DNA of 64,000 bases. It comes from Flavobacteriales bacterium BRH_c54. GTDB lineage: Bacteria; Bacteroidota; Bacteroidia; Flavobacteriales_E; Vicingaceae. Numbering within the stretch: the stretch's first letter is position 1; the number at the start of each line of letters is the position of its first letter. This document shows, piece after piece, positions 1 through 64,000 of the stretch. Made by a program: the position numbers and the translations under genes. The stretch spans positions 1-64,000 of the forward strand of contig LADZ01000060.1 in the NCBI GenBank assembly GCA_000961845.1, in the 5' to 3' direction. Below the pieces are notes generated by a model, which ran no database searches, was not told the origin of the DNA, and was given only the letters and a program-made list of their open reading frames with translations.

Positions 1-362
1 CCATTGCTAAAAATTTTGGTGTTAGCGAACACATTATTGCTGTAACCATAGTTGCTTTTGGAACTAGTGTCCCCGAATTAGTGACCTCTGTAGTTGCTGC
101 TGTAAAAAAGCAAATGGATATCTCTGTAGGCAACTTAATAGGTTCCAACATCTTTAACATATTAGCTGTTTTAGGAATTACTGCTATTTTTAAAGAAATT
201 CCTATTAGCGAAACGGTAATTTCTAATGATATTTTTTGGGTATTAGGAACTTCATTTATCTTGCTTCCATTAATGTTAAATTATAACATTTCTCGTTGGA
301 AAGGCGTTTTATTATTCCTCTCCTATTTGCTCTACGTATTCTTCTTACTACAATCTATTTGA
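1..362 (+). CDS. Na+/Ca2+ exchanger family (CaCA) protein, C-terminal part
   Basis: Partial gene: the reading frame is open from base 3 at the left edge, so the GTG at 81 is an internal codon, not the start. The visible tail carries two signatures of the second alpha-repeat of calcium/cation antiporters of the YrbG type: GTSVPELVTS and, about 20 residues later, GNLIGSNIFNILAVLG. Two or three further hydrophobic segments follow to the stop. Family members exchange Ca2+ for Na+ or H+ at the inner membrane; ion choice cannot be read from this fragment. The N-terminal alpha-repeat lies outside the window. Confidence 0.88.
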   Translation, partial: IAKNFGVSEHIIAVTIVAFGTSVPELVTSVVAAVKKQMDISVGNLIGSNIFNILAVLGITAIFKEIPISETVISNDIFWVLGTSFILLPLMLNYNISRWKGVLLFLSYLLYVFFLLQSI

Positions 363-365
363 TTT

Positions 366-395
366 TTTGGTTTTATTATTGAATATCTATTTTTG
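366..395 (+). promoter_or_regulatory. Bacteroidetes-type promoter
   Basis: A TTTG at 366-369, an 18-base spacer and TATTTTTG at 388-395 match the TTTG / TAnnTTTG promoter of the Bacteroidota exactly. A transcript from it would begin near 399, which is after the TTG at 397 and so argues that translation of the next gene begins at the TTG at 430. Prediction from pattern only. Confidence 0.55.
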
Positions 396-429
396 ATTGG
401 TTAATTTTATAACAAATTTTTTACTTTCA

Positions 430-2811
430 TTGAAATACATCATCATCATACTTAGTTTTCTTTTTAGCAATTTATTATTTGCTCAGCAAGCCGATGATGC
501 CTTAAAAGTTAAAAAATTAAAACCTAATTTTCTTTCAGCACTTATTGAAGAAAAAATCAATACCATCCGTAAAGAAAACGATTTACACACGCTTAAAACT
601 GATGATAAACTTCAACTGGTTGCATCAGATCAAGCTGAATACAACCTTAAATCGAGCAAACCAGAAGTTACTCAATCCAACAAAAAAAAAGCTACTTTAT
701 TAGACAGAATTATTTTTTACGAAAGTACACATGGCATTTTTTCTGAAAATGTGATAAAAATCGACATGGAAATGAAGGTAAAAGTGCAAGGGGAAACGCG
801 CAGAAGAAACCTTAAAAGCTATGAAGAAGTTGCTAATTTTATCGTAAACTCATGGATGAAAGACAGAAATATGTCTAAAGCGATTCTTGAAAAATCTTTT
901 TACACTTTTGCAACAGCCATAACTTCCGATAAAAAAACCAAATCTATTTATGTAAATCAGGTTTACGGAAGCGAACCATTTATTTTACCAGCAGGTGTTC
1001 CATTTATCAAAGATGATTATAAAATTGAACCTTATAATAAAAGTAAATGCACTGAAATTGAACGAAACTATTCCTACTTACCGGAATTAATGTCTGATAA
1101 TATTTTCTTTAAAAATGGAGAAATTTTTTTTTATTTCCATGATTTAAATCTCTTAAAAAACATTCTTAAAAATAATAAAGACGGTATTGCTCTCGACATT
1201 ATTACCAAAGATCAATTTGCTTGCGATGCCGGAAATAGAATTTATCCTTCTAAAATTCACTCGGGCATTATGCTTCCTCCTGTTTACAAATCTCATCTTT
1301 TTAATAAAAACTTATTGGAAAGTGAAGGACAAATGGAAGTCTCTCTTGGTCCAATTCCTGATTTTGTTGATACCAACACTACGGAGTTTAATTTATTAAT
1401 TATTCAAGATAATTGTTTGTGCAACACTATTATTTACAACAGTTTGGGTGGAGAAAATCTTAAATCGTTAGGATTATCTCTACTTTTCGATACACTTTCC
1501 GTCTCCGATAAAGCAGACTCTGTAAACAGTAAGTTGCAATTTATTATTCCTTTTGATAAAAACAAATCGGTATATAATCCCGAAGATGTAAAAGTATTTT
1601 TAGATTCATTAAACCTAAAAAAATACGATCTCAAAAAAATTGAAGTTTATGCTTACTCTTCTATTGAAGGGCGACAAAAAGAAAATAAAACCTTACAAAT
1701 AAAAAGAGCTAAAAGTATTGTAAACGCCATCCAAAAATACAATGTAAAAAATGTCGAAACCTCCATCTCTACCGAAGAAAATTGGGAAGGATTTTATGAA
1801 TCACTAAAAGGTTCTCCCTACGAAAGTGATTTTGCAAAACTCAGCAAAGAAGAAATTCTAAAAATTGTAAATGGTAATGAATTAAATTATAACCTAGAAC
1901 CTTATTTAGCAGACCAACGAAATGCTAAAGTTGTACTTTATGTGGAAAAGGTATACATGGATGAAGAATTAATAAAAGTAGTTCCTGAACGTTATAAACT
2001 ATCTATAAAAAAGAAAGATTATAAAGGAGCTAAACTTTATCAATCTGTAGCTATAGACAATATTGAAAATGGTAAAATTGATGTTAATTTACTCTTTAAT
2101 ACAAAAATTCCTTTTGTAAAAGAAGCCATAAATCTCAACAATAATATTATTGCTGCTAAATGGCTTTACAGTAAGAGTGAAAATAGAGACAGCTTGAACA
2201 ATTATTTACTTAGAGATATTAAAACCCAATTAATAGTTGACCCTACAAACCCTTATTTACTTTATAATAAAGTAACTTTAGAATTGCTTTTATGGACAGA
2301 AAATTACGATAGGGTAAAAGATCCTAAATTTTTATTGAGAGACATTAAAGCTCTTTATAATTTGGGCATAGAAAACTGGAAAATCAGTCAGCTGTTGCTT
2401 AATTTCCATATTATTTCTGCTGATTTTTATTATGAATCTATGCAATTTCCGCAGCGAGACAAAGCACTTAATGAAGTAAAGAAAATGTTGCTTCAATCTC
2501 AATTAAACAGAGACCAAACCTTTAAAGTAGCTCAGTATTTTATTTTCCAAATGCGACTAAATTGGACCATTGAACTAATGAAACCGTGGGCTGAAAAACC
2601 TCATATTGACGAAGAATTTTTATTTACTTTTTTAACTGCTGCTATTTACAACAAAAAGCTTGTTCCTGAGAATGAATACCTGATGTTTATGGAAAAAGCT
2701 AAAAAATTAAACCCGAAAAGATTTTGCAATCTATTCGGGTATCCTAATATGAGTTTTCAATTGCTTAAAGACTTAAGCGTGAAAAAAATGTATTGTGAGA
2801 GTTGTCACTAA
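430..2811 (+). CDS. Secreted protein with CAP/SCP-like and OmpA-like domains
   Basis: About 793 residues if started at the TTG at 430; no ATG is available near the N-terminus, and a TTG at 397 lies before the predicted transcription start. The resulting N-terminus (KYIIIILSFLFSNLLFAQQ) is a good signal peptide. Residues about 40-180 resemble a CAP domain, including a Leu-rich start (IRKENDLHTLKTDDKL) and a HGIFSENV stretch like the family's GEN motif. Residues about 368-440 look OmpA-like (IIPFDKNKSVYNPEDV, then YSSIEGRQKENKTLQIKRA), a fold that binds peptidoglycan. The last 350 residues are helical and unassigned. It probably lies in the periplasm or outer membrane; function unknown. Confidence 0.7.
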   Translation: MKYIIIILSFLFSNLLFAQQADDALKVKKLKPNFLSALIEEKINTIRKENDLHTLKTDDKLQLVASDQAEYNLKSSKPEVTQSNKKKATLLDRIIFYESTHGIFSENVIKIDMEMKVKVQGETRRRNLKSYEEVANFIVNSWMKDRNMSKAILEKSFYTFATAITSDKKTKSIYVNQVYGSEPFILPAGVPFIKDDYKIEPYNKSKCTEIERNYSYLPELMSDNIFFKNGEIFFYFHDLNLLKNILKNNKDGIALDIITKDQFACDAGNRIYPSKIHSGIMLPPVYKSHLFNKNLLESEGQMEVSLGPIPDFVDTNTTEFNLLIIQDNCLCNTIIYNSLGGENLKSLGLSLLFDTLSVSDKADSVNSKLQFIIPFDKNKSVYNPEDVKVFLDSLNLKKYDLKKIEVYAYSSIEGRQKENKTLQIKRAKSIVNAIQKYNVKNVETSISTEENWEGFYESLKGSPYESDFAKLSKEEILKIVNGNELNYNLEPYLADQRNAKVVLYVEKVYMDEELIKVVPERYKLSIKKKDYKGAKLYQSVAIDNIENGKIDVNLLFNTKIPFVKEAINLNNNIIAAKWLYSKSENRDSLNNYLLRDIKTQLIVDPTNPYLLYNKVTLELLLWTENYDRVKDPKFLLRDIKALYNLGIENWKISQLLLNFHIISADFYYESMQFPQRDKALNEVKKMLLQSQLNRDQTFKVAQYFIFQMRLNWTIELMKPWAEKPHIDEEFLFTFLTAAIYNKKLVPENEYLMFMEKAKKLNPKRFCNLFGYPNMSFQLLKDLSVKKMYCESCH

Positions 2812-2815
2812 ATTT

Positions 2816-2874
2816 AATGTTTGAAGTTTAAAATTCGAGGTTTAACTCCACAAACATCAAACTTTTAAACATTC
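2816..2874. repeat. AT-rich intergenic word repeat with inverted symmetry
   Basis: Between two convergent genes. The left part AATGTTTGAAGTTT is nearly complementary to the right part AAACTTTTAAACATT, so a long-looped hairpin could form over the end of the kinase gene. The word ATGTTTGAAGTTT recurs exactly at 20226-20238, and related words occur in other gaps (4560-4600, 6505-6560, 35890-35940). It may act as a bidirectional terminator, but there is no clean T tract. Confidence 0.4.
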
Positions 2875-3803
2875 ATTCCATCTACCAAACTAATATCAAA
2901 CTGAACTAAATTGATGAACTGATGAACTCTATCTTCCAATTCAGTTGGTGTTAAATATTCTAATCTTTCTGTTCCAAATTTCTCTACACAAAAAGAAGCC
3001 ATTGCTGAACCATAAATTACAGCACGCTTCATATTATTAAAAGAAATATCGCCTGTTTCTGCTAAATAACCAATAAATCCTCCTGCAAAAGTATCTCCCG
3101 CACCTGTTGGGTCAAAGACATCTTCTAATGGTAATGCCGGAGCAAAAAACACACTTTCTTTATCAAATAGTAAAGCTCCATGCTCTCCTTTCTTAATAAT
3201 TAAATACTGAGGACCTAAAGCCAAAATCTTTTGAGCAGCTTTTACCAAAGAGTATTCTCCTGAAAGTTGACGAGCTTCTTCATCATTAATAGACAACACA
3301 TCTACCATGGAAATAGTGCTTTTTAATTCATCTAAAGCAATATCCATCCAAAAATTCATAGTATCCATTACAATTAATTTCGGACGTTTGTGTAGACCAT
3401 TAATTACTTTCTTTTGAATAGCCGGAGCTAAATTTCCTAGCATTAAAAATTCACAATCTTGGTAATTTGCAGGAATTTTAGGATCGAATGTTTCTAATAC
3501 ATTTAACTCTGTAGCCAATGTATCTCTTGTATTCATATCATTATGATATTTACCTGACCAAAAGAAGGTTTTTTCATTTTCTCTGATTTCTAATCCTTCC
3601 AAATCAACATTATGTTTTTGTAACATTTCCATTGCTTCTTTAGGGAAATCGCCACCAACAACAGAAACGATATTGGTTTTTTTAACAAAATTTGAAGCAG
3701 ATAAACTAATAAAGGTAGCAGCACCACCAACAATTTTATCTGTTTTTCCAAAAGGGGTTTCAATAGCATCAAAAGCCACCGTTCCTATAACTAATAAACT
3801 CAT
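2865..3803 (-). CDS. PfkB-family sugar/nucleoside kinase
   Basis: 312 residues, full length for a ribokinase-fold enzyme. The N-terminal substrate-lid signature is present (GGAATFISLSASNFV), and the C-terminal PfkB signature DPTGAGDTFAGGF lies at about 231-243, with Asp237 as the expected catalytic base. The family moves the ATP gamma-phosphate to a sugar, sugar phosphate or nucleoside hydroxyl; the true substrate cannot be deduced here. It is the most downstream gene of a minus-strand run, 77 bases after the Sua5-like gene, and ends facing the CAP/OmpA gene. Confidence 0.85.
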   Translation of the reverse strand: MSLLVIGTVAFDAIETPFGKTDKIVGGAATFISLSASNFVKKTNIVSVVGGDFPKEAMEMLQKHNVDLEGLEIRENEKTFFWSGKYHNDMNTRDTLATELNVLETFDPKIPANYQDCEFLMLGNLAPAIQKKVINGLHKRPKLIVMDTMNFWMDIALDELKSTISMVDVLSINDEEARQLSGEYSLVKAAQKILALGPQYLIIKKGEHGALLFDKESVFFAPALPLEDVFDPTGAGDTFAGGFIGYLAETGDISFNNMKRAVIYGSAMASFCVEKFGTERLEYLTPTELEDRVHQFINLVQFDISLVDGMNV

Positions 3804-3880
3804 TTTTTATGTTTTAAATTGATTGGTAAAATTAATGTATTAAAATCGGAAAATTTAAATTACAAGCAATGAAGTTTCAC

Positions 3881-4495
3881 TTAAAAATCTACTACCCCAA
3901 TTCCTTGTCGAACAATTTCCGGTATTTCCCCTGTGCAGTCTATTACTGTTGATGCTTCGTTGTTTCCAAAACCTCCATCTATAACTAAATCTACTTGTCC
4001 ATCATAACGCTCGTGAATTAACTCTGGGTCGGTAGTATATTCCAAAATTTCATCATCATCATGTACAGAAGTTGACAACATAGGATTTCCTAATTGGTTG
4101 ACAATTGTTCGGGCAATATTATTATCTGGCACACGAATACCAATGGTTTGTTTTTTAGATTGAAACAATTTTGGAATGTTTTTATTGGCATTTAAAATAA
4201 ACGTATAAGGTCCAGGAAGGGCTCTTTTCATCATTTTATAAATATCTGTACCAAACTGAACAGTATATTCTGAAATGTTGCTCAAATCATAACATATCAA
4301 CGAAAAATTAGCTTCTTCTAACTTAACCCCTTTTAGTTGAGCCATCTTCTCTACTGCCCTTTTATTGGCCATATCGCACCCCATACTGTAAACAGAATCT
4401 GTTGGATAAACAATTACACCACCTTTTTTCAACACATCAATTACTTGTTGTATTCTACGTTCATCAGGATTTTCTGGGTAAATCTTTATTAGCAT
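3881..4495 (-). CDS. Sua5/YciO/YrdC-family protein (threonylcarbamoyl-AMP synthase-like)
   Basis: 204 residues, the length of the short YciO/TsaC branch without the Sua5 C-terminal domain. It has the opening VIVYPTDSVYSMGCD, the KKQTIGIRVPDN strand and the closing STVIDCTGEIPEIVRQG. Family members make L-threonylcarbamoyl-AMP from threonine, bicarbonate and ATP for t6A at position 37 of ANN-decoding tRNAs. The YciO subgroup has weak or uncertain activity, and sequences beginning with KIYPENP look closer to YciO than to TsaC, so the role as the main t6A enzyme is not certain. Confidence 0.82.
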   Translation of the reverse strand: MLIKIYPENPDERRIQQVIDVLKKGGVIVYPTDSVYSMGCDMANKRAVEKMAQLKGVKLEEANFSLICYDLSNISEYTVQFGTDIYKMMKRALPGPYTFILNANKNIPKLFQSKKQTIGIRVPDNNIARTIVNQLGNPMLSTSVHDDDEILEYTTDPELIHERYDGQVDLVIDGGFGNNEASTVIDCTGEIPEIVRQGIGVVDF

Positions 4496-4622
4496 GTTTT
4501 GGAGTTATTCGTTAATTGTTATTAGTTTACAGTTTATCAGTTCACAGCTATTTATTTTAATTTACAACTTCAAACCTCTAATATCTAGCTTCAATTCTCT
4601 ATTTACTAATTACTAATTGAAA
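4496..4622. repeat. AT-rich intergenic stretch with dispersed words
   Basis: The 127 bases between two minus-strand genes are low-complexity runs of short words (AGTTTACAGTTTATCAGTTC, then ACTTCAAACCTC, then ACTAATTACTAATTG). ACTTCAAACCTC overlaps the TTCAAACCTCAAACTT of the gap near 6510, so this belongs to the same dispersed word family. No promoter or ORF is evident. Confidence 0.35.
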
Positions 4623-5279
4623 TTATTTATTCCCCTTAGCATGATCGGCTAAAAACTGTGCTAAACCGCTATCTGTTAATGGGTGTTTTAACAAACCAGT
4701 TATCGCACTTAGCGGACTAGTTACTACATCGGCACCGATTTGAGCACACTGTATAATGTGCATAGAATGACGAACTGAAGCAGCTAAAATTTGAGTTTCG
4801 TAACCGTAATTGTCATAAATCATTCTTATTTCAGCAATTAAATGAATTCCATTAGTAGAAACATCATCTAACCTACCAATAAATGGAGACACATAGGTTG
4901 CTCCGGCTTTAGCAGCTAATAACGCTTGTCCTGCCGAAAAAATAAGCGTACAGTTGGTTCTTATTCCTTTAGAAGAAAAATATTTAATGGCTTTAATTCC
5001 CTCTTTAATCATAGGTACTTTTACCACTATTTGAGGGTGTAATGATGCTAAAAATTCTCCTTCTTTAATTATCCCTTCAAAATCTGTAGCAATTACCTCA
5101 GCACTAACATCGCCATCTACAATATCACAAATGGCTTTGTAATGTTTCATAATATTATCATAACCTGTTATTCCTTCTTTTGCCATTAATGACGGGTTCG
5201 TAGTTACGCCATCCAAAACACCTAAATCTTGTGCTTCTTTAATCTGGTCTAAGTTTGCTGTGTCTATAAAAAATTTCAT
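4623..5279 (-). CDS. fsa: Fructose-6-phosphate aldolase / short transaldolase
   Basis: 218 residues, the size of the decameric FSA/TalC group rather than the ~320-residue classical transaldolases. It opens with [17 protein letters not shown] and has the TTNPS signature at about 26-30. Lys87 in VVKVPM is the expected Schiff-base lysine. The group either splits fructose 6-phosphate into dihydroxyacetone and glyceraldehyde 3-phosphate or acts as transaldolase in the pentose phosphate pathway; most bacterial members with housekeeping roles are transaldolases. It lies 38 bases downstream of the cysteine desulfurase gene and is probably co-transcribed with it. Confidence 0.88.
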
Positions 5280-5317
5280 GTGTCTGTATTTATGGTTTGT
5301 ATTTTTTTACTTTTTAA

Positions 5318-6451
5318 TTATTTTCCAAATAGTTCTTTAATTACGTTAATGGTATAATCTATTTCTTCTTTGGTATTATATTTACTAAACGAAAAACGTA
5401 ATGAAGGTTGCTCCTGATTAATTCCCAACCCACTTAAAACATGTGATCCCACTGAACTTCCTGATGAACACGCACTACCTCCAGAAACACAAATCCCTTC
5501 AATATCTAAGTTATAAATTAACATTTCATCCATATCTGAATGAGGAAAATGAACGTTTAAAACGGTGTATAAGCTATCTCCCAAAGGATCTCCATTAAAC
5601 TCAACAGTGGGCAACACTTTTTTTAACTCTTCTGCCATGTAATGCTTTAATCCTTTAATGTGTTTTTCATGATTTTCCATATCTCTATGGGCAATTTCCA
5701 TGGCTTTAGTCAATCCAACAATACCATAAATATTTTCGGTTCCAGCACGCATATTTCTTTCTTGGGCTCCTCCGGTAATAATTGGTTTTAACTGCAAATC
5801 TGAGTTAACAAACAAAAAACCTGTTCCTTTTGGTCCGTGAAATTTATGAGCAGAGCAAGTCATAAAATCTATTTTTAATTCTCTAACATCAAAAGGGTAA
5901 TGCCCTACTGTTTGCACAGTATCAGAATGAAAATAAGCTTGGTATTTTTTACAGATATCAGCAACTTTTTTAAGCGGTAATAAATTGCCAATTTCATTGT
6001 TAGCATGCATCAAAGAAACTAAAGTTTTTTTATCTTTATTTTCTTCAAGCAGTTGCTCTAAATGATTCAAATCTATATAGCCTTTGTCATCAATGTTGAC
6101 TAAACTTAATTTAATGTTGTTATGCTTTTCTACACACAGAGCAGTATCTATAACCGCATGGTGTTCAATAGTAGAAGTAATAATATGATTTACACCTAGA
6201 TCTTCAGTGCAACTTCTCAGCACCATATTATCTGCTTCTGTTCCTCCCGAAGTAAAGAAAATTTCTGACGGAGCAGCATTAATATACCCTGCAACTTGCT
6301 TTCTAGCTTTTTCAATTATAGCTCTAGATTGTCGTCCTAAAGCATGAACAGAAGAGGGATTTCCATAATTTTCTTTCATTACGGGAATCATCGCTGCTAT
6401 CACTTCTTCATCTAAAGGGGTTGTTGCTGCATTATCTAAATATACTTTCAT
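5318..6451 (-). CDS. Cysteine desulfurase (IscS/NifS family)
   Basis: 377 residues, class V aminotransferase fold. The pyridoxal-phosphate lysine is Lys203 in CSAHKFHGPKGTGF. The mobile catalytic loop GGSACSSGS carries Cys328, in the group I (IscS/NifS) arrangement. It takes sulfur from cysteine as a persulfide and passes it to Fe-S cluster scaffolds or to tRNA thiolation. No iscU, iscA or hesB gene is beside it, so which pathway it feeds is open. The AT-rich gap upstream (6452-6557) separates it from glmM. Confidence 0.92.
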   Translation of the reverse strand: MKVYLDNAATTPLDEEVIAAMIPVMKENYGNPSSVHALGRQSRAIIEKARKQVAGYINAAPSEIFFTSGGTEADNMVLRSCTEDLGVNHIITSTIEHHAVIDTALCVEKHNNIKLSLVNIDDKGYIDLNHLEQLLEENKDKKTLVSLMHANNEIGNLLPLKKVADICKKYQAYFHSDTVQTVGHYPFDVRELKIDFMTCSAHKFHGPKGTGFLFVNSDLQLKPIITGGAQERNMRAGTENIYGIVGLTKAMEIAHRDMENHEKHIKGLKHYMAEELKKVLPTVEFNGDPLGDSLYTVLNVHFPHSDMDEMLIYNLDIEGICVSGGSACSSGSSVGSHVLSGLGINQEQPSLRFSFSKYNTKEEIDYTINVIKELFGK

Positions 6452-6479
6452 TTATTTTATTGTTACTTATTAATCTCTA

Positions 6480-6562
6480 ATATTTTCCCACTGAACTTCG
6501 GTTTTCAGTTTTCAGTCTTCAAACCTCAAACTTTTAACCTTATAACCTCATAAACTTTTAAA
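6480..6562. repeat. AT-rich dispersed intergenic words
   Basis: Upstream of the desulfurase and downstream of glmM lies a run of related words on the plus strand: GTTTTCAGTTTTCAG, TTCAAACCTCAAACTTT, TAACCTTATAACCTCATAAA. TTAACCTTATAA recurs exactly near 35918, and AAACCTCAAACTT recurs as its complement near 20231-20245. It is one copy of the dispersed family described in the findings. Confidence 0.45.
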
Positions 6563-7952
6563 CCAACCTAACCATTCCTTCCACATCTTTAATAATCTGC
6601 TGAGCTAATTCATCTGCTTTTTCTTTAGTTGTATTTTCAGCATAAATTCTAATAATAGGTTCAGTATTCGATTTTCTTAAATGCACCCAACCATTATCGA
6701 AATGAATTTTAACGCCATCAATGGTATTAATTTCTTTATCCGTGTATTTTTGTTGCAACTGAACCAGCAGCTCATCCACATTAATATCAGGAGTTAACTC
6801 AATTTTATTTTTCGACATTACATAATTCGGATAACTGTTTCTTAACTCCGAACAAGTTACATTACTTTTAGCTAAATGTGTTAAAAATAAAGCGATGCCT
6901 ACCAATGCATCTCTACCATAATGTAATTCAGGATAAATAATTCCTCCATTACCTTCACCACCTATAATGGCATTTTCTTTCTTCATCATTTCAACTACAT
7001 TCACCTCTCCTACTGCCGAAGCAAAATAAACACCTCCTTGTTTTTCAGTAACATCTCGCAATGCTTTTGTTGAAGATAGATTAGAAACGGTATTTCCTTT
7101 TTGATTTTGCAACACATAGTCCGCAACTGCAACCAAAGTATATTCTTCTCCAAACATTTCTCCATCTTCTGAAACGATTGCTAATCTATCAACATCTGGG
7201 TCAACTACAAAACCAACATCGGCTTTTTGTTTTTTCATTACTGAAGCTATTTCTGTAAGGTTTTCCGGTAATGGTTCCGGATTATGAGGAAAAATACCAT
7301 TTGGATCGCAAAACAATTCTATTACCTCTTTAACACCCAACGCTTTTAATAATGGTGGTAAGAAAATTCCACCAGTTGAGTTCACACAGTCTATTGCTAC
7401 GGTAAAGTTTTTAGCTTTTATAACAGCTACATCTACCAACGGTAAATCTAACACTGCTTGTATATGTTTATCTAAATAAGTAGTATCAAAAGAATATGTT
7501 CCTAATTCATCAACATTAGCATATTCAAACTCATTAACTGCTGCCATTCTCAACACTTCTTCTCCATCGGTAGCGGAAATAAATTCTCCTTTCTCATTAA
7601 GTAGTTTTAACGCATTCCATTGTTTAGGATTGTGGCTGGCAGTAAGAATAATTCCTCCCGAAGCATTTTCCATGACTACCGCAACTTCTACTGTTGGTGT
7701 AGTACTTAACCCTAAATCTATCACGTTTATTCCTAATCCTTGCAAAGTTCCAATAACTAAATGCTGCACCATTTCTCCCGAAATACGAGCATCTCTACCA
7801 ATTACTATACTTACCTCTTTTTTGTTTGCTCTTTTTTTTATCCAAGCTCCGAAAGCCGAAGTAAATTTTACGATGTCTAAAGGTGTTAACCCCTCATCAG
7901 GCATACCACCTATGGTTCCTCTAATTCCTGAAATTGATTTTATTAATGTCAT
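6558..7952 (-). CDS. glmM: Phosphoglucosamine mutase
   Basis: 464 residues from the ATG at 7952. A longer frame opens at a TTG at 7970, but that codon lies inside a predicted -7 promoter box, so the ATG giving MTLIKSISGIRGTIGG is preferred. It has the phosphoserine loop TASHNPKQWNALK with Ser106, the Mg2+ loop DPDVDRLA near 239, and the C-terminal phosphate-binding RKSNTEPIIRIYAE. The enzyme converts glucosamine 6-phosphate to glucosamine 1-phosphate for UDP-GlcNAc, the precursor of peptidoglycan and lipopolysaccharide. Bacteroidota use this somewhat divergent mutase; phosphomannomutase side activity is possible. Confidence 0.9.
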   Translation of the reverse strand: MTLIKSISGIRGTIGGMPDEGLTPLDIVKFTSAFGAWIKKRANKKEVSIVIGRDARISGEMVQHLVIGTLQGLGINVIDLGLSTTPTVEVAVVMENASGGIILTASHNPKQWNALKLLNEKGEFISATDGEEVLRMAAVNEFEYANVDELGTYSFDTTYLDKHIQAVLDLPLVDVAVIKAKNFTVAIDCVNSTGGIFLPPLLKALGVKEVIELFCDPNGIFPHNPEPLPENLTEIASVMKKQKADVGFVVDPDVDRLAIVSEDGEMFGEEYTLVAVADYVLQNQKGNTVSNLSSTKALRDVTEKQGGVYFASAVGEVNVVEMMKKENAIIGGEGNGGIIYPELHYGRDALVGIALFLTHLAKSNVTCSELRNSYPNYVMSKNKIELTPDINVDELLVQLQQKYTDKEINTIDGVKIHFDNGWVHLRKSNTEPIIRIYAENTTKEKADELAQQIIKDVEGMVRLV

Positions 7953-7967
7953 ATAGAAAATTTTGGA

Positions 7968-7999
7968 CAAATTTAGCGTAATTCTATTGAACTAACAAT
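7968..7999 (-). promoter_or_regulatory. Promoter of glmM
   Basis: Read on the minus strand: ATTG (one mismatch to TTTG), 20 bases, then a perfect TAAATTTG at 7975-7968. Transcription would start near 7964, leaving a leader of about 12 bases before the ATG at 7952. This rules out the TTG at 7970 as the start. Confidence 0.5.
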
Positions 8000-8084
8000 C
8001 TAAAATTAACTGTTAACTATTTTGTGAAAAATAACTTCCAAAAAACTACTTTCCTGCGTTGAAAAAATTAATTTTACATCTTGT

Positions 8085-9509
8085 ATGGAAGACAACTTTG
8101 ATTCATATAATGATGATGCAGATTATGCAGCATCTATTAATAGGTTTGAGCAAATGCTGAACGAAAACCATCACTACTTTTTTGATGTGGAAGAGTTTGA
8201 AGATTTGATAAGCTATTATATGGAAATGAATGAAAATGAAAAAGCTAAAAAAGCTATTGATATCTCCTTAGAACAACATCCCGGTTCTTCATCACTTAAA
8301 ATAAAATATGCTGAATATTTAGCCTCCATACATAAACCTAATAAAGCTTTAGAAATTCTAAATGCTATTGAAATTTTGGAACCTTTCAATCCTGAAAACC
8401 AAATTATTAAAGGAAGCATTTACAGCCAGATAAGACAACACAACAAAGCCATTGATGCTTACAATAAAGCACTAAAACTTACCAGCGATAAAGCCGACCA
8501 AATTTCAATAAAAATGCAAATTGCATTTGAATATGAGAACTTATTACAATTGGATAAAGCCATTGCTATATTTAAGGAAGTGCTAAAAGAAAACCCTGCT
8601 AACGAAACTGTTTTGTACGATATTACTTTCTGCTATAACATGAACGACAGAGCAGCAAGCAGCATTGAATTTTTAACCTCTTTTTTAGATGATAATCCTT
8701 ACAGCTATGTAGGTTGGTATAACTTAGGTATTTGCTATCACTCAGCAGAATTATACGAAAAAGCTATTGATGCTCAAGATTATGTAATTGCCATAAAAGA
8801 AGACTTTATTTCTGCTTATTTAAACAAAGCCGATTCACTTTCTTCGTTAGAAAGATATGATGAAGCCATAGCAACTTATAAAGAAACTTTTGCTTTTGAA
8901 GAACCCAATGCCGACATGTTTTATTTTATTGGCGAATGTTATGAAAACAACCTTCAATATGATGAAGCATTAGAATATTTTAAAAAAGCAACTCAGTTGG
9001 ACGCCATGCACTCTGATGCCTGGGCTGGAATGGCTTATGTTTTTAATGAACAAGGAAAAACAGATTCAGCCATATTCTTTATTCAAAAAGCAATTGAAAT
9101 TGAACCAGAACATCCCGATTTTTTACTTATTTATGCTGATATCTTAAAAGATATTGAAGCTTACGAAGAAGCAATAGAGCTTTACCAGAAAATTATTAAA
9201 ATAGACCCTGAAAACAATACTTCTTGGGTTGATTTAGCTGATGCTTATTTTGAACTCGGACAAATTGATGAAGCCCTAAAAACTATTATTAAAGGCATAG
9301 AAGCGCATCCCGATAGTGGATTACTTAAGGTTCGTCTGGTAGCTTTCTACCTAGAAATTGATAACCTTTCAGAAGCAACCAATCAACTTATAGAATTATT
9401 AAATATGGATAAGCAATTAGCAAAAGCGTTAATTACTTTTTATCCAGCAGTATTGGATTATCCAAGCTTATTAGAAATCATAGAAAATTATAACGATAAT
9501 GAATTTTGA
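8085..9509 (+). CDS. Tetratricopeptide-repeat protein
   Basis: 474 residues, no signal peptide, so probably cytoplasmic. It is built almost entirely of TPR units: typical pairs such as NKAIDAYNKALKL, DKAIAIFKEVLKENP, DEALEYFKKATQLD and EEAIELYQKIIKIDPEN recur about every 34 residues, giving roughly ten repeats. TPR solenoids bind partner proteins; no catalytic motif is present. Its last 11 bases overlap the start of the ComA-like gene, so the two are very likely translationally coupled and may act together. The start follows a 132-base divergent gap with glmM. Confidence 0.85.
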   Translation: MEDNFDSYNDDADYAASINRFEQMLNENHHYFFDVEEFEDLISYYMEMNENEKAKKAIDISLEQHPGSSSLKIKYAEYLASIHKPNKALEILNAIEILEPFNPENQIIKGSIYSQIRQHNKAIDAYNKALKLTSDKADQISIKMQIAFEYENLLQLDKAIAIFKEVLKENPANETVLYDITFCYNMNDRAASSIEFLTSFLDDNPYSYVGWYNLGICYHSAELYEKAIDAQDYVIAIKEDFISAYLNKADSLSSLERYDEAIATYKETFAFEEPNADMFYFIGECYENNLQYDEALEYFKKATQLDAMHSDAWAGMAYVFNEQGKTDSAIFFIQKAIEIEPEHPDFLLIYADILKDIEAYEEAIELYQKIIKIDPENNTSWVDLADAYFELGQIDEALKTIIKGIEAHPDSGLLKVRLVAFYLEIDNLSEATNQLIELLNMDKQLAKALITFYPAVLDYPSLLEIIENYNDNEF

Positions 9510-10281
9510 GTTACCAAACATACCGGAAAGAGACCAAAAACCAAGAAATAATGGGCTAACCATGATGATGGACAAAGGTCTTAGCTGGCGACAAGCAGAA
9601 AATTTTGTAGATGCCAATGCTCATCTTACAGATTTAGTAAAATTAGGCTTTGGGACTTCCTATGTAACCAAAGATTTTCAAAGAAAAATTGATATTTATA
9701 AAGCCGGAAATTTGAATGTTTACTTGGGTGGTACACTTTTCGAAGCTTTTATAGTAAGAGGCATGTTTGATGATTACCGAAGATTGTTAGATAAGTTCAA
9801 GATTGATACTTGCGAAGTTTCTGATGGTTCTATAGTATTACCCAACGAAAAAAAATGTGAATACATTACTACATTGGCAAAAGATTATAGAGTTTTATCT
9901 GAAGTAGGTTCTAAAGAGGCAGGAATTTTTATTAGTCCTGCTAAATGGATTTCTATGATGAAAGATGAATTAGATGCCGGAGCATGGAAAGTTATTGCTG
10001 AAGCTAGAGAAAGTGGTACTGTTGGAATTTACCGCCCAAATGGAACGGCTCATGTTGCTTTGGTAAACAAAATTATTGCTAAAGTAAAATTAGAAAATAT
10101 CCTTTGGGAAGCTCCACTTAAAAATCAGCAAGTTTGGTTTATTAAGCAATTTGGAGCAAATGTAAACTTAGGAAATATTTCTCCCAACGAAGTAATTGCT
10201 TTAGAATGTCTTAGACTAGGATTAAGAGGAGATACCTTCTTCGAAAACCTTCCGGAAGAAATTACTTCAGCATTTCATTAA
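9499..10281 (+). CDS. Phosphosulfolactate synthase-like (ComA family) protein
   Basis: 260 residues, the length of ComA. Family-like stretches are MMMDKGLSWRQAENFVD near the N-terminus, VKLGFGTSYV, YLGGTLFEAFIVRG, CEVSDGSIVLP and LGLRGDTFFENL. In methanogens ComA adds sulfite to phosphoenolpyruvate to give phosphosulfolactate for coenzyme M; plant homologues (Hsa32) act in heat tolerance with unknown chemistry. In Bacteroidota a C3-sulfonate could feed sulfonolipids through cysteate, but no ComB, ComC or sulfolipid gene is beside it. The ATG sits inside the end of the TPR gene (11-base overlap). Confidence 0.82.
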   Translation: MNFELPNIPERDQKPRNNGLTMMMDKGLSWRQAENFVDANAHLTDLVKLGFGTSYVTKDFQRKIDIYKAGNLNVYLGGTLFEAFIVRGMFDDYRRLLDKFKIDTCEVSDGSIVLPNEKKCEYITTLAKDYRVLSEVGSKEAGIFISPAKWISMMKDELDAGAWKVIAEARESGTVGIYRPNGTAHVALVNKIIAKVKLENILWEAPLKNQQVWFIKQFGANVNLGNISPNEVIALECLRLGLRGDTFFENLPEEITSAFH

Positions 10282-10314
10282 TAACCTACTACTTAATTTT
10301 AGATTTTTTACATT

Positions 10315-10614
10315 ATGAATGAAATAGCTCCTTCAGAACTAAAAAAAATGATAGAGGAAAATGCTAATATTCAAATTATTGATATTAGAGATGATTATGT
10401 TTTTGAAGATTTTAATCTAGGGGGAACAAACATTCCGTTAGAAAATGTAATCAATAATAAAGCTCAGTTTGAAAATGATAAAAAAACTGTTTTTATCTGT
10501 AATTCAGGGAAAAGATCTTCTGCCATTGTGCGTACTTTAACAGTAAAACACCAACTTCCAAATATTTACTCCCTAAAAGGTGGTATTGAAGCTTATGTTG
10601 AACAATGCTTATAA
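10315..10614 (+). CDS. Single-domain rhodanese-like protein
   Basis: 99 residues, one rhodanese domain. It starts with the usual IAPSELKKMIEENANIQIIDIRD and ends with LKGGIEAYVEQ. The active-site loop is VFICNSGKRSS with Cys62 as the expected persulfide carrier, so it should be catalytically competent. No signal peptide, hence cytoplasmic. It lies 33 bases after the ComA-like gene and 8 bases before the DUF368 gene, consistent with one transcript. A sulfur-relay role next to a sulfite-using enzyme is attractive but only inferred from position. Confidence 0.85.
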   Translation: MNEIAPSELKKMIEENANIQIIDIRDDYVFEDFNLGGTNIPLENVINNKAQFENDKKTVFICNSGKRSSAIVRTLTVKHQLPNIYSLKGGIEAYVEQCL

Positions 10615-10622
10615 CCTAAAAA

Positions 10623-11546
10623 ATGGCAACAAGAAATCTTAAAGATTACATTTCTATTGCATTGAAAGGCATAGCCATGGGAGCAGCAGATGTTGTTCCT
10701 GGAGTTTCTGGTGGTACTATTGCTTTTATTTCAGGAATTTATGAAGAATTACTTGAAACCATTAGCAATTTTAATTTACAAGCATTAAAAGTATTAACCA
10801 AAGAAGGTGTTAAACCTTTCTGGAAACACATCAACGGAAGTTTTATCACTACACTATTACTTGGAATTGCCATCAGCATAATTTCTTTGGCAAAACTGAT
10901 TACTTATTTGCTTCATGCTCATGCTGTATTGCTCTGGGGTTTCTTTTTCGGATTAATAATTGCCAGCATATTTTTAGTAGGTAAAAAAGTAGCTGAGTGG
11001 CAGTTGTCGCGTGTCTTAGCTGTAATTGTAGGAACAGTAATTGCGTTTACTATAACCATTTTAAATCCTATGGAAAACCCTGATACACTTTGGTTTGTAT
11101 TTGTTTCAGGAGCAATTGCTATTTGTGCGATGATTTTACCAGGAATTTCAGGAAGTTTTATTTTACTATTGCTGGGTTCTTATGAACTAATTCTTTCTTC
11201 TATTAAAGATTTTAAAATTACCACCATACTTACTTTTGGTGTTGGTTGTGTGGTTGGATTACTTTCTTTCTCTAAATTTTTAAATTGGCTATTTAAAAGA
11301 TACCATGATGTTACTGTTGCTGCATTAACAGGCTTTCTAATTGGTTCTTTAAATAAAGTTTGGCCATGGAAAGAAGTGTTATCTACCAGAGAGAATTCTA
11401 AAGGTGAAATTGTTCCATTCATAGAAACCAATGTTTTACCTAACCAATTCCATGAAGAGCCACAAATAATGACCGTTATCATACTTGCTCTTGTTGGTTT
11501 TGGCTTAATTTTCGGATTAGAAAAATTGGCTAAAAAACCTATCTAA
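10623..11546 (+). CDS. DUF368 membrane protein (undecaprenyl-phosphate translocase family)
   Basis: 307 residues with about eight hydrophobic segments. Two glycine/proline-rich half-sites mark DUF368: GAADVVPGVSGGTIAFISG near residue 20 and MILPGISGSFILLLLGSYE near 180, an internal duplication in the style of DedA-like carriers. DUF368 proteins (PopT) return the lipid carrier undecaprenyl phosphate across the inner membrane for reuse in wall and glycan synthesis. It is the last gene of the plus-strand run and converges with the lipoprotein gene one base away. Confidence 0.87.
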   Translation: MATRNLKDYISIALKGIAMGAADVVPGVSGGTIAFISGIYEELLETISNFNLQALKVLTKEGVKPFWKHINGSFITTLLLGIAISIISLAKLITYLLHAHAVLLWGFFFGLIIASIFLVGKKVAEWQLSRVLAVIVGTVIAFTITILNPMENPDTLWFVFVSGAIAICAMILPGISGSFILLLLGSYELILSSIKDFKITTILTFGVGCVVGLLSFSKFLNWLFKRYHDVTVAALTGFLIGSLNKVWPWKEVLSTRENSKGEIVPFIETNVLPNQFHEEPQIMTVIILALVGFGLIFGLEKLAKKPI

Positions 11547-11547
11547 T

Positions 11548-12198
11548 TTACTTTTTAAATACATAACTTAAACCAAAGTTAAATATAAATGGAGCATGGT
11601 CTATTCTTAATTCGGAAGTAGGTACAGAAAAGCCCATTTGTAAATTAGCTTGAATTCTTCTCCAACCTATTCTTGTACCAACTACAGGTTCTGCAAAATA
11701 CCCTCTATTTTCACTCCCAAAATCCACATAACAAAACCTGGGAGCAAAATATGAACTACCTGTAACACCACTTTCTTCATCAGCAAGAGTAATTAACCCA
11801 ATGGATGGCTGCAAAAAATACCGTGAATAATTTCCTTTATTGGTAGTGCCAAAAATACCTTCAGTTGTTGTTTTTGAATTTCCATAACCATAGCCTCCAT
11901 AAATCTCAAACAAACCTTTTGAACCCAAAGGTTCGTAATAGCCTAAACCACCTTCAAAAAAAGAATGAAAATGATCTGATCCATCATAAGTTGAAAAATT
12001 AACCATAACACCTAACTTTTCAATAGGAGAATAAGCTGTTTGAACATCAAAACCAGTTACTCCCATTGTAGCTTCCACATTATAATCTCCAGCTTTATTA
12101 ATCATGGGAGCATTTACTTTATTTGGGAAATAAACAGGTGCACAGGCATAAAATAATGCAATAACTATTAATCCTGTTATTATTTTTAATTTATCCAT
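11548..12198 (-). CDS. Outer-membrane beta-barrel-like lipoprotein, unknown function
   Basis: 216 residues. The N-terminus is a lipoprotein signal (IVIALFYAC, cysteine at about 19). The rest is rich in alternating Gly/Tyr/Phe strands (GGLGYYEPLGSKG, YGGYGYGNSK, FAPRFCYVDFG) and ends IFNFGLSYVFKK, an aromatic C-terminus typical of small beta-barrels or surface-associated sheets. I do not recognise a named family. It stands alone between convergent and divergent neighbours. Confidence 0.65.
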   Translation of the reverse strand: MDKLKIITGLIVIALFYACAPVYFPNKVNAPMINKAGDYNVEATMGVTGFDVQTAYSPIEKLGVMVNFSTYDGSDHFHSFFEGGLGYYEPLGSKGLFEIYGGYGYGNSKTTTEGIFGTTNKGNYSRYFLQPSIGLITLADEESGVTGSSYFAPRFCYVDFGSENRGYFAEPVVGTRIGWRRIQANLQMGFSVPTSELRIDHAPFIFNFGLSYVFKK

Positions 12199-12341
12199 AA
12201 TGTTTAAGAATATTTTCCAAAGTTAATAGCTTAATTTCTAATTGTTAATGACATATATCAGTTAAATTAGCAAACCCTTAATCTTTTTAAATAAATTTTA
12301 CAAAGTGATTCAGTAATTTTACCTTAAACTATTTTACAAAC

Positions 12342-13898
12342 ATGAAAAAACAACTCACAGCTGTATTTCTATTATTGGTTTTCGGATTATCCATCAGCTT
12401 TGCACAACAAGACTCTATTGCCCTAAAATATGCAACAACTATTACCCAAGCAGATATAAGTAAACACTTACACATTATTGCATCTGATGAATATGGAGGT
12501 AGAGAAACAGGTAAAGAAAGCCTTACCAAAGCTGCCACATACATTAGCGATTTTTACAAGCAAATTGGTATTCCTCCTATAAAAGACATTGCTTATTATC
12601 AAACTTATAAAGTGGGGGTACAAGAGGCAACAGGAGTTTCTATCACTCACAACAATAAAAATTTCATTCAGAACAACCATTTTTTCAACTTTCCGGCATA
12701 TTTAAAAAACGAACAAATTGATGCTGAAGTAATTTTTGCAGGCTATGGTATTGACGACTCTCTTTACTCTGATTACTCCAACCTTGATGTGAAAGGTAAA
12801 ATAGTAATTATTCTAAATGGTGAACCTAAAAATAAAAGTGAACGCTACTGGGTTTCTAATACTGATACCCCTTCTAAATGGAGTAATAGAAGAAATAATC
12901 CTAAAGTTGCTACGGCAAAAGAAAAAGGGGCTTTAGCATTGCTTATCATTAATGAAAATACGCCTGAAATGATAAAAACCTACACCCATTTTATTGAAAG
13001 TGAAAAACTAAAAGTGTTGGATAAACGTGAGATAGATTTCGATTTTCCTAGTTTTTACATTTCTTCCGAAATGGCTGATGAAATTATCGCAAAATCATCA
13101 CAAAAAATTAAAGAAAAAATAAATAACAAAGGTGTTCCAGAAAGCTTTGTTGTTAAAAACAAGCTAAGTTTAGACATCAACAAAAAAACAACCATTTCTG
13201 ACGCCCACAATGTATTAGCATATATTGAAGGAAGTGATTTAAAAGATGAATTGATAATTTTAAGTGCTCATTACGACCATATTGGAGAACATGATGGTAA
13301 AATTTTTAATGGTGCTGATGATGATGGATCTGGAACAGTAGCGATAATGGAAATTGCCGAAGCGTTTATAAAAGCCAAAAAAGATGGTCATGGACCTAGA
13401 AGGAGTATTCTGATACTTAATGTTTCCGGAGAAGAAAAAGGTTTACTAGGTTCTAAATACTATACCAATTATCCTGTTTTCCCTTTAGAAAATACGGTTG
13501 CCAATCTTAATATTGATATGATAGGAAGATTAGATAAAAAACACGCAGATAACGAAAATTACATCTACATTATTGGTTCCGATATGCTTAGTACTGATTT
13601 ACATGAAATCAATGAAAAAGCAAATGCTACATACACTCAATTAGAATTGGATTATGAATTTAACACCACAAAAGATCCTAATCGATATTATTATCGTTCT
13701 GACCATTACAACTTTGCTAAAAACAACATTCCCGTAATATTTTATTTTAACGGAGTACACGAAGATTACCATAAAGAAACAGACACCGTTGATAAAATTA
13801 TTTTTTCTAAAATGGAAAAAATTACCCGATTAGTTTTTCATACTGCTTGGGATTTAGCTAACAGAAATGAACGTATTCAATTGAATGTTTCTGAATAA
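12342..13898 (+). CDS. Secreted M28-family metallopeptidase
   Basis: 518 residues with a signal peptide ending near LSISFAQQ. A PA-like insert occupies about 120-260 (VIFAGYGIDD, LDVKGKIVIILNG). The zinc-peptidase domain follows: His310 in SAHYDHIG, Asp in NGADDDGSG near 326, Glu in SGEEKG near 364, Asp392 in NIDMIGR and His in RSDHYNF complete the five-residue M28 set. Such enzymes are periplasmic or surface aminopeptidases or carboxypeptidases that bind two zinc ions. The following amidotransferase ATG abuts its stop codon. Confidence 0.9.
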   Translation: MKKQLTAVFLLLVFGLSISFAQQDSIALKYATTITQADISKHLHIIASDEYGGRETGKESLTKAATYISDFYKQIGIPPIKDIAYYQTYKVGVQEATGVSITHNNKNFIQNNHFFNFPAYLKNEQIDAEVIFAGYGIDDSLYSDYSNLDVKGKIVIILNGEPKNKSERYWVSNTDTPSKWSNRRNNPKVATAKEKGALALLIINENTPEMIKTYTHFIESEKLKVLDKREIDFDFPSFYISSEMADEIIAKSSQKIKEKINNKGVPESFVVKNKLSLDINKKTTISDAHNVLAYIEGSDLKDELIILSAHYDHIGEHDGKIFNGADDDGSGTVAIMEIAEAFIKAKKDGHGPRRSILILNVSGEEKGLLGSKYYTNYPVFPLENTVANLNIDMIGRLDKKHADNENYIYIIGSDMLSTDLHEINEKANATYTQLELDYEFNTTKDPNRYYYRSDHYNFAKNNIPVIFYFNGVHEDYHKETDTVDKIIFSKMEKITRLVFHTAWDLANRNERIQLNVSE

Positions 13899-14471
13899 AT
13901 GATGGAAAAAGTTTTAGTACTAGACAATTACGATTCTTTTACCTATAATTTAGTGCATTATATTGAAGCTCTTAATTATGAAGTAGATGTTTTTAGAAAT
14001 GATGAAATTTCCATTGAAGCTATTGATGCTTACAACACAATTATTCTCTCTCCCGGACCGGGTTTACCAAAAGATGCAGGAATATTATTAGATGTAATAA
14101 GAACTTACGCTCCAACAAAAAAAATATTAGGTGTTTGTTTAGGAATGCAAGCCATCGGTGAAGTTTTCAGCGGAAAATTGGAGAATTTATCTCATGTTTT
14201 TCACGGTGTAGCTAGTCAGCTTAGCGTATTAGATAAATCAGACAAACTTTTTGAAAGTTTACCTCAACAATTTGAAATTGGCAGGTATCATAGTTGGGTG
14301 GTTTCTCAAAAACAATTTCCAACAGATTTAATTATTACCGCTGTAGAAGAAAACAACCAAATTATGGCATTAAGACATACCACATATAACTTATATGGCG
14401 TTCAGTTTCACCCTGAATCTATTCTTACGCAACATGGTAAAGAAATTATTGCTAATTTTTTGAAAGACTAA
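13899..14471 (+). CDS. Anthranilate/aminodeoxychorismate synthase glutamine amidotransferase (TrpG/PabA)
   Basis: 190 residues, a class I glutamine amidotransferase. It has VLDNYDSFTYNLVHYIE at the start, the oxyanion loop LSPGPGLP, the nucleophile Cys80 in GVCLGMQ, and VQFHPES with the His-Glu pair. It releases ammonia from glutamine for a TrpE or PabB partner, which is not in this window, so tryptophan versus folate assignment is open; a single protein may serve both. It begins with ATGATG directly after the peptidase stop; either Met could start. Confidence 0.88.
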   Translation: MMEKVLVLDNYDSFTYNLVHYIEALNYEVDVFRNDEISIEAIDAYNTIILSPGPGLPKDAGILLDVIRTYAPTKKILGVCLGMQAIGEVFSGKLENLSHVFHGVASQLSVLDKSDKLFESLPQQFEIGRYHSWVVSQKQFPTDLIITAVEENNQIMALRHTTYNLYGVQFHPESILTQHGKEIIANFLKD

Positions 14472-14482
14472 ACTCCAAAACA

Positions 14483-15898
14483 TTACCTCTTCACCAATTT
14501 TGTAGTATAAACCAACTTTTCAGATTGAAATTGCAACATGTACATTCCACTTGGAAGTGAAGAAATATCTATTCTTTTATTATCCACCAACTGCATTAAG
14601 ACATCTTTTCCTGTAAAATCTAGTATGATTGCCATCCATTTCTGATTGTCAGGTAAGTCTAAATTTATAAATGATGAAACAGGATTAGGGTAAATCTTGA
14701 TATTACCTTCTTCTAAGTCATTTAATCCTGAAATTACTACCGTGTAAGGAGCTGAAATTTCACTACAACCATCAGTATAAAACACTTCTACTTCATAATT
14801 TCCAGATGCTGTTGCTGTAATAGAAACCATATTGCTATTTGGAATTGGATTGCCATCTAAATACCACTGATAACTTACTCCTATTATGGAAGATGTTAAT
14901 ATATTTCCATTGGCATTAATACTAGGAATAGGATTAGGCGTACAAACTTGGTTATGATTTATTCTTGATGAATTTTGCAACGAATCATTAAACTCAACAA
15001 AAGCATTACAATCTCCTTTTAAGGTATAATCTAACCAAGGATTTACAAAATCGAAGGTAACAGCATGTTGGTCGCCACGAGTAATAGAAATTCCTGATGA
15101 AGCAGTTCCTTCACCAAAATCGCAATTAAAATTAGGCTCAGCAAAATAACAATGAGCTCCGCCTATTATGGAAATAAATGTTTTACAAGCAGCAGCCAAT
15201 GAATCATACATTGGTATATGATGATCTACAGGAGGAGTAACGCCATCTTGAGCTCCCGATAAAATTAAACTAGGAACCGTAACTGTTTTTGCAGAGTTGA
15301 TAGATGAAACTCCATTGCTTGTAGATTCAGCAGGGGCTAAACCAATTAAAGTATTAAAATATGGTGTATTGGATTGTACTAACGAATCTGCTGCTAGAAA
15401 TGCAGCTCCACCACCCATAGAATGTCCCATTAAAGCTGTTTTTGGAGCCACACCATTATAAAAAATAGAACTTGCTGTTGCTCCTTCTATTTGCATCTGA
15501 TGAACTAAAAATTGTAAATCCCAACCAAATTGTTGGTGATCGGTACTAAACATATTTCCCTCTGTTCTGGGAAAAACCATAATATAACCCCTTGGAACAA
15601 ATTCTGTCCATAAATTTTCATAAGCACTCCAAGCCATTACAAAACCATGTCCGAACACAATTACAGGATATTGCCCCGAAGACATAGCCACATTTGTCCC
15701 AGCTGTTGCTGCCGGATAATAAATTTCAGTTTCTATACTGCGGTTATTTCTATTGGCATCCTGAAAAGTAATAGTGGTATGCCCTATTTGATGTTGCGAA
15801 AATAAAGCAGTTGATGAAAACAGTAATACAAATAATAAGATAAAAATAAAAACATCTTTCTTCGTGGTGTTTTTCAGGATAGTTTGTAATTTTTCCAT
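14483..15898 (-). CDS. T9SS-exported alpha/beta hydrolase (chlorophyllase/PETase-like fold)
   Basis: 471 residues. An N-terminal signal region (hydrophobic 17-34) is followed by an alpha/beta hydrolase. The nucleophile elbow is GHSMGGG with Ser160, an acid probably lies in SGAQDGVTPP and a histidine in GGAHCYFAEP. VIVFGHGF and the late domain order resemble the chlorophyllase/dienelactone hydrolase group. An Ig-like module (YQWYLDGNPIPNS) covers about 325-395, and the last 70 residues (IKIYPNPVSSFINLDLP ... TTKLVKR) are a type A type IX sorting domain. It should therefore be carried to the surface or outside by the SprA machinery. Substrate unknown. Confidence 0.86.
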   Translation of the reverse strand: MEKLQTILKNTTKKDVFIFILLFVLLFSSTALFSQHQIGHTTITFQDANRNNRSIETEIYYPAATAGTNVAMSSGQYPVIVFGHGFVMAWSAYENLWTEFVPRGYIMVFPRTEGNMFSTDHQQFGWDLQFLVHQMQIEGATASSIFYNGVAPKTALMGHSMGGGAAFLAADSLVQSNTPYFNTLIGLAPAESTSNGVSSINSAKTVTVPSLILSGAQDGVTPPVDHHIPMYDSLAAACKTFISIIGGAHCYFAEPNFNCDFGEGTASSGISITRGDQHAVTFDFVNPWLDYTLKGDCNAFVEFNDSLQNSSRINHNQVCTPNPIPSINANGNILTSSIIGVSYQWYLDGNPIPNSNMVSITATASGNYEVEVFYTDGCSEISAPYTVVISGLNDLEEGNIKIYPNPVSSFINLDLPDNQKWMAIILDFTGKDVLMQLVDNKRIDISSLPSGMYMLQFQSEKLVYTTKLVKR

Positions 15899-16003
15899 AA
15901 CATTTAATTTAAGTTAGTGATGTAAAATTAATCTGTGTTATTGTTTAAAAAAATTCCCGTATTTTTATCAAAATCAGATGAGTTTTGATAACCCCTCTAA
16001 AAA

Positions 16004-17455
16004 ATGGAATTTCTAATTCAAAAAATAAGTGCCTGTTGTTCTTCTCAGCAATTAAATTTGTTTGAAACATATTTAGCTGCGAAAAACCAACTGCTTTCTC
16101 AAAAATTAATTCATCATATTAAAAATACCCCTAATCAAACTTTAGATTATTATTGCGAAGCTGTTTATGGAAATGCATCCAAGGATACTTTAAAAAAATT
16201 GAATCAACTTAACCATCACACCCTCAACTATTTTTCTTTTATCAGTCAACATTTTCCCTCCTTTCTTAACCAAAATGTGAGTAAAATAGAATGGCTCATT
16301 TACCATGAAGAACACAGCAAAGCCACAGAAAAACTAAAGTTATTGGTTGAAGTAGCCAAAAAGTTTGAAGATTATGGATTATTAATCCTCTTATTTGAAA
16401 TTACACAACAAAATAAACTGCTTTCAACAACACTTGGTAAACAATTAAATCTAGAAAGTAATAAAGAGTATTTAATGCTTTTTAGCGATTTAAAAAATTT
16501 ACTACAAAAACAAGATGAACTTACATCTACCACACTTATTGAAGAACAAAAGGTTGTAAACCCAAAAGAGTTAGCTCTTTTCAAAAATCATTTTAATTCC
16601 AATTCCCTTTCTATTCAAATTATTGCCCGACAATCCTATTTAAATTTACTTAGCAGCTATAATCACAAGTCTTTTTACGATAAAAACACCCTTGAATTAA
16701 TTGAATACACCAAAAAATTAGCTGAAAAACATGCTTATTTAATGATAGCTCAGCATAGAGAAAAATTGATGAGTTTAGATTATATGTTGGTTAAACACAC
16801 ACGACTAACATTAAGCGAAAAAGAAATAAATAAAACCTGTTCTTCTATCATTAACAAATGGCAAAAATTTTATCATGCCAATAATCAGCTCGATTCGGGA
16901 TTGATGCTGGCACTTAGTATTAAAGGTAGTTTTTTTATTACCGACTATTTCTGCAAACCACTAAACGACAAACTCCAAAATGAAATAAAGGAAATTATCA
17001 GCCTGTTTGAAGAATTGAGCAAGAAACTCGATTGGAAAAAAGTAAGCTACCTTAAATACATCAATTTTTATAATGTTTATGCCATGTTTCTTATTTTAGA
17101 TAATCAGAAAAAAACAAGCATCAAGCTCATTGAAAAAGTGTTACATGAATACCAACAAAAAACATTTAAAAAAATGTACGATGGGTTATTTGTCGTGTTA
17201 TTGATGGCCCATTTCCAAGCTAAAAATTTTGATGAAGTGGTTGAAAACTATAGTCGCTACAAAAAACTCACTAAAAACTTTGTTTCCATGGAAGAAAACG
17301 ATTTGGTAATAAAAGCCATTTACTACATCGCCCAACTAAAAATTGCACCGAAAAATCAATATGAGAAAAAATTAAATAGTGTATTGCAAACCTTAAAAAG
17401 TAATCCTCATCTCAACAATAATTTATTGTTGGTGGAAAGAGTAATGGAGTTTTAA
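16004..17455 (+). CDS. Large helical protein of unknown function
   Basis: 483 residues, Lys/Leu/Asn-rich, no signal peptide and no membrane segment. I recognise no family. The pattern is amphipathic helices throughout (for example LKLLVEVAKKFEDYGLLILL, VVENYSRYKKLTKNF) with irregular TPR-like spacing, suggesting a helical repeat scaffold. A Cys-Cys pair occurs near residue 11. It ends 39 bases before uvrB and may be co-transcribed with it, though a perfect -7 box also sits just before uvrB. Confidence 0.6.
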   Translation: MEFLIQKISACCSSQQLNLFETYLAAKNQLLSQKLIHHIKNTPNQTLDYYCEAVYGNASKDTLKKLNQLNHHTLNYFSFISQHFPSFLNQNVSKIEWLIYHEEHSKATEKLKLLVEVAKKFEDYGLLILLFEITQQNKLLSTTLGKQLNLESNKEYLMLFSDLKNLLQKQDELTSTTLIEEQKVVNPKELALFKNHFNSNSLSIQIIARQSYLNLLSSYNHKSFYDKNTLELIEYTKKLAEKHAYLMIAQHREKLMSLDYMLVKHTRLTLSEKEINKTCSSIINKWQKFYHANNQLDSGLMLALSIKGSFFITDYFCKPLNDKLQNEIKEIISLFEELSKKLDWKKVSYLKYINFYNVYAMFLILDNQKKTSIKLIEKVLHEYQQKTFKKMYDGLFVVLLMAHFQAKNFDEVVENYSRYKKLTKNFVSMEENDLVIKAIYYIAQLKIAPKNQYEKKLNSVLQTLKSNPHLNNNLLLVERVMEF

Positions 17456-17482
17456 ATTCAAAAAATTCACCAAACAAATCCT

Positions 17483-17490
17483 TAATTTTG
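17483..17490 (+). promoter_or_regulatory. Possible -7 promoter box of uvrB
   Basis: TAATTTTG matches TAnnTTTG perfectly and ends five bases before the uvrB ATG, so a transcript from it would have essentially no leader. No good TTTG is found 17-21 bases upstream, which weakens the call. Confidence 0.3.
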
Positions 17491-17494
17491 CCTT

Positions 17495-19519
17495 ATGGCA
17501 TTTGAATTAATATCCGATTTTCAACCAACAGGTGACCAACCCGAAGCCATCAAACAATTGGTAGAAGGTTTACAAAAAGGGGCTAAAGCACAAACATTAC
17601 TTGGTGTTACAGGCTCCGGAAAAACATTTACCATCGCCAATGTTATTCAACAAGTTCAACGTCCCACGTTAATTTTAAGTCATAACAAAACACTTGCCGC
17701 TCAATTATACAGTGAGTTCAAGCAATTTTTCCCACACAATGCTGTAGAATATTTTGTTTCGTACTACGATTATTACCAACCTGAAGCCTATTTGCCAGTA
17801 ACAGATGTATATATCGAAAAAGATATGTCCATTAATGATGAAATTGAGAAGCTGCGTTTAAGTGCAACTACAGCCTTACTTTCTGGAAGACAAGATGTTA
17901 TTGTAGTAGCTTCAGTTTCGTGTATTTACGGTATTGGAAATCCAACAGATTTTCAAGAAAACATTATTAAACTAAAAGTAGGTGATGTTATCAGCCGAAA
18001 TAAATTTTTACTGCAATTGGTGCAAGCCATGTATTCCCGAACAGAAGCAGACTTTCAGAGAGGAAATTTTAGAGTAAAAGGTGATACTATAGACGTTTAT
18101 CCTGCTTATGCAGAAATTGCTTATCGCATCTACTTTTTTGGAGATGAAATTGAAGAAATAGAATCTTTCGACCCTATAAATGGTGGTTCATTGGAAAGTT
18201 TTACCTACTTAAACATTTACCCGGCAACCATTTTCAACACCACTCAAAACACACTACATCAAGCTATAAAAGAAATTCAAGACGATTTATTTAATCACTT
18301 AATTTACTTAAAAGAGATTGGCAAACATGCTGAAGCCAAACGTTTGGAAGACAGAGTAACGTACGATATGGAAATGATGCGTGAATTAGGTTATTGTTCA
18401 GGAATTGAAAATTACTCTCGCTATTTTGACAGAAGAGCTCCTGGATCCCGTCCTTTCTGCTTATTAGACTATTTTCCTAAAGATTTTTTGATGGTGATTG
18501 ATGAAAGCCATGTAACGGTTTCTCAAATTGGAGCCATGTATGGTGGCGATCGTTCCCGTAAAGAAAATTTAGTAGAATACGGTTTTAGATTGCCTTCTGC
18601 CATGGATAACCGGCCACTAAAATTTGAAGAGTTTTATCAACTTATCAACCAAACCATTTATGTAAGTGCTACGCCTGCTGATTTTGAGCTAAAAGAATCT
18701 GAAGGAATTGTGGTAGAACAAATTATTCGTCCGACAGGATTATTAGAGCCGATTATAGAAATCCGTCCGAGTTTAAATCAGATTGATGATTTAATGCACG
18801 AAATTCAACTACGTGCAGAAAAAGATGAGCGTGTGTTAGTAACAACATTAACCAAACGAATGGCTGAGGAATTAACCACTTATTTTGATAACAATGGATT
18901 GAGATGCCGATACATTCATTCTGATGTGGATACCATTGAACGCGTTGAAATTCTTAGGGATTTGAGAAATGGACTATTTGATGTTTTAATAGGTGTTAAC
19001 TTATTACGAGAAGGATTAGATTTACCGGAAGTTTCCTTAGTTGCCATTTTAGATGCCGACAAAGAAGGTTTTTTACGCTCAGAACGTTCACTTATACAAA
19101 CAGCAGGAAGAGCTGCAAGAAACATGAATGGATTAGTAATTATGTATGCCGATAAGATTACTAAATCTATGCAAAAAACAATGGATGAAACAGATAGAAA
19201 AAGAACAAAACAATTACAGTATAACGCTGAACATAATATTGTACCTACAGCTTTAAACAAAAGTAAAACTAGCGGTGATAAAACTATGTTTGGCAAATCA
19301 GCTTCACCGGATAATTTCTATTTATTAGATAATATTAGTCAACAACCTAGCGTAGCTGCAGACCCGGTAGTTCAATACATGAGCAAACCTCAACTGGAAA
19401 AATTATTGGAAGAAACACAAAAAAGAATGAAAGATGCTGCTAAACAAGAAGATTTCTTAGAAGCTGCCAGACTAAGAGATGAAATGATGGAGTTGAGTAA
19501 AATGATAAAAGCACTTTAA
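17495..19519 (+). CDS. uvrB: Excinuclease ABC subunit B
   Basis: 674 residues, full length. The Walker A motif GVTGSGKTFT lies at about 37-46, the damage-probing beta-hairpin YYDYYQPEAYLP near 92-103, the DE-box VIDESHVT near 340, helicase motifs V-VI (LREGLDLPEVSLVAILDAD, QTAGRAARN) near 505-545 and the C-terminal UVR domain (LEEAARLRDEM-like) at about 630-665 that contacts UvrC. With UvrA it verifies bulky DNA lesions and loads UvrC for nucleotide excision repair. uvrA and uvrC are not in the window. Confidence 0.97.
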   Translation: MAFELISDFQPTGDQPEAIKQLVEGLQKGAKAQTLLGVTGSGKTFTIANVIQQVQRPTLILSHNKTLAAQLYSEFKQFFPHNAVEYFVSYYDYYQPEAYLPVTDVYIEKDMSINDEIEKLRLSATTALLSGRQDVIVVASVSCIYGIGNPTDFQENIIKLKVGDVISRNKFLLQLVQAMYSRTEADFQRGNFRVKGDTIDVYPAYAEIAYRIYFFGDEIEEIESFDPINGGSLESFTYLNIYPATIFNTTQNTLHQAIKEIQDDLFNHLIYLKEIGKHAEAKRLEDRVTYDMEMMRELGYCSGIENYSRYFDRRAPGSRPFCLLDYFPKDFLMVIDESHVTVSQIGAMYGGDRSRKENLVEYGFRLPSAMDNRPLKFEEFYQLINQTIYVSATPADFELKESEGIVVEQIIRPTGLLEPIIEIRPSLNQIDDLMHEIQLRAEKDERVLVTTLTKRMAEELTTYFDNNGLRCRYIHSDVDTIERVEILRDLRNGLFDVLIGVNLLREGLDLPEVSLVAILDADKEGFLRSERSLIQTAGRAARNMNGLVIMYADKITKSMQKTMDETDRKRTKQLQYNAEHNIVPTALNKSKTSGDKTMFGKSASPDNFYLLDNISQQPSVAADPVVQYMSKPQLEKLLEETQKRMKDAAKQEDFLEAARLRDEMMELSKMIKAL

Positions 19520-19526
19520 ATCCAAG

Positions 19527-19557
19527 TTCGATTATTATTTAAAATATTGTAAATTTG
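19527..19557 (+). promoter_or_regulatory. Promoter of the 19584 lipoprotein gene
   Basis: TTCG (one mismatch to TTTG) at 19527-19530, a 19-base spacer and a perfect TAAATTTG at 19550-19557. Predicted start of transcription near 19561, about 23 bases before the ATG. Confidence 0.5.
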
Positions 19558-19583
19558 AAATCTAATCACGAAAAAATTAAGCT

Positions 19584-20219
19584 ATGCAAAAATTCAACAA
19601 ATTTTTACTAATTTCTTTTTCAGCAATTTTAGTTGCTTGTGGAGGAGAAGACAAAAGTCAAGACGACAATATTGATGTGGAGAAAAACCCACTCGGTGCA
19701 GCTATGAAGATGGCTCAAAACATGCAAGAACAAGCTGAAAAAATGGAAAAAGACATGGAAAAGCGTAAAGATGCCAAAGCCATGCACTACGAAGAGTTAA
19801 TCAAATTTTTACCTACCGAAATTGATGGTTATACTGCCGAAGAACCAGATGGTGGCACTGTTGAAATGCAAGGAACTTCCTACTCTAATGCTGACATCAC
19901 TTTTAAAAATGAAGCAGGTGAAAGAATTAAAATCTCACTATTAGATTACAATGCCGCTCTATCTATGTATAGCATGGCTACAGCAATGTGGAATAGCGGT
20001 TTAAAAATCGATACCAAAGATGAATTGGCTCAAAGTTATACCATTAATGATGAAATTTCAGGATGGGAAACATTCAAAAAGAAAACCGGAAAAGCTTCTG
20101 TCGTTGTAGGAATTTCTAATAGATTTATGCTCACCATAGAAGCAGACAATCAAGAAAACTGCGACAATGTAAAAAACATCGCTAAAAACATGGATTTAGA
20201 CAAACTTGCTGCGTTGTAA
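19584..20219 (+). CDS. Lipoprotein of unknown function
   Basis: 211 residues. The lipobox is AILVACGG with cysteine at about 19, so it should be anchored in a membrane facing the periplasm. A short acidic linker is followed by a Met/Lys/Glu coiled coil (about 35-65, MAQNMQEQAEKMEKDMEKR). The C-terminal 140 residues form a compact alpha/beta region (EIDGYTAEEPDGG, ADITFKNEAGERIKISLLDY, GISNRFMLTIEAD). I know no function; the last region resembles conserved Bacteroidota proteins that have never been named. Confidence 0.65.
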   Translation: MQKFNKFLLISFSAILVACGGEDKSQDDNIDVEKNPLGAAMKMAQNMQEQAEKMEKDMEKRKDAKAMHYEELIKFLPTEIDGYTAEEPDGGTVEMQGTSYSNADITFKNEAGERIKISLLDYNAALSMYSMATAMWNSGLKIDTKDELAQSYTINDEISGWETFKKKTGKASVVVGISNRFMLTIEADNQENCDNVKNIAKNMDLDKLAAL

Positions 20220-20339
20220 GGTTTCATGTTTGAAGTTTGAGGTTTCCGTCATTGCAAACGAAGCAACGTGTAGTAAAGCAATCTACTTATCATGAACCAA
20301 TTACCTTTTAAACTTCTAAACTCATAAACTATAAAATAA
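20220..20339. repeat. Intergenic dispersed repeats, including a degenerate CGTCATTGC...GAAGCAA element
   Basis: The gap opens with ATGTTTGAAGTTTGAGGTTT, matching words near 2820 and (as complement) 6510. At 20247-20284 CGTCATTGC, ACGAAGCAA and AAAGCAATCT give a degenerate copy of a dispersed element of the CGTCATTGCGAGG...GAAGCAATCT type that I recall from several bacterial genomes including Bacteroidota. AAACTTCTAAACTCATAAAC follows and again resembles the gap near 6540. Confidence 0.5.
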
Positions 20340-20459
20340 ATGAGCAATCAACTTCCTCCATTTTTTAAATCATGGAAAGGCTTCTACTTTTTTGTAGTAG
20401 GTTTTTTAGTTTTTTTAATCGTTGTTTTTCAACTGATAACTTCCTACTATAAACCATGA
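20340..20459 (+). CDS. Small membrane protein coupled to the SSS transporter
   Basis: A 39-residue ORF (MSNQLPPFFKSWKGFYFFVV ... ending SYYKP) too short for most gene finders. Residues about 14-34 form one strongly hydrophobic segment (FYFFVVGFLVFLIVVFQL) with a Lys/Trp-containing cytoplasmic-looking start and a Tyr/Lys end. Its stop codon overlaps the symporter start (ATGA at 20456-20459), so it should be translated with it. Small single- or double-span partners precede other solute symporters (DUF485 and DUF4212 types); this one has no recognisable family, and the subunit role is inferred from coupling. Confidence 0.72.
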   Translation: MSNQLPPFFKSWKGFYFFVVGFLVFLIVVFQLITSYYKP

Positions 20460-22180
20460 GCAGTATAGATTGGATAGTATTACTCGGAACACTCGGTTTC
20501 ATTGCCATTTATGGTGCGTGGAAAACCCGTAAAAGCCAAAACATTGAAGGTTATCTTAAAGGAGATAGCGATATGAAATGGGCTACCATCGGACTTTCTG
20601 TAATGGCTACCCAAGCCAGTGCCATCACTTTTATTTCTACTCCCGGACAAGCTTATGAGTCGGGAATGGGTTTTGTCCAAAATTATTTGGGCTTACCCAT
20701 CGCCCTTATTATTGTTTCTGCAGTTTTTATTCCTATTTACTACAAACTAAAAGTATATACCGCCTACGAATATTTAGAAACCCGTTTTGGTGTTGAAAGT
20801 AGGTTACTTGCTGCTTCTCTTTTTCTTATTCAACGTGGATTAGCAGCCGGAATAACCATTTATGCTCCTGCCATTATTATTGCCACCGCTTTAGGTTGGC
20901 AACTCGATATTACCATTTTATTAATTGGCGCATTGGTAATTGTTTATACCGTTTCGGGAGGAACAAAAGCAGTTAGCCTTACCCAAAAATGGCAAATGGC
21001 AGTAATTATGGGCGGAATGTTCATCGCTTTTTTCATTATTATTTTCAATTTGCCCGAAAATGTTTCTTTTGGTGAGGCTGTTTCCATTGCCGGAATGATG
21101 GATAAAATGAATGTAATTGATTTTTCATTAGACATTGATAAACGCTATACTTTTTGGACAGGCATTACAGGAGGTACTTTCCTTGCCCTCTCCTATTTTG
21201 GTACCGACCAATCGCAAGTGCAACGTTATTTAAGCGGAAAATCCGTTTATGAAAGCAGAATGGGATTAATGTTCAATGCCTTACTGAAAATTCCTATGCA
21301 GTTTTTTATTCTGTTTGTAGGAATCATGGTTTTTGTATTTTTTCAATTTCAAGAACACCGAATTTTATTTAACCAAACAAGTTTAGACCAAGCTTACCAA
21401 ACGGAATATGCTGGGGAGCTTAAAACCATTGAAGATGAATACCAAGTAGTTTTTAATGAAAAAAAACAATATTTAGAACAAATAAGCACCTCTACCAACC
21501 AAAGTGAAATTGACCAAGCGGTAGCACTGGCTCAACAAAAAGACAAACAAGAAAATGAGCTGAAAAACCAAGCCAAAGCGGTAGTCTTAAAAGCTGTTCC
21601 AGAAAGTGTTTCTAAAGATTCCGATTATATTTTTCTATCCTTTATTATGAACTATATGCCCATAGGTTTAATCGGTTTGTTGTTGGCGGTAATATTTTCT
21701 GCAGCCATGTCGAGCACTGCCGGAGAGCTAAATGCCTTGGCTTCTACCAGTACCATAGATTTTTATAAACGCTTATCAAGCACTTCGGCACAAGCTAGCG
21801 ACAGAAAAATGGTCATCATTTCTAAATTGTTTACCGCCTTTTGGGGAATGATAGCCATTGGTTTTGCTTTGTTTGCCCAACTGCTCGAAAACCTTATTGA
21901 AGCGGTAAATATTTTAGGTTCTATTTTTTATGGAACTATTTTAGGTATTTTCTTAGTGGCTTTTTTCATTAATAAAATTAAAGGAAAGTCCACATTTATT
22001 GCAGCTATAATTGCCCAATCTGCTGTAATTATTTTGCACTTTTTCGGACAAGATATTTTCTCTTACCTCCTTCAAACACCTGTTAAAGAAGTTGGCTACT
22101 TGTGGTACAATGTTATTGGCTGTGGTTTAGTTATCGGATTCGCTGCTTTGTTGCAAATGGTGATTAAGAAGAAAGAATAA
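20456..22180 (+). CDS. Sodium:solute symporter (SSS/SLC5 family)
   Basis: 574 residues, about 13 membrane segments. Family marks are GYLKGDSDMKWATIGLSVMATQ, SAITFISTPGQAYESG, YEYLETRFG, the sodium-site region GGTFLALSYFGTDQSQVQRYLSG, and SAAMSSTAGELNALASTSTIDFYKR. Between two membrane segments, about residues 300-375, sits a polar insert rich in Glu/Gln/Lys that looks like a coiled coil (LKTIEDEYQVVFNEKKQYLE, QQKDKQENELKNQAK). Such inserts are seen in some Bacteroidota SSS proteins. The substrate (sugar, sialic acid or other) cannot be read. It overlaps the 39-residue membrane gene by four bases. Confidence 0.88.
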   Translation: MSSIDWIVLLGTLGFIAIYGAWKTRKSQNIEGYLKGDSDMKWATIGLSVMATQASAITFISTPGQAYESGMGFVQNYLGLPIALIIVSAVFIPIYYKLKVYTAYEYLETRFGVESRLLAASLFLIQRGLAAGITIYAPAIIIATALGWQLDITILLIGALVIVYTVSGGTKAVSLTQKWQMAVIMGGMFIAFFIIIFNLPENVSFGEAVSIAGMMDKMNVIDFSLDIDKRYTFWTGITGGTFLALSYFGTDQSQVQRYLSGKSVYESRMGLMFNALLKIPMQFFILFVGIMVFVFFQFQEHRILFNQTSLDQAYQTEYAGELKTIEDEYQVVFNEKKQYLEQISTSTNQSEIDQAVALAQQKDKQENELKNQAKAVVLKAVPESVSKDSDYIFLSFIMNYMPIGLIGLLLAVIFSAAMSSTAGELNALASTSTIDFYKRLSSTSAQASDRKMVIISKLFTAFWGMIAIGFALFAQLLENLIEAVNILGSIFYGTILGIFLVAFFINKIKGKSTFIAAIIAQSAVIILHFFGQDIFSYLLQTPVKEVGYLWYNVIGCGLVIGFAALLQMVIKKKE

Positions 22181-22213
22181 GGGATTAAGACGTTTATATT
22201 TGTTCTATCAACT

Positions 22214-23038
22214 TCAGTTCGACTTTTTCATTTTCCTTATCACTTTCTTTTTTCTTGTATTTTTAGTAGTTGTTTGCTCTAAACTATCTTTCATTTTTTT
22301 AATATCTGCTGTTTTGGGAAAGTTATCAAGTTTTAAAGTAAAATCGAAAAATCTAGAATCAGATAGTTTGTTTATTTCTTGAAGAAATAGTTCAGGATGT
22401 TGAAGAATAATCATTTCCAAGCTTTTCAAATCATAATGACAATTATTAAATGTTTCAAGAAAAGATGAAATCATATTTGAATCTACAAGTAGTTGGGCAT
22501 TATTCAATTTCTGAAACCTTTCTTCTTTCTTTGCTTTTATTGACTTAATAATTGATAAAAGCCTTTCTTTTAATTCATTTTCATCGGTTTTGTATTCATC
22601 AAAACATTTTGCAGAAAAAACATTAATTCGATTACTGTCTGTATATCTAATGTCATTAAATTCTTTATTATCATAGCCTATTTCTTCTCTTGCTATCTCA
22701 TCAATTTCAAACCGCATTTTCCAATAAGAAGCACTATTCCTTATTTGGTTAACTAAAGAGTCGCAAATATTATACTTATTGATAACTATTTTTTTATTTA
22801 ATTCCAGCTTCAAAAGCATTTTAACATAATCTTCTTTATTTACTTTTCCTGTCTTTTTGAGCCAAAATCGTTGTTTGAAATGAGTGTATTCCTCTTTAAT
22901 AAGGCCATCATTTTCATTAAAGTAAATATCATATTTAACAATTAACTTTGGATAATACACCACTAAAACCGAATCTCCTTGTGCCGAAAGAGTACAACAA
23001 ATAAAATAAAGTACTATGGAACTAATTATTTTTTTCAT
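22214..23038 (-). CDS. Secreted protein of unknown function
   Basis: 274 residues with a signal peptide (MKKIISSIVLYFICCTLSAQ). The body is charged and helical; it ends in a Lys/Arg-rich tail (TTKNTRKKKVIRKMKKSN). I recognise no domain. The local base use is even more AT-rich than its neighbours, which fits a recent lineage-specific gene. It stands alone, converging with the symporter gene and divergent from the E1 gene across 301 bases. Confidence 0.6.
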   Translation of the reverse strand: MKKIISSIVLYFICCTLSAQGDSVLVVYYPKLIVKYDIYFNENDGLIKEEYTHFKQRFWLKKTGKVNKEDYVKMLLKLELNKKIVINKYNICDSLVNQIRNSASYWKMRFEIDEIAREEIGYDNKEFNDIRYTDSNRINVFSAKCFDEYKTDENELKERLLSIIKSIKAKKEERFQKLNNAQLLVDSNMISSFLETFNNCHYDLKSLEMIILQHPELFLQEINKLSDSRFFDFTLKLDNFPKTADIKKMKDSLEQTTTKNTRKKKVIRKMKKSN

Positions 23039-23339
23039 TGAGTTAAGTGAGAAGTATAAGGAATGTATATTGCGTTTTATTCAGTTTTTTAATAGTACTA
23101 AAGTAATGAAATTTTGTAGGTACAACAAAGAACTATAAATTTTCAGATAGGTAATTAGTTCCCCATACCCACCATAAAGATTCCTAATAATTTCTTTCAG
23201 AATGACACGAAAATAAATTTAACTTTCTACTTAGTCAATATTTTTTAAAATAAAATCTCAAAACGGTTAATATTTTATAGAGGGTTAAATTTTTAATCTA
23301 TTTACTTAACTTTACCATTCGTAAAAAAAGGTTTAAGTA
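23039..23339. other. 301-base divergent intergenic region
   Basis: No ORF of note and no strong hairpin. A weak -7 candidate, TAACTTTA, lies at 23307-23314, 25 bases before the E1 ATG, without a clear TTTG partner upstream. The rest is unassigned AT-rich sequence that presumably holds promoters for the two divergent genes. Confidence 0.4.
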
Positions 23340-25433
23340 ATGGCGATAGCAAAAGAAGAAAAAGAAAAAAGTAAAACAAGTTTATCTAAAGATATTGTAC
23401 AACAAGCTTTTCAGTTAATGAGTACCGCTAAAGCACTCACAGAATTGTATGAAGCCAACAAAGAAATTACTGCTAAATATGTTCATGCTACTTCTCGTGG
23501 TCATGAAGCCATACAGTTGGCAATGGGTATGCAGCTAAAACCGCAAGATTTCGTTTTCCCTTATTACCGTGATGATAGTATTTTGTTGGGAATTGGTATG
23601 ACTCCCTTCCAACTTATGTTACAATTATTAGCCAAAAAAAATGACCCTTTTTCAGGTGGTAGAACCTATTATTCTCATCCAAGTTTAAGAGATGATGACA
23701 AACCAAAAATACCTCATCAATCTTCTGCAACAGGGATGCAAGCTATTCCTGCCACAGGCGTTGCAATGGGACTTCAATACAAAGAAAAAGAAGGTTTAGC
23801 CGAAGATTACAAAGGCGAAAATCCTGTTGTTGTTTGTAGCTTAGGTGATGCTTCTTGTACTGAAGGCGAAGTTTCTGAAGCTTTTCAGATGGCAGTTCTA
23901 AAAAAATTACCTATTATTTATTTAGTACAAGACAACGATTGGGATATTTCTGCCAACGCAAAAGAAACCCGAGCTCAAGATATTACCCATTTTGCTAAAG
24001 GTTTTAAAGGTATGGATGTAAGAACCATAGATGGTACTGAATTCGATACTGCCTACGAAACGGTTGCTGAAGTAATAGAAATTGTTAGAAAAGAAAGACG
24101 ACCTTTTATTATACATGCTAAAGTACCTTTGTTAAATCACCACACATCGGGAGTTAGAAAAGAGTGGTACAGAGATGATTTAGAAGAAGCTACCAAAAGA
24201 GATCCATTCCCAAAATTAAAAGCTTTAGCCGAAAAATCGGGCATTCAAAAATTTGAATTGCTAGCCATTGAAGGCAAAGCCAAAGAATTGGTGGAAAAAG
24301 ATTACCAAGCTGCCCTGAAAGAAGAAGATCCTTCTCCGGAAGACTTAACCACACATTGTTTTGCTCCTACTCCAATAACAGAAGAAAAAGGAGTGAGAGA
24401 ACCAGCAGGAAAAGAAAAAACCGTAATGGTTGATTCTGCTTTGTTTGCCGTTAGAGAATTAATGAGCAAACACAAAGAATGTCTGTTGTACGGACAAGAC
24501 GTTGGTGGTAGATTAGGCGGTGTTTTCCGTGAGGCGGCTACTTTGGCTCAACAGTTTGGCGAGAACAGGGTATTTAATACGCCTATTCAAGAAGCTTTTA
24601 TTGTAGGAAGTACGGTTGGAATGGCTGCGGTGGGCTTAAAACCTATTGTTGAAGTACAGTTTGCCGATTACATTTGGCCGGGACTTAACCAATTGTTTAC
24701 AGAAGTTGGACGTTCATATTACCTTTCTAATGGAAAATGGCCTGCCAGCATGATTTTAAGAGTACCTATCGGAGCTTATGGCTCGGGTGGTCCTTACCAT
24801 TCTTCAAGTGTAGAATCTGTGGTTACAAACATTAGAGGCGTAAAAGTAGCTTATCCATCAACAGGTGCAGATTTAAAAGGCTTGCTAAAATCAGCTTATT
24901 ATGACCCTAATCCGGTAGTAATTTTTGAACATAAAGGATTATATTGGAGTAAAATAAAAGGAACTGAAGGTGCTAAAACCGTAGAACCGGATGAAGATTA
25001 TGTTATTCCTTTCGGAAAAGCCAGAACCGTTATTGAAGCTGATGATGACAAGGTTAATAATGGTGAAAGTGCTGCTATTATCACTTATGGAAGAGGTGTT
25101 TATTGGAGTTTAGAAGCTGCCAAACAGTTTAAAGGTCAGGTAGAAATTATTGATTTGAGAACGCTTAACCCTTTGGATGAAGAAGCCATGTATGCAGCCA
25201 CCAAAAAGCACAACAAAGTGCTATTGGTTACTGAAGAATCTATTGAATCCTCATTTACACTTGGCTTAGCAGCACGTATTCAGAAAAACTGTTTTAGAGA
25301 TTTAGATGCTCCAATAGAAATTGTAGGCTCAATAGATACTCCTGCTATTCCGTTAAACTCTATTTTAGAAGCCACTTTATTGCCTAATGGAGATAAAGTT
25401 GCAGCAGCATTAAAACAATTGCTGAATTACTAA
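23340..25433 (+). CDS. Fused alpha/beta E1 subunit of a 2-oxoacid (probably branched-chain) dehydrogenase
   Basis: 697 residues joining both E1 chains. Residues about 15-340 are the alpha part with the thiamine-diphosphate motif GDASCTEGEVSEAF ... DNDWDISA. Residues about 365-697 are the beta part (ALFAVRELMSKHKECLLYGQDVG, VEVQFADYIWPGLNQL, EESIESSF). Fused E1 chains are usual for branched-chain 2-oxoacid dehydrogenase in Bacteroidota, where the products prime iso-branched fatty acids; pyruvate or another oxoacid remains possible. E2 and E3 genes are not adjacent. A hydrolase gene follows after 7 bases. Confidence 0.9.
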   Translation: MAIAKEEKEKSKTSLSKDIVQQAFQLMSTAKALTELYEANKEITAKYVHATSRGHEAIQLAMGMQLKPQDFVFPYYRDDSILLGIGMTPFQLMLQLLAKKNDPFSGGRTYYSHPSLRDDDKPKIPHQSSATGMQAIPATGVAMGLQYKEKEGLAEDYKGENPVVVCSLGDASCTEGEVSEAFQMAVLKKLPIIYLVQDNDWDISANAKETRAQDITHFAKGFKGMDVRTIDGTEFDTAYETVAEVIEIVRKERRPFIIHAKVPLLNHHTSGVRKEWYRDDLEEATKRDPFPKLKALAEKSGIQKFELLAIEGKAKELVEKDYQAALKEEDPSPEDLTTHCFAPTPITEEKGVREPAGKEKTVMVDSALFAVRELMSKHKECLLYGQDVGGRLGGVFREAATLAQQFGENRVFNTPIQEAFIVGSTVGMAAVGLKPIVEVQFADYIWPGLNQLFTEVGRSYYLSNGKWPASMILRVPIGAYGSGGPYHSSSVESVVTNIRGVKVAYPSTGADLKGLLKSAYYDPNPVVIFEHKGLYWSKIKGTEGAKTVEPDEDYVIPFGKARTVIEADDDKVNNGESAAIITYGRGVYWSLEAAKQFKGQVEIIDLRTLNPLDEEAMYAATKKHNKVLLVTEESIESSFTLGLAARIQKNCFRDLDAPIEIVGSIDTPAIPLNSILEATLLPNGDKVAAALKQLLNY

Positions 25434-25440
25434 ACTTTAA

Positions 25441-26124
25441 ATGAAAAATTTATTAATTCTTCATGGTGCTATCGGTAGTAAATCGCAATTTAATTCCTTA
25501 GCGTCTTTGTTAAACAATCAATTTAATATCCATTTATTAAATTTTTCAGGACATGGAGGAGAAGCGTTTAAAGAAAATTTTAATATTCCTCAATTTGCTG
25601 ATGATGTATTAGCTTATTTAAAGCAAAACAAAATTGAATCCATTGATATTTTTGGTTACAGTATGGGAGGCTATGTAGCTTTATATTTAGCAAAACATCA
25701 TCCGGAAAAAGTAGGTAAAATTATTACTTTGGGAACTAAATTAAGCTGGACTCCCGACATTGCTGCTAAAGAAACAAAAATGTTAGATGCTGAAAAAATG
25801 GAAGATAAAATTCCAACTTTTGCAGCAATATTAAAAGACCGTCATTATCCCAACGATTGGAAGACAGTTTTGGAAAAAACTGCCAACATGATGATAACAA
25901 TGGGCAATAAAAATGTGCTTAAAGATGAGGACTTTAAACTTATTCAACACACCATAAAATTGCTATTAGCAGATAACGATGAAATGGTAACTTATGAAGA
26001 AACTAATCATGTTGCTCAACTATTACCTCATGCTACTTTTGAGTTATTACCCAATTCCAAACACCCCATAGAGAAAGTTGATATAGACGCTCTTTCGGAA
26101 ATTATAAGGGCTTTTTATAGTTAA
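25441..26124 (+). CDS. Alpha/beta-fold hydrolase
   Basis: 227 residues, no signal peptide. The oxyanion start LLILHGAIGSKSQF, the nucleophile elbow GYSMGG with Ser74, an acid in DNDEMV and His in NSKHPIEKV give a full catalytic triad in a minimal fold with a small cap. The layout resembles MenH-like and other small esterases, but nothing fixes the substrate. It lies 7 bases after the E1 gene and is probably in its operon; it ends 3 bases from the convergent nadB. Confidence 0.83.
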   Translation: MKNLLILHGAIGSKSQFNSLASLLNNQFNIHLLNFSGHGGEAFKENFNIPQFADDVLAYLKQNKIESIDIFGYSMGGYVALYLAKHHPEKVGKIITLGTKLSWTPDIAAKETKMLDAEKMEDKIPTFAAILKDRHYPNDWKTVLEKTANMMITMGNKNVLKDEDFKLIQHTIKLLLADNDEMVTYEETNHVAQLLPHATFELLPNSKHPIEKVDIDALSEIIRAFYS

Positions 26125-26127
26125 ATT

Positions 26128-27699
26128 TTACACATTATCCACATTGTAATGCAAGCCTACGTTATTTTTTCTCCCTGAAGCTGCTTTAGTAACCAAATAA
26201 GCAATGCTTCTTAAGTTTCTCAATTCGCAAATAGCAACACTTAATTTAGAGCTCTCATACAACTTTTCTGATTCATCATATATCAATTTCAATCTATTTA
26301 AAGCTCTTTGCAAACGCTCATCAGAACGAACAATACCGACATAATTACTCAATATGGTTTGTAGTTCTTTTTTGGTTTGTTCTACTAAAAAATGTTCATT
26401 AAATATGGTGGTTCCTTCATCATTCCATTCGGGAATACTTTCCTGAAATTCAACATTTTCAACTTGTTCAACACTATCTAAAAAAGCATTATGAGAATAA
26501 ACTAATGCTTCAATTAACGAATTAGAAGCCAAACGATTTGCCCCGTGTAACCCCGTAAAAGCACATTCTCCTGAAGCATATAGGTTAGTAATAGAAGTCC
26601 TTGCGTTAGTATCCACTTCAATTCCTCCACACAAATAATGAGCTGCCGGAACAACAGGAATATAGTCTTTTGAGATGTCTAAACCAATTTCTACACATTT
26701 ATTGTAAATGGTAGGAAAATGAGCAATGAAAGAAGTTTTATCAATATGAGAAACATCCAACAACATGTTGGTAGTTCCGTGTTTTTTCATTTCCGCATCT
26801 ATGGCTCGAGCAACAACATCTCTTGGAGCTAAGTCTTTTCTTTTATCATACTGCTCCATAAAGGCTTCGTTGTTATGATTTCTCAATATCCCTCCTGCTC
26901 CACGCACTGCTTCAGAAATTAAAAATGAAGGCGACACATTAGGTTGATACAATGCTGTAGGATGAAACTGAACAAACTCCATGTTTTTAATAATAGCTTT
27001 TGCTCGATATGCCATAGCGATTCCGTCTCCCGTTGCCACTTTTGGGTTGGTAGTGTTTAAATAAGCCTGACCAATTCCTCCCGCTGCCAACAAGGTAATT
27101 TTAGATTTCAATACTTTTATTTCTCCCGTTCTGCGATTTAGAACATACACTCCAAAACACTTTTTGTTGGATGTTGCTCGTGTAACTTTTTCACCCAAAT
27201 GATGCTGTGTAATTAAATCTATGGCAAAATGATGGTTTAAAACCGTAATATAAGGGTGGTTGAAAACTTTATTAAGTAAAGCTCTCTCTATTTCGTTACC
27301 TGTAAAGTCTTTAAAATGTAAAATTCTATTGTCAGAATGTCCACCTTCTTTGGCTAAATCATAATCCCCTTGAATAGTTTTGTCAAAATTAGTACCCCAA
27401 TCTATTAATTCCTTAATTCTTTCTGGAGCTTGTTCCACTACCATTTTAACAACAGCTTCATCACACAAACCATCTCCGGCAATTAAGGTATCTTTAATAT
27501 GGTTTTCAAAACTATCTGATGATTTGGTTACCGATGCAATTCCCCCTTGAGCATACTTGGTATTGCTTTCGTCTTCGTCAACTTTGGTAATGATGGTAAT
27601 GGAAACAACTTGATTTTTTTGATAAAAATAATCAGCAAGTTTATATGCATAACTTAAACCCGCTATACCCGAACCAATTATTAAAAAATCTGTTTTCAT
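26128..27699 (-). CDS. nadB: L-aspartate oxidase
   Basis: 523 residues, full length. The FAD dinucleotide site is GSGIAGLSYAYKLA at the N-terminus; the succinate-dehydrogenase-like region has KYAQGGIASV, HSDNRILHF, EFVQFHPTALY, ISEAVRGAGG and the late flavin site GANRLASNSLIEALVYS. It oxidises aspartate to iminoaspartate, the first step of de novo NAD synthesis; the partner NadA is not in the window. The gene is preceded by a leader of about 111 bases that shares its architecture with the leader of gap, including a possible hairpin over the start codon. Confidence 0.95.
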   Translation of the reverse strand: MKTDFLIIGSGIAGLSYAYKLADYFYQKNQVVSITIITKVDEDESNTKYAQGGIASVTKSSDSFENHIKDTLIAGDGLCDEAVVKMVVEQAPERIKELIDWGTNFDKTIQGDYDLAKEGGHSDNRILHFKDFTGNEIERALLNKVFNHPYITVLNHHFAIDLITQHHLGEKVTRATSNKKCFGVYVLNRRTGEIKVLKSKITLLAAGGIGQAYLNTTNPKVATGDGIAMAYRAKAIIKNMEFVQFHPTALYQPNVSPSFLISEAVRGAGGILRNHNNEAFMEQYDKRKDLAPRDVVARAIDAEMKKHGTTNMLLDVSHIDKTSFIAHFPTIYNKCVEIGLDISKDYIPVVPAAHYLCGGIEVDTNARTSITNLYASGECAFTGLHGANRLASNSLIEALVYSHNAFLDSVEQVENVEFQESIPEWNDEGTTIFNEHFLVEQTKKELQTILSNYVGIVRSDERLQRALNRLKLIYDESEKLYESSKLSVAICELRNLRSIAYLVTKAASGRKNNVGLHYNVDNV

Positions 27700-27779
27700 G
27701 TGTTTATTTTTATTGTTTTTTTATTAGACACATGTAACTCCTCTTTAATAATCATTCCACTATGTATAAGAGTTTTCAC
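27696..27779 (-). other. Possible 27-codon upstream ORF overlapping the nadB start
   Basis: A GTG at 27779 opens a frame (MKTLIHSGMIIKEELHV, then Lys/Asn/Thr-rich) whose stop TGA overlaps the nadB ATG as ATGA. That junction is typical of translational coupling. The corresponding gap leader holds an 11-codon ORF (MKRAMKNFFNI) instead, so the peptide is not conserved and this may be chance. Confidence 0.25.
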
Positions 27780-27793
27780 TTATAGTCGTTTCA
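27700..27793 (-). promoter_or_regulatory. nadB leader, homologous to the gap leader
   Basis: Reading toward nadB: TGAAACGA at 27793-27786, AATGATTAT at 27756-27748, GAGTT at 27740-27736, CATGTGT at 27734-27728 and ACACATG over the start codon. CATGTGT can pair with ACACATG for seven base pairs across an A-rich loop of about 24 bases, hiding the start codon. The gap leader has the same blocks, with GAGTT and CATGTG at exactly the same distances (37-41 and 30-35 bases upstream). Two tiny ORFs lie in it. No known RNA family is recognised. Confidence 0.6.
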
Positions 27794-27813
27794 AAAGTAA
27801 AATTTGATTACAA

Positions 27814-27863
27814 CAAATATAGGTCTTTTGCCTGCAAATTTACTTAGAACTAATGAAATCAAC
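27814..27863 (-). promoter_or_regulatory. Promoter region of nadB
   Basis: Two perfect -7 boxes on the minus strand: TATATTTG at 27821-27814, at the same distance from nadB (115-122 bases) as the TAATTTTG box is from gap, and TAAATTTG at 27842-27835 preceded by GTTG at 17 bases. Which is used cannot be decided by eye. Confidence 0.45.
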
Positions 27864-27968
27864 ATGATAAAAAACATAGTACTAAAAAATTATTCAGAAA
27901 AAAAGGTAAGTAAAATGACATTTTATTGTAACTGTTCGTAAAAAAACAAGTAAAATAGGCAACATTTA

Positions 27969-27999
27969 TTAGTCAAGATTTTTATATGTAATAAATTTG
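27969..27999 (+). promoter_or_regulatory. Promoter of the 28036 lipoprotein gene
   Basis: TTAG (one mismatch) at 27969-27972, 19 bases, then a perfect TAAATTTG at 27992-27999. Predicted transcript start near 28003, about 33 bases before the ATG. Confidence 0.5.
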
Positions 28000-28035
28000 A
28001 TTAATTTTATGCCTTAGAACTAATTTCTAAAAAGA

Positions 28036-28227
28036 ATGAAAAAATCATTATATAGCAAAGTATTAGCGCTTATCTTTATGGCTAGCATGTTTTCTTTGCC
28101 TATGTCTTTTCAATCTTGCAATTCTGGTCCAAAATACCAAAAACCTCGTAATGGTGGAGCAAAAGTAAATTCGTCAGGACATGTAGGCAACAGAAAGCAC
28201 AGAAACAGACACGTTTGGGGAAAATAA
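28036..28227 (+). CDS. Small basic lipoprotein
   Basis: 63 residues. A signal of about 27 residues ends in SFQSCN, giving a lipidated cysteine, and leaves a mature peptide of about 36 residues very rich in Lys, Arg, His, Gly and Asn (GGAKVNSSGHVGNRKHRNRH). Small lipid-anchored basic peptides of this shape are common in Bacteroidota and have no known function. It has its own promoter and lies between nadB and gap, converging with gap. Confidence 0.68.
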   Translation: MKKSLYSKVLALIFMASMFSLPMSFQSCNSGPKYQKPRNGGAKVNSSGHVGNRKHRNRHVWGK

Positions 28228-28245
28228 ATAATTAATAAGTTATAG

Positions 28246-29232
28246 TTATACTCTATTAATTAAATCAACTAATCTATTTGAGTAACCTGCTTCATTATCG
28301 TACCAACCTACTACACGTACTAAGTTTCCGGTAATAGATGTCAAGTCAGCATCAAATATACAGGAGTGACTATTTCCTATAATATCTGAAGAAACCAACT
28401 CATCAGTAGTGTACTCCAAAATATTTTTCATACCATTTTGAGCTGCCTCAAGAAAAGCTTTATTTACTGTCGTTACATCTACATCTGTTGAAAGTTGTGC
28501 ACAAACATCTATTAAAGAGCCATCCGGAACTGGAACTCTTACTGCATATCCGGCAGTTTTTCCTTTTAAATCTGGGAATATTTTAACGATAGCTTTTGCC
28601 GCTCCTGTTGATGTTGGAATAATTGACAAAGCCCCTGCTCTTGCTCTTCTTAAATCTCTATGAGGAGCATCATGCAGACGTTGATCATTGGTATACGAAT
28701 GAACGGTTGCTATTTGTACTTGTTCAATACCAAAATTATCTTTTAGTATTTTAATCATAGGTGCTACTGCATTGGTAGTACACGATGCATTAGAAATAAT
28801 CGTATCCGTAGGGTCAATTAAATCATCATTAATTCCTATAACGATGGTTTTAATGTCATCACTTTTTGCGGGAGCAGACAAGATTACTTTCTTAGCTCCT
28901 GCGATAATATGCTTGTTGACTAATTCTCTTGTCAAGAAAATTCCTGTACATTCAATTACCATATCAATGTCAAGCGATTTCCATGGCAAATTTTCAGGAG
29001 ATTTCTCACTAAAAACAAGTACTTTTTTACCATTAATAATTAACGCATCATCAGTATAATCAACCGTTCCTTCAAAATGCCTATGAACAGAGTCATATTT
29101 TAAAAGATGTGCTAATGTTTTGCTATCAGCCAAATCATTTATTGCAACCAATTCTATTTGGTTGTTAGTTTGAACTAATCGGGTAAGAACTTTTCCTATT
29201 CTTCCAAAACCATTAATGGCAATTCGTTTCAT
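28246..29232 (-). CDS. gap: Glyceraldehyde-3-phosphate dehydrogenase
   Basis: 328 residues. The NAD-binding start INGFGRIGKVLTR, the catalytic Cys151 in SNASCTTNAVAP, His178 in VHSYTNDQ and the substrate loop HRDLRRARAGALSIIP are all present. It oxidises and phosphorylates glyceraldehyde 3-phosphate with NAD+ in glycolysis and can run backwards in gluconeogenesis. The PEP carboxykinase gene lies two genes upstream on the same strand, but a terminator and a separate promoter intervene. Its leader is homologous to that of nadB. A second GAPDH elsewhere in the genome is possible. Confidence 0.95.
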   Translation of the reverse strand: MKRIAINGFGRIGKVLTRLVQTNNQIELVAINDLADSKTLAHLLKYDSVHRHFEGTVDYTDDALIINGKKVLVFSEKSPENLPWKSLDIDMVIECTGIFLTRELVNKHIIAGAKKVILSAPAKSDDIKTIVIGINDDLIDPTDTIISNASCTTNAVAPMIKILKDNFGIEQVQIATVHSYTNDQRLHDAPHRDLRRARAGALSIIPTSTGAAKAIVKIFPDLKGKTAGYAVRVPVPDGSLIDVCAQLSTDVDVTTVNKAFLEAAQNGMKNILEYTTDELVSSDIIGNSHSCIFDADLTSITGNLVRVVGWYDNEAGYSNRLVDLINRV

Positions 29233-29323
29233 GTGTATATCTATTATTTTATTAAATCTGTCACATGGAACTCACTATAATCATTTCCTTATATGTTAAA
29301 GAAATTCTTCATGGCTCGTTTCA
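29233..29323 (-). promoter_or_regulatory. gap leader, homologous to the nadB leader
   Basis: Toward gap: TGAAACGA at 29323-29316, AATGATTAT at 29285-29277, GAGTT at 29273-29269, CATGTG at 29267-29262 and CACATG over the start codon. CATGTG pairs with CACATG (six base pairs, A-rich loop of about 26 bases), as in nadB. GAGTT and CATGTG lie at exactly the nadB distances. An 11-codon ORF (29324-29289, MKRAMKNFFNI) lies in the upstream part. Confidence 0.6.
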
Positions 29324-29346
29324 TATGTATACTTTTTATTCATTAA

Positions 29347-29354
29347 CAAAATTA
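29347..29354 (-). promoter_or_regulatory. -7 promoter box of gap
   Basis: A perfect TAATTTTG on the minus strand, 115-122 bases before the start codon, identical in distance to the TATATTTG box of nadB. No clear TTTG lies 17-21 bases upstream. Predicted leader about 111 bases. Confidence 0.45.
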
Positions 29355-29415
29355 GACATTTAAGCATTGCGTTAACTGATTATATTTAGAAGAAATCTAA
29401 AAAAAATTTAAGCAA

Positions 29416-29453
29416 AAAAAAAGAGGCTGAATTAAAATTCAGCCTCTTTTTTT
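29416..29453 (-). terminator. Bidirectional terminator after rpsT
   Basis: A perfect 17-base-pair hairpin with loop TAAA: AAAAAAAGAGGCTGAAT pairs with ATTCAGCCTCTTTTTTT. A run of T follows on both strands. It lies 35 bases after the rpsT stop and isolates gap from rpsT. Confidence 0.9.
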
Positions 29454-29487
29454 AACCTTTACTATTTATTCAATGAATAAATAAAAA

Positions 29488-29742
29488 TTATTTTAGTTTA
29501 GCAACATGCTTAGTCAATTTAGACTTAAGGTTTGATGCTTTGTTTTTATGAATAATGTTTTTCTTAGCTAACTTATCTAACATAGAAGCTACTTTTGGAA
29601 GCAATTCTGATGCTTCTTTTTTGCTTGTTGAGTTTCTTAAATCTCTAACTGCATTACGAGTAGTCTTATGTTGATACTTATTACGTAATGTTCTCGTTGC
29701 CGTCTGTCTTATTCTTTTTAATGCCGACTTATGATTAGCCAT
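29488..29742 (-). CDS. rpsT: 30S ribosomal protein S20
   Basis: 84 residues, the usual size. It starts [21 protein letters not shown] and is rich in Lys/Arg with three long helices, ending in [15 protein letters not shown]20 binds 16S rRNA early in assembly of the small subunit. It is a single-gene unit with a strong terminator downstream. Confidence 0.96.
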
Positions 29743-29844
29743 AATATTCTTTTTGTTATTTGTTAATTTTTTTGAGGCTGCAAATATAATATTATTTTTA
29801 ATATTTACACTTTACAAACTCATTTTTTTATTTTTCTTAAAATT

Positions 29845-31458
29845 TTAAGCATTCACGCTAACTTTTGGCGATGCAGCCATAATTTCATCATTAGCATAAT
29901 CAGCAAATTTTTCAAAGTTTTTAACGAAAGCTCCTGCCAATTCATTTGCTTTTTGGTCGTAAGCTGCTTTGTCTTGCCAAGTATTTCTTGGATTAAGAAT
30001 TTCTGTAGGAACATTTTCACAAGATGTTGGCATTGCCAATCCAAAAACTGGATGATTTTCATAAGTAACTTCATTCAACTTACCTGTAAGGGCAGCTGTA
30101 ATCATCGCTCTTGTGTATCTTAATTTAATACGCTCTCCTGTTCCATAAGCTCCACCAGACCATCCTGTATTAATTAACCAAACATTTACATTATGTTTTC
30201 TCATTTTTTCACCAAGCATTTCAGCATATTTTGTTGGATGCAAAGGTAAAAATGGAGCTCCAAAGCAAGATGAGAAAGTAGTTTGTGGCTCTGTAACTCC
30301 TGCTTCAGTACCGGCAACTTTAGCGGTATAACCTGAAATAAATTGGTACATTGCTTGTCCCGGAGTTAATTTTGAGATTGGAGGCAACACACCAAACGCA
30401 TCTGCTGTTAAGAAGAAAATGTTATTTGGAGTTGTTCCTACCGATGGAACAGCGATGTTATTAATATGATGAATTGGGTAACTAACACGTGTATTTTCAG
30501 TTTTTGATTTGTCTTCAAAATCTACTTCTGTAGTTCCTTCGTAAAAATTAATGTTTTCTAATAATGCACCAAATTTAATTGCGTTAAAAATATCCGGTTC
30601 ATTTTCAGCAGAAAGGTTGATACATTTTGCATAGCACCCACCTTCAAAATTAAATACACCTTCGTCAGTCCAACCATGTTCATCATCTCCAATTAATCTT
30701 CTGTTAGGATCTGATGATAAAGTAGTTTTTCCTGTTCCTGATAAACCAAAGAAAACTGAAGTATCTCCAGCTTCGCCAATATTAGCCGAACAGTGCATTG
30801 AAAGTACATTTTTTTGGTGAGGTAAAATAAAATTTAACGCAGAAAAAATTCCTTTTTTCATTTCTCCTGTATAACCTGTTCCACCAATCAAAATAATTTT
30901 TTTGGTAAAATTCATTACCGCAAAATTATGTTGTCTAGTTCCGTCAATTTCAGGGTCTGCCATAAAGCCAGGAGCTGCAATAATTGTCCATTCCGGAGTA
31001 AAGCTTAATACTTCCTCGTTAGTTGGTCTTAAAAACATATTATAAATAAACATGTTTGCCCAAGGAGTTTCAGTAACAGCTCTAATATTCATTCTGTATT
31101 TTGGGTCTGCACAAGCATAAGCATCTCTAACATAAACATCTTTACCTGAAAGGTAAGCTGTTACTCTGTTGTAAAGTGTATCAAACTTATCAGCATCGAA
31201 TTTAATATTAAAGTTTTCCCACCATACAGCATCTTTAGTAATGTCATCATAAACAATAAATCTGTCTTTTGGAGATCGACCTGTAAATTCGCCTGTATCA
31301 ACAGCCAAAGCTCCAGAGTTTGCCAATTCTCCTTCTCCTCTAATAATTGTTTCTTCAACCAATTGAGATGGTTCTAAATTCCATAGAGCAGACGCTACAT
31401 TTCCTAATCCTAATGATTTTAATGAAGCATTTTCTGCTTTTATTCCAAATTCATTCAT
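29845..31458 (-). CDS. pckA: Phosphoenolpyruvate carboxykinase (ATP)
   Basis: 537 residues, full length. The kinase loop GLSGTGKTTLSSDPNR, metal-binding LIGDDEHGW, NFEGGCYAKCINL and the N-terminal DTGEFTGRSPKDRF identify the ATP-dependent form. It interconverts oxaloacetate plus ATP and phosphoenolpyruvate plus CO2; in Bacteroidota it serves gluconeogenesis or CO2 fixation depending on the carbon source. It shares strand with gap two genes downstream. Confidence 0.96.
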   Translation of the reverse strand: MNEFGIKAENASLKSLGLGNVASALWNLEPSQLVEETIIRGEGELANSGALAVDTGEFTGRSPKDRFIVYDDITKDAVWWENFNIKFDADKFDTLYNRVTAYLSGKDVYVRDAYACADPKYRMNIRAVTETPWANMFIYNMFLRPTNEEVLSFTPEWTIIAAPGFMADPEIDGTRQHNFAVMNFTKKIILIGGTGYTGEMKKGIFSALNFILPHQKNVLSMHCSANIGEAGDTSVFFGLSGTGKTTLSSDPNRRLIGDDEHGWTDEGVFNFEGGCYAKCINLSAENEPDIFNAIKFGALLENINFYEGTTEVDFEDKSKTENTRVSYPIHHINNIAVPSVGTTPNNIFFLTADAFGVLPPISKLTPGQAMYQFISGYTAKVAGTEAGVTEPQTTFSSCFGAPFLPLHPTKYAEMLGEKMRKHNVNVWLINTGWSGGAYGTGERIKLRYTRAMITAALTGKLNEVTYENHPVFGLAMPTSCENVPTEILNPRNTWQDKAAYDQKANELAGAFVKNFEKFADYANDEIMAASPKVSVNA

Positions 31459-31565
31459 AAAGTGTGATTTTGTTAGACTTTCTTTGATGTGTTTTAGATT
31501 CTATTTTTTTAATTAAAACAATAGAACAAAGGTCTGATAAGTTACTGAATTATCAAATAAAAAAC

Positions 31566-31994
31566 TTATCTTTTATGAACAGATGGTTGATTAAATGTAA
31601 TATTAGCCATATCAGTAGATTTTACTTCCTCTTCCATTGCAGCAACGAATTTCTTATGCACCTCTGTTGATAAGTTTTTCAACACAAAATTATAATCTTT
31701 CTCGCCTTCTCTTCCCCAACCCACTATTTCTGGTTGAATATCAGTTTTGTTCTCTTTATTAAACAATACAATTCTAGCATCCACTTTATCTTTTAACTCA
31801 TGATCAATTCCTTCTCCTTTACTAATAAAGCTTACAATCATATCATAAATTACTTTTTCCTGATTTACATCTCCTTTAGTAAGGTTGGTTGGTTTGGCTG
31901 TATCAGGTACTGGTTTAGTTGAATCCATAGCTTGTGATGAGTTTTTACAAGAAAATAAAAGAATTGATGCTACTATTATTAATACTGTTCTCAT
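31566..31994 (-). CDS. Lipoprotein of unknown function
   Basis: 142 residues. The lipobox is ILLFSCKN with cysteine at about 16. A Pro/Thr/Lys linker (TKPVPDTAKPTNLTKG) precedes a folded region of about 100 residues (YDMIVSFISKGEGIDHELKD, KKFVAAMEEEV). I recognise no family. It starts 11 bases after the M32 carboxypeptidase stop, so it is probably in that transcript. Confidence 0.65.
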   Translation of the reverse strand: MRTVLIIVASILLFSCKNSSQAMDSTKPVPDTAKPTNLTKGDVNQEKVIYDMIVSFISKGEGIDHELKDKVDARIVLFNKENKTDIQPEIVGWGREGEKDYNFVLKNLSTEVHKKFVAAMEEEVKSTDMANITFNQPSVHKR

Positions 31995-32005
31995 AATTGA
32001 TTGTT

Positions 32006-33523
32006 TTAATTGGTGATTAATTTTTCTGTTGCTTGTAAAGCATATAACTTTTCATATTTAGCTTTAGCATATTGCATAAAGTAAGTAAAGTTAAGCTTTT
32101 CTCCGGTAACTCTTTCGCACAATTCGCTTGCTGAATATAATCTTCCGTATTGATGAATATTAGTTCTTAACCAATCTAACAATTCCGTATAATTTCCTTG
32201 CTCAATCTTTTCTTCTAAATTTTCAATTTGCCCTTGGGCTTTATGAAAAAATTGTGCCGCATAAAAACTTCCTAATGAATAAGTCGGAAAATAGCCAAAA
32301 CTACCATGCGACCAATGAATATCTTGCAATACTCCCTTAGCATCTGATGGCACATCTATATTTAGATAGGCTTTATATTTTTCATTCCACACACGAGGCA
32401 AATCACTTACTTCAATATTTCCTAAAATCAATTCTTTTTCAATCTCGTAACGAATTAACACATGGAAATGGTACGTCAACTCATCGGCATTTGTTCTTAT
32501 AAACGAAGGCTTAACAATGTTCATGGCTTTGTAAAAATCTCCAACTGTATAATTCTTTAAATTATCCGGAAAAGTTTCTTGTAATTTCGGATAAAAATAT
32601 TTCCAAAAAGAAAGACTTCTACCTACATTATTTTCCCACAAACGAGATTGAGACTCATGCATTCCCAACGATAAATAAGTTCCCGCAGGAAGCCCGTAGT
32701 TTTCTACTTTCAATCCCTGCTCATACAAAGCATGTCCGCCTTCATGAATACTACTCCATAAAATCTCACTCAAATCTTCCTCACTAACTCTAGTGGTTAC
32801 TCTAGAATCTTCGGGACTAAAACTTGTTGAAAACGGATGTGACGAAATATCTTGTCTGCCCGCTTCAAAATCGTAACCCATTTTTTCTAAAACAAGCTCC
32901 GTAAATGCCAACTGTTTTTCTTTTGGATAATGTTGTCGCATTAAAGCATCTTCATTCTGAGGAGCATCAGCAATTTGTTTTACAAAATCTACCAGTTGAT
33001 TTTTTACGTCAGCAAATAAAACATCTAACTCCGCAACAGTAGTTTTCGGCTCATATAAATCAATTAATGCATCGTAAGGATGATTTTCATACCCCAACAA
33101 CTCACACTCTTCTCTTTTCAACTTTACTAACTTTTCTAAATAAGGTTCAAAAAGTTTAAAATCATCTTCTTTTTTGGCTTTGTTCCATGCCTGAAAAGCT
33201 TGCGAAACAGTTTTACTCATTTCCTGAACAAAAGCAGTTGTATATTTATTGTTCTTATCAAATTCTGTTAATGATTCTGAAACGTTTCTTTTTTGTTCAT
33301 CACTGAGAGAATTATCTTTAAGCAACTGCTGTAAGAGCTTCCCAAAGTCTTCTTGTGCACTTAATTCATGGTGGATTCCCGCTAAAGTAGAAATTTGTTG
33401 AGCTCTTTTTTCTGCTCCTTTTGGTGGCATCATCACTTCCTGATCCCAACTTAAAACAGCAATACTATTTCCCACATCAGCTATTTTTGCCAAATGATTT
33501 ACATAATCTTCATAATTCTTCAT
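32006..33523 (-). CDS. M32-family metallocarboxypeptidase (Taq type)
   Basis: 505 residues, the full size of this family. The zinc-binding motif HEGGH is in SSIHEGGHALYEQG near 258-262, and DVPSDAKGVLQDIHWSHGSFGYFPTYSLG and IRTNADELTYHFHVLIRYEIE are the other hallmark regions. The enzyme removes C-terminal residues from peptides, is a homodimer and is cytoplasmic, in line with the lack of a signal peptide. The lipoprotein gene follows after 11 bases. Confidence 0.94.
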   Translation of the reverse strand: MKNYEDYVNHLAKIADVGNSIAVLSWDQEVMMPPKGAEKRAQQISTLAGIHHELSAQEDFGKLLQQLLKDNSLSDEQKRNVSESLTEFDKNNKYTTAFVQEMSKTVSQAFQAWNKAKKEDDFKLFEPYLEKLVKLKREECELLGYENHPYDALIDLYEPKTTVAELDVLFADVKNQLVDFVKQIADAPQNEDALMRQHYPKEKQLAFTELVLEKMGYDFEAGRQDISSHPFSTSFSPEDSRVTTRVSEEDLSEILWSSIHEGGHALYEQGLKVENYGLPAGTYLSLGMHESQSRLWENNVGRSLSFWKYFYPKLQETFPDNLKNYTVGDFYKAMNIVKPSFIRTNADELTYHFHVLIRYEIEKELILGNIEVSDLPRVWNEKYKAYLNIDVPSDAKGVLQDIHWSHGSFGYFPTYSLGSFYAAQFFHKAQGQIENLEEKIEQGNYTELLDWLRTNIHQYGRLYSASELCERVTGEKLNFTYFMQYAKAKYEKLYALQATEKLITN

Positions 33524-33718
33524 AAAAAATTCTTTTAAACAAAAGTAGCTATAATTATCTTTAAAGCCCTTTGTAAGCTTAACATTTTAACCTTAAAAAA
33601 TTTCTTTAGAAAACTCATAATGATTATAATTTGGTATATTTTGATTATGAATTATGGATTATTTTTTTTAGATTTGCTTGATTCTTAATTTAGTACTAAC
33701 GAAATAAAATTACAAGGT

Positions 33719-34030
33719 ATGGGAAAAGGTGATCTTAAAACAAAAAAAGGAAAAATTTTTGCAGGTAGCTACGGAAATACTCGAAAAAGAAAAAAATCTA
33801 ATAACCCTTTTGCAGCTATAGCTGCTGCTAAAAAGGCTGCTACTAAAAAAGCGGTAAAAGCGGAGGAAACAACTAAGGAAGAAAAGCCTAAAAAAGCTGT
33901 CGCTAAAAAAGCAACCGAGAAAAAAGCGACTACCAAAACTACTACAAAGAAGACTAATACAGCAAAAAAAGCTTCAACAAGCACTGCTGCTAAAAAAACT
34001 ACAACCAAAAAAGCTGCTGACAAAAAATAA
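33719..34030 (+). CDS. 30S ribosomal protein THX with a long Lys/Ala tail
   Basis: 103 residues. The first 27 (MGKGDLKTKKGKIFAGSYGN and the following Arg/Lys) are a THX/bS31 protein, which normally ends after about 25-45 residues and sits in the 16S head. The remaining 75 are almost only Lys, Ala and Thr (KKAATKKAVKAEETTKEEKP), like histone-H1-type or AlgP-like tails. The tail may bind rRNA or DNA. The complementary-strand ORF across it is a shadow of the repeats. A strong terminator follows. Confidence 0.85.
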   Translation: MGKGDLKTKKGKIFAGSYGNTRKRKKSNNPFAAIAAAKKAATKKAVKAEETTKEEKPKKAVAKKATEKKATTKTTTKKTNTAKKASTSTAAKKTTTKKAADKK

Positions 34031-34059
34031 TAACTGTCAACCAACTATAATTTAACTTT

Positions 34060-34095
34060 AAAAGACATTAATTTTGAAAATTAATGTCTTTTTTT
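34060..34095 (+). terminator. Rho-independent terminator after the THX gene
   Basis: AAAAGACATTAATTTT (34060-34075) is fully complementary to AAAATTAATGTCTTTT (34077-34092), followed by more T. It lies 30 bases after the THX stop and before the true start of the phosphorylase gene. Confidence 0.85.
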
Positions 34096-34115
34096 GTTTT
34101 CTAAAGCTTACCGAT

Positions 34116-34994
34116 ATGCATAAAATTGAACCTTCAGAATTAGTTTTACAACCGGACAATAGTATTTACCATCTAAAACTTCATCCGGAGCAATTGGCCA
34201 AAAATGTAATTGTTGTTGGCGACCCCGGAAGAGTTAAAGTTATTTCCAATTATTTTGATAGAATAGATCACAAAGTAAGCAATAGAGAAATTGTCACACA
34301 TACCGGTATTTTAAATAACACACCAATTACAGTAATGTCAACAGGAATGGGAACCGACAATATTGATATTGTTTTAAATGAATTAGATGCTCTAGTCAAT
34401 ATAGATATAGAGAACCGAACCATTAAAGCTGAAAAAAAATCATTGAACATTATAAGAATAGGAACTTGTGGAGCCATGCAAAAAGAAATTCCTGTAAATA
34501 GTTTTGTTGCTTCTTCTTTTGGTTTGGGGTTAGATGGATTAATGAACTTTTATGAATTTGAACAAACGGACGAAGAAAACCAATTACTAACCGCTTTTTA
34601 CGAACAAACCAACTATGCAAGAACTTTTGCTCAACCTTATTTTGTAAAAGCTTCCAACCAATTGTTAGATTTGTTTAAGAATGATTGTCATATTGGAATT
34701 ACAGCTACCGCTCCTGGTTTTTACGGTCCACAAGGCAGAATGCTTAGAATTCCACTTAAAGAAAAACAATTAAATGAAAAACTAAATCAATTTAACTACA
34801 ATAACCACCAAATTGTAAATTTTGAAATGGAAACCTCTGCACTTTACGGACTTTCCAGAGCAATGGGACATAATGCCTGCACAGTTTGCGTGGCTGTTGC
34901 CAACAGATTTGCAAAAGAGTTTAGCAAGGATTACAAGCCTCCTCTTAAAAAGCTAATAGAGCTTACTTTATCCAAATTAACAGAATTGAGTTAA
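34116..34994 (+). CDS. Nucleoside phosphorylase (PNP/UDP family 1)
   Basis: 292 residues from the ATG at 34116 (MHKIEPSELVLQPDN). The frame can be opened at a TTG at 34074, but that lies inside the terminator of the THX gene, so the later ATG is preferred. Motifs of the uridine/purine phosphorylase fold are NVIVVGDPGRVKVIS (phosphate site), STGMGTDNIDIVLNEL, IRIGTCGAMQ and FEMETSALYGLSRAMGH. The enzyme splits a nucleoside with phosphate in salvage; uridine-type is favoured but base choice is unproven. Confidence 0.85.
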   Translation: MHKIEPSELVLQPDNSIYHLKLHPEQLAKNVIVVGDPGRVKVISNYFDRIDHKVSNREIVTHTGILNNTPITVMSTGMGTDNIDIVLNELDALVNIDIENRTIKAEKKSLNIIRIGTCGAMQKEIPVNSFVASSFGLGLDGLMNFYEFEQTDEENQLLTAFYEQTNYARTFAQPYFVKASNQLLDLFKNDCHIGITATAPGFYGPQGRMLRIPLKEKQLNEKLNQFNYNNHQIVNFEMETSALYGLSRAMGHNACTVCVAVANRFAKEFSKDYKPPLKKLIELTLSKLTELS

Positions 34995-35048
34995 TAAGTT
35001 ATTGTTTAATTAACTCACAAACTTTAAGTGCTGACGTAAATTTGAAAC

Positions 35049-35888
35049 ATGTCAGACAAAGAGTTAAAAGCACTAATAGAGTTATTGGACGACCCGGATA
35101 ATGCTGTTTTTGATGAAATCAAAAATAAAATTATTTCTATAGGGAATGATGTAATTCCACATCTGGAAGATGCTTGGGAAAGTTCATTAGATGTGCTTCG
35201 CCAAGAAAGAATTGAAAACATTATCCATCATTTACAATTTGAAGATGTTAAAAAAGCACTATCCGATTGGAAAAATTCTCCAGAGCAAGATTTAATTCAA
35301 GGTGCTATTATTGTTGCCAAATACCAATATCCTGATATTGATGAGGAACTAATTCATAAAACCATTAATCAATTAAAACAAGATACTTGGTTAGAATTAA
35401 ATGAAAATCTTACTGCTTTAGAACAAGTAAACGTGCTAAACAGAATTTTTTTTGAAATTCATGGCTTTCATGGAAACACAAAAAATATTAATTCTCCCAA
35501 AAATTCCTTTATTAATAATGTAGTAGAGTCCAAATCAGGAAATCCCATTACATTGGGAATTCTGTACATTTCTGTCTGTAAATTGCTAAATATTCCTATT
35601 TATGGTGTAAATGTTCCGGCACATTTTGTCTTAGCTTATTCCGAAAAGCCTAATGATATTTTGTTTTATATCAACCTATTTAATAAAGGAACTATTTTTA
35701 GCAAATATGACATTGATAACTTCTTAGCTCAACTAAAATTAAGTCCAAAAGCGAGTTACTATATACCATGTGACAATCTTACCATTATACAACGCTTAAT
35801 CCAACATCTAGTATTTACCTATGATAATTTGGGTTATTTGGATAAAAAACAAGAGTTGGAACAATTGTATGATATTTTGAAAACATAA
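35049..35888 (+). CDS. SirB1/transglutaminase-like family protein
   Basis: 279 residues, no signal. The central region NSPKNSFINNVVESKSGNP, ITLGILYISVCKLLNIPIYG and VPAHFVLAY is typical of the SirB1 N-terminal domain, a transglutaminase-like fold; the usual Cys lies in SVCKLL and His in PAHF. The first 100 residues are helical (an HEAT-like start). The biochemical role is unknown. A perfect TAAATTTG box ends five bases before the ATG, so the transcript could be leaderless. Confidence 0.8.
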   Translation: MSDKELKALIELLDDPDNAVFDEIKNKIISIGNDVIPHLEDAWESSLDVLRQERIENIIHHLQFEDVKKALSDWKNSPEQDLIQGAIIVAKYQYPDIDEELIHKTINQLKQDTWLELNENLTALEQVNVLNRIFFEIHGFHGNTKNINSPKNSFINNVVESKSGNPITLGILYISVCKLLNIPIYGVNVPAHFVLAYSEKPNDILFYINLFNKGTIFSKYDIDNFLAQLKLSPKASYYIPCDNLTIIQRLIQHLVFTYDNLGYLDKKQELEQLYDILKT

Positions 35889-35947
35889 CATAAATCCCAA
35901 AACTTCACCCCCAAAACTCTTAACCTTATAAACTATCTAAACTAACT
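35889..35947. repeat. AT-rich dispersed intergenic words
   Basis: A short convergent gap made of CTTCACCCCCAAAACTC, TTAACCTTATAAACTATC and TAAACTAACTC. TTAACCTTATAA is shared with the gap near 6536. Same family as the gaps at 2816, 4560, 6480 and 20220. Confidence 0.4.
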
Positions 35948-37285
35948 CTACAGCATTTCATTTGCCAAGTTGGCTAATTCAGAGCGTTCGCCTTTTTCTA
36001 GTTTTATGTGAGCAAATAAGTGATGTCCTTTTAGTTTATCTATTAGGTAAGAAAGTCCATTACTTTGCTCATCTAAATAAGGAGAATCAATTTGGTTCAC
36101 ATCACCTGTAAATACAATTTTGGTATTTTCTCCTGCTCGGGTAATAATGGTTTTTACCTCGTGTGGTGTTAGGTTTTGTGCTTCATCCACAATAAAATAA
36201 ACATCGCTCAAACTTCTTCCTCTTATATATGCCAACGGAGTAATTACAATTTTTCCTTGCTCCTGCATTTCATCAATATTTTTGTGACGTTTTTCCTTTA
36301 AGCCAAATTGATTTTTAATGAATTTCAAATTATCCCAAAGTGGTTCCATATAAGGACCAATCTTCTCATTGGCATCACCAGGTAAATAACCAATATCTCT
36401 GTTGCTCAATGGCACTATTGGTCGAGCCAAGATAATTTGGTTGTATTTATTTTTTTGTTCCAACGAACTTGCTAATGCTAATAAGGTTTTTCCTGTTCCA
36501 GCAACACCTTGTAAGGCTACCAATTTAATATTATCGTTCAACAAGGCATGAACTGCAAAAGTTTGCTCAGCATTTTTAGGTTTTATTCCGTAAACATATT
36601 CTTTTTCAACTCTTTCTATAGCTTGCTCTAAGGGATTAAAATAAGCTAACGCTGATGATTTTTCATTTCTGAAAACATAGTAAGTATTATTTTTAAGCTT
36701 CACACCATTTATTTCTGTCTCATAAACCTTATCTCCTGCATAAACTCTTTTGGTAATTTCACTATCAACATCTTCAATAATTTGCTTACCTGTTTCTACT
36801 AATTTCTTAACATCCTTAACCTTGCCTGTCAAATAATCTTCCGATTGTATATCAAGTGCTTTAGCTTTTAACCTGAGGTTAATGTCTTTTGTAACCAATA
36901 CAACAGTTTTTGCAGGAAACTCTTCTTTTAAAGAAATAGCAGCATTAAGAATTTTATGATCATTTTTATCATCACTAAAAACCATTGATGCATCTATTTT
37001 AGTAGAATTATAGTGCATCACAATTTTAAACAAGCCACTACCTTTCTCTTTAATAGGAATCCATTTTTGTAGGGTATGATTTCCACTTATTTTATCGACA
37101 AACCTAATAAATTCGCGTGCAGCGTAATTTTTGGTGTCATTACCTTTTTTAAAATTATCTAACTCTTCTAAAACGGTAATTGGTATGGCTATATCGTTAT
37201 CTTCAAAATTGTTAATTGCATTGTAATCATATAATATTACTGAGGTATCTAACACGTAGATTTTCTTAACTTTTTTCTTAGCCAT
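35948..37285 (-). CDS. PIN domain-PhoH ATPase (PhoH2/YlaK type)
   Basis: 445 residues. Residues about 1-140 form a PIN ribonuclease domain (VLDTSVILYDYNAI, VTVLEELDNFK-like, VLVTKDINLRLKA with the late acidic residues). Residues about 240-445 form a PhoH ATPase: Walker A LQGVAGTGKTLLALA, Walker B VYFIVDEAQNLTPHE, and KIVFTGDVNQID. PhoH2 proteins unwind and cleave RNA. It lies 15 bases after the PcrB gene and is the last of a three-gene minus-strand run. Confidence 0.92.
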   Translation of the reverse strand: MAKKKVKKIYVLDTSVILYDYNAINNFEDNDIAIPITVLEELDNFKKGNDTKNYAAREFIRFVDKISGNHTLQKWIPIKEKGSGLFKIVMHYNSTKIDASMVFSDDKNDHKILNAAISLKEEFPAKTVVLVTKDINLRLKAKALDIQSEDYLTGKVKDVKKLVETGKQIIEDVDSEITKRVYAGDKVYETEINGVKLKNNTYYVFRNEKSSALAYFNPLEQAIERVEKEYVYGIKPKNAEQTFAVHALLNDNIKLVALQGVAGTGKTLLALASSLEQKNKYNQIILARPIVPLSNRDIGYLPGDANEKIGPYMEPLWDNLKFIKNQFGLKEKRHKNIDEMQEQGKIVITPLAYIRGRSLSDVYFIVDEAQNLTPHEVKTIITRAGENTKIVFTGDVNQIDSPYLDEQSNGLSYLIDKLKGHHLFAHIKLEKGERSELANLANEML

Positions 37286-37300
37286 AAGGTGTAATCGTTT

Positions 37301-38053
37301 TTAGGTTGCTATTTTAAATTTTTCTTTTGAAATTTCAGTGATAAGATTTCTATTGCTTTCTGTTCCGTTTCCAATAACAATCATATCCGCTCCAGATGCA
37401 TAAATTTGTTGAGCTGTAGCAGCATTAGTTATTCCTCCTCCAACAATTAGTGGAATAGAAATAGTTGCTTTTACTTGCTGAATCATTTCTGGGGTAACAT
37501 GCTGTTTTGCTCCACTTCCTGCATCTAAATAAATCATTTTCATACCCAAATACTCGCCTGCCAATGCTGTAACTGCGGCAATTTCGGGTTTATTGTGCGG
37601 AATTGGTAAGGTGTTGCTAATATAACTTACGGTTGTTGCTGCTCCTCCATCAACCAAAATATAACCTGTAGAAAGTGCTTCTAGGTTAGCTTTTTTAATA
37701 TAAGGTGCAGCTACTACATGGTTACCGATTAAAAACTCTGCATTTCTACCGGAAATTAAAGATAACATTAAAATTCCATCCGCATAATGGGTAATTTGAT
37801 TGGTACTTCCCGGGAAAATAATTAATGGAATGGAAGTATTTTCTTTTATAAAACGAGCTGTTTTTTCTATATCTCCACTAGTAAGCAAACTTCCTCCAAC
37901 AAAAATAAAATCAACTTCACTATCATTACATAAATTAATAGTTTTTAAAAGCTCAGAATAATTTTGCTTATCAGGGTCTATTAATACTGCAAGCATCTTT
38001 TTATTACTTGCCATTTTAGCACTTATTTCTGAGTAAAGTTGATTAATTTCCAT
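37301..38053 (-). CDS. pcrB: Geranylgeranylglyceryl/heptaprenylglyceryl phosphate synthase (PcrB/GGGPS)
   Basis: 250 residues, a TIM barrel. It contains VLIDPDKQNYSELL near the N-terminus, FIFVGGSLLTSG, PLIIFPGSTNQI, MKMIYLDAGSGAK and PLIVGGGITNAA. The enzyme joins a polyprenyl diphosphate to sn-glycerol 1-phosphate, the archaeal ether-lipid step; some Bacteroidota carry it without being known to make such bulk lipids. Downstream is PhoH, upstream the phosphopantetheinyl transferase. The prenyl chain length is unknown. Confidence 0.88.
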   Translation of the reverse strand: MEINQLYSEISAKMASNKKMLAVLIDPDKQNYSELLKTINLCNDSEVDFIFVGGSLLTSGDIEKTARFIKENTSIPLIIFPGSTNQITHYADGILMLSLISGRNAEFLIGNHVVAAPYIKKANLEALSTGYILVDGGAATTVSYISNTLPIPHNKPEIAAVTALAGEYLGMKMIYLDAGSGAKQHVTPEMIQQVKATISIPLIVGGGITNAATAQQIYASGADMIVIGNGTESNRNLITEISKEKFKIAT

Positions 38054-38122
38054 ATTACTTACAAACGTAATAAAATATTTACCAAACCTATTTAATATTT
38101 TTCAAAAAACAAAAGAAAGGTT

Positions 38123-38743
38123 TCAATAAGTATAAACCAACATAAAATTTTCTACTTTTTCTTTTTTCAAATTCAATTGCTTTTCAAAACCATTAAGTTT
38201 TATCTTGCCAATAAAATCACATTCACTTAAAGATAGGTGACTTAAGGATAAATCTTTATCAAAAATCACTTCTTTTCTTCCGTAATATTTGTACAACGCT
38301 TCTTTTGCACTCCACATAGTTGTTGCCAATTCTTCATTTTCTGCTGCCAAATCGAGTTCTTTTTCATTCATAAACTTTCTTTTTACACGTAACACCTTTG
38401 CTGAAATTTTTTCAATATCTATCCCACAAGGTTCTTGGTAATTTACAGCTATTGCTACAAATTCATTGGCATGAGAAATAGAAATATGCACGTTTTCTTT
38501 ATCTGCTAAATGAGGTTTTCCTTTATCATCATAAACCAATTTAAAAGAATCAAAAAAATGAGCTAAAAGTAATCTAACCGCAATTCTCTGATTAAACTTT
38601 GATTGGTTAGAAGAAGTCATAGCATCATCAGGCTCAGCTACTTTATCTTTCAGCATTTCCAGCAATTCATCTTGAGATTCATTGATTTTCCATACGGCAA
38701 TATGAACGTGATTATTAGGTTTTTTTATGAGAAATAGTGGCAT
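38123..38743 (-). CDS. 4'-phosphopantetheinyl transferase (Sfp type)
   Basis: 206 residues, two tandem half-domains as in Sfp. The Mg2+/CoA motif GIDIEKISAKVLRVKRKFM and the second motif WSAKEALYKYYGR are intact, and HISISHANEFVAIAV precedes them. It transfers phosphopantetheine from coenzyme A to carrier proteins of fatty-acid, polyketide or peptide synthesis. Being of the Sfp type rather than AcpS, it may serve specialised as well as fatty-acid carriers. No carrier protein gene is adjacent. Confidence 0.88.
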   Translation of the reverse strand: MPLFLIKKPNNHVHIAVWKINESQDELLEMLKDKVAEPDDAMTSSNQSKFNQRIAVRLLLAHFFDSFKLVYDDKGKPHLADKENVHISISHANEFVAIAVNYQEPCGIDIEKISAKVLRVKRKFMNEKELDLAAENEELATTMWSAKEALYKYYGRKEVIFDKDLSLSHLSLSECDFIGKIKLNGFEKQLNLKKEKVENFMLVYTY

Positions 38744-38812
38744 TTTATTTATTGGTTCATGGTTATTTAGTAACTTCGCATCGTATAATCAAAATTATTA
38801 AACTTAACCATA

Positions 38813-40126
38813 ATGAATACTACAAACGTGGAAAAATTACCCTACAAAGTTAAAGACATTTCTCTTGCCGAATGGGGAAGAAAAGAAATTAGATTAGCAG
38901 AAGCTGAAATGCCAGGATTAATGGCTATCAGAGAAGAATATGGAAATTCTAAGCCTCTAGCAGGTGCAAGAATTGCTGGATGTCTTCACATGACAATTCA
39001 AACTGCTGTCCTTATTGAAACATTAGTGCACTTAGGTGCTGAAGTAAGTTGGTCATCATGCAACATTTTCTCAACTCAAGATCAGGCTGCTGCTGCTATT
39101 GCTGCTACAGGTGTTCCTGTTTTTGCTTGGAAAGGTTTAACCGAAGATGAATTCAACTGGTGTATAGAGCAAACATTATTTGCTTTTGAAGGCGGAAAAC
39201 CGCTAAACATGATTTTAGATGATGGTGGCGATTTAACCAATATGGTTTTTGACACTTACCCTGAATTGACTAAAGAAATTAAAGGATTATCTGAAGAAAC
39301 TACTACAGGTGTTCACCGTCTTTACGAAAGAATGAAAAAAGGCACGTTAGTAATGCCTGCTATTAATATTAATGATTCTGTTACTAAATCTAAATTTGAT
39401 AACAAATATGGATGTAAAGAATCTTTAGTTGATGCTATTAGAAGAGCTACAGATGTAATGATGGCTGGAAAAGTGGCTGTTGTTGCTGGTTATGGTGATG
39501 TTGGCAAAGGTTCTGCTGCTTCTTTAAGAGGTGCAGGAGCAAGAGTTATTGTTACTGAAATTGACCCAATTTGTGCTTTACAAGCTGCAATGGACGGTTT
39601 CGCTGTCAAAAAAATGGAAGATGTTGTTGGACAAGGCGACATTATTGTTACTACAACAGGAAACAAAGACATTATTCAAGGTCGTCATTTCGAAAAAATG
39701 AAAGACAAAGCTATCGTTTGTAACATTGGTCACTTCGATAACGAAATTGATGTTAACTGGTTAAATACAAATGCTACAAAAGATACTATCAAACCTCAGG
39801 TTGATATGTATAACCTGAAAAATGGTAATCAAATCATCTTATTAGCTGAAGGTAGATTAGTAAACTTAGGTTGTGCAACAGGACATCCTTCTTTTGTAAT
39901 GAGTAATTCTTTCACTAACCAAGTGTTGGCTCAGTTAGAATTATGGAAAAACTCAGCTAACTACAAAAATGAAGTGTACATGTTACCAAAACACTTAGAT
40001 GAAAAAGTAGCTCGTTTACACTTAGCAAAAATTGGTGTTGAGTTAGATGAATTAACTCCGGAGCAAGCAGAATACATAGGTGTTAAAGTAGAAGGTCCAT
40101 ACAAACCTGAATACTACAGATATTAA
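38813..40126 (+). CDS. ahcY: Adenosylhomocysteinase
   Basis: 437 residues, full length. The start [20 protein letters not shown], the NAD-binding [15 protein letters not shown], the substrate region [15 protein letters not shown] and the C-terminal [10 protein letters not shown] are diagnostic. It hydrolyses S-adenosylhomocysteine to adenosine and homocysteine and so keeps methylation going. It is a single-gene unit closed by a hairpin terminator at 40154-40189; a weak TAACTTCG box lies at 38771-38778. Confidence 0.97.
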
Positions 40127-40153
40127 TTTTCTGTTTTAACATAACTAATTATT

Positions 40154-40189
40154 AAGAACCGTAGCAATAGTTGTTACGGTTCTTTTTTT
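40154..40189 (+). terminator. Rho-independent terminator after ahcY
   Basis: AAGAACCGTA pairs with TACGGTTCTT; the stem extends through CAA/TTG with one G/T opposition and is followed by seven T. It lies 28 bases after the stop. Confidence 0.88.
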
Positions 40190-40223
40190 ATCTTTACATC
40201 AAAAATTAAAATGCTTTTTTATC

Positions 40224-41030
40224 ATGCAAAAAACTACTGAATCAGATTCTCATTACGATGAACTTGAAAAAATGTCAACCAAAGAATTATTAACCAGCAT
40301 TAATGATGAAGATAAAAAAGTAGCATTTGCTGTAGAAAAATGCATCGCCAACATCATCCCATTAATTGATGTTATTGTAGAAAAAATGCAACTTGGTGGA
40401 AGGTTATTTTATATTGGTGCGGGAACAAGCGGGAGGTTGGGTATTATTGATGCTTCTGAGTGCCCGCCAACTTTTGGTGTAGATTTTAACTTAGTGATAG
40501 GTTTAATTGCCGGTGGAGATGTCGCTATAAGAAAAGCCGTAGAATTTGCTGAAGACGACACCGAACAAGCATGGAAAGATTTGCAAGAATACAACATTAA
40601 CTCCAATGATGTAGTTATTGGCATAGCTGCTTCCGGCTCTACCCCTTATGTTGTAGGAGGTTTATCTGCTTGTAATAAAAATGGAATAGTAACCGGATGT
40701 ATTGTTTGCAATTCACAATCGAAAATTGCTGAAGTAGCCAACTACCCCATTGAAGTAATCGTAGGTCCTGAATTTGTAACAGGAAGCACACGCATGAAAT
40801 CAGGAACCGCTCAAAAATTAGTACTGAATATGATCTCTACTTCTGTAATGATAAAATTGGGGAAAGTTAAAGGCAACAAAATGGTGGACATGCAACTTTC
40901 TAACGACAAATTGGTGGACAGAGGAACACAAATGATAATGAAAGCATTATCGATAGACTATAAAACAGCCAATGAATTACTAGCAAAATATGGAAGCGTT
41001 AGAAAAGCTATTGATAATTACAATTTGTAA
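40224..41030 (+). CDS. murQ: N-acetylmuramic acid 6-phosphate etherase
   Basis: 268 residues, slightly shorter than E. coli MurQ. The SIS-domain phosphosugar site is GAGTSGRLGIIDASECPPTF; Glu79 and Glu110 match the spacing of the two catalytic glutamates (83 and 114) of the E. coli enzyme. The second signature is GPEFVTGSTRMKSGTAQK. It cleaves the lactyl ether of MurNAc 6-phosphate to give GlcNAc 6-phosphate for wall recycling. It overlaps the convergent secreted-protein gene by 13 bases. Confidence 0.95.
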   Translation: MQKTTESDSHYDELEKMSTKELLTSINDEDKKVAFAVEKCIANIIPLIDVIVEKMQLGGRLFYIGAGTSGRLGIIDASECPPTFGVDFNLVIGLIAGGDVAIRKAVEFAEDDTEQAWKDLQEYNINSNDVVIGIAASGSTPYVVGGLSACNKNGIVTGCIVCNSQSKIAEVANYPIEVIVGPEFVTGSTRMKSGTAQKLVLNMISTSVMIKLGKVKGNKMVDMQLSNDKLVDRGTQMIMKALSIDYKTANELLAKYGSVRKAIDNYNL

Positions 41031-41485
41031 CCCAACAAAAAGACCACACAGCCTTTTAAATTTTCCTCTTCAGTGGCGGGAATAGTATAAACAACATACA
41101 TCTTTTTAGATTTTTCCGGTTCATAGGTATAGATATTTTTTCCCATTTCTCTTACACTACTTAATGTAAATAAAGCATTCTTCATCTTATTGGAAGGTTT
41201 TTTATCAAAGATATTAATTTCAATATCTTTAGGCAAACCTGCTGTATTAAACACAAAACGATATTTTTCACCCATAAATAAAGGTACTTCTACCCCCGAC
41301 TGAAAAGCTTCTTTTTTGTATAAAACCCTTGTAATTTTTGATGAGTCATACTTATACTCCGGTTTAAGTACTGGCATCAATTCATTTTTTAAATCTGCTG
41401 CCACACACTGCACTTCTTCTAACTTTAATGCTGTAGTAGTTAATAATAACACTAAAATTGTACTGTAAAATATTACCTTTTTCAT
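41018..41485 (-). CDS. Secreted or periplasmic protein of unknown function
   Basis: 155 residues with a signal peptide (MKKVIFYSTILVLLLTTTAL). The mature part is a predicted beta-rich fold with short strands (GEKYRFVFNTAGLPKDIEI, YVVYTIPATEEE, GCVVFLLGYKL). No family recognised. It lies 7 bases after the lipoprotein gene, so the two are probably co-transcribed, and its 3-prime end overlaps murQ on the other strand by 13 bases. Confidence 0.62.
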   Translation of the reverse strand: MKKVIFYSTILVLLLTTTALKLEEVQCVAADLKNELMPVLKPEYKYDSSKITRVLYKKEAFQSGVEVPLFMGEKYRFVFNTAGLPKDIEINIFDKKPSNKMKNALFTLSSVREMGKNIYTYEPEKSKKMYVVYTIPATEEENLKGCVVFLLGYKL

Positions 41486-41492
41486 CTGTTAT

Positions 41493-42311
41493 TTAATTTT
41501 TAATAATCTTATTTCTTAACTCAATAATTTGCACACTTAATTTCTCAACTTGTTCATCACTAAGTTTAGCCTCTTCACTTTCTTCCAACACATCAAAATT
41601 TTCATTTATAACTTTTAAATCGGCAATTAACTCATCAAAATCATTATCCTCATTTATTTGTTCTAACGCTTTTAGCAAATTCTCTAATACTACCGATTGC
41701 TCAGTAAGTCTATAAATAAGTTTTTCATTGCTATTTGCTTGATTTACTTTTGCTCCTAAATACATGGTTTCTATCCATGCTCCGGTAAAAATTACAGGTC
41801 CGGTATATCCCATTCCATTTTCATCTAAATAATTATCTAACCTAATTTGCAAATCAGCCATTATAGTTGTTAATGAATCTTGTTCACCAACGTTATTTTC
41901 TAATCTTTTAGATAACCCCATCGTATTAAAAACATCGGTCATCCACATTTTTTCTGACAACTCCCTTAGTGTTGACAAATAATTAATAGCTGATTGAGTT
42001 TGATTATTAATAATGCAATAAGCCATATCTGCCGAATAAACACCAAAGTTTAATTTCTGGCTATATTTTGTATTATAAGAAGCAGCTGATTCTGTTGAAT
42101 TAGTTAAATCGCCAATATAGGTTAATCCTGAGTTTTTAAATATTTCTGCAATTTGAAGTGGAGAAGGCAATAAATAACTCATAGATTCTTCTTCTGTAAC
42201 CGTTTTCACTTCTTCAACAACATCTTCTTCTGTTGTTACTTTTTCATTATTAGATTCACAAGCAACCCATAAAAAGCTACTCGATAATAATGTGAAAAAT
42301 ATTTTTTTCAT
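41493..42311 (-). CDS. Lipoprotein with an acidic linker and helical domain
   Basis: 272 residues. The lipobox is SFLWVACESN with cysteine near 18. An acidic linker (EEDVVEEVKTVTEEES) is followed by a helical domain of about 220 residues (LNFGVYSADMAYCIINNQTQ, TGAWIETMYLGAKV, IIELRNKIIKN). The pattern looks like conserved, unnamed Bacteroidota lipoproteins. No function is assigned. Confidence 0.65.
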   Translation of the reverse strand: MKKIFFTLLSSSFLWVACESNNEKVTTEEDVVEEVKTVTEEESMSYLLPSPLQIAEIFKNSGLTYIGDLTNSTESAASYNTKYSQKLNFGVYSADMAYCIINNQTQSAINYLSTLRELSEKMWMTDVFNTMGLSKRLENNVGEQDSLTTIMADLQIRLDNYLDENGMGYTGPVIFTGAWIETMYLGAKVNQANSNEKLIYRLTEQSVVLENLLKALEQINEDNDFDELIADLKVINENFDVLEESEEAKLSDEQVEKLSVQIIELRNKIIKN

Positions 42312-42487
42312 AGGTATTATTTTTAATTTTCAGCTAAGATATAAAAAAAAACGAAAATCCCTCATACTCAGTTGTAAATTTAAAATAGCACTTTTTTAAA
42401 CCTTATATTTGAATTTTGAATATTATCAAAAACTATTTATAGAGCCTCTTTTCTTAATTTCGCCATAAATTATTTCATATTCAATTA

Positions 42488-43345
42488 ATGAAAAACTACT
42501 TATCCTTAGTAAAATTTTCGCACACTATTTTTGCATTACCCTTTGCGTTAATTGGTTTTTTTATTGCCATTGGTGTACATGGATACGATTTTAAATGGAC
42601 AACTTTTATCTATGTAATTCTATGTATGGTTTTTGCCCGTAGTGCTGCTATGGCTTTCAACCGTTATGTTGACCGAAAAATTGACAAAGCCAACGAACGT
42701 ACTGCTAATGTACGAGAAATCCCTAACGGAACAATAAAACCTACCTCAGCTTTGGTTTTTGTAATTATAAATTGTGTGTTATTTATTGCTACTACCTACT
42801 TTATAAACCCTTTATGCTTTTACCTCTCTCCTATTGCATTATTAGTTGTTTTAGGCTACAGTTACACCAAAAGATTCACAGCTTTATGTCATTTGGTATT
42901 GGGTATAGGATTGGGATTAGCTCCTATTGGCGCTTACTTGGCTGTTACGGGAGCTTTTGACTGGCTTCCATTATATTTCTCTTTTGCTGTATTATTTTGG
43001 GTGAGCGGTTTCGATATTATTTATGCCTTGCAAGATGAAAGTTTTGACAAACAACAACAATTACACTCCATTCCGGTATGGATGGGAAAAAAAAACGCAT
43101 TACATTTTTCATCTTTTTTACATTTTATTACCGCTTTTTTTGTGATTTGGGCAGGAATTCAGTCAGATTTTAATTGGTTATACTGGATAGGTGCTACTAT
43201 TTTTATCGGATTATTAATTTACCAGCATTTAATTGTTTCTCCAACCAACCTAAGTAAAGTAAATTTAGCTTTTTTTACTACAAATGGAATAGCTAGCGTT
43301 GTATTTGCTGTTTTTGTAATTGGAGATATTTTTCTAAAGTGGTAA
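42488..43345 (+). CDS. UbiA-family prenyltransferase (UbiA/MqnP-like)
   Basis: 285 residues, about eight membrane segments. It starts with VKFSHTIFALPFALIGFF, has the first Asp-rich motif NRYVDRKIDKANERTA and the second, DIIYALQDESFDKQ. The family joins polyprenyl diphosphate to an aromatic ring. As the taxon uses menaquinone, it most likely works in quinone synthesis: a MqnP-like role of the futalosine route or a 4-hydroxybenzoate/1,4-dihydroxy-2-naphthoate transferase. No other men or mqn gene is near to decide. Confidence 0.85.
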   Translation: MKNYLSLVKFSHTIFALPFALIGFFIAIGVHGYDFKWTTFIYVILCMVFARSAAMAFNRYVDRKIDKANERTANVREIPNGTIKPTSALVFVIINCVLFIATTYFINPLCFYLSPIALLVVLGYSYTKRFTALCHLVLGIGLGLAPIGAYLAVTGAFDWLPLYFSFAVLFWVSGFDIIYALQDESFDKQQQLHSIPVWMGKKNALHFSSFLHFITAFFVIWAGIQSDFNWLYWIGATIFIGLLIYQHLIVSPTNLSKVNLAFFTTNGIASVVFAVFVIGDIFLKW

Positions 43346-43385
43346 AAATCAAGCACTAATTTAATAAAAAAAAATAGGAGTAATA

Positions 43386-43417
43386 TTTCTTCTATAACAA
43401 ATGGATTATTACATTTG
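43386..43417 (+). promoter_or_regulatory. Promoter of tRNA-Ser(GCT)
   Basis: TTTC (one mismatch), 20 bases, then a perfect TACATTTG at 43410-43417, with GCAGC just after it, as also before the second serine tRNA. Predicted transcription start is about nine bases before the mature tRNA. Confidence 0.6.
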
Positions 43418-43429
43418 CAGCTCCCATTT

Positions 43430-43519
<90 letters not shown>

Positions 43520-43521
43520 CT

Positions 43522-43557
43522 AAAAAAGCCGAATTCAATATTGAGTTCGGCTTTTTT
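43522..43557 (+). terminator. Terminator after tRNA-Ser(GCT)
   Basis: AAAAAAGCCGAA pairs with TTCGGCTTTTTT, with an inner TCAA/TTGA helix. It begins two bases after the tRNA CCA and ends in six T. Confidence 0.88.
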
Positions 43558-43599
43558 AACTTTATAACCAAAGCTATCCTTAATTTTGCTAACTCAATT

Positions 43600-44334
43600 A
43601 TGGAAAACGAAATTAGAATAAACAAATACCTCAGTGAAATGGGTTTCTGCTCTAGAAGGGCTGCCGATAAACTTATTGAGCAAAGAAGAGTAACGATAAA
43701 CGGAAAAGTTCCTGAAATGGGAACTAAAATTACTCCTGATGATGTAGTAATGGTTGATGGGAAACCTATAAAAAACACCAACGAAAACTTTGACTATATT
43801 GCGTTTAACAAACCTATTGGTATTGTTTGTACAACAGATACTCGCGTTGAAAAAGATAATATCATAGACTACATCAACTATCCAAAAAGAATTTTCCCTA
43901 TTGGTAGATTGGATAAACCTAGCGAAGGATTGATTTTACTTACCAGCGATGGTGACATTGTAAATAAAATCCTACGTTCCGGAAATAACCACGAAAAAGA
44001 GTACATCGTTACCGTAAATAGACCTATAACTACTGATTTTATTCAAAAAATGAGCAATGGTATTCCTATTTTAGATACTGTTACTAAAAAATGTAAGGTA
44101 AAAGCTATTGACAAGTTTAGTTTCAACATTATTCTTACTCAAGGGTTAAACCGACAAATAAGAAGAATGTGTGAACATTTAGGTTATGAAGTAAGAAAGC
44201 TAAGACGTATCAGAATTATGAATATCCATCTGGATATGCCAGTTGGAAAATGGAGAAAACTTACTGCTGAAGAAATGAACCAATTAAATGAACTTGTGGC
44301 GGATTCACCAAAAACTCCTCGTTATACGAAATAA
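43600..44334 (+). CDS. rluF: 23S rRNA pseudouridine synthase (RluF/RsuA family)
   Basis: 244 residues from the ATG at 43600. A longer frame opens at a GTG at 43444, but this lies inside the tRNA gene and the terminator, so it is rejected. An S4 RNA-binding domain (IRINKYLSEMGFCSRRAADK) is followed by the catalytic domain with Asp105 in IGRLDKPSEGLILLT and the family's LNRQIRRMCEHLGYEV. The subgroup modifies a uridine of 23S rRNA (position 2604 in E. coli for RluF). TAATTTTG at 43581-43588 may be its -7 box. Confidence 0.87.
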   Translation: MENEIRINKYLSEMGFCSRRAADKLIEQRRVTINGKVPEMGTKITPDDVVMVDGKPIKNTNENFDYIAFNKPIGIVCTTDTRVEKDNIIDYINYPKRIFPIGRLDKPSEGLILLTSDGDIVNKILRSGNNHEKEYIVTVNRPITTDFIQKMSNGIPILDTVTKKCKVKAIDKFSFNIILTQGLNRQIRRMCEHLGYEVRKLRRIRIMNIHLDMPVGKWRKLTAEEMNQLNELVADSPKTPRYTK

Positions 44335-44352
44335 GAAATTCAAGAACTTCTT

Positions 44353-45939
44353 TTACTTCGCAATTAAATTATTCATTGCTCTCAACATCGATTCATTAGA
44401 ATTATTTATTTCTCTTACCATATTCAATAAAGAAGGAATATCTGTTTCCGACTCTTTACTTTCTTTAATAAGTTCATAAATCATAGCAACTTCATTCTGA
44501 TAATAACCAGACTGAATCTGATTGAGTTGTTCAATATCGGCATAAGAAGAAACGCTAAAATGTTCTGTTAACGCCATTAATTCATTATAAAACTGCTGTT
44601 GGTTTTTTTTGACTTTTTTATACAGACTGAAAAACTTATCTACAGCTGCTTTATTCAAATCATCTAAATTATGTTTAATATCTTTTAAATCTTTTGAAGA
44701 AAGAGTTGCATTTCTAAAACTTGCTACCAACTGATTTATTCTGTTAGCTTCCTCCTCAGAAAGTTCATTTTGCTGTAACTCTACATAAAACCTCACAATT
44801 TCAGTTTCATATTGTTTTAAGTTAAAGTACACCTCATCAACCGTTTTATTTTGTTTAATTAGTTGTAAAAACTGCTGATTCAAAGCTATCGCTTTTTGAA
44901 TAAAAACCACACACTCTTGTTCTAAAGCAGCAATGCCAGCATGGGTTTCCTTAGAACTTGCCAACTCAAGCTTTTTAGCCATTCTCTTCTCTTTAGGACT
45001 AATTACTTTATCTAACAACTGGGCAAACTGCTTTAAAAATGGTAACAATAAAATAATTCCCACCAAATTCATCATACTATGAAAAACAACCAATGCAAAT
45101 AAATCTTCCCGTATTGTAAAAACATCTTTTATAACATAACTGTATCCTTTAATAAAGGATAATGCTAATATCGTATTAAACACATTAAAAAAAACTTGCG
45201 ACCACCCCACTTTTTTCTTAATCGAATTCGCATTTATAGTTCCTATAATAGCTGTAATGGTTGTCCCCAAATCACTACCTATTACCAAATAAAAACCCTG
45301 GTTCAATGTAATTACTCCTGCCGCCAACGAGGATAAGAAAATCATCATGGCTGCAGAACTAGATTGGATACTTGCTGAAAGCAATATTCCAAAAGCAACA
45401 AATAACAATGGGTGTTTATCTGTTATAAATGAAAAATCAATGTGTTCAGCAAATTCAGCGAAACCATTTTTCATGTAGTTTAACCCTAAAAAAATAAAAC
45501 TAAACCCCATTAATAACTTACTTAGATTAGAAAGTTTTTCTGATTTTAAAAAAATTATTCCCAATCCCCCAATGGCTATAAATGGCAGAATAATAGCTCC
45601 TAAATCTAACTTAAATCCTAACCAAGAGACAATCCATCCCGTCATAGTCGTTCCTAAATTGGCTCCTAAAATAATACCTATGCCATTTTTTAAACCAATA
45701 ATGCCTGCTCCGGCAAAAGACATTACTAACAACGCAACCATTGAGCTACTTTGTAATGCCCCTGTAATTAAAGTACCCGAAAAAACCGCCTTAACAGAGT
45801 TGTTAGTATGCTTTCTTAGAAACTTTTTAAATGTTCTTCCTGCAAGATTTTTCAACGACTCCTCCATCATAAACATACCAAAAAGAAACAACCCTAGCCC
45901 TGCTAAAACTTCCCATATTTGTATATCTTGATATTCCAT
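44353..45939 (-). CDS. Na+/Pi cotransporter-family protein with PhoU-like tail
   Basis: 528 residues from the ATG at 45939 (MEYQDIQIWEVLAGLGLFLF); the frame can be opened at 46020 but that would overlap the divergent gene. Two inverted NptA repeats carry the paired motifs GALQSSSMVAL and GANLGTTMTG, then SIQSSSAAMM and GSDLGTTITA. Residues about 340-528 are a helical PhoU-like regulatory tail (LNQQFLQLIKQNKTVDE). It should import phosphate with sodium or help set phosphate balance. It is divergent from the GNAT-nitrilase gene. Confidence 0.88.
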   Translation of the reverse strand: MEYQDIQIWEVLAGLGLFLFGMFMMEESLKNLAGRTFKKFLRKHTNNSVKAVFSGTLITGALQSSSMVALLVMSFAGAGIIGLKNGIGIILGANLGTTMTGWIVSWLGFKLDLGAIILPFIAIGGLGIIFLKSEKLSNLSKLLMGFSFIFLGLNYMKNGFAEFAEHIDFSFITDKHPLLFVAFGILLSASIQSSSAAMMIFLSSLAAGVITLNQGFYLVIGSDLGTTITAIIGTINANSIKKKVGWSQVFFNVFNTILALSFIKGYSYVIKDVFTIREDLFALVVFHSMMNLVGIILLLPFLKQFAQLLDKVISPKEKRMAKKLELASSKETHAGIAALEQECVVFIQKAIALNQQFLQLIKQNKTVDEVYFNLKQYETEIVRFYVELQQNELSEEEANRINQLVASFRNATLSSKDLKDIKHNLDDLNKAAVDKFFSLYKKVKKNQQQFYNELMALTEHFSVSSYADIEQLNQIQSGYYQNEVAMIYELIKESKESETDIPSLLNMVREINNSNESMLRAMNNLIAK

Positions 45940-46002
45940 TTTCTTGATTAAAAAGAAGTAATTTTGTTTAGATTCTAAAACAAAAATAGAACTTATTTTA
46001 TT

Positions 46003-47529
46003 ATGAACGAAAAGCAACAAAAAATCACATTAGAGTTCCTTTCTCTTTCCGATTATGAAGAGTTAAAAGAAGCGATGATTGCTTCTTATAAAAATATGCC
46101 CGATTCTTACTGGAAAGAAAGACAAATTAACAATTTACTAAAAAAATTCCCCAAAGGACAGGTGGTTATTAAAGTAAACGGTAAAATTGCCGGTTGCGCT
46201 TTGTCTATTATTGTTGATTCTCAAAAATTTGACGACCAACATACCTACAAAGAAATTACAGGTAACTACACTTTTAATACCCATACTGAAGATGGTGACG
46301 TGTTGTATGGAATTGATATTTTTATCAAACCAGAATATCGTGGATTACGCTTAGGTAGAAGACTTTATGAATACCGTAAAGAACTTTGCGAAAATCTGGA
46401 TTTAAGAGCTATTTTTATGGGTGGAAGAATTCCGAACTACCATTTACACGCCAGTGAAATGACACCTAAAGAATATATTCAAAAAGTAAGAACACATGAA
46501 ATTCATGACCCTGTTTTAAACTATCAAATTTCTAATGATTTCCATCCCGTAAGAATTATTAAAGGGTATTTAGAAGGCGATGAAGCTTCTGGAGAATATG
46601 CAGTTTTATTACGTTGGGATAATATTTATTATGAAAAACCTACGAAAAAAGCCAAAACCATTAAAAAAATTGTTCGAATAGGAATTGTACAATGGCAAAT
46701 GCGTCCTTATGAAGATTTAGATAACTTAATGCGTCAGGCAGAATACTTTATTGATACACTAAGTGGCTACCGATGCGATTTTGCTCTTTTCCCAGAGTTT
46801 TTTAATGCTCCTTTAATGGCAAAATACAACCACCTTAACGAGTCTGATGCCATTAGAAAATTGGCTGAATACACTCCAGAAATTGTTGAACGTTTTTCTA
46901 AACTAGCCATTTCTTACAACATCAATATTATTGGCGGTAGTATGCCAAAATTGGTTGACAATCAACTTTACAATGTGGGTTATTTGCTAAAAAGAAACGG
47001 AGAAATTGAAGAATACGAAAAACTACATCCTACTCCGGATGAGAAAAAAGTTTGGGCAATGCAAGGCGGAAGTCAACTAAAATCTTTTGATACTGACTGC
47101 GGCAAAATTGGTATTTTAATTTGTTATGATGTTGAATTCCCTGAACTACCAAGAATGTTGGCAGATGATGGTGTTGGAATTTTATTTGTTCCTTTCCTTA
47201 CCGACACTCAAAATGGATTTTCTAGAATTAAACTTTGTGCACAATCTAGAGCCATAGAAAACGAATGCTATGTTGCTATTGGCGGTAGCGTTGGTAATTT
47301 ACCTAATGTACACAATATGGATATTCAATTTGCTCAATCAGGAGTTTTTACACCTTGCGATTTTCAATTTCCATCAAACGGAATAAAAGCCGAAGCAACT
47401 CCAAATACAGAAATGATTTTAATTGCAGATGTAGATATGGACTTGCTTACTGAACTACATAATTTCGGAAGTGTAAGAAATTTAAAAGATAGAAGATTGG
47501 ATATTTACGAAATTGCTAAAAAGAAATAA
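46003..47529 (+). CDS. GNAT acetyltransferase-carbon-nitrogen hydrolase fusion
   Basis: 508 residues in two domains. Residues about 1-215 are a GNAT fold (QVVIKVNGKIAGCALSII, acetyl-CoA loop YRGLRLGRRLYEYRKEL). Residues about 222-508 are a nitrilase-superfamily amidase (IGIVQWQMRPY) with the complete Glu265 (FPEFF), Lys340 (EKLHPTPDEKK) and Cys374 (LICYDVEFPE) triad. The fusion is widespread but has no established substrate; a two-step acyl-transfer/amide-hydrolysis repair or detoxification role is inferred. A lipoprotein gene follows after 31 bases. Confidence 0.92.
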   Translation: MNEKQQKITLEFLSLSDYEELKEAMIASYKNMPDSYWKERQINNLLKKFPKGQVVIKVNGKIAGCALSIIVDSQKFDDQHTYKEITGNYTFNTHTEDGDVLYGIDIFIKPEYRGLRLGRRLYEYRKELCENLDLRAIFMGGRIPNYHLHASEMTPKEYIQKVRTHEIHDPVLNYQISNDFHPVRIIKGYLEGDEASGEYAVLLRWDNIYYEKPTKKAKTIKKIVRIGIVQWQMRPYEDLDNLMRQAEYFIDTLSGYRCDFALFPEFFNAPLMAKYNHLNESDAIRKLAEYTPEIVERFSKLAISYNINIIGGSMPKLVDNQLYNVGYLLKRNGEIEEYEKLHPTPDEKKVWAMQGGSQLKSFDTDCGKIGILICYDVEFPELPRMLADDGVGILFVPFLTDTQNGFSRIKLCAQSRAIENECYVAIGGSVGNLPNVHNMDIQFAQSGVFTPCDFQFPSNGIKAEATPNTEMILIADVDMDLLTELHNFGSVRNLKDRRLDIYEIAKKK

Positions 47530-47560
47530 GTAAAAAAATTGTAAATTAGCCTATTAGAAA

Positions 47561-48241
47561 ATGTTACGATTATTTACATATTGTCTGATATTGTGTTTTG
47601 CAACGCTTATTGGCTGCAAATCTGATAAGGATAATGTGGTGCGTCCTAATTTAAACTATAATTACGCAGGACTTTCAATTAGCAACTATATTATTTATAA
47701 TGTAGATTCTATTTTTTATGATGATTTCACCAATAGTATTGATACTTTTCAATATCAAATTAAAGAAAAATTAGAATCTCAAATCACCGATTTACAAGGA
47801 GACCCTGCTTATAGGATAGAACGTTATAAAAAACATAATGACAGTACTCACTGGGAATTAGTTGATGTTTGGAGCAGTAAAATCTCAACCACTAACTACC
47901 AAAAAGTAGAAGAAAACATCCGCTATGTAAAATTAATTTTTCCTGTTCGTGCCAACAAAACTTGGGATGGTAATAATTTTAATAATGAGGGGCAAATGAT
48001 GTACGAATATACGTCTGTTCATCAAGCTGAAAACATTGGAGGTCATTCGTTAGATTCAGTTGCAACAGTAATTCAACAAAACGATGTCAACCTTATCAGT
48101 CAACAACTTTATGAAGAAAAATTTGCAACGAAAATTGGAATGGTATATCAAAAACGGTTGAGTAGAAAACGAGCCAACCTATCTGCTCCTTGGTTGGGTT
48201 TTGATGTTACCATGATTTTAGCCACTTACGGAAACGAATAA
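47561..48241 (+). CDS. Lipoprotein of unknown function
   Basis: 226 residues. The lipobox is FATLIGCKSD with cysteine at about 19. The mature part is beta-rich, with many Tyr/Asp/Ser strands (YAGLSISNYIIYNVDSIFYD, LIFPVRANKTWDGNNFNNEG, SLDSVATVIQQNDVNLI). It reads like a surface or periplasmic sheet fold. No family recognised. It lies between the fusion enzyme and a helicase gene, with short gaps on both sides. Confidence 0.62.
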   Translation: MLRLFTYCLILCFATLIGCKSDKDNVVRPNLNYNYAGLSISNYIIYNVDSIFYDDFTNSIDTFQYQIKEKLESQITDLQGDPAYRIERYKKHNDSTHWELVDVWSSKISTTNYQKVEENIRYVKLIFPVRANKTWDGNNFNNEGQMMYEYTSVHQAENIGGHSLDSVATVIQQNDVNLISQQLYEEKFATKIGMVYQKRLSRKRANLSAPWLGFDVTMILATYGNE

Positions 48242-48255
48242 ATGCTTTTTAAATA

Positions 48256-50460
48256 ATGACTTATAACCAATCAAGCTTAACGGCATTTGCTTCAAAATTT
48301 ATCAACCATACCAACCGCCATATTTTCCTTACAGGAAAAGCAGGAACAGGAAAAACTACCTTCCTAAAACACGTTGTACAACATACTCACAAAAAAGTAA
48401 TTGTTGCTGCTCCTACTGGAATTGCAGCCATAAATGCAGGTGGTGTAACGCTACACTCTTTGTTTCAATTGCCTTTTGGTTATTTTATCCCCGAAGATAA
48501 TAGTGCAAATTATTTTAATGAAAATCAGCAAATAAATACACCTGCCTCTTTATTAAAAAATGCCAAACTCAATAGAAATAAAATAAAACTTTTAAGAGAG
48601 CTGGAATTACTAATAATTGACGAAGTAAGTATGCTTAGAGCAGATTTATTGGACGCTATTGATACCATGCTCAGAAGTGTGAAAAGAAGAAAAAACATTC
48701 CTTTTGGAGGAGTTCAATTACTACTAATTGGGGATTTATTGCAACTTCCACCTGTGGTAAAAGATTTTGAATGGAATGTGTTGAAAAACTACTATTCGTC
48801 AATTTATTTTTTTAATGCTCAAGCATTTAACAACTCTCCTCCTATCCAAATTGAATTAGACAAAATTTATCGCCAGGCAGATACTAAATTTATTGGCTTA
48901 CTTAATAATTTAAGAGACAACAAGGTTTCTCCAGAAGATATTACAACACTAAAAGCTCATTTTCAACCCAATTTTAAACCAACACCTGATGAAGGATTTA
49001 TACGATTAACCACTCATAACAAACAAGCGGACAGCTATAACAGAGAAGAATTAGATAAAATAAAATCAACATCTTATTATTTTCAGGCAGATATAGAAGG
49101 TGATTTTAGTCCATACAACTACCCTCTCGATGAAAGTTTAGAGCTAAAGAAAGGTGCTCAGGTAATGTTTATTAAAAATGACCCTAGCGGAAAACAACAG
49201 TTTTTTAATGGTAAAATTGGTGTGATAACCGATTTAAGTGATGATAATATTGAAGTAAAAACAAGTGATGGCGACTTAATTATAGTCGAGAAATATACTT
49301 GGGAAAATGTAAAATATCAACTCAACCCGGCAACTAATGAAATTGAATACAATATAGTGGGAAAGTTTATTCAATATCCCTTAAAACTTGCTTGGGCGAT
49401 AACCGTTCATAAAAGTCAGGGATTAACTTTTGATAAAGCTATTATAGATATTGGGAATGCATTTGCTCAAGGGCAAGTCTATGTTGCTCTTTCGAGGTTG
49501 AGAAGTTTAGATGGCTTGGTAATGACCAGTAACCTCAACACTAATAGTTTATCTATTGATCAACATATTGCCCAGTTTTGCCAATCGAAACCAGATATTG
49601 AAGCCATAGAAAACATTTTAAAAACTGAAGAAAAATATTTTTTCTTAAATTATTTAGTAAATAGCTACGACCTATCAGATTTGCTTTATCAGGTAAAAGC
49701 TCATGCTGAAAGTTATACCAAAGCAGAAAACCTTTCTGCAAAACAAGCTTATTTGGAGTGGGCAAAAACACTTCAAAGCAAAGTAGAGGAATTAGTTTCT
49801 CCAGCGGAAAATTTTAAAAGACAGCTTAAAAAAATAATTTCCGAAAACAATGACCAACAACATTTATTTGAAAGAATAACTGCTGCCAACAATTATTTTA
49901 CTCCATTATTAAAAACCCAATCTGAAGCTATTTTTGAACATATTGAGAACTTAAAAACCAAAACCAAAGTAAAAAAATACATTACTGAGCTTAAAGAGTT
50001 AGAAAGCTATTTTTTTAAACAAATTCAGCAACTAACAAAAGCGAAAACACTAGTAGAGTCAGCACTTAACAATCAGGAGTTTGATAAGAGTAAACTAAGC
50101 TCTAAGAAGGAAGTTGAAACCCGCACCGAAAAACTGAAAAAAGTAGAAAAGAAAGCTCCAAAAGTTGATACCAAAAAAGTGAGTTTTGATTTATACAAAG
50201 CAGGTAAAAATGTAAAAGAAATTGCCAAAGAAAGAGGTTTTGTAGAAAGCACCGTTATCGGACATTTAGCTCATTATGTTGGGGTGGGAGAAATTGACAT
50301 CGCCACCTTACTTCCTAAAAAAACCATTGATGCTATTACTAAAGTGTACAAAAAAAACAAGGAAATTTCCGGACTAAATGAACTCAAATCCCAATTAGAC
50401 AATAGTATTTCTTATAGTGATATTAAAATGGTGTTGGCTGCTTTACAGAAGGAGGATTAA
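48256..50460 (+). CDS. Pif1-like superfamily 1 helicase with RecQ-type C-terminal HTH
   Basis: 734 residues. Walker A GKAGTGKTTFLKH (residues about 27-39), ATPase motif LLIIDEVSMLRADLLD, LLLIGDLLQLPPV (motif III) and AWAITVHKSQGLTFDKAIID with ALSRLRSLDGLVM (motifs V-VI) place it with Pif1/RecD-like 5'-3' helicases. Residues about 450-620 are helical. The last 95 residues (VSFDLYKAGKNVKEIAKERG, ESTVIGHLAHYVGVGEID) look like the HTH_40 domain at the end of RecQ. It probably works on replication forks or recombination intermediates. Confidence 0.87.
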   Translation: MTYNQSSLTAFASKFINHTNRHIFLTGKAGTGKTTFLKHVVQHTHKKVIVAAPTGIAAINAGGVTLHSLFQLPFGYFIPEDNSANYFNENQQINTPASLLKNAKLNRNKIKLLRELELLIIDEVSMLRADLLDAIDTMLRSVKRRKNIPFGGVQLLLIGDLLQLPPVVKDFEWNVLKNYYSSIYFFNAQAFNNSPPIQIELDKIYRQADTKFIGLLNNLRDNKVSPEDITTLKAHFQPNFKPTPDEGFIRLTTHNKQADSYNREELDKIKSTSYYFQADIEGDFSPYNYPLDESLELKKGAQVMFIKNDPSGKQQFFNGKIGVITDLSDDNIEVKTSDGDLIIVEKYTWENVKYQLNPATNEIEYNIVGKFIQYPLKLAWAITVHKSQGLTFDKAIIDIGNAFAQGQVYVALSRLRSLDGLVMTSNLNTNSLSIDQHIAQFCQSKPDIEAIENILKTEEKYFFLNYLVNSYDLSDLLYQVKAHAESYTKAENLSAKQAYLEWAKTLQSKVEELVSPAENFKRQLKKIISENNDQQHLFERITAANNYFTPLLKTQSEAIFEHIENLKTKTKVKKYITELKELESYFFKQIQQLTKAKTLVESALNNQEFDKSKLSSKKEVETRTEKLKKVEKKAPKVDTKKVSFDLYKAGKNVKEIAKERGFVESTVIGHLAHYVGVGEIDIATLLPKKTIDAITKVYKKNKEISGLNELKSQLDNSISYSDIKMVLAALQKED

Positions 50461-50487
50461 GAGAGTTATTAATTACAGAAAAACAAC

Positions 50488-51081
50488 ATGGATAACCAAA
50501 AAGAAATTATAACTATAGATCACGAAATTTTCAATGTTGAAGAAAATTTTGGCGAATTTAAATATCAAGAAGAATTGACGAGTAAACTTGATAGTTATTC
50601 TAATGATTTTAACCAAGAGATTATAAATGAAATTGTACTGTGGAAAGTAAATAGATATGCAAAATTACCAGATGAAGTATTTATATTGTTAAACAAAATA
50701 AATATTAACGAAAAAGTTCTAACTGAAGAACAAAAAAATATTGCAAGAGAGCTTTTAACCATTTTATTAAGTCCTAAAACTAAAGGAATTCAACTCCCTA
50801 TGGCATCAACAATTCTAAGATTTAGAAATAAAAACCTTTTTCAAATTATTGACCAAAGAGTCTATAGATTTTTATATGGAAAGTCTCTTTCTTTAAAACC
50901 GTATAAAACTGAACAAACTATACAAGATGAGATAAATATGTATTTTGAATATTTAGATATTTTAAAGAAAAAATGCGACAAGTTGAGTATTCCTTTTTCA
51001 GACTCTGATAGAATATTATACTTAGCTGACAAACATTATAACAAAAACCATTCATTAAGCAACTATGGTACTAAAAGTTAA
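50488..51081 (+). CDS. Unknown protein with a possible HhH-like core
   Basis: 197 residues, no signal. A stretch LPMASTILRFRNKNLFQIID followed by QRVYRFLYG resembles the core of hypothetical proteins with an HhH-GPD-like helical fold, a DNA-glycosylase-type scaffold, but the catalytic Lys/Asp pair cannot be identified with confidence. It lies 27 bases after the helicase gene on the same strand, so a shared transcript and a DNA-related role are plausible. It is noticeably AT-rich. Confidence 0.55.
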   Translation: MDNQKEIITIDHEIFNVEENFGEFKYQEELTSKLDSYSNDFNQEIINEIVLWKVNRYAKLPDEVFILLNKININEKVLTEEQKNIARELLTILLSPKTKGIQLPMASTILRFRNKNLFQIIDQRVYRFLYGKSLSLKPYKTEQTIQDEINMYFEYLDILKKKCDKLSIPFSDSDRILYLADKHYNKNHSLSNYGTKS

Positions 51082-51089
51082 TCCCCAAA

Positions 51090-52736
51090 TCAATTCTCGA
51101 AAACCATTTTTCCGTCTATAAAAGTTTTTTCTACTTTAGTTTTAAGGAGTTCTTGTTCATCAACTTTCATAATATCTCTGTTCGTGATAATAAAATCAGC
51201 ACTTTTACCTACTTCTAAACTACCTTTTTCTTCTTCTTCAAAATTAGCTATGGCAGCCCAAATAGTCATCCCTTTTAATGCTTCTTCTCTACTCAATGCA
51301 TTTTCCATCATTAAGCCTTGTTCAGGTTTTCCTTCTAGGTTTTTTCGAATAGTAGCACTATAAAAAGTATATAAAGGATTAATATCTTCCACAGGAAAAT
51401 CAGTTCCCAACGCTATCATACCTAATTGATTTAATAAATCTTTATAAGCATAAGCTGTTTTCATTCTATCATCACCTAATTTTTCTGCTGCCCACTCCAT
51501 ATCAGACATCGCATGTGTAGGTTGAACAGAAGGAATAATGGTTAGTTTTCTGAATTTCTCTAAATCTTCCGGGTGAACCACTTGAGCATGTTCTATTCTC
51601 CATCTTTTATCATTGGTTGTTGTTAATACTTGCTCATAAACTTTCAACATCATCCGAGTAGCAGAATCACCTATGGCATGTGTATTCATCTGAAAACCTT
51701 TTTCAGCTATTAATGGTGCATATTTTTCATAAAACTCAAGTTCATGTAAAATCAATCCTTTATTATGCTTAGTGGTATGGTAATCCTCTAACAAACAAGC
51801 ACTTTCTGAACCCAAAGAGCCGTCAGCATAAAACTTAAAAGAAGCAACATTTAATTTAGATGTTTTGTAGATGCCTTTTTCTAGATAATAATCAAGTAAT
51901 TCAGGTGTTGCACTTACCATGGCATACACTTTAATATGAAGCTTATTGGCTTGTTGCAATTCGTCAATCAACTCAATATCAGCTTTTTCTAGACCAGCAT
52001 CATCAACAGTTGTTAATCCAACTTCAAAAAGATATTTTTCTGCTTCAATTAAAGCTTTTTCTATCTGAGCATGAGTATATTCCGGTAACTGATTTTGTAC
52101 ATGCATTTTTGCATTATCAATTAAAATTCCGGTAAGCTTTCCATTTACTAAATCAATTCTACCTCCTTCAATTTTTATATTTGCTTTTATTCCTGTTAAA
52201 TCCATTGCTTTTTGATTAACCAAAGCTGCATGTCCGTCCACTCTTGACAGAAAAACAGGATTATCAGGAAAAAATTCATCTAATTTTTCTTTAGTAGGCA
52301 TTTTTTTATCTTGCCAAAAATTCTCATTCCAACCTCTTCCTATTATCCAACTACCTTTGGGTGTTTCATTTTTGACTACAAACTGCTGAAGTCTTTCTAT
52401 CACTTCATCAAAAGAATTAGAACCTATTAAATTTACTTCTAATAAATTTTTAGCATATCCAACAAAATGACAATGAGCATCAATAAATCCAGGGTAAATG
52501 GCTTTTCTTTCTGCATCAATAACTTCTGTTGCATAATATTTATTTAGGATTTCATTTTCAGGTCCTATCGCTACAATTTTACCATCTTTAATTGCCATGG
52601 CCTGAGTAATTTCAAACATATCATTTACCGTATAAATAGTACCGTTTCTAACAATTAAATCTACCTGAGCATTTTCTCTACAAGCCATTAAAGAAAATGT
52701 TATAAAAAGAAGAAATATATTTATTGTATGTTGCAT
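51090..52736 (-). CDS. Lipid-anchored amidohydrolase (YtcJ-like)
   Basis: 548 residues. The N-terminus is a lipoprotein signal ending in FSLMACRE. The amidohydrolase fold has the metal site GFIDAHCHFVGYAKNL, the region YKTSKLNVASFKFYADGSLG, EHAQVVHPEDLEKF, and LGTDFPVEDINPL. The YtcJ-type subgroup hydrolyses amides or esters, often with one or two metals. It would act in the periplasm on an unknown substrate. It converges with the 50488 gene 9 bases away and has a free promoter region upstream. Confidence 0.85.
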   Translation of the reverse strand: MQHTINIFLLFITFSLMACRENAQVDLIVRNGTIYTVNDMFEITQAMAIKDGKIVAIGPENEILNKYYATEVIDAERKAIYPGFIDAHCHFVGYAKNLLEVNLIGSNSFDEVIERLQQFVVKNETPKGSWIIGRGWNENFWQDKKMPTKEKLDEFFPDNPVFLSRVDGHAALVNQKAMDLTGIKANIKIEGGRIDLVNGKLTGILIDNAKMHVQNQLPEYTHAQIEKALIEAEKYLFEVGLTTVDDAGLEKADIELIDELQQANKLHIKVYAMVSATPELLDYYLEKGIYKTSKLNVASFKFYADGSLGSESACLLEDYHTTKHNKGLILHELEFYEKYAPLIAEKGFQMNTHAIGDSATRMMLKVYEQVLTTTNDKRWRIEHAQVVHPEDLEKFRKLTIIPSVQPTHAMSDMEWAAEKLGDDRMKTAYAYKDLLNQLGMIALGTDFPVEDINPLYTFYSATIRKNLEGKPEQGLMMENALSREEALKGMTIWAAIANFEEEEKGSLEVGKSADFIITNRDIMKVDEQELLKTKVEKTFIDGKMVFEN

Positions 52737-52812
52737 CTATAAAAAAGCATTTTTGTAGGAAGTAAAATTAACTATATCAAAGCAATCTATTAGCGATAAA
52801 CTGTAAAATAAG

Positions 52813-52844
52813 TTTGCTATATTTACAACAATTATTTAACTTTA
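52813..52844 (+). promoter_or_regulatory. Promoter of the 53008 gene
   Basis: A perfect TTTG at 52813-52816, 20 bases, and TAACTTTA at 52837-52844 (one mismatch). The transcript would start near 52848, leaving a leader of about 160 bases before the preferred start at 53008. Confidence 0.48.
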
Positions 52845-52956
52845 TATCGTGGTATAAAAATTGAAAAACAACCATAAACAAAACAATCAACTATGAAATA
52901 GCCACGTGCTGAAGCACACAAAAAGAAAAAAAGATAATCTGGCTTATTCCATATGA

Positions 52957-53015
52957 CATATAAAAAACAATAAATATCTACATATGAAAAACAATAAATA
53001 TCTACATATGAAAAC
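52957..53015 (+). repeat. 24-base tandem repeat duplicating a translation start
   Basis: CATATAAAAAACAATAAATA begins copy 1 (52957-52980); copy 2 (52981-53004) is identical except for G in place of A at position 6, and an 11-base start of copy 3 (CATATGAAAAC) follows from 53005. Each later copy contains CATATGAAAA, so the duplication creates a second ATG, in frame, 24 bases upstream of the likely original one. Confidence 0.9.
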
Positions 53016-53577
53016 AACAAAAATATTTGGAACATTATTTTTCTCCATTTTACTTTTAGGAGCAGCTAATAGCTTTGCTCAACAAAGAATTAAGCCAACA
53101 ACAGTAAAAAAAGAGGTAGTTAAAGAAAAAATGGTTGAAAAGCAAAATACCAATATAAGCAATGTCAATGCTTCAAAAGTGTTAAGCAAAACCAACCAAG
53201 CAATAACAGCTGCTTTTTCTACTGTTAATGAGAAAAAAGTGTATTCTGGTGATTTATCTAAAGCTGTTCACCATCAAAAAATAGCTAAAAAATTAATGAG
53301 TGAAAATAAAAATTTTAGAGCTATTCACCATAGCCGTATGGCAAGAACGTTAGCTTTTAGATCTTTACGATTAAACAAAAACTATAATCATGAAAAATGG
53401 GATTACACCATGGAAGAGCAAGCACTTTTCGGAAATGGTATTCCTGATGGAGAACTTATAGACGAACTTAACAACACCTATCCAAACAATCAGTTTTTAG
53501 ATGAAACGATTACTGAAAAAGATTTAAAAGACATTGAAGTTAAAGAGTTAGATCCAGCAGATAGTAACAATAATTAA
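53008..53577 (+). CDS. Small secreted protein of unknown function
   Basis: 189 residues from the ATG at 53008; an in-frame ATG at 52984 adds eight residues (MKNNKYLH) but is a tandem-repeat copy of the sequence before the later ATG. The later start gives a clean signal peptide (KIFGTLFFSILLLGAANSFAQQ). The mature protein is helical and rich in Lys/Asn (KAVHHQKIAKKLMSENKNFR, HHSRMARTLAFRSLRLN), with an acidic C-terminus. No family recognised. It is followed by a hairpin terminator. Confidence 0.66.
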   Translation: MKTTKIFGTLFFSILLLGAANSFAQQRIKPTTVKKEVVKEKMVEKQNTNISNVNASKVLSKTNQAITAAFSTVNEKKVYSGDLSKAVHHQKIAKKLMSENKNFRAIHHSRMARTLAFRSLRLNKNYNHEKWDYTMEEQALFGNGIPDGELIDELNNTYPNNQFLDETITEKDLKDIEVKELDPADSNNN

Positions 53578-53597
53578 AAATAAATTAAGAATTTTTT

Positions 53598-53633
53598 AAG
53601 CTGTCCTGAACTATACATCAAGACAGCTTTTTT
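53598..53633 (+). terminator. Rho-independent terminator
   Basis: AAGCTGTC (53598-53605) pairs with GACAGCTT (53622-53629), with a 16-base loop, followed by TTTT. It lies 21 bases after the stop of the secreted-protein gene. Confidence 0.8.
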
Positions 53634-53648
53634 ATTTTTGTATAACAA

Positions 53649-54131
53649 ATGTTAAAGTACCGATTACTAACAGACGATGAACTTAAAGAACTAGAACATG
53701 AGTTCAAGCAATTTTTAATTGTAAATGAAATTTATGATGAAGAATGGAGGAAATTGAATGCTGAAAAAAGTAAAAAAGTTGATGAATTAATAATTATGTT
53801 CAGCAACTTAGTAATAGAAAAATCGCTAAAAAGAATTCAATATTTGGAAATTGCTACTTCTGAAGGAATTAACGCTTACCATTGTAAAGACGATGAAATT
53901 GAACTAATTGGCATAAGTACACAACAAACAGGTATTAATTTTTTAAGTTTAACTCCAGATGAACTTTCTACCACTCCACTTTCCATTTTTATGACTTCAA
54001 AAAAATATGAAAAAGAAAGAGAAACTACCATTTTTGAGATGCTCAACTCAGGATGCGGTATAATTGATGAAAAAAGATATGGACAGTTAAGACTTGCTTA
54101 TGAATACTCTACCAAACCAAGACAGAATTAG
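53649..54131 (+). CDS. DUF6495-like protein of unknown function
   Basis: 160 residues, cytoplasmic. The start MLKYRLLTDDELKELEHEFK and the middle QYLEIATSEGINAYHCKDDE and IELIGISTQQTGINFLSL resemble a Bacteroidota family I recall as DUF6495, from memory only. It begins 8 bases after a perfect TATTTTTG at 53633-53640, so the leader would be very short. The PBP4 gene follows after 47 bases. Confidence 0.58.
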   Translation: MLKYRLLTDDELKELEHEFKQFLIVNEIYDEEWRKLNAEKSKKVDELIIMFSNLVIEKSLKRIQYLEIATSEGINAYHCKDDEIELIGISTQQTGINFLSLTPDELSTTPLSIFMTSKKYEKERETTIFEMLNSGCGIIDEKRYGQLRLAYEYSTKPRQN

Positions 54132-54178
54132 ATTAGAGATTTGATTATTAAATGTGACCCCATAAACTAACTTTAAAA

Positions 54179-55615
54179 ATGAAAAGCTTTTTAACCTCAG
54201 TTACTCTTCTTAGTTTTTTGTTTTTAAGCGGACAATCTCCTACCAACAAAGCCTTTACTGAGTTTTTGCAACATAAGGCTTTAAAAAATGCATCAGTTAG
54301 CTTTTATGTTTACAATTTAAATGACAACCAAACTATTATTGACCATAATGTGAACTTGGCTTTAGTTCCAGCCTCCTCATTAAAATTGATTACTACAGCT
54401 ACAGCTCTTGAAATTTTAGGCGAAGCTCACAGGTTTACTACCACCATTAACTATTCAGGAAAAATAGAAAATGGTGTTTTAAATGGTAACCTTATCATCA
54501 AAGGTGGTGGAGACCCTGCACTTGGTTCTCACAGATATCGTTCATATTACGGAGCGTTTTTAAGTAATTGGAGTACTTCCATTAAAGCTTTAGGAATAGA
54601 TTCTATTAATGGGAAAATTATTGCTGATGCTAGTATTTTTGATAATGAAGTCCCTCCTACATGGATTTGGCAAGATTTAGGTAACTATTTTGGTGCTGGA
54701 GCAAACGGATTAAGCATTTATGAAAATTTCTACACCTTAGCACTTTCATCAAAAAATGAAGCTCAAAAAACAACTATTAGCCAAATTAATCCACACATTC
54801 CATTTTTAAGTGTTGACAATAATGTTTTAGGAACTTCCACCAATAAAGATTTGTCTTTTATTTATGGAGGGCCTTTTCAATACAACAGGTATATTTCCGG
54901 AGAAATACCCAAAAACCGAAGTGAATTTAAAGTTAAAGGCTCAATTCCTGATCCGGCATACTTATGTGCTTACGAATTGGATAGTGTGTTAAAAACATCA
55001 GGAATTAAAATAGCTTATCAACCAACAACTAAAAGGCTATTAGGTGATAGTTTTATTGAAGATACTACTATAGAAGTTACTTTAACTCAATCACCAACAC
55101 TTGCTTCACTAATTCAACAAACCAATTTGTACAGTATCAATCTATATGCAGAACATTTACTCAACCATATTGGTTTAACCGTTAAAAAAGAAGGCTCTAC
55201 AACTGCAAGTACAGAAGCTTTAGTTAGCTTTTGGAAAGAAAAAGGAATTGATACTGATGGTATGTATCTTTATGATGGTAGTGGGCTATCTAGATTTAAC
55301 ACTATAACTACAAAACAGCTAGTTTCTATTCTATCTGAAATGGATAAAAGCCAGCATAAAGAAGTATTTTACAATTCTTTATCTATAGCAGGAAAATCCG
55401 GCACACTATCGAATATTGCCAAGGGGACTGCTGCCGAAGGTAAAATTTACGGTAAAAGTGGTTACATGACAAATGTAAGGAGCTACTCAGGATATGTTAC
55501 AACAAATAGCAATAAAAAAATAGCATTTGCCATAATCGTGAATAATTACAATTGTTCCGCTTATGAAATGAAAAAAATGTTAGAAAAAATTATGGTAAAT
55601 TTAGTAAACGAATAG
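54179..55615 (+). CDS. dacB: D-alanyl-D-alanine carboxypeptidase/endopeptidase (PBP4 type)
   Basis: 478 residues with a signal peptide ending near LFLSGQS. The serine-protease motif is Ser66-Ser-Leu-Lys69 in VPASSLKL; the second is Ser-Ile-Asn in LYSINLYAEHLL; the third reads Lys-Ser-Gly in GKSGTLSN where Lys-Thr-Gly is usual, a conservative change. The insert with NGNLIIKGGGDPALGSH is the class C PBP4 hallmark. It trims or splits peptide cross-links in the periplasm. It converges with a small gene 7 bases away. Confidence 0.92.
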   Translation: MKSFLTSVTLLSFLFLSGQSPTNKAFTEFLQHKALKNASVSFYVYNLNDNQTIIDHNVNLALVPASSLKLITTATALEILGEAHRFTTTINYSGKIENGVLNGNLIIKGGGDPALGSHRYRSYYGAFLSNWSTSIKALGIDSINGKIIADASIFDNEVPPTWIWQDLGNYFGAGANGLSIYENFYTLALSSKNEAQKTTISQINPHIPFLSVDNNVLGTSTNKDLSFIYGGPFQYNRYISGEIPKNRSEFKVKGSIPDPAYLCAYELDSVLKTSGIKIAYQPTTKRLLGDSFIEDTTIEVTLTQSPTLASLIQQTNLYSINLYAEHLLNHIGLTVKKEGSTTASTEALVSFWKEKGIDTDGMYLYDGSGLSRFNTITTKQLVSILSEMDKSQHKEVFYNSLSIAGKSGTLSNIAKGTAAEGKIYGKSGYMTNVRSYSGYVTTNSNKKIAFAIIVNNYNCSAYEMKKMLEKIMVNLVNE

Positions 55616-55622
55616 TTTACTA

Positions 55623-55820
55623 TTAAACTGCCTTTAGTTTACCGTTTTTAGATTCTCCTAAAACAACTACATCTTTAACTCTCTCGTATTCTTTAATTGC
55701 AGATAACATCGCTTCTTTTGAATCTCTTCTAATTTTGATTCCGGATTTAGCACCTTTATTTCTAATTTCTAAATAAAATCCGTCTTTAAGTTTGGTAGGT
55801 TTTGTTGCTGGTCTTCCCAT
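55623..55820 (-). CDS. Small conserved basic protein
   Basis: 65 residues (MGRPATKPTKLKDGFYLEIR, then Lys/Gly/Arg-rich). The tight Lys/Arg-Gly pattern, absence of a signal peptide and single-domain size suggest a nucleic-acid-binding or ribosome-associated peptide, but I recognise no family. A similar small protein seems widespread in flavobacteria by memory only. It is bracketed by PBP4 (convergent) and a glycosyltransferase gene on the same strand. Confidence 0.68.
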   Translation of the reverse strand: MGRPATKPTKLKDGFYLEIRNKGAKSGIKIRRDSKEAMLSAIKEYERVKDVVVLGESKNGKLKAV

Positions 55821-55918
55821 CGTATATATATTAAAAAGTTGTGTCTAAAAAATTATTATAATCTAAATTACACTTTTTTTTGGAAATTCCTAATAATAAC
55901 GATTTTATTTAACAATAA

Positions 55919-56923
55919 TTAACTTAGGTCGGAATATTTTTTTTCTTTCTTTACAAAGTAATGATAGAGAATACTTTTAGGATAAATTGTATCGGGAATT
56001 ATGTTCGTTTTAATCGGTTTTTCAGTCTTTTTGAACACATAAGCGTAAAAAGCAAAGTGAGCCTTAATAATGGCTGAAAAATGGCTTATTTTGCCTTCTG
56101 TAAGAAATTTAATGCCTGCCAAACCGTCTAAAAAAAGTCTTCCTAATAATACTCCAATCTTTTTACCTTGTGGTAAGTTTTTATACAACATTATTAGATT
56201 ATTCCTAAAATTTAAAAATGTTTTTTGTGGTTTTGATTTATGTAGCGTTCCTCCTCCAACATGAAAAACAGTAGATTGAGGTACATATTTAATTTTCTTT
56301 CCTATATTTTGAATTCTCCAGCACAAATCAATTTCCTCCATGTGTGCAAAGAAAAAAGGATCTAATCCGTTTAGTTGATGATAAACATCTGCTCTAACAA
56401 CCAAACAAGCTCCAGTTGCCCAAAAGATTTCTATTTCATCGTTATATTGTCCTTTATCCTCTTCTAAAGTTTCAAAAATTCTTCCTCTACAAAAAGGATA
56501 ACCATATTTGTCCATAAAACCTCCTGCTGCTCCGGCATATTCAAAATGTGTTTTTTGGTGGAAAGCTTTTATTTTTGGCTGACAAGCAGCCATATCATTA
56601 TCTTTTTTCAATACCTCTAAACAGGGTTGAAGCCAATTTTCCGTTACCTCAACATCCGAATTAAGCAACACGTAAACATCTGAATTAACTTGCTTCAGAG
56701 CTTCATTATACCCTTTAGCAAAACCGTAATTTTCAGCAAGCGTTATTATGCGTATTTGAGGGAAATTTTCCTTTAAAAAAGACAGTGAGTCATCTGTGGA
56801 GCAATTATCAGCCACAATAAGTTCTACAAAAGAAGTGTGTTCTATTAAGTTTGGCAGAAACTTTTCTAAAAAATGTTTTCCATTCCAATTTAAAATTACA
56901 ACAGCTACTGAATTCAAAGACAT
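55919..56923 (-). CDS. Family 2 glycosyltransferase
   Basis: 334 residues. The GT-A start VVILNWNGKHFLEKFLP, VADNCSTDDSLSFL and VYVLLNSDVEVTENW (acidic metal-binding site) are followed by WATGACLVVRADVYHQ and HMEEIDLCWRIQ, the rhamnosyltransferase-like acceptor region. It would add a sugar to a cell-surface glycan or lipid. A short hydrophobic tail (GVLLGRLFLDGLAGI) may anchor it. It lies 3 bases after the GWxTD gene and is probably co-transcribed with it. Confidence 0.88.
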   Translation of the reverse strand: MSLNSVAVVILNWNGKHFLEKFLPNLIEHTSFVELIVADNCSTDDSLSFLKENFPQIRIITLAENYGFAKGYNEALKQVNSDVYVLLNSDVEVTENWLQPCLEVLKKDNDMAACQPKIKAFHQKTHFEYAGAAGGFMDKYGYPFCRGRIFETLEEDKGQYNDEIEIFWATGACLVVRADVYHQLNGLDPFFFAHMEEIDLCWRIQNIGKKIKYVPQSTVFHVGGGTLHKSKPQKTFLNFRNNLIMLYKNLPQGKKIGVLLGRLFLDGLAGIKFLTEGKISHFSAIIKAHFAFYAYVFKKTEKPIKTNIIPDTIYPKSILYHYFVKKEKKYSDLS

Positions 56924-56926
56924 TTA

Positions 56927-58399
56927 TTATCGTGGGTTATTATAAAAATCATCAGCTCTTCCACCCCAATGTTGGCTATTGTTTTGCTCTTCCATATCTA
57001 CAGGCTGGTTGGTTCTTTTATGTAACTGAACTTTCCATTGAGGATTGTTTAATTCTCCCGGTAAATTGGAGTGTAATATTGGAAAATCATTGCTTACTAA
57101 ATCAGGGTTATAAAACACAAAACGAATATTACTAAAATTTTGAACTTTGTAATAATGCCATATTTCATAAGGATAAGCACTCGGTTCATTTTTCTGTTCT
57201 ACAATAGTATTTGGCTTACCATGCTTTAAATACACTCTTCCTCTATCAGTTTCATATCCTTTTTTAATGGCAGTACTGTATTCTTTATTTACAACCTCAA
57301 CTTCTTTTTTATATTCTTCCCAAGCTTCTTTTGGATTTTCCGCATCACGAGTAAACCAAAAATTATAAAAATATTTTTGCATCAACTCTTTATCCTTACC
57401 TTTTAGCTGGTTTCTAGCATAGTTTAACTCTATCGCTGTAGAAATTGGCTCTATACTTCTGATGTACTCTATAAGTTGTTCAACATCCATATCTATAACA
57501 AAAGTACTTTCAAAATCAACATTAGCGATATCAGGCACTAATGCCGGATTACTTCTTTGAAAAAAGACTTTTTTCTGCAACATTAATTCATTGGATTTAT
57601 CTCTGGCTTCAATTACCAAATTATAATTACCCGAAGCCAAATTAACAATATTGAAAGATTTTAGGATAATATTAACAGGCTTAGCCGATTCTCTTACGAA
57701 TCCTTTAAGATTGCCCACTACCGTATTTGTTTCGTATGATTCTATGGCATACGTTACCAAATAACTTTCATCTGTGCCCAACAATTTATCTGCATTATAT
57801 ATCTCTGCATAAAAAGCTATTTTTTCAATATCTTCAGGAAAAAAATCTGAGGTATAAGGCAAAATATCATATCCACTTTTAGAAATAATGGATTTAGTGG
57901 TAGTTTTTGATAAGGATTCAATAAATTCAACATCTGAGATATTCATTTTCTTATCGTTATAATTCACATTCAATACTTGTGTAGATTTAAAAGGTGTTAA
58001 CGTACTATTGACATCTCTAATGTTTATTTCAAACTCGTAGCTTCCATTAGGAATAGAAATTCTTTGTTGATCTATAAAGTTGGCGAGTATCACGGTGTCT
58101 TCATTTTCCGGACTGAGTAAATTATATTTTTTGAATTTTTTAATTTCTTCTCCTTGTTTAAACAGGTAAGTTATTTCTATTGTTCCTTGAAATTTATCAT
58201 TTTCATTTTTAAGATAATTGATAGAGCTACCTTCTACCGAAAGGTAAGTTTCTATATAAGGACCGTTTTCAGGAGAATAGAAAGTACAGTAAGTAAAATA
58301 GGCTTTTAGGTTTTGTGCCGTTAATTTATTGGCACTAACGAATAAAAATACAATTGAAAAAAGAACAATTAATTTTATTTTATAATTTTTTAATACCAC
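56927..58399 (-). CDS. GWxTD-domain secreted protein
   Basis: 490 residues with a signal peptide (IVLFSIVFLFVSANKLTAQ). The N-terminal half is made of beta-strands with Ig-like spacing. The C-terminal part resembles the GWxTD family (YFYNFWFTRDAENPKEAWEE, RGRVYLKHGKPNTIVEQ, YPYEIWHYY), although the literal GWxTD motif is replaced by FW...RD. Family members are conserved outer-surface or periplasmic proteins of Bacteroidota with no known reaction. It is transcribed with the glycosyltransferase. Confidence 0.82.
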   Translation of the reverse strand: MVLKNYKIKLIVLFSIVFLFVSANKLTAQNLKAYFTYCTFYSPENGPYIETYLSVEGSSINYLKNENDKFQGTIEITYLFKQGEEIKKFKKYNLLSPENEDTVILANFIDQQRISIPNGSYEFEINIRDVNSTLTPFKSTQVLNVNYNDKKMNISDVEFIESLSKTTTKSIISKSGYDILPYTSDFFPEDIEKIAFYAEIYNADKLLGTDESYLVTYAIESYETNTVVGNLKGFVRESAKPVNIILKSFNIVNLASGNYNLVIEARDKSNELMLQKKVFFQRSNPALVPDIANVDFESTFVIDMDVEQLIEYIRSIEPISTAIELNYARNQLKGKDKELMQKYFYNFWFTRDAENPKEAWEEYKKEVEVVNKEYSTAIKKGYETDRGRVYLKHGKPNTIVEQKNEPSAYPYEIWHYYKVQNFSNIRFVFYNPDLVSNDFPILHSNLPGELNNPQWKVQLHKRTNQPVDMEEQNNSQHWGGRADDFYNNPR

Positions 58400-58554
58400 C
58401 GATTTGAAATTAGATTTTAAAGTTTTTAATTATTGGTTTTATAAGTGCTTCAATATCAAAAAACATACCCAAAAAGCCAACAAGAATACAAAAATAACTA
58501 TTTATCTGTTAAGAGGGGATGAATATTTATTTTTTCAAAAAAATTAAAAAAACA

Positions 58555-58584
58555 TTTCATATTTAAAATCTATTGCTACTTTTG
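58555..58584 (+). promoter_or_regulatory. Promoter of tRNA-Ser(TGA)
   Basis: TTTC (one mismatch) at 58555-58558, 18 bases, then a perfect TACTTTTG at 58577-58584, followed by CAGC as before the other serine tRNA. The predicted start (near 58588) is next to the mature 5-prime end at 58589. Confidence 0.6.
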
Positions 58585-58588
58585 CAGC

Positions 58589-58676
58589 GGAGAAATGGCA
58601 GAGCGGTCGAATGCGGCAGTCTTGAAAACTGTTGTACCGCAAGGTACCGGGGGTTCGAATCCCTCTTTCTCCGCCA
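58589..58676 (+). tRNA. tRNA-Ser(TGA)
   Basis: 88 bases with encoded CCA. Acceptor GGAGAAA pairs with TTTCTCC; the anticodon loop CTTGAAA gives TGA, reading TCA and TCG/TCT by wobble. The long variable arm (GTACCGCAAGGTAC) is typical of serine tRNAs. Confidence 0.97.
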
Positions 58677-58684
58677 CACTAACG

Positions 58685-58719
58685 AAAGAAGCCCTTGATT
58701 TTCAAGGGCTTCTTTTTTT
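58685..58719 (+). terminator. Terminator after tRNA-Ser(TGA)
   Basis: AAAGAAGCCCTTGA pairs perfectly with TCAAGGGCTTCTTT around a TTT loop, with a further T run. It begins eight bases after the CCA. Confidence 0.9.
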
Positions 58720-58771
58720 CTAATTTGATTTACTTAATTTTGATCATGTTTTAAAGAAGAAAAAATCAATT

Positions 58772-59383
58772 ATGTCATTCAAAAAACTACTTCCTCCTAT
58801 AAAAAATGCCTTACAACATTTAAAGGTCGATACACCAACTTCTTTTCAAAAACAACTCATCCCTAAAATAAAAAGCGGTATTGATGTTATTGCTATTGCT
58901 GAAGAAGGTGCCGGAAAAACAACTACTTTAATTATTAACACTATTCAAAAATTAAAAGGAGAAGCTTTTGAAGATGTACCTAGAGCTTTAATTTTTGTAA
59001 AAGACAAAGAAGCAGCTTTAACCCTAGAAGAAGAGTTTAATAAGTTTACCAAATATACCGATTTAAGAATTTTTTGTGCTTATGAAGAAAGCACTATTCA
59101 ATTTCAAAAAGACACCATTTATACAGGAGTAGACATTGTTATTGGTACTCCAAAAAGATTAAATAAAATTTATTTCCAAAACGGGATTAACCTTACGGGT
59201 TTACAACTCTTATTAATTGAAGATGCTGATTTTTTGGAAGGAACCAGCTTTCATACAGAAATACACAGAATTGCAGAGAGCTTAAATAAATGTCAGTTTG
59301 TTGTTTTTAGCAATCATTTTGGTTCTAAAATAGAAAAACTGCAAGATTTATTTTTGGAACATGCAGAAGTCGTTAAATTGTAA
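58772..59383 (+). CDS. Orphan DEAD-box N-terminal domain, degenerate
   Basis: 203 residues, matching only the first RecA-like half of a DEAD-box RNA helicase: Q-motif-like TPTSFQKQLIPKI, Walker A AEEGAGKTT (residues 43-51), GTPKRL at about 125-130. The DEAD box itself reads Glu150-Asp-Ala-Asp in LLIEDADFLEG and the SAT motif is replaced by SNH, so ATPase action is doubtful. No second domain follows before the stop. It looks like a fixed stand-alone protein rather than a fresh break, since no remnant of the second domain lies downstream. Confidence 0.82.
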   Translation: MSFKKLLPPIKNALQHLKVDTPTSFQKQLIPKIKSGIDVIAIAEEGAGKTTTLIINTIQKLKGEAFEDVPRALIFVKDKEAALTLEEEFNKFTKYTDLRIFCAYEESTIQFQKDTIYTGVDIVIGTPKRLNKIYFQNGINLTGLQLLLIEDADFLEGTSFHTEIHRIAESLNKCQFVVFSNHFGSKIEKLQDLFLEHAEVVKL

Positions 59384-59411
59384 TAAAATGCTCTTTTAAT
59401 TATGTGGATAT

Positions 59412-59786
59412 TTAATTCAATATTTTTTTCATTGAATAAAACCCAATAACTCCTAAAAATGCACCTAAAGAGTTGGCAATAAAATCATACCAATCACCAT
59501 AACGGTTTATAAAAACATATTCTTGCAATAACTCTATTAAACCTCCTATCACTATACTAAAACTTATACTAAAAAAAATTTGTAGCTTACTGTTCAACAA
59601 AAATGAATGGGATTGTTTTGAAAAACCTAAAATACTCAAAAAGCTAAGTAAAGCATAAATGGCTAAGTGTACCAACTTATCAAACTCATCAAAAGGAGCT
59701 TCAGGCAAGCCTCTTCCCGGATAGCCGCTAAGCACAACAATAATGATGAGCCAAATCAATGCAGGTATAAAAGGTTTTAGTTTCAT
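59412..59786 (-). CDS. VanZ-like family membrane protein
   Basis: 124 residues with about four hydrophobic segments. It starts LKPFIPALIWLIIIVVLSGYPG, has FDEFDKLVHLAIYALLSFL and LLQEYVFINRYGDWYDFIANSLGAFLG, all typical of VanZ-like proteins. The family's role is uncertain; members are linked to glycopeptide tolerance and surface stress. In flavobacteria this gene lies after sprA and gcvH, as here. It follows gcvH by 82 bases with a terminator in between. Confidence 0.83.
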   Translation of the reverse strand: MKLKPFIPALIWLIIIVVLSGYPGRGLPEAPFDEFDKLVHLAIYALLSFLSILGFSKQSHSFLLNSKLQIFFSISFSIVIGGLIELLQEYVFINRYGDWYDFIANSLGAFLGVIGFYSMKKILN

Positions 59787-59803
59787 TACTTAGATAGGCA
59801 TAT

Positions 59804-59850
59804 AAAAAAACAACCAAGAATAGCTGTTTGGCTTACTTGGTTGTTTTTTT
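59804..59850 (-). terminator. Bidirectional terminator after gcvH
   Basis: AAAAAAACAACCAAG (59804-59818) pairs with CTTGGTTGTTTTTTT (59836-59850), with a 17-base loop. It lies 18 bases after the gcvH stop and precedes the VanZ-like gene. Confidence 0.88.
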
Positions 59851-59868
59851 ATATAAATACGATATATT

Positions 59869-60246
59869 TTATCCTATAATTGCTTTGTAATCTTCTGCTG
59901 AAAGTAAATCATTTACTTCATCAGGATTAGACATTTCAACTTTAATCATCCAGCCAGCTTCATAAGGGTTTTGGTTTACTGATTCAGGAGCAGATTCTAA
60001 ATCTCCATTTACTTCAATTACTTTACCTGAAAGTGGCATAAACAAATCAGAAACAGTTTTAACAGCTTCAACAGTTCCAAAAATAGCTTCTTTTTCAAGG
60101 TCATCTCCTTCTGTTTCAATTTCTACATACACAATATCACCCAACTCTCCTTGAGCAAAATCAGTAATTCCTATTGTTGCTACATTTCCTTCTATTTTAC
60201 ACCACTCATGATCTTTAGTGTACTTTAAATTTGCAGGTACATTCAT
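59869..60246 (-). CDS. gcvH: Glycine cleavage system H protein
   Basis: 125 residues, full length. The lipoylated Lys63 is in FGTVEAVKTVSDLFMPLSG, and the start YTKDHEWCKIEGNVATIGIT and the end ENPYEAGWMIKVEMSNP-like stretch are typical. The lipoyl arm carries the aminomethyl group between glycine dehydrogenase and the T protein. The other gcv genes are absent here; downstream position after sprA is a conserved flavobacterial arrangement, and it also may feed lipoate to other enzymes. Confidence 0.96.
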   Translation of the reverse strand: MNVPANLKYTKDHEWCKIEGNVATIGITDFAQGELGDIVYVEIETEGDDLEKEAIFGTVEAVKTVSDLFMPLSGKVIEVNGDLESAPESVNQNPYEAGWMIKVEMSNPDEVNDLLSAEDYKAIIG

Positions 60247-60357
60247 TTTACTTTACTTATTAAAAAATTATAATTGATTGATAATTCATTCGGCTAATTT
60301 ATGACTTTTTGCATAACCTCCAAAAATATTTAACTCGAAATATAAGTTAATAAGGAA

Positions 60358-63300
60358 TTATTGCGACAAAGTAAACCTCAAGCTAATTCCTGCATTGGTG
60401 TTAGAGGTTGGGAATGTGGTAGATATAAATGGCGTAGTAGATACATAATCATAAAAAGCTCTTAGGTTTAAAAACTGACTAATTCTGTAATCGGCAGTAA
60501 AACGAATAGACAATACTTTTTGTCCACTAGTCAATTGATTTACTTCTTCTACAATTTTTCTGATAATGGTTTCATTACTTCTTAAAGACACATCAACTCG
60601 GGCATCAATGTCGCTTCTTATTACTCTATTTTTAGAGAATGGAAAACGAACTTGCTTAAATTTATATCCTGTACCAACCGTCCATTCACTACCTTGAACT
60701 TCTGTAATTTGATTGTTATTTACACTCAATGCGGCATTTCTATCTTTTGCATATTCAATACGAATAAGCATACTGTTTTCTAAGGTCATATCTGCACCCA
60801 ATAACGGACTAAACTGCTCTGAAATAGAAACTCCCGAAATTTGATACTTAGAAATAAAGTTGCTATTAATATCTCTATTGGCTCTTCCATCTTCAAAATT
60901 TAAATTGGTAGTAAACGAGCTAACATTAAAAGTAGAACGATAAGAATGTGTTAATGTAAATTGTTTAAAAATAGTGGCTAACAGTGGTATTTTACTTAAT
61001 CCATCAAAAGTAATTCTCCAGTTAGGCATAGGAAGATATTTTTCAAAAGACTTAAGCGAAACCTTATCTCCCGATTTTCCTGAATATCCGGCAATAAAAG
61101 CAGGAATTAAAACCTCTTGAGATGTAGCTCCATATCCATCGGCATAAACATCATTAACCAACCCATTTGAATTAGCATCTTGAGCTCCTAATCTTTGCGA
61201 TATAATGGCTCTTTCTTCTAAAAATTTATCAAAAACTGATGATGAACGATCTTCACTATTGTTAGAGGCAAAAGCAGTTCTAATAGACACAAAAGACATA
61301 CTTAAATTACCTGTTTCTACTGGAGTTACAAAAAAGAAATCGTCTCTTCGTTCACCTCTTAATGAATCTGTTACAAAACCCGGTTGTACTTCAAAAAATT
61401 GCTGAGATAAATTGGTAGAATAATTTCTTGTTGCATTTAATTGAATTCGCAACGTATTAATAGGACGAAGTGTTGCTCTTAAATTATAATTTTCCGCATA
61501 AGTAGTATTATAATTATACATTAATGAATTCGACTGCAACCATTCTCTTTCTGCAGCACTCATAGCAAAATCATCTTCTTGCATACCGGAAATAAAATTA
61601 AACCCTGGAGCAGTAAACCCATTATTATACCCCATAATTTCTGTTTGCTGATTATAGCCCGGTAGCAATGTCCCTCTAGTTCTGGTATATGTCCCTGAAA
61701 TATTTTTCGGACTCATCAAGGTTATCCATAAAGGATCTAACGGATAAATTTTATCCTTCTCTCTCCACAATTCTACTTTTGTAGTATCTGAATCTTTAAA
61801 CTCTTTAGTATCAAAACGCTTAATTTCTACGGGTGGCAATCCGGGCTTCCATCCTTTTAATTTAGCATTTTCTGCATCTGTTTTATTAGGGTCGGGCTTT
61901 CTATTTCTTTGTGCTTTTTTTCTAGCTCTATCTCGTTGTCTTTTTTCTACTTCTTTTAAAAAGTTAATTTGGTTATAAAATTTAGTCATATTTAACTGAC
62001 TATTTAAGGTAACGGTATTAGAATTCTGAATAGTATTACCTAAAGTATCAGCTCCTATTGGTGCTCTTTGCCAATCGTAATCACCACCATATTTAGCCGT
62101 TAGTGTAGCAAAATCCATAAAAGGTAATTTGTCAATTGGTACGGTATAATTCAAATTAAATGTATGATGATAATGCATATTAGTTCCAAACTCTTTTATA
62201 CTCTGCATCACAGTATCTTTCCATGCACTATATTCATCCGGGTAATTTTTATCCACCCTACCTCCTGTTGGCCTCCCTTGAAAGTCTATAGGCTCATTAA
62301 TAACAGCATTATTAGTAGCTGTAAAATCAAATGTTAAGGCTTTGGTAATATCTTGACGATAGCCATAAATTCTATTCCAATTAAAATGTTTTTGATAATA
62401 CGTTGGTAAATCAAAATCGAAACCCGTATTATTTCTTGCTCTTCTTTGTGAATATTGTCTATCTATATCTGTCTGAAAGGAAAGCTGTTTAGGCATTAAA
62501 TAAAAATTAAAATCTTTAAGCAACTTAGCCTGTTTACCGTCTGCCATTTTAAGGTTTTCAAAAGGCTTATAATTTTTAGGGTTATTAGTAAATGAATAAG
62601 CAATTCCGCCTTTGTATGTTTTTCTAGTATCAAACTCTGTATCTATATCTCTAAATTGATATTCGGAATAACCATAATTAAGCGATATATTGGAAATATC
62701 ATAAAAACGATTTTTCTCTTTACCTTTTGCCGGTAATTTACGCACATTAGTAAAATTAATACTCTTCCTACTTGTAACAGTTTGTGTCCTTTCCGCCAAA
62801 GAATCTCTTTCTTGCTGACTAAAAAGATCGCTGCTTAATTGGTCTTTTAATTCAATGTCGGGGTCTAATGGATTGTATTTTGGTGTGACAATTTCTTTAG
62901 AGTTACTATAATATACTGGCAAACTTATTCCAATTTTTTCAGGAATAAATTTACCCATTTCCACACTGGTAGAAACATCATAAGATTTAATAGTTTCTAG
63001 TTGTCTTTCATTTAATTTTTGATCAACACTACCAAAACCTGGTGTGCTATAAGCTCCAGCTAAAGTCATTGTGCCCAAATCTGCTAACTGAGCTGTTAAA
63101 CGACCCCTTGTTGCCCAACCGCCTTCATTATCAAACTCTGTCATTCTTAATTCGTTTACCCATACTTCTGCACATTTAGCCAAGCCATCGTCATCTACTG
63201 CAGTAGAATTAGATTGCTTACTATTTCTAATCCCTATCATAAACACTTTTACATTGGCCAAGTTCGGATTACCTTTAATCCTCATTTTATTATTTCCATC

Positions 63301-64000
63301 TTCTTGCTCATAAGGTCTTATAATAAGCACTCCTGAATTTGGATCTCCCAACAAACTATTTCTCAACATTTTCATATCAGTTAGTAATGAAAATTTCAAA
63401 TCAATTTCATTTTCATTAGGCCAAACAATTTCTCTATCAGACTGGTTTGAAGTATTTTCAGTATCATATCTTCCCGGAGGAGTAACTTTTAAAGGTACTT
63501 CATATTCATAATAATTATCATTAAAGTCTGTTCCCATACGGATAAATACAGATAAATCACCATCATTCAAAGGAATAGTTGGATTACTTTCTTGAGCATG
63601 AACAAACATTTTTAATCTTTTATACCTTCTTAAATCCTGATCCATCACTTTAAAAGCTGCTCTAGCATCTCCATCTTTTAGATTACATACATTTAAGGAT
63701 AATGATTGTTCATTTAACTGACGTAAGGTTGCTCCTGTTGATGGATTTGGATTTAACTCTCTATCAATTCCAGGTGGTATAATATAATTTACGGGAGTTT
63801 TCTCACTATTTTCTTCTACATTTACTGCTCCTACAATAAAAGTTGTCTCATCATCATCATTTCCTATATAATCTCCCGGATTTAATAGAGTTTTAGTGTA
63901 CTGCCTCCACTCTCCTCTTATTAAATCTAATCGAGCAAAACGCAACACCACTTTCTCGTTAAATCCTTTCATAAACATACGCATAAAACGAATGGATTTA
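60358..64000 (-). CDS. sprA: Type IX secretion translocon SprA, C-terminal part
   Basis: More than 1,200 residues of the C-terminal part; the frame is still open at the right edge (reading KSIRFMRMFMKGF), so the ATG at 63984 is internal. The product is a giant beta-barrel of about 36 strands that forms the outer-membrane pore for proteins with type IX sorting domains. Repeated aromatic beta-strands (YGYSEYQFRDIDTEFDTRK, NLNYTVPIDKLPF) and the final ISLRFTLSQ fit a barrel closing strand. The hydrolase encoded at 14483-15898 is a likely cargo. Downstream lie gcvH and the VanZ-like gene. Confidence 0.92.
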   Translation of the reverse strand, partial: KSIRFMRMFMKGFNEKVVLRFARLDLIRGEWRQYTKTLLNPGDYIGNDDDETTFIVGAVNVEENSEKTPVNYIIPPGIDRELNPNPSTGATLRQLNEQSLSLNVCNLKDGDARAAFKVMDQDLRRYKRLKMFVHAQESNPTIPLNDGDLSVFIRMGTDFNDNYYEYEVPLKVTPPGRYDTENTSNQSDREIVWPNENEIDLKFSLLTDMKMLRNSLLGDPNSGVLIIRPYEQEDGNNKMRIKGNPNLANVKVFMIGIRNSKQSNSTAVDDDGLAKCAEVWVNELRMTEFDNEGGWATRGRLTAQLADLGTMTLAGAYSTPGFGSVDQKLNERQLETIKSYDVSTSVEMGKFIPEKIGISLPVYYSNSKEIVTPKYNPLDPDIELKDQLSSDLFSQQERDSLAERTQTVTSRKSINFTNVRKLPAKGKEKNRFYDISNISLNYGYSEYQFRDIDTEFDTRKTYKGGIAYSFTNNPKNYKPFENLKMADGKQAKLLKDFNFYLMPKQLSFQTDIDRQYSQRRARNNTGFDFDLPTYYQKHFNWNRIYGYRQDITKALTFDFTATNNAVINEPIDFQGRPTGGRVDKNYPDEYSAWKDTVMQSIKEFGTNMHYHHTFNLNYTVPIDKLPFMDFATLTAKYGGDYDWQRAPIGADTLGNTIQNSNTVTLNSQLNMTKFYNQINFLKEVEKRQRDRARKKAQRNRKPDPNKTDAENAKLKGWKPGLPPVEIKRFDTKEFKDSDTTKVELWREKDKIYPLDPLWITLMSPKNISGTYTRTRGTLLPGYNQQTEIMGYNNGFTAPGFNFISGMQEDDFAMSAAEREWLQSNSLMYNYNTTYAENYNLRATLRPINTLRIQLNATRNYSTNLSQQFFEVQPGFVTDSLRGERRDDFFFVTPVETGNLSMSFVSIRTAFASNNSEDRSSSVFDKFLEERAIISQRLGAQDANSNGLVNDVYADGYGATSQEVLIPAFIAGYSGKSGDKVSLKSFEKYLPMPNWRITFDGLSKIPLLATIFKQFTLTHSYRSTFNVSSFTTNLNFEDGRANRDINSNFISKYQISGVSISEQFSPLLGADMTLENSMLIRIEYAKDRNAALSVNNNQITEVQGSEWTVGTGYKFKQVRFPFSKNRVIRSDIDARVDVSLRSNETIIRKIVEEVNQLTSGQKVLSIRFTADYRISQFLNLRAFYDYVSTTPFISTTFPTSNTNAGISLRFTLSQ

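Follow-up and report, generated by a model that had tools for sequence, protein, structure and literature searches.

The question raised by this locus is whether a 39-residue open reading frame lying directly ahead of a sodium:solute symporter (SSS) gene in Flavobacteriales bacterium BRH_c54 encodes a protein in its own right, and what such a protein would do for the transporter. The window, which is the whole stretch of DNA analysed, comprised 64,000 nucleotides, and the features of the locus within it were as follows.

20340 to 20459, forward strand: gene for a small membrane protein of 39 aa with a single predicted helix (evidence: open reading frame, homologues and pN/pS).
20379 to 20444, forward strand: predicted transmembrane helix, residues ~14-35 of the small protein (evidence: read-through models and conservation periodicity).
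20456 to 20459, forward strand: ATGA in which the stop of the small gene overlaps the start of the symporter gene (evidence: sequence).
20456 to 22180, forward strand: sodium:solute symporter (SSS), 574 aa (evidence: PF00474 and TIGR00813).
21368 to 21619, forward strand: long helical insertion, symporter residues ~305-388, absent from the aligned SMCT1.

The open reading frame translated as MSNQLPPFFKSWKGFYFFVVGFLVFLIVVFQLITSYYKP*. The initial annotation had described a 39-residue frame ending in an ATGA that overlaps the symporter ATG, and this was borne out exactly at 20340-20459, with the TGA stop of the small gene at 20457-20459 and the ATG of the symporter at 20456-20458. The small-protein family ranged from 31 to 59 aa in length. 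Among 154 distinct homologues, a +4 stop/start overlap (ATGA, GTGA or TTGA) was found in 84, while the small gene ended no more than ~15 nt from the SSS start in 142. As homologues occupy the equivalent position in distant genomes, the frame is not a chance one. The usual tight coupling is broken in two loci (L013 and L067), where ~190 nt of a repeat-like sequence set the small gene apart from the symporter. The intergenic stretch 5' of the small gene in the window (20220-20339) was strongly unlike that of close relatives; it is a repeat-like sequence present in a single copy genome-wide, and the relatives L033 and L035 carry a different hairpin-like sequence there.

The first search used the 39 residues alone as query against 198 genomes of the class and matched short open frames in many families. 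Twenty-nine loci from other genomes were fetched (L004-L032), and a same-clade SSS gene lay downstream in all of them except L030 (contig edge) and L032. A profile of the small protein gave a match directly upstream of SSS in 79 of the 80 named loci, the sole exception being L056, where the contig starts within the symporter. The gene was present in Myxococcus xanthus (L045) and a second Myxococcus (L068), as well as in three MAGs labelled Deltaproteobacteria, Myxococcales and Verrucomicrobia (L064, L079 and L096, respectively), labels which may be wrong.

SSS scores in 247 phylum-wide genomes separated the clade (at least 515 bits) from the rest (at most 246 bits), and 60 clade members were fetched together with 20 SSS genes of other clades. 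The profile search found the small gene at E < 0.01 in 50 of the 60 clade members; it was weak yet recognisable upstream of the symporter in L133, L169 and L181, and an unrelated-looking single-helix frame stood at its place in L177 and L180. There was no upstream match at any of the 20 SSS genes of other clades (0/20) or at the other SSS genes of the BRH_c54 genome (0/3), and a hydrophobic 43-residue frame near one of the controls (L187) did not match the profile. A weak second match in the BRH_c54 genome (G000:C67) contained a stop and was taken as chance. No relative was found in the plasmid collection. Judged from these genome sequences, the small gene is kept beside one SSS branch across most Bacteroidota and in Myxococcota.

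The downstream gene scored 131 bits (E=7e-38) against PF00474, for which the curated Pfam cut-off is 22.8, and 219.4 bits against TIGR00813 (cut-off 184). The symporter was alignable by sequence to SMCT1, SiaT and NIS, and its TM8-type serine-rich stretch aligned with SMCT1 in the sequence alignment. The model of a relative (L046) showed the LeuT-type SSS fold, the nearest solved structure being SiaT (5nva), matched over 470 residues with a Z of 45 at 2.3 A. The insertion was located from the alignment, where profile positions 276-396 stand against residues 285-327 of SMCT1, and in the L046 model it formed two helices (355-380 and 384-412), for which pLDDT was mostly high. At ~80 residues, and modelled in L046 as a long hairpin of helices, this insertion may be a hallmark of the symporter clade. 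On the 3' side of the symporter, a 274-aa frame on the reverse strand (22214-23038) had no significant Pfam match, and gene calling in the close relative L033 gave none of similar size at the matching place.

Selection on the small gene was assessed from 24 independent pairs, which gave a pooled, uncorrected pN/pS of 0.20 with synonymous sites near saturation; between the window and L034, dS was 1.17 and dN 0.06. By these codon comparisons, the small gene is under purifying selection. The family motif was PP(F/I/L)..sW...Y..V...L...I..F(Y)..T..(F/Y). Within 131 non-redundant sequences, the tryptophan (W12 in the window) was invariant where present (129/129), and the tyrosine (Y16 in the window) occurred in 129. 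Conservation along the helix had a period of 100-102 degrees per residue (permutation p <= 0.0008), which indicates that one helix face is constrained; the conserved positions included W12 and Y16, with the face extending to Y37. Lysine and arginine were commoner before the helix (2.7 in 16 residues) than after it (0.6 in 5), which suggests a cytoplasmic N-terminus.

AlphaFold was run on read-through constructs of two loci (L046 and L109) in which the small-gene stop, being in frame with the symporter, was read as glycine; unpaired small proteins were left out of the L046/L109 alignment because they were misaligned. The SSS fold was well predicted in both models, and the small protein formed one helix in each (residues 7-32 in L046 and 13-35 in L109), with a pLDDT of ~60 and a placement on the transporter that carries no confidence. 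Mutual information between the small protein and the symporter was dominated by phylogeny (a Flavobacteriaceae signature).

Scans of 45 members of the small-protein family against Pfam and NCBIfam gave scattered chance-level scores and no match. The initial annotation had remarked that the protein is matched by neither DUF485 nor DUF4212, and this proved true of every one of the 45; the family is unnamed as judged from Pfam and NCBIfam. No description of it was found in the literature searched, which was of partial coverage and took in few subscription journals and preprints.

These observations are best read as the initial annotation had tentatively read them, as an uncharacterised accessory subunit. 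The small gene is coding, co-localised with the symporter gene, and linked to one SSS branch while absent from other SSS branches; the selection at the protein level, the conserved face of the single predicted helix, and the retention of the gene apart from the symporter (described below) also back this reading. The small protein is thus probably a subunit with a single helix whose role is to stabilise or activate the adjacent SSS symporter, analogous to MAP17 on SGLT2. We infer its topology, binding and stabilising action, and the substrate of the pair, as follows. The small protein would be translated immediately ahead of the symporter, with ribosomes probably re-initiating at the ATGA overlap. 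It would be a single-pass inner-membrane protein, probably oriented so that the N-terminus, the end richer in K/R, is cytoplasmic and the C-terminus lies outside, and its one conserved face would pack against the exterior of the transporter. Such packing would stabilise the fold or the scaffold helices of the symporter and so keep the transporter stably present and active, as with MAP17 and SGLT2.

The small protein might instead bind the symporter as a negative regulator, or as an adaptor or protector in proteolysis, in the manner of MgtR, MntS and MgtU. Among small transmembrane proteins of bacteria whose transporter targets are known, most are regulators or proteolysis adaptors or protectors (PMC10710835), and all of the genomic evidence for association fits this role as well; however, a co-translation fixed across nearly the whole clade would better suit a stoichiometric subunit, and we regard the regulatory role as rather unlikely.

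An accessory subunit of the symporter must also be weighed against the gene on the other side. Enough upstream sequence was available in 73 loci, and in 60 of them the small gene was preceded, mostly within ~25 nt, by a gene for a large protein that has a PIG-L domain and a signal-peptide-like start. Most relatives (L033-L112) carry a tight cluster of a PIG-L-type deacetylase, the small protein and the SSS. This usual third gene had been missed in the initial annotation. The BRH_c54 homologue of the deacetylase lies on another contig (G000:C23:1823-4246), so the small gene and SSS pair of the window is separated from it. The frequency of the upstream deacetylase, together with one genome (G108) in which the small gene follows the deacetylase and the symporter lies elsewhere, would fit a small protein whose real partner is the deacetylase, for instance by anchoring it to the membrane, with the symporter link reflecting operon structure only. 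Such a partnership is nevertheless improbable, as no deacetylase was detected upstream in the other 13 of the 73 loci or in the window, where the small gene and symporter pair is intact, and there was no deacetylase match in G238, which keeps a good small gene, or in G326, which keeps a weak one. Since the pair persists without the deacetylase, the partner is more likely to be the symporter. The pair follows a deacetylase with a signal-peptide-like start in most relatives, and our guess from this gene neighbourhood is that the cargo would likely be a product of de-N-acetylation, such as an amino-sugar compound, made outside the cytoplasm.

Four sampled genomes from two lineages (L153, and L171-L173 of one genus) carried the symporter but no small gene that could be detected, and in these the deacetylase gene ran directly into the symporter or adjoined it. 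A quick tree built on 133 N-terminal columns, which is poorly resolved and backs losses in outline only, set the clade and other SSS apart and placed the absences among carriers. Relatives whose symporter lacks a frame at this place had been named in the initial annotation as grounds for refutation, and they do occur in these four genomes; as they are nested among carriers and their deacetylase abuts the symporter, they look like lineage-specific losses. The small gene is accordingly not strictly obligatory and is dispensable in some lineages, which counts against an accessory subunit. Also weighing against the subunit are the low-confidence helix of the two AlphaFold models, the phylogeny-dominated mutual information, and G108, where the small gene has remained next to the deacetylase and the symporter, on another contig, has no small gene. 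In G238, the small gene stands 14.6 kb from the symporter. Retention apart from the symporter in these two genomes argues that the small protein acts in trans and that the frame is not a mere leader. That its translation, and not its product, sets symporter expression is very improbable: the stop/start overlap common among the homologues favours such a leader, but the amino acids themselves are selected, as seen in the pN/pS and the conserved W and Y, and the gene persists at a distance from the symporter in G108 and G238.

Work on sodium symporters of the SSS superfamily usually treats them as single proteins. A partner of 31-59 residues kept almost throughout a clade suggests that symporter activity there depends on a second subunit, so that the symporter expressed alone could fail or mislead. 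In broader terms, there is about an even chance that the small proteins form a new family of subunits, co-inherited with one SSS branch (Bacteroidota, some Myxococcota and Verrucomicrobiota), that is the bacterial counterpart of SGLT-MAP17 and belongs to an uptake module in which the compound taken up is produced by the deacetylase outside the cytoplasm. A bacterial system would be a simple testbed for the control of an SSS transporter by a single helix, which is still discussed for SGLT2/MAP17, and the neighbouring deacetylase is a concrete clue to the symporter substrate.

Several known systems resemble this arrangement. DUF485 (YjcH) with the acetate permease ActP is likewise a small membrane protein encoded beside an SSS gene. 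DUF485 proteins have ~100 aa and two transmembrane helices, whereas the small protein has 31-59 aa and one predicted helix, with no profile match in the 45 members. DUF4212, the sodium symporter small subunit found with the VC_2705 family, is likewise encoded directly upstream of SSS and has two helices. The small protein differs in having no match to its profile, and the partner symporter scored 33 bits against the VC_2705 model, far under the cut-off of 320.75. MetS, the short subunit of the MetPS methionine transporter, has a single helix and serves a sodium symporter with the LeuT fold, and so shares with the small protein its shortness, its single helix and its sodium-symporter setting; unlike the small protein, it has a partner from the NSS family, and no profile match linked the two.

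MAP17 (PDZK1IP1) of human SGLT1/SGLT2 differs from the small protein in being eukaryotic and has longer soluble tails. No homology to it was seen, either in the Pfam scan of the 45 members or in the profile search of solved chains, where no MAP17 chain was returned. The resemblance is one of arrangement only: MAP17, an essential auxiliary subunit, sets its one helix against TM13 of SGLT2 (PMC10803289), and the small protein would similarly pair one predicted transmembrane helix with one SSS/SLC5 transporter.

Follow-up and report, generated by a model that had tools for sequence, protein, structure and literature searches.

In DEAD-box proteins, the glutamine of the Q motif serves in adenine recognition, motif Ia and the GG motif make canonical RNA contacts, and SAT together with the fourth position of motif II couples the first RecA domain (RecA1) to the second (RecA2). 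The canonical RhlE/CshA-like helicases share the RecA1 fold, the Q motif, Walker A and part of motif Ib with the protein described here, which differs from them in having no RecA2, DEAD, SAT, GG or PTREL. Pseudohelicases, for their part, are known already and seldom described. The DEAD-box-type example, Utp25, is eukaryotic; according to passages of PMC9539457, it acts in ribosome assembly, has two RecA domains and keeps motif Ia and partial motifs Q, IV, V and VI. On the same passages, our protein resembles Utp25 in its DEAD-box descent, the loss of the DEAD sequence and the retention of the fold, and differs in having one RecA domain instead of two. Among bacterial proteins, Deinococcus PriA is termed a pseudohelicase in passages of PMC4504706, which present it as a DNA replication-restart protein and not a DEAD-box one. 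Here we describe a bacterial lineage in two forms, one with RecA1 only and one with two domains, both apparently new within the open-access literature searched; the searches brought up neither a RecA1-only DEAD-box family in Bacteroidota nor the two-domain family, which is weak evidence of absence.

The short form was found in a window of 64,000 nucleotides (the whole stretch of DNA analysed) from Flavobacteriales bacterium BRH_c54, where it shows the following features:

58589..58676, + strand: tRNA-Ser (TGA), the upstream neighbour, outside the system
58684..58716, + strand: terminator-like hairpin between tRNA-Ser and the pseudohelicase gene
58735..58742, + strand: TAATTTTG, just 5' of the ATG, matching TANNTTTG, which we take to be the Bacteroidota -7 promoter box; a weak assignment, as the + strand of the window has 52 matches of this kind
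58772..59383, + strand: putative RecA1-only pseudohelicase gene, 203 aa (ORF with ATG start, Pfam, AlphaFold2, structure alignment)
58847..58849, + strand: Gln 26 of the Q motif, present in 155/157 family members
58898..58921, + strand: Walker A, AEEGAGKT, residues 43-50, with Lys 49 in 154/157
59219..59230, + strand: motif II, EDAD instead of DEAD, residues 150-153, with Asp in the second position in 151/157
59309..59317, + strand: position of motif III, SNH instead of SAT, residues 180-182, with SAT in 0/157

The hairpin that separates it from tRNA-Ser suggests that the 203-aa gene probably forms its own, separate transcription unit. Downstream, a 124-aa ORF on the opposite strand, VanZ-like by eye, ends 28 nt away, and a search of Rfam over positions 58000-60400 gave nothing besides the tRNA. 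Further on, close to the window end, lies a large ORF of ~1208 aa (60358-63984, - strand), presumably a secretion or gliding outer-membrane protein.

The original prediction had read from the sequence a 203-residue protein with a Walker A, EDAD and SNH that ends after RecA1, and all of this is there. The Pfam DEAD profile matches residues 23-186 (E 1.4e-23) over its positions 1-163 of 167, so the RecA1 domain is complete, and it was found in 42/42 family members tested. An AlphaFold2 model built from a 42-row family alignment reached a mean pLDDT of 93.7 and a pTM of 0.90. The top Foldseek match of this model was 2gxs, the N-terminal domain of Hera with AMP, and VIA-align gave Z values of ~28-30 across ~200 residues against many solved RecA1 domains. 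According to their entry titles, the solved isolated RecA1 domains 2gxs, 6aic and 2oxc contain AMP or ADP. By the Pfam match, the structure match and the trees described below, the protein belongs to the DEAD-box superfamily by descent.

Regarding the second domain, a RecA2 profile run over the six frames of positions 56000-62000 gave a best E of only 0.89, while it reached 1e-72 and 4e-66 at two positive control loci; the claim that no second-domain remnant is present thus stands. Elsewhere in the genome there is no stand-alone RecA2 ORF, as 12/12 Helicase_C matches fall in frames of at least 406 aa, and on this ground we ruled out, for this genome, a split helicase with its RecA2 in trans. 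A search of its own genome gave four hits with E no higher than 1, one being the protein itself and the remaining three lying in frames of 406-593 aa with 23-29% identity. Its best NCBIfam match is RhlE1, with 100 bits, far short of the cut-off of 750 bits. A DEAD-box RNA helicase is defined by two RecA domains, with motifs IV-VI in the second, and by DEAD and SAT in motifs II and III. None of these is found here and, by these defining features, the 203-aa protein is no DEAD-box helicase, as had been proposed when it was said not to be a normal one.

We then asked what is kept in the family. A total of 223 loci were typed, giving 202 short and 19 full-length proteins and 2 without a BLAST match (both full-length by a search of their own genome); the proportion 202/223 is no frequency estimate, many loci having been fetched as best hits. 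With duplicates removed, 157 distinct short proteins remained. The Q motif and Walker A expected of a DEAD-box helicase are retained: Gln 26 is found in 155 of them, Gly 48 in 156, Lys 49 in 154, and Thr/Ser 50 and Thr 126 in all 157. Motif II reads EDAE in 50, DDAD in 38, DDAE in 24, EDAD in 8 and DEAD in 1, with the rest scattered. Its first position is acidic in 155/157 (D 81, E 74) and its second in 152/157 (Asp 151, Glu 1, with Asn in the other 5), so that the rule of the lineage is (E/D)-D-A-x. Hence, the swapped EDAD that the prediction had put forward is present in this protein, but as one variant and not as a defining trait. The catalytic Glu of motif II, found in 20/20 canonical helicases, occurs in 1/157 short proteins, and neither SAT nor Gly at the first GG site occurs in any of the 157. 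When compared with the 20 canonical rows, which are the whole canonical side of this comparison, the short clade has lost most of motif Ia PTREL, GG, the Gly of TPGR and the AT of SAT. The TP of motif Ib is retained, and Lys 4, Lys 34 and Lys 79 have been gained; of the family-specific lysines, K5 is found in 156/157 and K34 in 154/157.

The residues of the Q motif and P-loop are therefore kept while the catalytic and RNA-coupling ones are not, which points to selection on the adenine and phosphate pocket, and this is our main ground for considering the protein a nucleotide-binding pseudohelicase. A helicase fold, lost catalytic residues and a gene under selection (see below) are what is expected of a pseudohelicase, and pseudoenzyme, one of the labels offered initially, is the one that fits best. 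We think it probable, judging from the sequences, that the protein is a conserved pseudohelicase module, an adenine-nucleotide-bound, non-hydrolysing RecA1 domain that binds a partner. The RecA1 domain would still bind an adenine nucleotide but would not unwind RNA; nor would it hydrolyse the nucleotide productively, since the catalytic Glu is missing, as is the arginine finger of RecA2. Its function would lie in the contact with a partner, be it a protein or a ribonucleoprotein, and this contact may depend on the nucleotide. Three observations speak against this reading: no partner emerges from the flanking genes across 80 loci, the gene gave no match in 3/6 species of the window's genus, and carboxylates are left in motif II (see below). 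With this family, nature provides a setting in which to see what RecA1 on its own is capable of when no hydrolysis takes place.

One could argue that the nucleotide is irrelevant and that the RecA1 fold serves as a binding surface, as a pure structural scaffold or an RNA-binding chaperone. The erosion of motifs II and III agrees with this main rival, as does the retention of the TP of motif Ib, and the family-specific Lys 4, 5, 34 and 79 could make a basic patch. However, conservation is among the highest at Q26 and K49, two residues that a scaffold could do without, and motif Ia PTREL and GG are gone, so we regard it as possible but rather unlikely. We hold equally tentatively the idea of a helicase turned adenine-nucleotide sensor, in which RecA1, with its own conserved lysines K4, K5, K34 and K79, would be a switch that reads the level of ATP or of ADP/AMP and, depending on it, attaches to RNA or the ribosome; it would have arisen, and this is just as doubtful, by decay of catalysis in the two-domain form, followed by the dropping of RecA2.

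The gene neighbourhoods were compared in a scan of genome contigs, made with a 16-row alignment as the query and without a length filter, from which 80/90 confirmed candidates were kept. No gene is common to more than 14/80 short-form loci, or to more than 25/100 in a widened set. The neighbours are conserved only locally, within genera, and for want of a widely shared one in the 80 and 100 loci we rejected an operon partner identified by neighbourhood. As a local pattern, in genus g73 (L203-L213) the short gene directly follows a response-regulator-like gene in 11/11 loci examined, and this is mostly preceded by GrpE- and DnaJ-like genes (names given by eye).

In 9/80 loci, the short gene has a DEAD-box gene no more than 6 kb away, and in three of them (L067, L068 and L078) this gene is directly upstream on the same strand, at 33-60 nt. 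These cases would favour a trans-acting subunit or decoy that modulates a full-length DEAD-box helicase by associating with its RecA2 or with its RNP partner. But they amount to few independent cases, because Flavobacteriales MAGs that look related account for 7 of the 9, and SAT and the fourth position of motif II, through which RecA1 is coupled to RecA2, are not conserved; we consider this explanation improbable. In L067, L070, L072, L073, L077 and L078, the helicase found upstream, at no more than 6 kb from the short gene, has ~433 aa, and in the three of these that were aligned motif II is DEFD. L068 has a DEAD-box helicase, ~1.2 kb ahead of the short gene, in two ORFs (237 + 134 aa, RecA1-like and RecA2-like), owing to a frameshift, an assembly error or a true split. 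A role in a defence system was also rejected, since the single match given by PADLOC, to HamB, covers only residues 12-61 on a profile of 836 positions (E 0.00067, 15.8 bits).

Among the full-length loci we detected a second group, formed by 15 two-domain proteins with frames of 432-493 aa (L235-L249). Their Walker A is PEGxGKTT-like and the nucleotide pocket is kept, while motif II is eroded (DDAx, DGAD, DNAE and similar), SAT has mostly become TEV or SEV, and motifs V (ARGxD) and VI (HRIGRTGR) are gone in 15/15. A basic C-terminal tail, AFHxKK...YN, is kept (AYH in one). For Pfam Helicase_C, two of these proteins obtain 30.8 and 22.7 bits (cut-off 23.5), compared to 115.5 for a canonical one; the Pfam UTP25 match is below the cut-off, and neither Pfam nor NCBIfam has a model of the family. 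A profile made from six members found it in 15/395 genomes of the class, with 491-743 bits (the next score was 332); 13 of these genomes belong to family f40 and 2 to genus g10, which is part of the window's family. The short form shares the PEGxGKTT-like Walker A and the eroded motifs II and III with this group, but has neither its eroded RecA2 nor its basic tail (AFHxKK...YNY).

A 95-row tree places the 57 short proteins in one clade (100/96) and the 15 two-domain degenerate ones in another (100/97), with the 23 canonical helicases beyond them (100/100); owing to the length of the stem branches, long-branch effects may act on this grouping. An 86-row tree agrees with it. Both supersede a tree of 57 short and 20 full-length rows that left out 11/21 full-length loci, and in which the nearest helicases were those of Bacteroidota L012, L127, L128 and L130-L133; of the 11 loci added later, 7 carry the two-domain degenerate form or duplicate it (among these 7, two pairs each represent a single gene). 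Sequence and tree together give DEAD-box descent, one family without RecA2 and a two-domain, eroded sister. Since the sister group of the short form, as placed by these alignments, is a two-domain family with motifs eroded in both halves, catalysis was probably lost before, or with, RecA2. Given that the canonical rows include E. coli helicases, the most parsimonious history would be a single loss of catalysis in a two-domain ancestor followed by a single loss of RecA2. Eight two-domain loci have no flanking gene in common with the window, which argues that the short form is not a truncation in place. In the same 395 genomes, the short form is found in at least 21 and the two-domain form in 15, with an overlap of 0; as 0.8 would be expected by chance, this is uninformative and we do not propose that the two exclude each other.

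The carboxylates kept at motif II positions 1 and 2 (acidic in 155 and 152 of 157, as given above) would allow for weak hydrolysis, and an active minimal ATPase could be imagined with Asp as the general base in place of Glu and with the arginine finger coming from an oligomer or a partner. Yet SAT is gone, the two-domain sisters lack the arginine-finger motif VI in 15/15 and the genome has no stand-alone RecA2, so this is a very remote option, and the ATPase activity that had been suggested for the protein is unlikely. The RNA binding suggested along with it would have to manage without motif Ia and GG.

Returning to the proposed partner-binding pseudohelicase, its gene is widespread. In the scan, 79/79 loci, among the matches listed, stop within 13 codons of the match, with open frames of 203-263 aa, and the named records are all Bacteroidota, including Flavobacteriaceae, Crocinitomicaceae, Vicingaceae, Marinilabiliaceae and Prolixibacteraceae. 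The short form is present in 16/46 genomes of the window's order and in 29/395 genomes of a draw from the phylum, with a clean score gap (at least 229 bits vs 177.6 for the next). It occurs in 140/150 genomes of g73, and in 78/249 genomes and 75/235 genera of the family holding that genus. The dN/dS values (NG86) of the three closest orthologues are 0.066, 0.092 and 0.118, with dS saturated for pairs with G021, which indicates that the ORF is not due to chance and is under strong purifying selection. It is, then, an old conserved family, neither a recent truncation nor a single-genome oddity, and where the prediction spoke of a fragment we find a fixed, widely conserved protein; the phylogeny of short homologues that it had called for puts them in a single clade. 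A recent truncation or sequencing error, that is, a decaying helicase gene, would fit the patchy presence inside the window's genus but is already contradicted, practically beyond doubt, by the shared end point of the 79 loci, the purifying selection and the retention in g73. Pfam sees the short form merely as a 'DEAD/DEAH box helicase', and annotations of ~200-aa helicases in Bacteroidota are probably misleading.

Within its own genus, the short form is present in 3/6 species. The gene is dispensable, as the other three gave no match at E 1e-25 (one of these genomes is 87% complete). An intact two-domain helicase at the same locus in close relatives, which would have spoken for a truncation, was looked for and none was seen: congeners G002 and G004 have the same short gene between the 124-aa neighbour and tRNA-Ser, and G001, G003 and G005 have no trace of it beside the 124-aa neighbour. 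A mobile-element origin was rejected, as the matches in the phage and plasmid collections (8 and 126 records, respectively) are no more than distant helicases, all below 60% identity and at 24-34% among the matches listed. Two copies of the short gene per genome were observed in G826 and G985. Finally, the copy of G021 (L007 / L273) has 70% identity to that of the window, while the copies of its congeners have 50-56%, and it clusters with the window sequence (100/98 in the 95-row tree), a pattern due either to horizontal transfer or to an artefact of how the genera are delimited.
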